Source: a virus. From it: a stretch of 20,316 bases of DNA. The stretch spans positions 1 through 20,316 of the IMG/VR virus record IMGVR_UViG_3300032240_000149, one strand, 5' to 3'. The notes beneath the pieces are model-generated. The model saw only the letters and a list, made by a program, of their open reading frames with translations, was not told the DNA's origin and searched no databases. The position numbers were made by a program, and so were the translations under genes. Within the stretch, counting starts at the first letter, position 1. Each line of letters opens with the position of its first letter. Of the stretch, positions 1 to 20,316 are shown piece after piece.

Positions 1-309
1 ACCATTACAAAATACTTCAAATGTATTTGGTTTAATGCCACGAATTACTTTGTATTGTTTTTTGCCAATAGAAAACTCAATCTCAACCACACCTTGTTGT
101 TGATTGATGGAGTTTAATAGATTGGGCTTATTGATTTTACGAAATGGTTTACCAAACAAACCAAAGCACAAGGCATCCAACATAGTAGATTTACCCGCAC
201 CATTATTACCAATAACAAGTGTGTTTGGTGATTTGGTTAAGTCAAGTTCAGTAAAACTATTACCCGTAGAAAGTATATTCTTCCAACGGAGTTTTTGAAA
301 TATAATCAT
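1..309 (-). CDS. 46: gp46, recombination endonuclease ATPase subunit (partial, N-terminus only)
   Basis: This is the first 103 codons of a gene running off the left edge. The protein begins MIIFQKLRWKNIL and carries a Walker A motif GNNGAGKST at about residues 35-43, followed by LDALCFGLFGK. This is the N-terminal ABC/SMC-type ATPase half seen in Rad50, SbcC and T4 gp46. In T4, gp46 pairs with gp47 to resect double-strand ends for recombination-dependent replication and to help degrade host DNA. The start ATG overlaps the stop of the upstream cysteine-rich gene as ATGA, so translation is probably coupled. The coiled coils, zinc hook and C-terminal ATPase half lie outside the window. The partner gp47 lies one gene upstream, which supports the assignment. 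Confidence 0.93.
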   Translation of the reverse strand, partial: MIIFQKLRWKNILSTGNSFTELDLTKSPNTLVIGNNGAGKSTMLDALCFGLFGKPFRKINKPNLLNSINQQQGVVEIEFSIGKKQYKVIRGIKPNTFEVFCNG

Positions 310-575
310 TTACAATAAGTTTCTTTACATTTAACACAAGAAATATCCAATATTTTAACAACCTCCCAAATAGGAGTATTATCTGGTATTTCTAAATGTT
401 CACAACATTTATCTTTACAATTAAAGCAGTCTACGTTTCCATTTGCATCATAAACACATCTGGTAGTCTCACTACAAAACATTCCAGTTTCTCTATTAGG
501 AAAGCTTCGACAACAATTAAATCTAAACTCATATATTGAGCAAAGTTTATTTTCATCTAGATATGGACAAATCAT
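306..575 (-). CDS. Small cysteine-rich YkgJ-like putative metal-chelating protein between gp47 and gp46
   Basis: This 89-residue protein has 13 cysteines, at positions 3, 12, 21, 22, 34, 40, 50, 53, 57, 58, 80, 83 and 88. Residues 1-27 (CPYLDENKLCSIYEFRFNCC then RSFP) resemble the central block of the YkgJ / CxxCxxCC family of putative zinc- or iron-chelating proteins, which typically reads CPFL, C, IYE, RP, CR, P. The family's usual N-terminal cysteine block is absent, so this looks like a shortened relative. C50, C53, C57 and C58 form another tight cluster (CFNCKDKCC), and CVKC follows near the end. Both ends overlap the neighbours as ATGA (gp47 stop with this start, this stop with the gp46 start), so it is translated together with the gp47/gp46 nuclease pair. 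Metal or Fe-S binding is likely; any role with gp46/47 is inference. Confidence 0.8.
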   Translation of the reverse strand: MICPYLDENKLCSIYEFRFNCCRSFPNRETGMFCSETTRCVYDANGNVDCFNCKDKCCEHLEIPDNTPIWEVVKILDISCVKCKETYCK

Positions 576-1642
576 GCCTGCTCTAAGTTCAACGCCTCAA
601 CGTAAAGTTCTTTCATTACAGTTTTCAGCTTATCATTATTAATATGTTCTTCTTTGATACCATCCACAAAATGTTCAATAATCGTCATTGTGTCTTGTGC
701 TTGGTCTATTGTATCATCTTCTACACCTTCTGTCAAGTCTGTATGGTCCTCAACAATGGTAACATCAATTGGATTAATATTATAGATATTTTCCATAAGT
801 TTATCGAATAGAAAAGGATTAGTTTTATTGATGACCACTACTTTAATATAAGTGTTGGTATATTTTGTTAAATCTTTGTTGGTAATTTCGGTGATAGAAT
901 CTTTTTTGTCATCATAGGTAATACGGTGAAACATTATGTTCGGATTAGGTACAAACTCCAAATCATAAGTGTCAGTATCAAAAAGATGAAAGCCCCTAGT
1001 ATCACCGTAATCTTGCCAGGTAAGCTCGTAAGGGTTCCCAAGATAATTAATGTTATCTGAGCTAGACCGATGGTGGTAATGGCCAGAAAAGACCATATCA
1101 AATTTGCCAAAGATTTCACGATTCAATCCTCCTTCTGCCACCATTCCACGATGCATAACAAAACCATCAATTTCTAAATGCCCCATACAAAGTTTGGCAT
1201 CAGTTTCTTTTATTGTTGCCATCGATTCATCATAATTTTCAGGACAAATCCAAGGCAACATACAAATCTTTGTATCACCAACATAAATGATATCTGGTTT
1301 ATCAATTACAATAATGTTATTATATTCACCTAATAATAAGTCAACAGAGTTTACATCATTGGTATTTTTAAAATAGGTATCATGATTACCGGCCAACATA
1401 AACACGTTCATTTTATAATAAAACAATTTGTCAAAGAACATTTCTCTGGCACGTTTGTATGAATAAAAGTTTATGTATTTTCTACGGTCAAAGGTATCAC
1501 CAAGAATAAGAACGGTATCAATTTTTTCTTCTAATAGTTTAGGAAAAAAAGTTTCTTTATAAAACTTTTCATAGAAGTCCAAAAAATGGATTGAATCATT
1601 CCGAGCACCAAAATGTTGGTCTGTTATAATTGCTATTTTCAT
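572..1642 (-). CDS. 47: gp47, recombination endonuclease nuclease subunit (Mre11/SbcD-like)
   Basis: This 356-residue metallophosphoesterase is the nuclease partner of gp46. The calcineurin-type metal-binding motifs appear in order: DQH near residues 8-10, GDTFDRR at 48-54, GNHD at 85-88, GH at 154-155 and GHYH at 187-190. The segment LGNPYELTWQDYGDTRGFHL just after the last motif is typical of Mre11, SbcD and T4 gp47. The length is close to T4 gp47 (339 aa). By family knowledge it is a Mn-dependent exo/endonuclease acting at double-strand breaks in recombination-dependent replication. Its start follows the gp55 stop by 15 nt with no strong Shine-Dalgarno directly before it; a GGAG lies about 20 nt upstream. 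Its stop overlaps the next gene as ATGA. All visible catalytic residues are present, so it should be active. Confidence 0.95.
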   Translation of the reverse strand: MKIAIITDQHFGARNDSIHFLDFYEKFYKETFFPKLLEEKIDTVLILGDTFDRRKYINFYSYKRAREMFFDKLFYYKMNVFMLAGNHDTYFKNTNDVNSVDLLLGEYNNIIVIDKPDIIYVGDTKICMLPWICPENYDESMATIKETDAKLCMGHLEIDGFVMHRGMVAEGGLNREIFGKFDMVFSGHYHHRSSSDNINYLGNPYELTWQDYGDTRGFHLFDTDTYDLEFVPNPNIMFHRITYDDKKDSITEITNKDLTKYTNTYIKVVVINKTNPFLFDKLMENIYNINPIDVTIVEDHTDLTEGVEDDTIDQAQDTMTIIEHFVDGIKEEHINNDKLKTVMKELYVEALNLEQA

Positions 1643-1657
1643 AATTAAATAAGTATA

Positions 1658-2194
1658 TCACTCTCCTAAGAAATTTTCAAGCCCTTTTGGTTTTTTTGTT
1701 TCTTTTTTCTTTTTATTTGCTATTTCATAATTTTCAATAAACTCTGAAATATTATCATATAGTTCAAACTGTTTTGTGGTACCATCTTCAAATTCTAACA
1801 TTTCAAATTCATCAAGTATACCCATTTGTTCTGTGGCTTTATACTTAACATATTGTTGTTTCTTTTCTTTACTAATTCTTCTAAGAAAGGCAAAGTAAAT
1901 TATCTGTGTAAAATAGGCAAATGGATTTTTAGATTTATCTGGATTAAAATTATCAAAATACATTAAACAATTTTCAATACCATCAGATATCATTTCATCA
2001 CGATAGGTATAGTTAATGAAATTAGGTTTGTGTGATAGACCTTCTGCTATCTTCATAAAACATTCACCTATGTAATTGGGTATTGCTGGTGGTGGTTTCT
2101 TATCTGCTTTAGCTATCTTACATTTTTCTTTATAATCAATAAGAGCAGCTAAGAAATCTGCATTGTTTACATATTGTTTTGGTTTAGAAGCCAT
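1658..2194 (-). CDS. 55: gp55, late-transcription sigma factor
   Basis: This is a 178-residue highly divergent sigma factor. The region around residues 60-115 (YRDEMISDGIENCLMYFDNF, then a FAYFTQIIYFAFLRRISKEK stretch) matches the sigma region 2 core-binding and -10 recognition fold of T4 gp55. In T4, gp55 directs host RNA polymerase to the octamer TATAAATA, activated by the sliding clamp gp45 with coactivator gp33. The C-terminus, GLENFLGE, resembles the short hydrophobic clamp-binding tail of T4 gp55 and gp33. I chose the ATG at 2194 because AGGTGG lies 5 nt upstream; a GTG at 2203 in the same frame would add MVN but overlaps that ribosome site. Its likely targets are the NATAAATA motifs before the structural genes in this window. 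Length is close to T4 gp55 (185 aa). Confidence 0.92.
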   Translation of the reverse strand: MASKPKQYVNNADFLAALIDYKEKCKIAKADKKPPPAIPNYIGECFMKIAEGLSHKPNFINYTYRDEMISDGIENCLMYFDNFNPDKSKNPFAYFTQIIYFAFLRRISKEKKQQYVKYKATEQMGILDEFEMLEFEDGTTKQFELYDNISEFIENYEIANKKKKETKKPKGLENFLGE

Positions 2195-2199
2195 GTTTA

Positions 2200-2205
2200 C
2201 CACCT
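2200..2205 (-). promoter_or_regulatory. Ribosome binding site deciding the gp55 start
   Basis: AGGTGG on the minus strand lies 5 nt before the ATG at 2194. It overlaps an in-frame GTG at 2203, which therefore is probably not the start codon. Confidence 0.7.
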
Positions 2206-2268
2206 AAAGTTATTGACAAACGCTTGACAAGAGAGTAAAGTCGAGTATGTCCTGTTTTGAGATTAATA

Positions 2269-2649
2269 TTAATGTACTGTTCCTGTTTCATTGTTTTCCA
2301 TTTCAAATTCATTTATTATATAATTTATTTCTTCATCTGTCATATCGGCAATATCTGCTTTAGCTTTCATCAGTCTTTTAATTTTTTCAATAGTATGATA
2401 GTAATATTCAACAAAGTCTTCCGTAGGACTCATTATTGTTAATATATTTTTAACGTTAATAGAAATTTTATTTTCTTTAATTAATTGTACCGGTAAATAA
2501 TGTTGAATAACTAAAGAGTTGTTATTACGATAATCAATCCAAAATTTCATTGGTTCTTCTAAAACATAAGATGTGCCAGTAATACTCAAATCCACATTAG
2601 CTATCAATTCTTCCCCATTTTGTAATTTTATTATTTGTGTACTAAACAT
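2269..2649 (-). CDS. Sm/LSm-like small protein between uvsW and gp55
   Basis: This 126-residue protein looks like an Sm-fold (LSm/Hfq-like) domain over about residues 5-80. IIKLQNGEELIANV resembles the Sm1 strand pattern. YVLEEPM with KFWIDYRNN, and ISINVKNILTIMSPTEDFVEYY, match the later strands. Related proteins with a leading LxNGEEIIG-type motif and a trailing SPTEEFVNQY-type motif are, as far as I recall, conserved next to uvsW/gp55 in cyanophage-type T4-like phages. The C-terminal 40 residues are charged and helical (MTDEEINYIINEFEME). The start overlaps the uvsW stop by 8 nt, so translation is probably coupled. It could be an RNA-binding riboregulator or a protein-interaction module; the function is not established. 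The fold assignment is by pattern only. Confidence 0.72.
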   Translation of the reverse strand: MFSTQIIKLQNGEELIANVDLSITGTSYVLEEPMKFWIDYRNNNSLVIQHYLPVQLIKENKISINVKNILTIMSPTEDFVEYYYHTIEKIKRLMKAKADIADMTDEEINYIINEFEMENNETGTVH

Positions 2650-4123
2650 TTTTTAGTCCTATCTTATAGATTTTATATGGGAACTGTTCATCATTATATA
2701 TCTTAGTTCTTTCCACGAAATGTTTTAAAGTATAATTCATATGTTTTTTATATCTAAGGTCATCAGAAATATCATATAGAGTTGCTATTTCTTTGCCTTC
2801 ATTTTGCCTAAGGCCTCTACCAATACTCTGTAATGTTCTAATTGTAGATTTAGTTGGCATTGCAAATATGATATTATGCAAATTACGAATATTGATTCCA
2901 GTACTAAAAGTACCATAAGAGGCCACCACGATTGCATCATTTTCTATTTCCATAATTTTTCTAATTTCTTCACGGTCTGTAGTGTCAGTTCCACCATGAA
3001 CAAAAAATACCTTTCTGCTGCCTATCTTTTCTGTGTTTCTTATGATATCATACAGGATTTGACCATGTTTGTCAACCATTTGATATAACACCAAAGTATT
3101 TTTACCTAGGCTAACTGCAAGATTTTTAATGAATTTATTTCTGGCTTCATTTGAAATTAGATATTGAATTTCTTCTTGGTAAGTTTTATCTTTTAACTCT
3201 AAACATTTTTCATCTGCATGTTTTAATACTAAACATTTAATTTCAAAATCTGAAACTTGTTTTTTATCAATCAATTCTTTTGTACTAATAACTTTATTTA
3301 TTTTGCCAAATAGTCCTTCTAATACTAACTTGTGTGTTTTCGTTCCATCCAACGTTCCAGTAAGTCCTATGCGGTATTTGGCATTAATACAAGAAGTGAG
3401 TATTGTTGTTAATGATTGTGCTTTGAATAGATGGGCTTCGTCACCTATTACATAATCAAATTGATGAAAATATTCTTTAGGCATCTTATACAATGATTGC
3501 CATGTGGAAATTGTTAAAGGAAGGCTTGACTCTTTTTCTTTTCCTTGATATATTCTATGTACTAAAGATTGCATTGAATCGTTAGCATAATCTTCAAAGT
3601 CTGTATATAATTGTTCTACCAAAGAAGTAGTTGGAACAATTATAAGACCTTTTAGTTTTTGATATTCTAAGAGTTGTCTAAAGATGAGATAGATGATGAG
3701 GGATTTTCCCGAAGCGGTTGGAGACAGGAGTAAAGCTCTTCGGTTTTGCATTGCGTGAATATAGGCAGAGAGTTGGTGTTCCCTGACTTCAATTCGTTGT
3801 CCACGAGAATGTGGACTAATTTGTGATATAAATTTGTTCGCATGGTAAACTGAGTATTCGTCTTGTACAAAATCGTGGTGCCAAGTATAGTTTCTTTCTT
3901 GGCAGAATTCTTCTATGTATGGTAATAAACCAATATATATTTGATTACTTCTTAAATCAAAAAGTCTTATCTTTCCATCCCAAATTTTATTCCTATAAGC
4001 AGGAACAAAAGTATAACCAGGAACAAAAAATGTAAAAAACTCCGATAACTCTTTAGCTATATGTTTTTCACATTCAACTTTTAAGTATACCTCATTGACT
4101 TTAGAAATGTTTATTTCACTCAT
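2642..4123 (-). CDS. uvsW: UvsW, SF2 DNA/RNA helicase
   Basis: This 493-residue superfamily 2 helicase is the phage counterpart of RecG-like branch-migration enzymes. Motifs in order: an N-terminal substrate-binding region ending in REHQLSAY near 114-121 (Q-motif-like), Walker A SPTASGKS at 134-141, the DEAH box at 228-231, motif III GLTGT at 253-257, and motif VI QSIGRGLRQ at 432-440. In T4, UvsW unwinds R-loops, shutting off origin-dependent replication, and regresses forks to promote recombination-dependent replication. It is somewhat shorter than T4 UvsW (587 aa); the C-terminal small accessory part appears reduced. The start overlaps the preceding gene's stop by 8 nt, and the stop overlaps the next start by 8 nt. 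The neighbours uvsY, gp46 and gp47 fit the same pathway. Confidence 0.94.
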   Translation of the reverse strand: MSEINISKVNEVYLKVECEKHIAKELSEFFTFFVPGYTFVPAYRNKIWDGKIRLFDLRSNQIYIGLLPYIEEFCQERNYTWHHDFVQDEYSVYHANKFISQISPHSRGQRIEVREHQLSAYIHAMQNRRALLLSPTASGKSLIIYLIFRQLLEYQKLKGLIIVPTTSLVEQLYTDFEDYANDSMQSLVHRIYQGKEKESSLPLTISTWQSLYKMPKEYFHQFDYVIGDEAHLFKAQSLTTILTSCINAKYRIGLTGTLDGTKTHKLVLEGLFGKINKVISTKELIDKKQVSDFEIKCLVLKHADEKCLELKDKTYQEEIQYLISNEARNKFIKNLAVSLGKNTLVLYQMVDKHGQILYDIIRNTEKIGSRKVFFVHGGTDTTDREEIRKIMEIENDAIVVASYGTFSTGINIRNLHNIIFAMPTKSTIRTLQSIGRGLRQNEGKEIATLYDISDDLRYKKHMNYTLKHFVERTKIYNDEQFPYKIYKIGLKNV

Positions 4124-4742
4124 ACATTACCGTATTTGTGTTTCCTAAAGACCATTTGGCATCTGTTTCAACTGACCATTTATTTGTAGCCACATGAAAA
4201 TCTGGAATTTTTAATTCTTTTGGATTACTACTTGGCTCTAAAATAATTAAACGATTATTTGGCTGAGCAGCAAACTGCCCATTATCACACATAATGAAAT
4301 TATAAGACTTGTGGTCCTCGACATCTTCAGAAAATCCTGTATCAAGTATGTTAAAATCAGGATGTGCAGAATCAACTGTAAAAAGATAAACACCATACAT
4401 CCAATCTCCATTTTTTAATTTAAATTTACATCTCATTGATTGTAATTGAGATTTCTTTAAAACTGTTATATCATAAGATAAACAATCCCATAACTGAAGA
4501 TAATCTAATGGTAGTGGTTCACCTTCAATAGGCTTCCAACAGTATGCGTGTAAAGGTAGTTTATCATAAAGAGCACCATAGTTATTTAAATAAGATTCAA
4601 TTCTAAATGCTTGACCTCTTAATGATTTGATAGTTATCCACCAACAAGGTTCAAGTTCTTTGTGTCCTTTTTTAAAGTCATAAAGGAATTCTTTACGAAT
4701 AAAACATTTAACTGGTGGAAGATTTGCAATAATATGTGCCAT
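4116..4742 (-). CDS. Conserved phage protein of unknown function between uvsY and uvsW
   Basis: This 208-residue protein starts MAHIIANLPPVKCFIRKEFL. The ATG at 4742 overlaps the uvsY stop as TAATG, which is why I prefer it to the in-frame ATG at 4769 that would add nine residues within uvsY. Visible segments include EPCWWITIKSLRGQAFRIES, YGALYDKLPLHAYCWKP, LQLWDCLSYDI and DNGQFAAQPNNRL. From memory this pattern recurs in cyanophage-type T4-like genomes beside uvsW, always as hypothetical. It has no signal peptide, membrane segment or catalytic motif that I recognise, and is rich in aromatic residues. Its place inside the uvsY-uvsW overlap chain suggests a replication or recombination role, but this is only guilt by association. 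Confidence 0.85.
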   Translation of the reverse strand: MAHIIANLPPVKCFIRKEFLYDFKKGHKELEPCWWITIKSLRGQAFRIESYLNNYGALYDKLPLHAYCWKPIEGEPLPLDYLQLWDCLSYDITVLKKSQLQSMRCKFKLKNGDWMYGVYLFTVDSAHPDFNILDTGFSEDVEDHKSYNFIMCDNGQFAAQPNNRLIILEPSSNPKELKIPDFHVATNKWSVETDAKWSLGNTNTVMYE

Positions 4743-5176
4743 TATTGACCGCCAATAAATTTTTCCCATGATATAAAATCACGTAGCTGCCATGTTCTTT
4801 GTTTTAATTCATTCATAATAGATTCAATCACAGACACCACTTCTTCATGATAAGATTTCTTTTCCAATAGTCTAATTAAATCTTCATCTGCTTCCAAATA
4901 AGCATTCACATCCGATTTAAGAACGAATTGAAATGGCTCCCATCCGTGCATCAATAGTTCTTCTTTACTTAGGCGACCTCCATAATAGTCAATCTTAACT
5001 TTACGCATACGTAGATAATTAAAATGAGACTTTTTGGAAGCCATTTTATGTTTGACCAAGATGGTCAAGTATTTGTTGTGGAGTTTTGGAATCTTTAACA
5101 GTTCTTTACCAGGTTCTGTCTGGTCCATGTCTGCGTCAGATTTCCATGATTCTAATATTTGTTCTAAAGTTTCCAT
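4742..5176 (-). CDS. uvsY: UvsY, recombination mediator protein
   Basis: This 144-residue protein matches T4 UvsY (137 aa) in length and in conserved segments. KVKIDYYGGRLSKEEL corresponds to the ARLDYYSGR region; FVLKSDVNAYLEADEDLIRL corresponds to the VLSADKDVLKVD region; the basic C-terminal helix ends LRDFISWEKFIGG. In T4, UvsY is a ring-forming mediator that loads the recombinase UvsX onto single-stranded DNA covered by gp32. UvsX itself is not in the window. It is the first gene after an almost perfect sigma70-type promoter (5208-5237) and the head of the overlapping run uvsY, unknown gene, uvsW, Sm-like gene. No good Shine-Dalgarno precedes its ATG, and the stop overlaps the next start as TAATG. 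Confidence 0.92.
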   Translation of the reverse strand: METLEQILESWKSDADMDQTEPGKELLKIPKLHNKYLTILVKHKMASKKSHFNYLRMRKVKIDYYGGRLSKEELLMHGWEPFQFVLKSDVNAYLEADEDLIRLLEKKSYHEEVVSVIESIMNELKQRTWQLRDFISWEKFIGGQ

Positions 5177-5207
5177 AATATATTCAAAGTAATAACACTA
5201 AATCTAC

Positions 5208-5237
5208 ATTATAACATGACCTATGTTATCGTGTCAA
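5208..5237 (-). promoter_or_regulatory. Consensus sigma70-type promoter for the uvsY cluster
   Basis: On the minus strand, TTGACA (5237-5232) and TATAAT (5213-5208) are both perfect consensus hexamers separated by 18 bp. The start point would be near 5201, about 25 nt before the uvsY ATG. The -35 box overlaps the TGA stop of the upstream radical SAM gene. It differs from the late-type motifs, so this cluster is probably expressed early or in the middle period by host sigma70 polymerase. Timing is inference. Confidence 0.85.
5211..5229. repeat. Inverted repeat inside the uvsY promoter spacer
   Basis: The arms ATAACAT (5211-5217) and ATGTTAT (5223-5229) are perfect 7-bp inverted repeats around a 5-bp centre. 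They fill the spacer between the -35 and -10 boxes, with one arm partly overlapping the -10. This is the position expected of a repressor operator, but chance in AT-rich DNA cannot be excluded. Confidence 0.5.
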
Positions 5238-6244
5238 GGCGTAAGATAGTCATTTCTGTATTGTTCATAATATACATTAAATTTTCCACAATTCTTTTTA
5301 CAAACTTTTAATGGTGAAGTGGTCCATGTTTTTTCTATTTTATCAAAATACCCACTATCAAATATTTCAGATAATTTTTGTTTTTTTAAATTTGGCCAAA
5401 CACCTATAAGGTCCATATAATCAACTCTTGATAAATCAGTATGGCAATCATGTTCTATGTTTGTCCAACAACAAGGGTTAACTGTTCCTGTGGCACTTAT
5501 ATAAATTTGATTGGTTTTTTTAACCATACAATTAATAGTTGGTAATTGTTCTTGTTGTTCTTTTTGTTTTATAATTTTACCAATCATACCTTCACTTTTT
5601 TTTGTTGGGTATATAATATTGATTGGAGTTCCTTCATCATTTAAAACCTTTAACATACCAGTTGAATCAAATCGATTGGTATGTTTTGATTCAAATCTAA
5701 CAAATCCCAATTGCCGGCTTAATTTTTCACAATCATCTACTTGATGTTCATTGTGTTTAAAAACAAGCATTTCCCAATGTGCTTGACCACCAGATTTAAT
5801 AAAAGTTTTGGCGTTTTCAATAACTTTTTCCCAGTTGGTTCCAATTCTGTAAATGGAATGTGTATCACTTAATCCATCAAGAGCAAAATAAACATTAACA
5901 CCAAGTTTAGCTAAATCTGTCCACCATTGTGAGTTTCTTGCACTACCATTGGTGGACATATTTAATATTAAATTGTTGTTTGTTTCTCTTAAATATTTAA
6001 ATATTTCTAAAGTATCTTTAGCAATTATAGGATCTCCTAACCTACCACACATAGAAATATTGGTAAGTTGTTTAATAAAATCTGAAGAAAACCATTCTTT
6101 AAATTGTACTAAAGTGATTTCATCCAATTCAATATGCGGCCTAAGTTTACCTCCATGCCAGTTACGAGCACATTGTGGACATTTAGCTTGACATTTGGAA
6201 GTAGTTTCTAGATGCAATGATTTTATGTCTGATAATTTATACAT
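5234..6244 (-). CDS. Radical SAM protein with SPASM/twitch-like C-terminus
   Basis: This 336-residue protein has the radical SAM signature CxxxCxxC at C18, C22 and C25 (TSKCQAKCPQCAR), expected to bind the 4Fe-4S cluster that cleaves S-adenosylmethionine. A GRLGDP at 67-72 resembles the GGEP-type SAM-contact motif, and NMSTNGS and VYFALDGLSDTHSIYR fit later barrel strands. The C-terminal part has C239, C258-C259 (NPCCW), C267, C315 and C319 (CKKNC), which could bind an auxiliary cluster as in SPASM or twitch proteins. That group mostly modifies peptides or proteins, but the substrate here is unknown. It lies between a virion gene and the uvsY promoter, 14 nt after the preceding stop, with no clear Shine-Dalgarno. 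No precursor peptide gene is apparent beside it. It is not part of the T4 core; similar radical SAM genes have been reported in aquatic phages. Confidence 0.88.
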   Translation of the reverse strand: MYKLSDIKSLHLETTSKCQAKCPQCARNWHGGKLRPHIELDEITLVQFKEWFSSDFIKQLTNISMCGRLGDPIIAKDTLEIFKYLRETNNNLILNMSTNGSARNSQWWTDLAKLGVNVYFALDGLSDTHSIYRIGTNWEKVIENAKTFIKSGGQAHWEMLVFKHNEHQVDDCEKLSRQLGFVRFESKHTNRFDSTGMLKVLNDEGTPINIIYPTKKSEGMIGKIIKQKEQQEQLPTINCMVKKTNQIYISATGTVNPCCWTNIEHDCHTDLSRVDYMDLIGVWPNLKKQKLSEIFDSGYFDKIEKTWTTSPLKVCKKNCGKFNVYYEQYRNDYLTP

Positions 6245-6258
6245 AATATATTGTTATA

Positions 6259-6786
6259 TTAAGCTGATGTAAATTCAAAGTAATCGTAATTAAAAGATGC
6301 ACTAGCGGTAAGAATCTGATTTGCGTCAGATTTGGTATCAAATTGAATATCGGATAATGTTAAAGGAAAGGCATTATAATAGGTAATTCTTTTTAATGGA
6401 TTATTTAATGCTGAAAGAATTGTTAAAGTGGCATTAGAATAACTTTTAGAACTGGTTGTTCTTTTACTTTGTACTTCAGACAATCTATTTCTTTCTTCAA
6501 ATCCTGCTGGAGAACCCATTGCTTTAAACCAATTATAAATTTCTTGCCAACCAATTAAACCTTCATCTATTGTAAACGATACAGCAAGGTTATTGTAGGT
6601 TAATTTATTGCCAGGTGCATATATGTCCAACATTGGAGTATTAATAGGAGCTTGTCCCATCGAAACACCAGGTAAATTTACCTCTTGGCAAAAATATTGA
6701 ACAGTAGGCATCCTGTCAAAGCTTAAAAGAAACTTTGACGGTTGTAAATAATTAATATTTTGAGGGGCTCTTGTAAGTACAGTCAT
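6259..6786 (-). CDS. gp19-family (tail-tube-like) virion protein, second copy
   Basis: This 175-residue protein has the layout of the T4 gp19 tail-tube family and its relatives. It has an N-terminal phrase NYLQPSKFLLSFDRMPTVQY, then VNLPGVSMGQAP, PGNKLTYNNLAVSFTIDEGL, a YNWFKAMGSP loop and a terminal beta region LTLSDIQFDTKSDANQ. A separate and more typical gp19 lies at 12659-13207, so this is a paralogue. The LPG and NxLxVSFTIDE pattern is shared by tube, tail-terminator and baseplate tube-initiator proteins of contractile tails, so it could form a specialised ring rather than the tube itself. It follows gp23 after a terminator. A CCTAAATA element lies so close to the ATG that a late transcript would start at or beside the start codon. 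No Shine-Dalgarno is visible. Confidence 0.78.
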   Translation of the reverse strand: MTVLTRAPQNINYLQPSKFLLSFDRMPTVQYFCQEVNLPGVSMGQAPINTPMLDIYAPGNKLTYNNLAVSFTIDEGLIGWQEIYNWFKAMGSPAGFEERNRLSEVQSKRTTSSKSYSNATLTILSALNNPLKRITYYNAFPLTLSDIQFDTKSDANQILTASASFNYDYFEFTSA

Positions 6787-6791
6787 ACAGG

Positions 6792-6799
6792 TATTTAGG
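6792..6799 (-). promoter_or_regulatory. Possible divergent late promoter CCTAAATA
   Basis: CCTAAATA differs from T4 TATAAATA at the first two positions. With T4 spacing (-13 to -6) the start would fall on the A of the ATG at 6786. Weak on sequence alone, but it follows a terminator, where a new promoter is expected. Confidence 0.35.
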
Positions 6800-6803
6800 C
6801 CAT

Positions 6804-6831
6804 AAAAAAAGAGACCTCCGAAGAGGTCTCT
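6804..6831 (-). terminator. Intrinsic terminator after gp23 (UUCG loop)
   Basis: On the minus strand the stem GAGACCTC / GAGGTCTC closes a TTCG tetraloop (cUUCGg type). It is extended by one more pair and followed by seven T. It lies 28 nt after the gp23 stop and is a textbook Rho-independent terminator. Confidence 0.93.
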
Positions 6832-6858
6832 CTAAAGTATCACTCTATGGTGATTTGA

Positions 6859-8184
6859 TTACATCAAGTTCTTAACGCCAAACAAACGGTAATAAACGTT
6901 AGTACGAGGATCTAATGTACCTGTACCAGCAGTTAAACCTTTTGCAAATGGGTTAGCAACCATACCGTAACGAGTTTTGAAACCAATCTTAGGTTGGAAT
7001 GTAAACTGGTCAACAGCACGAACCATTTGGAGAGGAACGTATGGGCAATAGAAAATACCAGCATCATATGGTGAAGAACCTTTATAACCGATAGTTACGA
7101 GTTCTTGATTAGCAGTATAACCACCAAAATATGGGTCGATATAAACTTTGATACGGCCATGTAACAAACCAGCAAATGTATTACCTGTATCATCTACTTG
7201 TAAGTCAGATTGAAGAGCAGGAGTATAAGATAATACACCAGCCATTGCCATAGCAGAAGCAACGTCAGAAGAAACGATTAATACGTTACCTTTACCTCTA
7301 CGAGTTTGTTTTGCAATTACGTTAGCATCACGTTCAATTTGGAAAATCAAACCTTTGAAACGCTCAACAGACCAACGACCGTTTGAGTCTGTATCTAAGT
7401 CAAAGTAACCAGCAGTAGTTGTACCATACTGAGCACCAGCAACAGCACAAGTATAGATTGTACGAATAACTTCACGGTTAATTTCAGCCAAAATTTCAGT
7501 AGACAGAATGTTAGACAATTCTGTTTCAGCGTCAAGACCATGAATTGCCTTCAAGTCTTGTGCTAATTCTAATGAATACTCAGCTTTGAGAGCACGGGAT
7601 TGAGCAGTTACAGTAACTTTGTCAATCGTAAATGCCATCTGTTGGAAAGCAGCACCAGATTCAGAACCTAACAACTCAGCGTTAGCTGTTGGGAATGCAA
7701 TACCAGAAGTAGTTGCACCAGAAGTTACGTTTTGGAATGTGTTTGCAGTATCAGTTGTTAATGTACCTTGAAAACCGTATGGGTTATTGGTAGATTTAGC
7801 ACCTGAGAATACTGTGTTTGCTTCATTGTAGAAAGCTTCAGCACCAGATTGATTCTCGTAACGAGCACGCATTGCAAAAATTAAACCTGTAGGACCAGTC
7901 ATTGGTTGAACACCAGCAACGTCATAAGCGATTAAGTTAGGCAAAGCACGGCGTACTAAAGAAATCAAGATTGGGTCAAAGTTCTGAACACCACCAGCAA
8001 TGTTTGTAGGACCAGTATCAGTTAAAGTTTCGTTTAACTGTTGACGGTCTTGAGCCATAGCTTGACGTTGATTTTCAAGAATGACAGTTGTAACTGCACG
8101 CTTGTACGGGTCTTTAATTGGTTCTAATTCTGGATGATCCAGAACTGGAGACCAAGCTTTTGATAATTCTTCTGTTAAATACAT
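6859..8184 (-). CDS. 23: gp23, major capsid protein precursor
   Basis: This 441-residue HK97-fold capsid protein is recognised by LISLVRRALPNLIAYDVAGV followed by QPMTGPTG, which is highly conserved in T4-like gp23. T4 gp23 is 521 aa, so this is the shorter form common in aquatic relatives. The prohead protease gp21 cuts after (L/I)xE; QLNE ending at residue 52, followed by TLTDTGPTN, is the best candidate cleavage site, leaving a mature protein of about 389 residues (inference). It has a strong Shine-Dalgarno (AAGGAGA), a late-type AATAAATA upstream and a terminator downstream. Codon use differs from its neighbours, with many AAC, TTC, GAC and CGT codons, as expected of the most abundant virion protein. 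Confidence 0.97.
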   Translation of the reverse strand: MYLTEELSKAWSPVLDHPELEPIKDPYKRAVTTVILENQRQAMAQDRQQLNETLTDTGPTNIAGGVQNFDPILISLVRRALPNLIAYDVAGVQPMTGPTGLIFAMRARYENQSGAEAFYNEANTVFSGAKSTNNPYGFQGTLTTDTANTFQNVTSGATTSGIAFPTANAELLGSESGAAFQQMAFTIDKVTVTAQSRALKAEYSLELAQDLKAIHGLDAETELSNILSTEILAEINREVIRTIYTCAVAGAQYGTTTAGYFDLDTDSNGRWSVERFKGLIFQIERDANVIAKQTRRGKGNVLIVSSDVASAMAMAGVLSYTPALQSDLQVDDTGNTFAGLLHGRIKVYIDPYFGGYTANQELVTIGYKGSSPYDAGIFYCPYVPLQMVRAVDQFTFQPKIGFKTRYGMVANPFAKGLTAGTGTLDPRTNVYYRLFGVKNLM

Positions 8185-8219
8185 TTAATTCTCCTTGTGA
8201 GTTTCTTGTTTTGGTATTT

Positions 8220-8227
8220 TATTTATT
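8220..8227 (-). promoter_or_regulatory. Late promoter before gp23 (AATAAATA)
   Basis: The octamer matches T4 TATAAATA except for the first base and overlaps the TAA stop of gp22. It is 36-43 nt upstream of the gp23 ATG, which has a strong AAGGAGA ribosome site. Confidence 0.75.
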
Positions 8228-9503
8228 ATTTTACCAAAGTCTGTGAAATAGTTTTTGCATAATAATCGATTTCAGAATTTGAAGATTTAATTGTCCTCTT
8301 TTCTTCTTCTAGCAAAACTTCGTCATCTAAAGCATCAGTAGTTGCAACTTTCACATCTGCTTTGAAATATGATTCTTTCAAAGTTTCAAGTTTGGTTGTA
8401 AACTCTTCCTCAGTAGTAAAGTCAACACCCTCTGCGAGCGACTTCATTTTTTCTACTTGAGTTTGCGTTAGGCCTTCACACGCTGTGTAGATAGCCTCAA
8501 TTTTTTTCTGTTCGTTTAGTGCTTTTGATAATTCAACACCACGAGCGATTTCTTCATTTAGAACGGCTTCAGTAGCTTCTAATTGAGCTGCCAATTCTTC
8601 AACGATATCTACCTTATCTTCAGGAATATCGATGTTGTGTTCAATGAATAAATCTCTTAAACCAGTTAAGAATTCTTCTGTAATCTCTGACTTGAGACCA
8701 GATTGAATTGCAAGTTCGTTATCTTTCATCCATTCTTCTACCATATAATTTAGGTAGTCGTCTACTTTAGCTGCCAAATCTTCTTTAATTGACTCAACAG
8801 CGATTTCAAATTCTTCCATTAACTGCTCTTCAGCTTCAGCAATAACTTCTTCAGCACGAGCAATAACAGCAGCTTCAAAAATTGTAGTGGCTTTAGTTAC
8901 AAATTCTTCTGAAAGATTTTCACCAGAAAGTAAAGCGTCCATATCTTCTTTCATTTTCTCTTTCATTTTTTCTTTGTTTAACATTTTTTTCATCATTGCT
9001 TTGTCTTGAGCAGCATCTTCATGACCTTCTTCTTTTTCTTCTTCAATGATTTCTTCTTCTTCAACTTCAGTTTCTTCGCCGTAAGATTGAAATGTGGCAC
9101 CTGGATTTGGCATCATCATTTGAGCAGCACGTTTGCCAGCAATACGGTCACGAATAGCGGCATAGTCAGTAGCAGCTTGTTGTACAGGAGTTGTTGCCGT
9201 ACCTTCATCACCTGGTTGACCTTTTAGTTTAGAAGCACCAACGCCATCTTTTTGTGAACCTACAGGAGGTGTAGCGCCTGGAGGAGTGGCAGATGGTGTG
9301 CCAGCAGTATAGTTTGGATTTGCATCGCCCATTTTTGTTGGTGAATCACCAATTTTACCTGCGTCTTGTTGACCAGTAACTACTGATGTAGGTAACTTAC
9401 CACCTTCAGGTCTTTTACCGTAAATGGTAGATGCTTGAATTGATTTTGAATCTTCGCCTAATAAAACACTTTTAGCGGCGTCAGATAAATTAAAATTTGC
9501 CAT
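8226..9503 (-). CDS. 22: gp22, prohead scaffold core protein
   Basis: This 425-residue protein lies between gp21 and gp23, as gp22 does in T4. The N-terminal 100 or so residues are rich in Gly, Pro, Thr and Ser (GTPSATPPGATPPVGSQ). Next comes a strongly acidic stretch (EVEEEEIIEEEKEE) and a Lys/Met/Glu run. A long helical, coiled-coil-like region follows (for example EEVIAEAEEQLMEEFEIAVE and EELAAQLEATEAVLNEEIAR). These are the properties of scaffold proteins, which assemble the core of the prohead and are then degraded by gp21. It is longer than T4 gp22 (269 aa), mainly through the N-terminal low-complexity part. It has an AAGGAGAT Shine-Dalgarno and a perfect late octamer upstream. Confidence 0.9.
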   Translation of the reverse strand: MANFNLSDAAKSVLLGEDSKSIQASTIYGKRPEGGKLPTSVVTGQQDAGKIGDSPTKMGDANPNYTAGTPSATPPGATPPVGSQKDGVGASKLKGQPGDEGTATTPVQQAATDYAAIRDRIAGKRAAQMMMPNPGATFQSYGEETEVEEEEIIEEEKEEGHEDAAQDKAMMKKMLNKEKMKEKMKEDMDALLSGENLSEEFVTKATTIFEAAVIARAEEVIAEAEEQLMEEFEIAVESIKEDLAAKVDDYLNYMVEEWMKDNELAIQSGLKSEITEEFLTGLRDLFIEHNIDIPEDKVDIVEELAAQLEATEAVLNEEIARGVELSKALNEQKKIEAIYTACEGLTQTQVEKMKSLAEGVDFTTEEEFTTKLETLKESYFKADVKVATTDALDDEVLLEEEKRTIKSSNSEIDYYAKTISQTLVK

Positions 9504-9532
9504 TTTGAAAATCTCCTTGATTTATTTGGATA

Positions 9533-9540
9533 TATTTATA
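9533..9540 (-). promoter_or_regulatory. Late promoter before gp22 (TATAAATA)
   Basis: A perfect match to the T4 late consensus in the gp21-gp22 gap, 30-37 nt upstream of the gp22 ATG at 9503. It is the best late promoter in the window. Confidence 0.85.
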
Positions 9541-9541
9541 T

Positions 9542-10189
9542 TTAAAGTTTTTTCATGAAGTTCTCAAATATGCGTAGACTTACTGATTCAATATCTTTTC
9601 TTGAAGCTTGTTTGATTTCTCTCTTAGCTTCTTCAATATATTGTTCTGTCCAAACACCATTGACTAACATCCATTCTTTACCTTCCATGATACCTTGTAC
9701 AAAAGCACCAGGTGCTGAAGGGTCTGCTACAATATCTGCCGCTGTGGCTAGATAAAAATCGGGTTGAACTACGTTAACGCCATTGACGTTCTTCAATGAA
9801 CCCATGCCTCTTGAAGATACACCTAACTGAGCACCACCTTCAATAAGGCTTTTTGCTATATTACCCATTGGCGTATCTAATATTTTTGCTTTACCTATCC
9901 AAGTATTACCATCTTCTCTTAATCCTACAATCATATGTGATACACGGTCAAGATTAATAGAAGGCGATTCTGGATGTCCTAATTCACCGAAAGCACGGTG
10001 CTTATTAATGTATTCTTCTGTATAACGACTAACTTCTTTCTTCATAGTATTATATTCATATAAACGACCATTTTTATTTTTAGTTTCAGCAACTAAAAAA
10101 GGACCTTCAATGTGTAAAGATTTTTTACCATTAGATTCTTCTAAGTAAGTATAGTTTACGTTGTCGTTTATTTCTTTAATAAGTTTCAT
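9542..10189 (-). CDS. 21: gp21, prohead maturation protease
   Basis: This 215-residue serine protease matures the prohead by cutting scaffold and capsid proteins after (L/I)xE sites. Conserved segments are the N-terminal SLHIEGPFLVAETKNKNGRLY, AFGELGHPESPSINLDRVSH with candidate catalytic His72, and LGVSSRGMGSL with candidate catalytic Ser125 or Ser126. The His-Ser spacing of about 54 is close to that of T4 gp21 (His85, Ser140). The ATG at 10189 gives MKLIKEINDN, 7 nt after the preceding stop. An in-frame start at 10270 would add 27 unrelated residues inside the upstream gene and is rejected. The length matches T4 gp21 (212 aa). Its targets gp22 and gp23 follow directly. Confidence 0.95.
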   Translation of the reverse strand: MKLIKEINDNVNYTYLEESNGKKSLHIEGPFLVAETKNKNGRLYEYNTMKKEVSRYTEEYINKHRAFGELGHPESPSINLDRVSHMIVGLREDGNTWIGKAKILDTPMGNIAKSLIEGGAQLGVSSRGMGSLKNVNGVNVVQPDFYLATAADIVADPSAPGAFVQGIMEGKEWMLVNGVWTEQYIEEAKREIKQASRKDIESVSLRIFENFMKKL

Positions 10190-10196
10190 AATTGGC

Positions 10197-10739
10197 CTAT
10201 GGAGTAATTTTATATGTACCGTAGTTAAATGCAGCTGGATCATTAAACTGACCACGCTGGTAATACTCATTTTCTTTTCTTACTTCCATAACGATAGTAT
10301 AACTTGCATTAGCTAATTGTCCACGGGAACAAATGGCAATATCACCATTGTTGTAACTTGTTTTTGTTGGATTTTTGATTGTAATCCAATTTCCATTTCC
10401 ATCATACTCACCATTACCTTGCATAAACAATATTGGAACGCCAGAATTTGCTAAAGCACTTGCTGTATTTGCCCAATATAGTTGAATATCACCAGTTGCA
10501 GTATCAGAATCATACCAAACACGGTGAATTGTTAAACCATAATAAGGTTTTGCTGTGTTACTAACGCTTAAAGATGAACCTAAAGGTACATTATTTGCAT
10601 CTAAAGCTCCATATAAAGTATTGGCAGCAATTCGTGATACATTATTTTCTTGGCCAGAACCATCAAACTCACCAGTTAATTTGATGATTGCGTGTTGAGT
10701 ATCGTCCTTTAAAACTTGATATGAATATTTATTTGCCAT
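10197..10739 (-). CDS. Putative virion protein of unknown function at the gp68 position
   Basis: This 180-residue protein is predicted to be mostly beta. It starts MANKYSYQVLKDDTQHAIIK and includes GLTIHRVWYDSDTATGDIQL, PILFMQGNGEYDGNGNWITI and GDIAICSRGQLANASYTIVM, ending YKITP. I recall similar proteins in marine phages of several tail types, annotated as structural or hypothetical, but I do not recognise a named T4 protein. T4 has gp68 (a helical core protein) here, and this does not look like it. It has its own late-type octamer (GATAAATA) and an AGGATA ribosome site. Together with its place among head genes, this suggests a capsid-associated or decoration protein. That role is inference. 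Confidence 0.8.
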   Translation of the reverse strand: MANKYSYQVLKDDTQHAIIKLTGEFDGSGQENNVSRIAANTLYGALDANNVPLGSSLSVSNTAKPYYGLTIHRVWYDSDTATGDIQLYWANTASALANSGVPILFMQGNGEYDGNGNWITIKNPTKTSYNNGDIAICSRGQLANASYTIVMEVRKENEYYQRGQFNDPAAFNYGTYKITP

Positions 10740-10756
10740 TTTTTATCCTGTTAATT

Positions 10757-10764
10757 TATTTATC
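10757..10764 (-). promoter_or_regulatory. Late promoter before the 180-aa virion-like gene (GATAAATA)
   Basis: One mismatch to TATAAATA, overlapping the first base of the gp67-like stop codon region and lying 18-25 nt upstream of the ATG at 10739. Confidence 0.65.
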
Positions 10765-10943
10765 TATTCTTCTGATTGTTCTTCAGATTCTTCATAATCT
10801 TCTGGCGTAATTAAATTTTTTGCCAAACTTTGTTTAGCCGCTTCAATATGAGCAGTTACTTTATCTTGAATAGAAGCATATAGTGCATTTCTAAATTGAA
10901 CACCATCTTGGTCCATTGCGTAGTCGATTATACTTTTTTCCAT
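10764..10943 (-). CDS. gp67-like prohead core peptide
   Basis: A 59-residue ORF starts MEKSIIDYAMDQDG and ends with an acidic tail PEDYEESEEQSEE. It has a strong AGGAGA ribosome site 7 nt before the ATG and a late-type octamer (GATAAATA) just upstream. T4 gp67 (80 aa, prohead core peptide) has the same architecture and location, immediately after gp20: a short amphipathic helix with repeated Ala and Lys, then an acidic tail. Here the central part reads LYASIQDKVTAHIEAAKQSL. T4 gp67 is cut by gp21 into small internal peptides kept in the head. Identity is low, so the name rests on position, composition and size. Confidence 0.78.
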   Translation of the reverse strand: MEKSIIDYAMDQDGVQFRNALYASIQDKVTAHIEAAKQSLAKNLITPEDYEESEEQSEE

Positions 10944-10961
10944 TTTATTCTCCTAATTAAT

Positions 10962-12590
10962 TTATTTATCACTTTTTGATTGTTGCTTTGTTGCCATTGC
11001 AATTTCATGTTTTTGGTCATCTGGATTTTGAGGTTGTGCCGGCACTTGGGACATCATTTGTTGTTGTGATACATCATTCATTACACCAACTGGTAGTCCA
11101 AGTCCTTGTTCTTTTTCCATTTCAATTTCTTTATCCATTTCTTCAATCTCATCATCAGATAAACGTAAAACATTTCTTTGAATCCATAATTGAGAAAAGT
11201 ATCTACCTGTATATGGGTCAATAGTTTGTAACAAACCTAAACGATTAGTCATTAACTCAGCATCTTTTAATTCTGTAAAGTTGTTATCTTTAATGAAATC
11301 ATAATAAATATTTTCTTTCATCATGTCCCATTCTTCTGCTGTACAAATACCTTTTAATACAACTTGTACACGCATTGCTTGGTCAAATAGATTAGAAAAC
11401 TTATTACGAAGTCTATCAACAAACTTGGCAAACTTTAATTCATCACGGGTAATTTCATTAGTACGACCTAATGAGAAACCAGAAGATTCTGGATTTAATC
11501 GAGAAACTGGAACACTCAGAGCTTTATATAATTTCTTTTCAAAATACTTAACATCTTCCAACTCACCTAAGTTTTGACCACCAGGTAATGTTGTAATTTC
11601 TGTGCCTTTACCACCTTCTCTACGAGGCAACCAAAAATCTTCCATCATTGATAAGAATTTACGGTCATCTCTTACTTCACCTGTAACGGCATCATAGACT
11701 AATTTGTTTTTATATTTGACCATGATGTCACGAAGGTATTGTTCTGCTTTTAATTTCGGTAAATTACCCACATCAATATAAAAAATCCTACGCTCAGGAG
11801 CCCTAGAAATTCTATATATGACAGTAGCATCTTCAATCATCCTTAATTGATTAAGTGGTTTTATCGCTTTGTGTAGGTATGACAATACCACAGCCCTACG
11901 AGAGTCCATAAGACCACTAACAACAGAAATAATTGAGTCGGTGGTAATTCTAACACCCACAGGCCCAAAATTACTAGAAGAACCAGAAATAACTTTATCG
12001 TTAAAAATATAGTATTCATTGATTACATTGGCAACTTCTACGCCAGTCCTTTCGTCTTTTGATTTTTTAACTTCTCTAACCTTACGAATTTTTCGTGGGT
12101 CAATATATCTTAATTCTTTAATACCTTCTGTAGGCGCTTCTCTATCAATAATCATGTGGTAATATAATCTACCATCAACATAGTATCTACGAAAAATGTC
12201 TTGTGCCATTTGATTATAGTTTAACAATCTAAGCACAGTACTAAATTCTGTTTGTAATGATTTTTTAATTTTATCTGGTTGCTTTAATTCATCCAAAATC
12301 ATACGAATATTTCTACCATCATCATCTTGGCAAATAGCTTCATTGATAATGTCATCAATAGCAGATTCGATTTCTGGCTGCATTGCCATTTCACGATAAC
12401 GACCAATGAGTTCTATTTCATTTTTAGCAGAGCCATCTAGGTCAACGTAAGTGCCATAGTAAGCGGCAGAAGTAATGGTAAGGGCACCATCATCATTAAC
12501 TGGAGGCGTAAAAGATTGTTGCACGGCTTGGACGTCATCGTCTTTCCGTGAAATTGTAAAACCAAAAAGTGAAAATTTATTAGCGGCCAT
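10962..12590 (-). CDS. 20: gp20, portal vertex protein
   Basis: This 542-residue protein is close to T4 gp20 (524 aa), the dodecameric portal that initiates prohead assembly and through which DNA is packaged. Diagnostic segments include YVDLDGSAKNEIELIGRYRE, QPEIESAIDDIINEAI, FRRYYVDGRLYYHMIIDREA, RYIDPRKIRKVREVKK, YRISRAPERRIFYIDVGNLP, WLPRREGGKGTEITTLPGGQ and SRLNPESSGFSLGRTNEITR. All are characteristic of the T4-type portal used as a cyanophage marker gene. The C-terminal tail is acidic and Gln-rich. It starts after the gp19 terminator with only a weak AGGA ribosome site, and no obvious NATAAATA precedes it. The packaging partner gp17 lies upstream. Confidence 0.97.
   Translation of the reverse strand: MAANKFSLFGFTISRKDDDVQAVQQSFTPPVNDDGALTITSAAYYGTYVDLDGSAKNEIELIGRYREMAMQPEIESAIDDIINEAICQDDDGRNIRMILDELKQPDKIKKSLQTEFSTVLRLLNYNQMAQDIFRRYYVDGRLYYHMIIDREAPTEGIKELRYIDPRKIRKVREVKKSKDERTGVEVANVINEYYIFNDKVISGSSSNFGPVGVRITTDSIISVVSGLMDSRRAVVLSYLHKAIKPLNQLRMIEDATVIYRISRAPERRIFYIDVGNLPKLKAEQYLRDIMVKYKNKLVYDAVTGEVRDDRKFLSMMEDFWLPRREGGKGTEITTLPGGQNLGELEDVKYFEKKLYKALSVPVSRLNPESSGFSLGRTNEITRDELKFAKFVDRLRNKFSNLFDQAMRVQVVLKGICTAEEWDMMKENIYYDFIKDNNFTELKDAELMTNRLGLLQTIDPYTGRYFSQLWIQRNVLRLSDDEIEEMDKEIEMEKEQGLGLPVGVMNDVSQQQMMSQVPAQPQNPDDQKHEIAMATKQQSKSDK
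10963..10970 (-). promoter_or_regulatory. Late promoter before the gp67-like gene (GATAAATA)
   Basis: One mismatch to TATAAATA, overlapping the TAA stop of gp20 and 20-27 nt upstream of the ATG at 10943. Confidence 0.68.
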
Positions 12591-12608
12591 ATTGTCCTAT
12601 TTCAATTC

Positions 12609-12643
12609 AAAAAAACATAAAAGAGAGGACCTAGGTCCTCTCT
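12609..12643 (-). terminator. Intrinsic terminator after gp19
   Basis: A perfect 22-bp palindrome (12622-12643, centred on CCTAGG) forms a stem of about 9 bp with a 4-nt loop. On the minus strand it is followed by TTTATG and then seven T. It begins 16 nt after the gp19 stop. There is no T-run on the plus-strand side, so it works in the minus direction. Confidence 0.9.
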
Positions 12644-12658
12644 ATAAAATAATAAAAA

Positions 12659-13207
12659 TTAAACGTTATCTGTTGAATCTGAAGTCCAGTACTGATATGC
12701 AAATGTTACTGAATATTCTTCAATAGAATCATTTGAACCCCAATCTAAATCAATTGGAGCTACATCAACTGGAAACATTCCAACAAAAGTACATCTCTTT
12801 AATACAGAACTATCTTTACCATATTGTACTACGTTTGCGTTAACGGTATAACCTAGCGGTGTATTGAAGGTTGCATTTCTTACATTACCTGAGTGACCAT
12901 TGATTAGATTCATCCATCGTTCCATCGAATTACGAATCGTGAAATCTTCATCGTTGATAATTGTTACTGTCCAATCTGTGAAAGTTCTGTTACCAGCAAA
13001 TTTCATTTCACGACCAAAATAATATAATGGAACAGTACCAATAGTTGAACCAGGTAGCTGAGCAGATTTTGCTTGGAACAAAGCTTTACGAGTGGCATCA
13101 CCAGCACCAGGTACTGCTGTTGGGAATGTTAAATTCACTTCGAAAAGATTTGGCCGAGCTCCGTCAAACTGAAGTTCTGACCTAAATTGTGATACGTTAA
13201 ATGCCAT
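12659..13207 (-). CDS. 19: gp19, tail tube protein
   Basis: This 182-residue protein is the inner tube subunit of the contractile tail (T4 gp19, 163 aa). It starts MAFNVSQFRSELQFDGARPN, followed by LFEVNLTFP, then AKSAQLPGSTIGTVPLYYFG, a FAGNRTFTDWTVTIINDEDF strand pair, MERWMNLINGH and the C-terminal PIDLDWGSNDSIEEYSVTFA with YQYW. These are typical gp19 features. It follows gp18 directly, has an AGGAGA ribosome site and its own late-type AATAAATA, and is followed by a terminator, giving a short tube transcript suited to high copy number. A paralogue occurs at 6259-6786. Confidence 0.96.
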   Translation of the reverse strand: MAFNVSQFRSELQFDGARPNLFEVNLTFPTAVPGAGDATRKALFQAKSAQLPGSTIGTVPLYYFGREMKFAGNRTFTDWTVTIINDEDFTIRNSMERWMNLINGHSGNVRNATFNTPLGYTVNANVVQYGKDSSVLKRCTFVGMFPVDVAPIDLDWGSNDSIEEYSVTFAYQYWTSDSTDNV

Positions 13208-13230
13208 TTTTTTCTCCTATATCGTTGTAT

Positions 13231-13238
13231 TATTTATT
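13231..13238 (-). promoter_or_regulatory. Late promoter before gp19 (AATAAATA)
   Basis: One mismatch to TATAAATA, overlapping the TAA stop of gp18 and 24-31 nt upstream of the gp19 ATG. Confidence 0.72.
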
Positions 13239-15006
13239 AAGCTTGTCCAACGATTGTTGTGAAATCGACACCAGTTCTTACAGCAACAAAATTCAATTGA
13301 ATAAAGTTAACTGAACGAGAAGGTTTAACGTAAATATCACCAACAAATTGATTAGCATCAATAACTGCCGAAGTATTATTTGTAGAATCACAAACAACAC
13401 GGAAGTCATAGATACCACGGCGTGCTTTAATGTCTGCTAAAAATGGAGTTATCAAATTAACAAATTGATTTTGTGTAGAAACATCATTGAATTCAAACAA
13501 AGAAAACTTAGCTGCTTGAGCAATTGATTTTTCTAACACAATAAACAATCTACGAACATTGATTCTATCAAATGCAGATGGTTTGGATTGTAATGTTTTA
13601 TCTCCAAACAATACAGTACCTTGACCAGGGAATGTACCAACTGGATTGACACCAATAGAATATAAACTATCACGTTGTGTTTTATTTGGATTCCATGCTA
13701 ACTTAACAACATTCTTTAAGTTACCACGGTTATAACCAGCCGGTGAATACCAAGGATCCCGAACAGCATCAGTATAAACACATAAACCAGCAATGTCTCC
13801 GTTTAATGGAATCCATTGATAATTGTTATTATACTTGTCAAACATATATTTCCAACCAGAATCAGCAACAACGTAAGATGAAGAGCGACTTAATGCTGTT
13901 ATCCAATTTTGAATATTGGTTGCTTCATTACCTGTTTGATTAATAACGTTTGCTGAAGGAGGTGAAATAAAAGCTATACAATCTTTTCTAGAGCCTGCAA
14001 CATTATCAATAACGTGTTGTTGAACTGGAATATTACAATTTCCAGTTATTGCTAAAGAAATATCAACTGAATCTGGATTTGTAAAATAATTCCAAGCAGT
14101 AATTTTTTCTGCATCTGTAGATAAAACAGAAGTACCACCAACTAATGTTAATGTTGGAGTGGTATTCATTGTGGCGAAAGCTGTATTAGTTGTATTTGCT
14201 AAAGGATATATCCATGTATTTGCTGGAGTAGTTCCTGCTGAACCTGGGGTATTTCTTAAAGGAGGATCAATTGCATAAACATATTTTGAATTTTTAAAAA
14301 GATAATCAATATAATGATTTGAATTTCCTAAAGAATCTACTGAATCACGAGCTTTTGACAAATACGGATATACTTCTAATACTGTATTTTTTGTACCTGT
14401 AAATTCTCCACCACTATCTACAACAACAATATGTATCTCATCATTTGATGCTCCAACGGCTGCAGCTTGAGCAGAAGTTCCTGGAGCGCCAGGAAAATAA
14501 GTAGAAACGCCAACACCATTAACATTCCATGTTGAAAAAGCACCACCAGCATCACAAGCAGATACAGTTAATGAATTACCTAAAGCTCCTGGATATCTTG
14601 CTACAAAAGCACCATATGCGTTATTATTATTTGTTGTGTTTAAATAAGAATATTCAAAGATATCTTCATTTTTTATTGATACACCAGGACTAGAAGAATT
14701 TGCTGTTGCGTTATTAGCTAAAGAACTAATTTGTCTAACAATTTTAAGATTATTTCCATAAGCTAAAAAAGAAGCAGCAGTGTGAAAACTTGTAATTACA
14801 TTAGCAGATGTTGTGGTTCCTGCGGGTGTTACAGGTTTACCAAATTTACTAAGTAATTGTGTTTCATTAGTAATTTGAATTATTTTTTCCGCAGGTCCCC
14901 ATGTAAAAGACCCTACGAATGCACCGGCTGTAGTTTGTACCGAAGGAACTACTGTCGTTAAATCGACTTCGGAAGTGGCTACACCTGGAGAGATTTGAAA
15001 TGCCAT
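13237..15006 (-). CDS. 18: gp18, contractile tail sheath protein
   Basis: This 589-residue protein is the sheath subunit. It starts MAFQISPGVATSEVDLTTVV, followed by GAFVGSFTWGPAEK and the near-N-terminal LLSKFGKP segment, which are hallmarks of T4-type gp18. The conserved C-terminal domain includes KPSAFDRINVRRLFIVLEKS, FEFND, RGIYDFRVVCDSTNNT and VYVKPSRSVNFIQLNF-like text, which form the inner sheath fold. T4 gp18 is 659 aa; the difference lies in the variable outer protrusion domains, here rich in Asn, Thr and Ser. It has an AAGGAGA ribosome site and a late-type GATAAATA upstream. gp19 follows with its own promoter. Confidence 0.97.
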   Translation of the reverse strand: MAFQISPGVATSEVDLTTVVPSVQTTAGAFVGSFTWGPAEKIIQITNETQLLSKFGKPVTPAGTTTSANVITSFHTAASFLAYGNNLKIVRQISSLANNATANSSSPGVSIKNEDIFEYSYLNTTNNNNAYGAFVARYPGALGNSLTVSACDAGGAFSTWNVNGVGVSTYFPGAPGTSAQAAAVGASNDEIHIVVVDSGGEFTGTKNTVLEVYPYLSKARDSVDSLGNSNHYIDYLFKNSKYVYAIDPPLRNTPGSAGTTPANTWIYPLANTTNTAFATMNTTPTLTLVGGTSVLSTDAEKITAWNYFTNPDSVDISLAITGNCNIPVQQHVIDNVAGSRKDCIAFISPPSANVINQTGNEATNIQNWITALSRSSSYVVADSGWKYMFDKYNNNYQWIPLNGDIAGLCVYTDAVRDPWYSPAGYNRGNLKNVVKLAWNPNKTQRDSLYSIGVNPVGTFPGQGTVLFGDKTLQSKPSAFDRINVRRLFIVLEKSIAQAAKFSLFEFNDVSTQNQFVNLITPFLADIKARRGIYDFRVVCDSTNNTSAVIDANQFVGDIYVKPSRSVNFIQLNFVAVRTGVDFTTIVGQA

Positions 15007-15057
15007 TTGTGTTCTCCTTAAATTATTATGTTATTGGCAGTTATAATACCATTACTA

Positions 15058-15065
15058 TATTTATC
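15058..15065 (-). promoter_or_regulatory. Late promoter before gp18 (GATAAATA)
   Basis: One mismatch to TATAAATA, in the 70-nt gp17-gp18 gap and 52-59 nt upstream of the gp18 ATG. Confidence 0.72.
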
Positions 15066-15076
15066 AAACGCTATCT

Positions 15077-16756
15077 TTATAGATTCCTAATAGAATCTCT
15101 GATAAAACTTGAATAAATTTCGCCACCATCAGCGGCTTCCCATACATCACCATCGAAAACTTCAAATTTATGTTCCAGTCCATCTTCAATAATTGGTGCT
15201 GGTAATATTTCTTGGTCCAGTTGATTCATATCTTCTAACTGAATCTGTTTTCTTATATCATGATTTACTATTTCTTTAAAATATTTTTGTGTGGTTGCCC
15301 ACGCAAACATCACCAAACCCATAACCATATCATCATTTGCTTCTGCTTCTGCTGAAAATGATGTTTTATTAGCAACAAAAGTAGTTAACTCTGATATTGT
15401 ATCAAAATCATTAATAAGTAATTTATTGCCTTCAATTAAAGTCTTAAGATTAGAACAACCCATTCTTTTAACTTGAACTGACATTTTCAAACCTAGTTGT
15501 ACACCTCTAGCAAACCCAGCTGACAACTGTTGTGGTTGTTTATTACCTGTAAATACTTTGAATAAATTTTCATATTCAAGGTCTTGATGTAAAATGTCAG
15601 CAACTTGTGGTGTGTTATTTATCTCCACTAAAACATAAGCATCATTATAATACTTAGCAGCATTATAGATGACTGTTGGAAAAAGTATAGGAGAAATTGA
15701 CGAACTTCTATATGTGGCTACTTGTTCATATGGTGTAGTTGATATATCTATTACAGAAAAAGTAGAACAGTCTAAATTTTTACCTTCTGATACATCAACC
15801 CAAATACCATATAAATGGTCTTTGGTAGTTTCATCATCACCCTTTATAGGATGTTTATAGATATTCATCTTGTCATGGTTGGCAATTGGTGGTTTATAAG
15901 CTAACTGTTGTAATTTTTGACCAGAAATAAGTGTATTAGAAGAACCTAAGAATTCAGTTTCAAACTCTTGTCTAAACTGTCTTTCGGAAGTATTCTTAAT
16001 AGTTTCTTCTTTCCAAGCTTCATCTCTACCTGGTACCATTGACCAATGAACTTCAAATGGAATATAATTATTGTTTTTATTAACTGCATCAGTCCAAATT
16101 TTATAAAACAAATTCATACCATTAGGTGTAGAAACAATAATAATCTTTGTTTTTGTACCAGCAGTAATAACGGGATAGACTGAGGTGAAGAATTCTGTGG
16201 CAATATTAGATGGCACGAAAGCAAACTCATCTAAGAACACAATGTTAAAAGAACCAGAACGAGCCGCTGAACTTGATGTAGATGAAGCTACGATAATAGA
16301 ACCGTTTTCTAATTCTACTCGGCCTTTGTTCCATTCAACAACGCCTTGTTGTAACCACATAGGTAAATTTTCATAAGCTAATTGTAACTTACTTAAAATA
16401 CCACGAGCGGTTTCACCTCGGTTAGCAAGAACTGCTACAGATTGAGAATCTTGAAATAGAATTGTCCAAAGAAGATATGCGACTGTTGTAGTAGTTTTAC
16501 CAACCTGACGAGGACATTTCATGATGGTAAAACGGTTATTGTGAAATGTTCGTATCATTTCTTCTTGAAAGTCATACATTTTAAACTCAGTCACACCTTC
16601 ATCAAGTGTGATAATTTTAATGTATTTGGCAAAATATAATGGGTCTTTTCGACATTTAATATATTCTTCTACTTGTTCTTCGGTAAAACTAACATCTATA
16701 CCTACTCTTTTTAGTAGAGGATTATCACGATACGACTCTTTCTTTTGTGTTGCCAT
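15077..16756 (-). CDS. 17: gp17, terminase large subunit
   Basis: This 559-residue protein is the packaging motor ATPase and nuclease (T4 gp17, 610 aa). The ATPase half has the Walker A-type motif CPRQVGKTTT at 81-90, Walker B NIVFLDEFAF at 171-180 with D176 and the catalytic E177, and coupling motif STPNG at 209-213. The RNase H-like nuclease half has candidate metal-binding acidic residues D321 (WVDVSEG), E378 (VLVEIN) and D475/D476 (ANDDMVMG). It drives headful packaging of DNA through the portal gp20. The start overlaps the gp16 stop as TAATG, so the two terminase subunits are translationally coupled. All key residues are present and no intron or homing endonuclease interrupts it. Confidence 0.97.
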   Translation of the reverse strand: MATQKKESYRDNPLLKRVGIDVSFTEEQVEEYIKCRKDPLYFAKYIKIITLDEGVTEFKMYDFQEEMIRTFHNNRFTIMKCPRQVGKTTTTVAYLLWTILFQDSQSVAVLANRGETARGILSKLQLAYENLPMWLQQGVVEWNKGRVELENGSIIVASSTSSSAARSGSFNIVFLDEFAFVPSNIATEFFTSVYPVITAGTKTKIIIVSTPNGMNLFYKIWTDAVNKNNNYIPFEVHWSMVPGRDEAWKEETIKNTSERQFRQEFETEFLGSSNTLISGQKLQQLAYKPPIANHDKMNIYKHPIKGDDETTKDHLYGIWVDVSEGKNLDCSTFSVIDISTTPYEQVATYRSSSISPILFPTVIYNAAKYYNDAYVLVEINNTPQVADILHQDLEYENLFKVFTGNKQPQQLSAGFARGVQLGLKMSVQVKRMGCSNLKTLIEGNKLLINDFDTISELTTFVANKTSFSAEAEANDDMVMGLVMFAWATTQKYFKEIVNHDIRKQIQLEDMNQLDQEILPAPIIEDGLEHKFEVFDGDVWEAADGGEIYSSFIRDSIRNL

Positions 16757-17172
16757 TAGTCTTTACTTTTTAGTAACTTACTTAATTCAGATGTAGAACC
16801 TACAAAAATGGCTTTGTCTATGTTGGTGGTATTAGCTTCTTTCTTAACGCCAGAGATTTCACGCATTTCTTTTTGAATCTTTAGAAGTCTATCGTTGGCT
16901 TCGGTCATGTTCTTTAGTAAAGTGGCATACACCTCAAATGCTCTTGGGTGCTGGCCTGCTTTGGCAATCTCCAATATCTCATACATGGCTTCTTGGCCTT
17001 GGTCTATGATACCTTGAAGATTTTCTTTTGATTGCTGATAGGCATCCGTTAAATCGGAATCCATATCAGGTTGTTTATAACTTGTAGTTAAAGGTTGTTT
17101 TTTTGGTGATTCTGGTTCACCAATGGGAGTTACATCAAACACTCCACTCAAATTTTTATCAAGGTTATTCAT
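16756..17172 (-). CDS. 16: gp16, terminase small subunit
   Basis: This 138-residue protein is shorter than T4 gp16 (164 aa) but has the same design. There is a disordered Pro/Ser-rich N-terminus (PIGEPESPKKQP). A helical central domain of about residues 40-105 includes DLTDAYQQSKENLQGIIDQG and HPRAFEVYATLLKNMTEAND, followed by a charged tail. The RAFEV/LLK pattern is typical of the coiled-coil oligomerisation core. gp16 forms rings that recognise the concatemer and stimulate gp17. It overlaps gp17 by 1 nt and follows the fibre-like gene, with a TATAAATT element before it. Confidence 0.92.
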   Translation of the reverse strand: MNNLDKNLSGVFDVTPIGEPESPKKQPLTTSYKQPDMDSDLTDAYQQSKENLQGIIDQGQEAMYEILEIAKAGQHPRAFEVYATLLKNMTEANDRLLKIQKEMREISGVKKEANTTNIDKAIFVGSTSELSKLLKSKD

Positions 17173-17188
17173 AGTATTTCCATATTAA

Positions 17189-17196
17189 AATTTATA
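17189..17196 (-). promoter_or_regulatory. Probable late promoter before gp16 (TATAAATT)
   Basis: One mismatch to TATAAATA, in the last base. It overlaps the TAA stop of the fibre-like gene and is 17-24 nt upstream of the gp16 ATG. Confidence 0.5.
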
Positions 17197-17974
17197 CTAC
17201 TTCGCTTCCGCTAATGAACCATGTGTTTGATGCAACTTGAATTAGTGTGGCCACACCATATGTAGTAACATTTCTTGATGCGCTTGATGTATTACCTGCA
17301 AGATACATTGTTACACCTGTGTTTGGTGATACAGTTATGTTAGCATTTGACGATGTTCTAGAAACAATCATAATCGTTGTACCATTAGAAAATGCCACAT
17401 TAGATGTTGTGGGAATATACAATATTACATTTGATGATTGCGTGTAGTAAATATGTTTACCAGCATCAGACAATTGTAAAACATAATTTGTTGTTTGAGC
17501 ATTTTGTGGAACGGTTTGAGCTGAAGTGTTTGCTTGTGTAAATGCAGCTTGCGCTAATATATTGGCTGAATTTGCTTTACTAAATGCAGTTTGTGCCAAA
17601 ACATTGGCTGAATTGGCACTATCGAATGCAGTTTGTGCTAGGACATTGGCTGAATTGGCCTTATCAAATGCAGTTTGTGCTAGAACATTGGCTGAATTGG
17701 CCTTATCAGATGCAGATTGTGATAAAATATTGGCTGAATTGGCCTTATCAGATGCAGATTGTGATAAAATATTGGCTGAATTGGCTGTAGTTAAAGCCAA
17801 ATTTGATGCAGCTCTAGCATAAACATCTAGTATTGCGCCAAATCCTCCAGCAGTTACTCCGTCATGAACAGTTATGGATCTATTTGTTATATCAATAATT
17901 ATCTCACCGTTTGCACCAGTTGTATTGGCAATCGCAGCTGCCCCATATCTTTTAAATTGAATTATTCTAGACAT
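17192..17974 (-). CDS. Small fibre-like virion protein with 14-residue repeats, between gp15 and gp16
   Basis: This 260-residue protein has three parts. Residues 1-50 (IIQFKRYGAAA, GANGEIIIDITNRSITVHDG) resemble the short N-terminal domain of many phage tail fibres (GEI, then DG; Mtd-like). Residues 61-152 are six to seven 14-residue repeats of the type KANSANVLAQTAFD, two heptads long and Ala/Asn-rich, as in trimeric coiled-coil fibre shafts. Residues 165-260 are a beta-rich tip (NGTTIMIVSRTSSNANITVS, then a GVATLIQVASNTWFISG ending) of a type I recall in aquatic phage structural proteins. The start is 1 nt from the gp15 stop with AGGAT upstream. T4 has no gene here. It is likely a small head or neck fibre, or a receptor-binding whisker; which one is unknown. 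Confidence 0.82.
   Translation of the reverse strand: MSRIIQFKRYGAAAIANTTGANGEIIIDITNRSITVHDGVTAGGFGAILDVYARAASNLALTTANSANILSQSASDKANSANILSQSASDKANSANVLAQTAFDKANSANVLAQTAFDSANSANVLAQTAFSKANSANILAQAAFTQANTSAQTVPQNAQTTNYVLQLSDAGKHIYYTQSSNVILYIPTTSNVAFSNGTTIMIVSRTSSNANITVSPNTGVTMYLAGNTSSASRNVTTYGVATLIQVASNTWFISGSEVV
17523..17816 (-). repeat. 42-bp in-frame tandem repeat array
   Basis: Seven contiguous 42-bp units: 17523-17564 (degenerate), 17565-17606, 17607-17648, 17649-17690, 17691-17732, 17733-17774 and 17775-17816 (degenerate). The units at 17691-17732 and 17733-17774 are identical over all 42 bases, indicating a recent duplication; the others drift. Each unit encodes 14 residues, so copy-number change keeps the frame and alters shaft length by two heptads. 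Confidence 0.95.
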
Positions 17975-17975
17975 T

Positions 17976-19076
17976 CTAAGATCCTAAATCTATTGTATTT
18001 GCTTGTTGAGTGTGAAGGTCATCAATACCATATATATTTAACATTAAATCAGTATTAAAAGGTACACTAGAGACTACATTGGTATTAATATTAGGTGTTT
18101 CTGTAATTATGGTTGTGTAATTATATTTATCATTCGCACTAGCATCTGTTGGAGTAGGCGTAGTAACAATCTGAGATAGATTTTTTGGTTGTACTTGATA
18201 CGAATTAAATGTGTAATTTGAATTTGTAGTTGTGCCTATAATAGGCGATGAAGAAACAAAATTACCATTGATATTTGTTAAATGCAAAACATTATTACTA
18301 GAATTCCAACTAACAACTTTAGCCGTAGCGGTTGAAATTTGTGGAGTATATCCTTGATAAACAATTTCACCTGCCTGATAACTACCAACTCCAGTATTTG
18401 CTGTCATTTTAAATCTTACTACATCCGTATCTTTTATATCATTTAATATATTTGTAATAGATGTACGAATTAATTTTGGTGTAGTATGAGAACCAAATAT
18501 AAAACCTTTAACTGTAAAATTTAAAGTCCAGATAATCATTCTAGTTGGAGAATTTCTATCGCCTTCATAATTAACTTCAGAAGTTACATTATTTAAAATA
18601 ACAGGTACTTCTTTTACAACACCTAAATCTGGTATTAAATTTAATTTAATTGTGTAATCAGGAGTAAAAAAAGGAATAATATGTTCCAATAATTGTGTAC
18701 CATCTTCAGTATTTCTTACATACAAATATAAAGAAAAATCAAAGTCATAAGGTACCGGATTATATTGAGACACTACACCAGAATTTGTATTTGTGTAATT
18801 CTTTATGTTTGTATTTTGTTTTCTCGATACATCATACTGCATACCTGTCATTTCAAAAGACATTCTTGGTAAAGTCATTGCAACTTTTTTATCCAAATCA
18901 GGATCAAATAATAATCTCTGAACATATAGTTCTTTTGCTGAATAGGCAATAGGAACAACAAATCTTTCTGCTTCTGTGTTATTTGAATTATATCGAACCA
19001 GAGTAATCTCATCAAATAGATTACCAAAACCTACTACGAGTTTACGAATAACACGATTGTATGTTACATTTGCCAT
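17976..19076 (-). CDS. 15: gp15, tail terminator / sheath stabiliser, with extra C-terminal domain
   Basis: This 366-residue protein matches T4 gp15 (272 aa) over residues 1-210. It has YNRVIRKLVVGFGNLFDEIT, RFVVPIAYSAKELYVQ, TLPRMSFEMTGMQYD, GVVSQYNPVPYDFDFSLYLY, LLEHIIPFFTPDY and MIIWTLNFTVKGFIFG. T4 gp15 has the same VVSQYNP and LPYF.P landmarks. gp15 forms the hexamer capping the finished tail and joining it to the neck. The extra 100 or more C-terminal residues include a beta domain at about 225-293 (GEIVYQGY, VVSWNSS, LTNINGNF, IIGTTTNSNYTF) that resembles the C-terminal domain of the adjacent gp14. The start overlaps the gp14 stop as TAATG. Confidence 0.9.
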   Translation of the reverse strand: MANVTYNRVIRKLVVGFGNLFDEITLVRYNSNNTEAERFVVPIAYSAKELYVQRLLFDPDLDKKVAMTLPRMSFEMTGMQYDVSRKQNTNIKNYTNTNSGVVSQYNPVPYDFDFSLYLYVRNTEDGTQLLEHIIPFFTPDYTIKLNLIPDLGVVKEVPVILNNVTSEVNYEGDRNSPTRMIIWTLNFTVKGFIFGSHTTPKLIRTSITNILNDIKDTDVVRFKMTANTGVGSYQAGEIVYQGYTPQISTATAKVVSWNSSNNVLHLTNINGNFVSSSPIIGTTTNSNYTFNSYQVQPKNLSQIVTTPTPTDASANDKYNYTTIITETPNINTNVVSSVPFNTDLMLNIYGIDDLHTQQANTIDLGS

Positions 19077-19957
19077 TAGATTGAACCAAAAGGATTAGAT
19101 TCAGAGAAATCTATAATAGAATTCGCTGTGTTAGCAAGATAAAAATTATCATATACTTCTAAATGGCCTGGAGTTTGTAATGGGTCAAAAGATGTTAATG
19201 TATAACGAGCATTACTTGTTTTACCAATTAACAATCTTCCGTCAATAAACTCACCAGCAATATTTGTAACTGATAAAGTATTTGAACTTGGAATCCAAGA
19301 TTGTACATATGCAACTGTATTTGCGTTTGCATATGTACCGTCTAAAGATTGATACACAATTTCTTGAATTGTATATACACCTGTTCCAGTTCCAGCATTT
19401 AAATGTAAAGTATATGAAGAATCTGTAGAAACTTTATCAATATCTGCCATACCTGTGTTAATAATTTCTTGTGAGTACTTAAATTTCTCAAGGTTTAATT
19501 CATAGAAATATGGTGCTTTTCTTCCTAATTGATGAAAATCTTTGGCTTGTTCAACGAAAGTAATCTCATACAATTCACCAGTACCATTTAAGAAAGGTAC
19601 ATATATTAAATCACCTTCTCTAGGTCTTGTTAATATTCCTTGAGGCAATCTTTGTTCAAATGACCTTCTTGATAATATTACTTTAACAACATCTCTAATT
19701 TCTAAACCAAACTTAGAAAAGAAATCTTGTTGACCTTCATAACCAGAAGAATTTGATAAGTACATTTCTAATGGATATGAAGTTTTAAATTTTTTAACTG
19801 GATCTTCTCCGTATAAAATATCTCTATCTTCAGGATTAAAAATTGGCATATAAAATGCATCGAACCCCATGATTTTAATTGATTCAACAATTAAATCTTC
19901 TATAAGGTGTTGTTCACCTGTTGAGTTGTAATTATTAAAATATACTGAAGTTGCCAT
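19076..19957 (-). CDS. 14: gp14, neck protein
   Basis: This 293-residue protein is the neck / head-completion protein (T4 gp14, 256 aa). Diagnostic segments are LIEDLIVESIKIMGFDAFYM, ILYGEDPVKKFKTSYPLEMY and GQQDFFSKFGLEIRDVVKVI, then RPREGDLIYVPFLNGTGELY and FVEQAKDFHQLGR, as in T4-like neck proteins of aquatic phages. A beta domain at residues 188-257 (QEIVYQS, VQSWIPSSNTLSVTNIAGEF, LLIGKTSNARYTLTSF) resembles one in gp15. With gp13 it seals the filled head and makes the tail-docking site. It lies 1 nt after the gp13 stop and overlaps the gp15 start by 1 nt. Confidence 0.87.
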   Translation of the reverse strand: MATSVYFNNYNSTGEQHLIEDLIVESIKIMGFDAFYMPIFNPEDRDILYGEDPVKKFKTSYPLEMYLSNSSGYEGQQDFFSKFGLEIRDVVKVILSRRSFEQRLPQGILTRPREGDLIYVPFLNGTGELYEITFVEQAKDFHQLGRKAPYFYELNLEKFKYSQEIINTGMADIDKVSTDSSYTLHLNAGTGTGVYTIQEIVYQSLDGTYANANTVAYVQSWIPSSNTLSVTNIAGEFIDGRLLIGKTSNARYTLTSFDPLQTPGHLEVYDNFYLANTANSIIDFSESNPFGSI

Positions 19958-19958
19958 A

Positions 19959-20316
19959 TTAGTTCATCATAATTTCTAAAGGGGCGCCATATTCAGTTTG
20001 CATTTGCTTTTGTAAATTTTCAATTTCATCTGTTGCTTCTTGATAAATTTTGTCACCATTTAATGTTACACTACCAGGTAATTGTAATCCAGCAAATTTC
20101 TTGAGGTTGTTTCCCCACATTCTTTTGATTAATGCTGTGGCATATTCTTTCATCCATCGGTCATTCCATACTCTACCATAAACATTTGGATTAATTGACG
20201 CATAACATTCGGCAACTACAACATCACCAATCTTAGCTTGTGAAGTGCCCCATGCCCAATCAATAAACAGTTTTTGCATGTGTCTTTGAAAACGAATAGG
20301 AACCTCTCCAGTGAAC
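19959..20316 (-). CDS. 13: gp13, neck protein (partial, C-terminal part)
   Basis: The reading frame is open from the right edge (FTGEVPIRFQRH before the internal Met at 20279), so the gene is cut by the window. About 118 C-terminal residues are visible. They include FIDWAWGTSQAKIGDVVVAE, YGRVWNDRWMKEYATALIKR, MWGNNLKKFAGLQLPGSVTL and NGDKIYQEATDEIENLQKQM. These landmarks are characteristic of the head-completion neck protein directly upstream of gp14 in T4-like phages. In T4, gp13 (309 aa) forms the upper neck ring bound to the portal. Assignment rests on pattern memory plus position before gp14. Confidence 0.78.
   Translation of the reverse strand, partial: FTGEVPIRFQRHMQKLFIDWAWGTSQAKIGDVVVAECYASINPNVYGRVWNDRWMKEYATALIKRMWGNNLKKFAGLQLPGSVTLNGDKIYQEATDEIENLQKQMQTEYGAPLEIMMN

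Follow-up and report, generated by a model that had tools for sequence, protein, structure and literature searches.

The YkgJ or CxxCxxCC family (PF03692) is described as a putative zinc- or iron-chelating domain. The nearest measured protein to the one studied here is the flagellin lysine methyltransferase FliB (PMC8598068): it has a CX4CX3CC motif that its authors compare to PF03692, eight conserved cysteines and a bound, oxygen-sensitive [4Fe-4S] cluster. A two-piece tmRNA is reported for a marine phage (PMC9004378), and single permuted tmRNA spacers are reported to contain a tRNA gene or a repetitive element (PMC11915505). We found no description of protein genes in the spacers of phage permuted tmRNAs in the available text of the literature searched.

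Here we analyse a small cysteine-rich gene, X, carried by 20,316 nucleotides of viral DNA (IMG/VR record IMGVR_UViG_3300032240_000149, positions 1 to 20,316; hereafter the window). We propose, with a probability of about 0.6, that X encodes a free-standing small metal-binding phage protein made of two swapped YkgJ/CxxCxxCC blocks, and that it is a mobile cargo gene inserted at the gp47/gp46 overlap or lost elsewhere.

Gene X and the gp47/gp46 junction

The beginning of the window holds the following features.

306–575, minus strand: gene X, 89 amino acids with 13 cysteines, probably a rearranged YkgJ-like protein (ORF translation, Pfam match, family alignment)
572–1642, minus strand: gp47, Mre11/SbcD-like nuclease subunit (Metallophos; PHROG SbcD-like)
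1–309, minus strand: gp46, Rad50/SbcC-like subunit, of which the window, ending within the gene, contains the N-terminal part (AAA_23; PHROG SbcC-like)
572–575, minus strand: ATGA overlap of the gp47 stop codon (574–572) with the X start codon (575–573), in the ATGATT copy at 570–575 (sequence, junction survey)
306–309, minus strand: ATGA overlap of the X stop codon (308–306) with the gp46 start codon (309–307), in the other ATGATT copy at 304–309 (sequence, junction survey)

The translation of X reads MICPYLDENKLCSIYEFRFNCCRSFPNRETGMFCSETTRCVYDANGNVDCFNCKDKCCEHLEIPDNTPIWEVVKILDISCVKCKETYCK. The sequence-only reading had described a cysteine-rich gene joined by ATGA to gp47 and gp46, and both its coordinates and its description hold. 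The reading frame is a real gene, because it has homologues in other viral contigs at 38–100% identity, 11 of its 13 cysteines are invariant, and dN/dS is low. This ratio is 0.04–0.21 in nine of 14 pairs, the other five being saturated, which shows purifying selection on the protein. Further along the window, a T4-like phage gene block contains a radical SAM protein with a SPASM Fe–S domain (5234–6244, minus strand). In a relative of the window's phage, 114 kb long, a peptide deformylase gene lies directly 3′ of gp46 (L002:5979–6551).

The two overlaps had suggested that X is coupled to the nuclease as an accessory factor, and one may picture an accessory or protective factor of gp46/gp47 that is co-synthesised with both subunits. 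The same pair of ATGA overlaps recurs at five further loci, and each of three cyanophages chosen from 60 listed likewise has a small gene at the gp47/gp46 place. A survey of the junction points the other way. Among the best 80 of 190 gp47 loci matched in IMG/VR, 76 junctions were readable and four were not; gp47 and gp46 overlap directly in 61 of the 76, X lies between them in five, and other, unrelated genes of 62–197 amino acids do so in ten. The arrangement gp47–X–gp46 is not generally kept by related phages, most of which have unrelated genes or none at this place: relatives whose gp47 is 93, 91 and 90% identical lack X, and others at 98 and 91% have it. The genes found there in other phages are themselves unrelated; the two cyanophage junction proteins scanned, from S-WAM1 and S-SM1, are DUF3110 (PF11360). 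Moreover, 21 of the 26 viral X loci lie away from gp47–gp46. A link to the nuclease is thus not supported, and we regard a role for X as a nuclease factor as very improbable.

Because X, DUF3110 and other unrelated genes, or no gene at all, occupy it, the junction is a landing site for small genes, X being one among several. In the window, X corresponds to a 266-bp segment between the two ATGATT copies. Unrelated small genes at this junction, mostly with start-stop overlaps, were also seen at L030, L031, L036, L038, L086 and L369–L371. The start of X overlaps the preceding gene in L013, L016, L105 and L008–L010 as it does with gp47; since this occurs behind unrelated genes, overlap with the preceding gene is a general habit of X. 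The position of X between gp47 and gp46 looks incidental, and ATGA coupling in phages is poor evidence of a shared complex.

Order of the cysteine blocks

Three parts of X can be told apart.

498–569, minus strand: block B, residues 3–26, CPYLDENKLCSIYEFRFNCCRSFP, counterpart of the second half of PF03692 (profile positions 46–84; 24 columns, score 59.8)
402–428, minus strand: block A, residues 50–58, CFNCKDKCC (CX2CX3CC), probable counterpart of the first half, placed after block B (mainly the cysteine pattern)
312–338, minus strand: C-terminal tail, in which C80 and C83 do not vary but C88 does (family alignment)

In 15 aligned X sequences, 11 cysteines are invariant: C50, C53, C57 and C58 of block A, C3, C12, C21 and C22 of block B, C40, and two additional ones, C80 and C83.

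PF03692 is the sole Pfam match of the window's X (E-value 4.8e-4), with residues 3–40 falling on profile positions 46–84 of 85. The score, 21.2 bits (22.3 in another run), lies under the curated cut-off of 23 bits, and the match is above this cut-off in eight of the 11 records with homologues. A profile search thus supports the earlier idea that the N-terminal part is related to YkgJ. The similarity is to the second half of the domain: X and most of its homologues align to the profile only from about position 34–46 onward. The second-block pattern C-P-x-L ... C-x-I-Y-x-x-R-P-x-x-C is present in X, the window copy having F in place of P (RFNCC). PHROGs and NCBIfam gave no match for X, nor did PDB, searched by sequence with the X profile; the same kind of PDB search with one canonical YkgJ protein returned two weak matches.

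Canonical block order can be read independently from Pfam coordinates. All 47 PF03692 matches listed from 40 bacterial genomes start at profile positions 1–4; therefore a CxxCxxCC block in front is the rule of the family. The sequence-only reading had taken this first block to be missing in X. It is indeed absent ahead of the second block, and a CX2CX3CC block sits behind it instead.

We compared X with two sets of canonical-order proteins: a mixed set of 12 sequences and a set of 15 L121-type sequences, the latter having the CX2CX3CC spacing in common with X. As the patterns used to choose both sets required the canonical order, that order is no evidence in itself. Against a single canonical copy, X aligns over 24 columns, in block B only, with scores of 59.8 (mixed) and 36.0 (L121). 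Against a doubled canonical profile, the alignment runs through the junction over 63 and 62 columns, with scores of 69.2 and 44.6, respectively. The real doubled score was reached by 1 of 200 shuffles of the second canonical copy when all columns took part, and by 3 of 200 when the cysteines were kept in place. Taken by itself, the C-terminal half of X aligns with the canonical first block, with scores of 20.7 (mixed) and 19.2 (L121). With all columns shuffled, these scores were reached by 0 of 200 and 1 of 200 shuffles, respectively; with the cysteine columns fixed, by 20 of 200 and 59 of 200. As cysteine-fixed shuffles often match the real score, the first-block assignment rests on the cysteine pattern.

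It is therefore conceivable, as a less probable reading, that nothing was rearranged and that a truncated YkgJ half acquired an unrelated C-terminal block resembling a zinc knuckle. The likeness of this block beyond cysteine spacing is not significant, and shuffling the residues of the C-terminal half of the window's X yields a CxxCx2-3CC pattern in 1.7% of cases. Yet every one of the 15 X family members has the pattern, the alignment to the doubled profile is continuous and in one piece, and a canonical-order family has the equal CX2CX3CC spacing in 15 of 15 L121-type loci (chosen, again, by an order-demanding pattern). We hence favour a rearrangement: X is probably a YkgJ-like domain with its two cysteine blocks swapped, possibly circularly permuted. 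This is probable and not firm because the homology of the first block depends mainly on the cysteine pattern. Accordingly named, X is not filed here as a plain member of PF03692; we treat it as a rearranged, probably circularly permuted YkgJ-like protein.

AlphaFold models of X from 15-row alignments reached a pLDDT of 53.0, or 41.1 with the L105 copy placed first, too low for a fold search. In a Gastranaerophilales MAG (L109:3428–4598), two canonical YkgJ genes stand side by side; fusion and trimming of such adjacent genes could yield a permuted order.

Genomic locations of X

The survey found 27 viral loci, from which L107 was dropped as a canonical YkgJ, leaving 26.

gp47–X–gp46: 5 of 26 (L002–L006)
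Inside a permuted tmRNA, between the acceptor piece and the 5′ piece (RF04321): 10 of 26 (L011, L012, L096–L101, L103, L104)
Probably inside a permuted tmRNA, with the same beginning, cut by the contig end: 2 of 26 (L102, L106)
Directly upstream of a permuted tmRNA: 2 of 26, divergent (L014, L015)
Overlapping a peroxiredoxin gene: 3 of 26 (L008–L010), with one more cut there (L007)
Elsewhere: 3 of 26 (L013, L016, L105)

These counts are not counts of independent events, several loci being near-identical or from the same phage (L002/L003, L004/L005, L007/L008, L009/L010, L011/L012, L014/L015, L096/L097, L099–L101 and L103/L104). With 21 of the 26 loci away from gp47–gp46, at several unrelated sites, X behaves as a mobile cargo gene, and its spread over such sites argues for a role that needs no fixed neighbour.

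Annotated phages in INPHARED gave no tblastn match at E-values up to 1 with three X family members as queries. One full-length bacterial X was found, in Mesorhizobium sp. Root554, by a search limited in the candidates scored per genome; under the same limit, X was absent from 296 other members of the order and 145 other members of the genus, and in 397 other members of the phylum the only matches were two partial ones covering the second block. The Mesorhizobium gene (L108:5001–5255) lies between a gcvP gene and a transporter gene, which we take to be SulP-like.

At the ten spacer loci, RF04321 is matched at 82.9–129 bits (gathering score, 47). The ATG of X follows the CCA by 11 bases, behind an AAGAGGT or AAAGGAA Shine-Dalgarno sequence. 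The window itself has no tRNA or tmRNA according to ARAGORN, and X there does not lie between tmRNA pieces. A tRNA next to X was considered and discarded as a spurious reading frame: ARAGORN gave only a tmRNA at L014/L015, which Rfam then identified as a permuted tmRNA.

Could X work with the phage tmRNA, being made from its precursor and acting in tmRNA processing or ribosome rescue? The ten spacer loci, the two probable ones and the two divergent loci immediately upstream of a permuted tmRNA would fit such a partnership, as would the open tag reading frames of these tmRNAs (for example ANDEQFALAA) and a TTGACA-17-TATAAT promoter ahead of five of the ten spacer loci. To see what else such spacers hold, we turn to a scan with one 33-base acceptor sequence, which gave at least 80 loci; both pieces were recognised in 73, with 57 distinct spacers. 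Among the distinct spacers listed, 21 of 57 have an ORF of at least 25 amino acids starting at most 40 bases after the CCA (5.9 expected from shuffles), 20 of these 21 with a Shine-Dalgarno-like sequence. X accounts for three of the 57 (L234, L244, L309). In 18 of the 21 ORF-bearing spacers listed, the genes are other, unrelated small ones, including a GNAT-like protein (L307) and several peptides of 25–56 amino acids; part of the short ORFs may be due to chance. This diversity weighs against a tmRNA partner. So do the 114-kb relative of the window's phage, which has X and no RF04321 match, and Mesorhizobium, where X and the tmRNA are some 270 kb apart. We judge the partnership unlikely. The same holds, at a similarly low probability, for a broader scenario: X as a block-swapped Fe–S protein housed mainly in permuted tmRNA spacers and functionally tied to trans-translation, one precursor RNA serving as both X mRNA and source of the two-piece tmRNA, with the window copy a secondary relocation of the cassette into the gp47/gp46 overlap.

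Gene-bearing spacers are scattered among L230–L309 (for instance L282, L289, L307 and L243), and an annotated Stenotrophomonas phage has a similar acceptor piece, with no informative annotation. Unrelated small phage proteins (L016, L105, L243, L282, L289, L307) share a similar start: MRINEI, MQINEI, MRIKEL, MRAREF or MKVSEL. Starts of the MRINEI type are reminiscent of the leader peptides that target proteins to the capsid and are cleaved by prohead proteases of the T4 type.

A second recurrent neighbour is peroxiredoxin. X overlaps its gene as TAATG in L008–L010, with a CMD-domain (AhpD-like) gene downstream, and in L011 and L012, where X sits inside the tmRNA, both genes follow a short way downstream of that tmRNA. 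This would suit a protein that assists a peroxiredoxin/AhpD-type module in redox chemistry or iron handling. Yet peroxiredoxin is present in only five of the 22 X-bearing records, where its absence, like that of a tmRNA, is weak evidence, the contigs being uncultured and often fragments; and X stands at one of the best 80 peroxiredoxin loci, which weakens the idea further. We consider it quite unlikely. Still, X is associated with tmRNA at 14 of the 26 loci (in two of which the arrangement differs) and repeatedly with peroxiredoxin, and either association could reflect a specific function and not neutral cargo.

Proposed mechanism and comparison with known systems

We return to the reading of X as a free-standing metal-binding protein encoded by a mobile cargo gene. 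Both YkgJ/CxxCxxCC cysteine blocks would be used in swapped order, by whatever route that order arose. By analogy with FliB, the ligand of X is most likely one [4Fe-4S] cluster or zinc; the metal would be held by the CX2CX3CC block, and the cysteines of the CPYL..LCSIY..R..CC block may help to hold it. The gene would settle where a transcript, and often translation too, is already supplied: either by overlapping its start with the stop of an upstream gene (gp47, peroxiredoxin or others) or by following closely on the CCA of a permuted tmRNA, where X brings its own Shine-Dalgarno sequence. Within the group of phages to which that of the window belongs, the 266-bp segment would have been inserted into an ATGATT at the gp47/gp46 overlap, giving ATGA on both sides, or else lost from the relatives without it; the direction, gain or loss, is our inference. 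Both the gp47/gp46 overlap and the tmRNA spacer act as landing places for small genes, and a widespread, poorly understood cysteine-cluster family gains a small, apparently rearranged member.

Among known systems, two blocks link the YkgJ/CxxCxxCC family to X: CX2CX2-3CC, and CPxL-x(5)-C-S/T-I-Y-x2-R-x2-C(C), where the profile similarity is strong. X differs in its swapped block order, its length of only 89 amino acids, the extra C80/C83 and a score under the Pfam cut-off. Canonical YkgJ proteins of the L121 type (Pseudomonadota, about 195 amino acids) have the same CX2CX3CC spacing and a C-x-x-L-D ... C-T-V-Y-x-x-R-P ... C block; unlike X, they carry block A in front, separated from block B by about 60 residues. 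FliB (PMC8598068) is a SAM-dependent enzyme, whereas X is small and stands alone, and the two are likened here through the published description of a cysteine motif. Lastly, small genes at core-gene junctions of T4-like phages, such as the cyanophage DUF3110 gene at gp47/gp46, match X in place, in similar length and in the overlap with gp47, but are unrelated to it in sequence.

Follow-up and report, generated by a model that had tools for sequence, protein, structure and literature searches.

Phages of marine origin and phages of Campylobacter have repeatedly been found to carry about a dozen radical SAM genes, to which no function has been assigned. Campylobacter phages CP220 and CPt10 encode 11 and 12 of them, respectively, in exchangeable modules (PMC2853527), a T4-like TARA genome contains 12 (PMC5332604), and the host recognition clusters of pelagimyophages (PMP-B) have acquired radical SAM cassettes that lie among glycosyltransferase and tail-fibre genes (PMC7029224). 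None of these three papers attaches a tested function to the radical SAM genes. CP220 and CPt10 resemble the phage described here in being T4-related myophages with radical SAM genes, which there occur in runs, and CP220 has sugar-transferase-like genes near them. The PMP-B and TARA phages are marine and T4-like and carry radical SAM genes as exchangeable cassettes; these genes likely belong to the same families as the multi-gene loci described below.

Here we analyse a stretch of viral DNA of 20,316 nucleotides (IMG/VR record IMGVR_UViG_3300032240_000149; hereafter the window). It covers part of the genome of a marine T4-like phage with a bacterial host, and its major capsid protein, gp23, is 62-65% identical to those of Methylophilales phage Melnitz and of the pelagiphages HTVC008M and Mosig.

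Results

A single radical SAM gene between a tail gene and uvsY

The window has one copy of a radical SAM gene, with an intact reading frame (Table 1). Its upstream neighbour is a gp3-like gene, syntenic with the tail completion protein gene of HTVC008M. The stop codon of the gp3-like gene and the start of the radical SAM gene are separated by 14 bp; downstream, 57 bp of intergenic DNA lead to uvsY. An earlier reading of the DNA letters alone (the sequence-only reading) had described the gene as wedged between virion and recombination genes and as foreign to the T4 core. Both descriptions hold, since the two sides are the phrog_45 gp3-like gene and UvsY, and the same slot is empty of a radical SAM gene in Melnitz, HTVC008M and Mosig. 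The spot between gp23 and gp3 is a cargo hotspot, and HTVC008M has endonuclease V as cargo in the same region.

The gene had also been placed just before the uvsY promoter, which agrees with a -35 box (5237-5232) that overlaps the radical SAM stop codon; read at sequence level, this predicted promoter is real. Further, a putative terminator sets gp23 apart from the gp3/radical SAM pair and, because it precedes gp3, the radical SAM gene may or may not be co-expressed with gp23. The T4 late promoter TATAAATA has one match in the whole window, located elsewhere, and no good late promoter is visible for the radical SAM gene; late co-expression of this gene with the virion genes is at most a possibility.

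Table 1. Coordinates of the radical SAM gene, its neighbours and predicted transcription signals in the window
Feature	Coordinates	Strand	Basis
Radical SAM / twitch-type enzyme, 336 aa	5234..6244	-	Pfam, 31-sequence alignment, AF2, VIA
gp3-like tail protein	6259..6786	-	phrog_45 (tail tube type) 1.1e-34, Phage_T4_gp19 2.2e-5
UvsY recombination mediator, downstream neighbour	4742..5176	-	PF11056 9e-23
Major capsid protein gp23, context	6859..8184	-	PF07068 2.4e-142; 65% to Melnitz
Predicted sigma-70-type uvsY promoter, TTGACA - 18 bp - TATAAT	5208..5237	-	read from sequence; kept in sibling L027
Predicted intrinsic terminator after gp23, GAGACCTC-TTCG-GAGGTCTC-T7	6804..6830	-	read from sequence

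Other genes of the window were observed along the way. Between gp67 and gp21, positions 10197-10739 (minus strand) encode a 180-aa protein that matches nothing in Pfam or PHROG and shares only 38% identity with its equivalent in sibling L002, the flanking genes being 95-99% identical; on sequence comparison it appears to be a hypervariable or replaced virion-region gene. The 217-aa protein encoded at 4116-4769 (minus strand), between uvsY and uvsW, matches PHROG 3704 'ferredoxin' (1.1e-78), with no Pfam match and no visible ferredoxin cysteine pattern, and its gene is absent from L002. A 260-aa protein (17192-17974, minus strand) contains tandem 'TAFDKANSANVLAQ'-type repeats and is probably a fibre or whisker-type virion protein, and an 89-aa cysteine-rich protein (306-575, minus strand), with a sub-threshold match to a CxxCxxCC chelating domain, overlaps the gp47 gene. 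In L002 (4786-7432), DctP, TctC solute-binding and Asp/Asn hydroxylase-like genes lie between gp23 and gp3; these are absent from the window.

The gene product is a twitch-type radical SAM enzyme

Two Pfam models score above their cut-offs on the protein, Radical_SAM (PF04055; 39 bits against 29.5, E = 1.2e-9) and SPASM (PF13186; 23 bits against 21.5, E = 9.8e-5). Its cysteines are at positions 18, 22, 25, 66, 172, 239, 258, 259, 267, 315 and 319. The first three form a CxxxCxxC motif, found in 1 of the 93 stop-to-stop frames of at least 50 aa in the window, that of the radical SAM gene, and the whole arrangement CxxxCxxC ... Cx9-15Gx4C ... Cx2-3C appeared in none of 20,000 shuffles of the protein. 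Among 31 aligned relatives C18, C22, C25, C258, C315 and C319 are invariant, C239, C259 and C66 are near-invariant, and C267 is not conserved. C66 belongs to a family-specific CGxLGDP motif, in the position that GGE(P) occupies in most radical SAM enzymes.

A full SPASM domain has seven cysteines, Cx9-15Gx4C-gap-Cx2Cx5Cx3C-gap-C, and two auxiliary clusters, while the twitch domain, of BtrN type, has Cx9-15Gx4C and then a further cysteine pair, with one auxiliary cluster. The C-terminal pattern of the window protein is C239-x13-G253-x4-C258 ... C315-xxx-C319, plus C259; that is, the first element and a later cysteine pair without the full SPASM set. The sequence-only reading had listed six C-terminal cysteines and proposed a SPASM/twitch enzyme. 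All six positions are correct, but the conserved set shrinks to C239/C258/C315/C319 (with C259), C267 falling out; and of the proposed class the one-cluster twitch pattern stands, while the seven-cysteine SPASM set does not, with 4-5 conserved C-terminal cysteines. We therefore rejected full SPASM membership, although the Pfam SPASM score exceeds its cut-off. The arrangement of C239, C258, C315 and C319 fits one fully ligated auxiliary cluster, which we infer the protein would bind. That the gene product is a twitch-type radical SAM enzyme we hold with high confidence.

More specific family models were rejected for the protein. N_Twi_rSAM (NF033640) reached 49.5 bits against 170, in the core region only, and the tungsten oxidoreductase maturase model TIGR04317 49.5 bits against 380. 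Housekeeping MoaA (27.3 against 284), PqqE (19 against 381) and the heme enzyme AhbD (28.3 against 500) were dismissed as well, and in these HMM scores no housekeeping radical SAM family model comes near its cut-off.

The predicted fold does not name the substrate

The AlphaFold2 model, built with 31 sequences, has a mean pLDDT of 92.1 and a pTM of 0.90. Sequence and predicted fold together describe a TIM-barrel radical SAM core with the CxxxCxxC motif, followed by a C-terminal auxiliary-cluster-type domain. Compared by VIA-align, the model resembles SuiB (Z 19.2), SkfB (18.5), BlsE (18.1), anSME (17.7), MoaA (17.5), PqqE (16.4), DesII (16.4), BtrN (15.1), viperins (about 15) and SpeY (11.8). 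The resemblance of a confident model (pLDDT 92) to SPASM/twitch enzymes at Z 15-19 bears out the enzyme class that had been anticipated from the letters; with C18/C22/C25, PF04055 above its cut-off and Z up to 19, this is a genuine radical SAM enzyme. BlsE ranked first in Foldseek and was also the best PDB match in a sequence-profile search (4.5e-7). Since peptide enzymes and sugar or small-molecule enzymes are tied, with Z within about 1, the fold does not name the substrate. Residue 1 of the model aligns at residue 102 of SuiB and residue 99 of SkfB, and the N-terminal leader-binding (RRE) domain is therefore missing. Some RiPP radical SAM enzymes also have no leader-binding domain, so this absence is not exclusive.

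Relatives reside in multi-radical-SAM clusters of marine phages

Scans of viral contigs recovered at least 455 relatives. The family (c0) is large, occurs on marine viral contigs and was previously uncharacterised; the window protein is a member by sequence, being 50-63% identical over its full length to cluster-borne c0 copies, and in the annotated phage collection it has only distant matches. Gene context was counted with local profiles on fetched loci, using 85 family genes with 3 kb on both sides. In these 85 loci, which were not dereplicated and count some contigs twice, another radical SAM gene lies within 4 kb in 82 and a methyltransferase-fold gene (c2) in 81. After dereplication to 42 loci, the gene immediately upstream is c1 in 22 and c2 in 7, mostly in overlapping frames; 23 loci have c2 directly downstream and 7 have c3, mostly with small overlaps. 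The usual setting is thus an overlapping-frame operon on a marine viral contig, T4-like where the contig has a capsid gene: gp23 was present on 6 of 22 records tested, including the multi-radical-SAM records G002, G012 and G013, and the remaining records are fragments without the capsid region.

Among the partners, c1 is a second radical SAM gene, whose best-scoring model is prokaryotic viperin (39-56 bits against 180), and c3 is a true N_Twi_rSAM (N-terminal twitch; 327 bits against 170). Neither Pfam nor the PDB profile search gave a match of note for c2, whose model (pLDDT 90.4) resembles class I methyltransferases with Z 16.7. Sub-threshold GT2 matches (E 0.007-0.07) were obtained for c4, in which a DxD is invariant and for which the PDB profile search returned no match. 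Asp_Arg_Hydrox (Asp/Asn-hydroxylase-like) is matched by c5 and c6, in some cases above cut-off, and a PP-loop ATPase-like gene, c13, is present in some clusters. The clusters have no universal small ORF, and their frames overlap. Several of them adjoin tail-fibre-like genes, and in L004-type loci the cluster comes after a gene with a near-threshold match to Peptidase_G2, a tail-fibre-type domain.

The viral record of L017 (G002:C1:16551-53399), a 169-kb T4-like contig, packs 15 radical SAM genes into about 37 kb, and other viral contigs have 12-13. Some clusters also include genes named from sequence appearance as hydroxymethylbilane synthase-like (c22), PLP aminotransferase-like (c21) and nucleotide-sugar dehydrogenase-like (c16, c19), with examples at L074:10376-10873 and in the L084/L088 clusters. 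The scan of bacterial genomes for relatives gave two MAG contigs. L025 (PBDY01000027.1), filed as a Gammaproteobacteria MAG, resembles T4-like phage DNA; because its assembly contains gp23, phage DNA has probably been binned here as part of a MAG.

The window copy stands alone

Nearly all relatives sit in multi-radical-SAM clusters and the window copy is alone. Only two lineages have no radical SAM partners: one comprises the window, L001 and L002/L027, and the other comprises L083/L087/L092/L119 and adjoins a DNA ligase-like gene. No c1 or c2 partner was found around the orphan copies in their loci, nor on a 114-kb sibling contig (G001). By Pfam search this contig, which may be incomplete, has exactly one radical SAM gene; it gave no partner-profile match, the c2 profile search was empty, and it includes the tail-fibre/host-recognition region, between a VrlC-like gene and gp14.

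The window copy nests among cluster-borne copies with support 100/98, and the branch to the orphan lineage is long (0.6). This nesting is most simply explained by an escape from a cluster, and we consider it quite probable that the gene belongs to the multi-radical-SAM phage family and escaped from one of its clusters. The frame is open in the window and in two further contigs, and comparison of the window gene with its sibling over 335 codons shows 4 synonymous and 2 non-synonymous changes, a small sample.

Discussion

Proposed function and alternatives

Judging from the chemistry known for radical SAM enzymes, C18/C22/C25 would bind a [4Fe-4S] cluster that cleaves SAM to give a 5'-deoxyadenosyl radical. 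This radical would abstract a hydrogen from a substrate bound between the barrel and a second, auxiliary [4Fe-4S] cluster at C239/C258/C315/C319; the latter would accept the electron. The gene most likely left a cluster and then inserted alone between gp3 and uvsY. Its product may tailor a saccharide-type substrate, for example by oxidising a nucleotide sugar or a glycan located on a surface or linked to the virion, and in the window lineage such a substrate would have to be available without the cluster partners. We lean to a saccharide because the protein is similar to BlsE and has no leader-binding domain, because some partners of its relatives are weakly glycosyltransferase-like, and because of what has been published on host recognition clusters. 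With the fold scores tied, the glycan reading rests on neighbours in other phages; against it, the glycosyltransferase call for c4 is sub-threshold with no PDB match, and the orphan copies work, or persist, without glycosyltransferase-like neighbours. For the statement as a whole, namely that a twitch-type enzyme left a cluster and tailors a saccharide-type substrate, we estimate a probability of about 40%.

A protein target, the idea of the sequence-only reading, is nearly as likely as a glycan or sugar target: the enzyme might modify gp3, gp23, a tail fibre or a host protein in the manner of anSME, which acts on folded or nascent targets without a leader peptide. anSME, itself without a leader-binding domain, ranks high in the fold comparison (Z 17.7), the window gene is in the virion block 14 bp after gp3, and the clusters of its relatives hold Asp/Asn-hydroxylase-like and methyltransferase genes and adjoin the near-threshold Peptidase_G2 gene. 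However, most relatives do not adjoin gp3, gp23 or uvsY, and no conserved substrate motif was identified. Adjacency to virion genes is weak evidence of a protein target, because the region takes unrelated cargo in related phages and because nearly all relatives sit in clusters elsewhere.

It is unlikely that the enzyme matures a RiPP for which the host, or another part of the phage genome, supplies the precursor peptide. The fold comparison places SuiB and SkfB first, and the combination of radical SAM, methyltransferase and hydroxylase genes around relatives recalls heavily modified RiPP pathways; on the other hand, the window protein has no N-terminal leader-binding domain, NCBIfam RiPP maturase scores are far below their cut-offs, and the overlapping frames of the clusters include no universal small ORF. 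A precursor beside the gene was rejected for want of room, the gaps to the gp3-like gene and uvsY being just 14 and 57 bp, as the sequence-only reading had rightly seen.

We also think it improbable that the enzyme is viperin-like or base-modifying and yields an antiviral-type or hypermodified nucleotide, directed against the host or competing phages or protecting the phage DNA. The fold similarity to viperins, the preference of c1 for prokaryotic viperin, the PP-loop ATPase-like c13 and the DNA ligase-like gene beside the second orphan lineage are consistent with it, but all c1 viperin scores are far below the cut-off and the viperin model is absent among the matches listed for the window protein. 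A viperin-like identity was rejected as unsupported for the window protein and is weakly supported for c1; to our knowledge, viperins have no auxiliary-cluster domain of this kind. Finally, a dispensable passenger, recently transferred and with no current role in the window phage, would agree with the absence of the gene from this slot in cultured relatives and with the long branch, but seems improbable for a protein with all catalytic and auxiliary cysteines kept, an open frame in three contigs and the few, mostly synonymous, codon changes given above.

Beyond the preferred reading of a saccharide-tailoring enzyme, a broader and more speculative proposal, which we think rather unlikely as a whole, is that the radical SAM pairs, methyltransferase, Asp/Asn-type hydroxylases and glycosyltransferase-like genes form an unrecognised tailoring system of T4-like marine phages, diversifying tail fibres, virion proteins or surface glycans against receptor or surface defences, with the window phage keeping a stand-alone enzyme for a virion or host substrate. 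Should the enzyme turn out to modify virions or surfaces, phages would have a new means of changing the features that hosts or defence systems recognise. The orphan copy narrows the question to one enzyme in one phage and may be a simple handle on the cluster products: since its substrate must exist in the infected cell without the cluster partners, expression of this single gene could name the chemistry.

Comparison with known systems

Phages with 11-12 radical SAM genes have already been reported, and the kind is therefore known. The PMP-B and TARA papers (PMC7029224, PMC5332604) give annotation only, with no family definition, partner set or gp3-uvsY orphan, and as far as searchable papers show, neither the family as defined here nor its operon partners nor the orphan copy has been described. 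A CP220 protein is the best annotated-phage match of the window protein (27% identity over 76%). Besides this low identity, CP220 and CPt10 differ in having 11 and 12 radical SAM genes and an amidinotransferase, whereas the window lineage has one radical SAM gene in another place.

Among characterised enzymes, SuiB, SkfB and anSME show the highest fold similarity (Z 17.7-19.2), but they are full SPASM enzymes and the window protein is of twitch type; SuiB and SkfB, in addition, have the leader-binding domain that it does not. BlsE (cytosylglucuronate decarboxylase, a sugar-nucleoside enzyme; PDB 7vob) aligns over 263 residues, although with 15% identity and another genomic context, and its model TIGR04466 is not among the matches of the window protein. 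BtrN and SpeY, which act on aminocyclitols in antibiotic pathways, resemble it in having one auxiliary-cluster domain and a similar number of cysteines, but are only 18% and 11% identical, respectively, and space the last cysteine pair differently (CxxxC in the window protein). The only clearly bacterial relative is encoded on plasmid pNF1 of Nocardia farcinica (WP_041561526; full length, 30% identity, 2e-54). Like the c0 clusters, it adjoins a second radical SAM gene and class I methyltransferases; unlike the window gene, it belongs to a bacterial plasmid operon with phosphoketolase, HAD hydrolase and enolase-superfamily genes.
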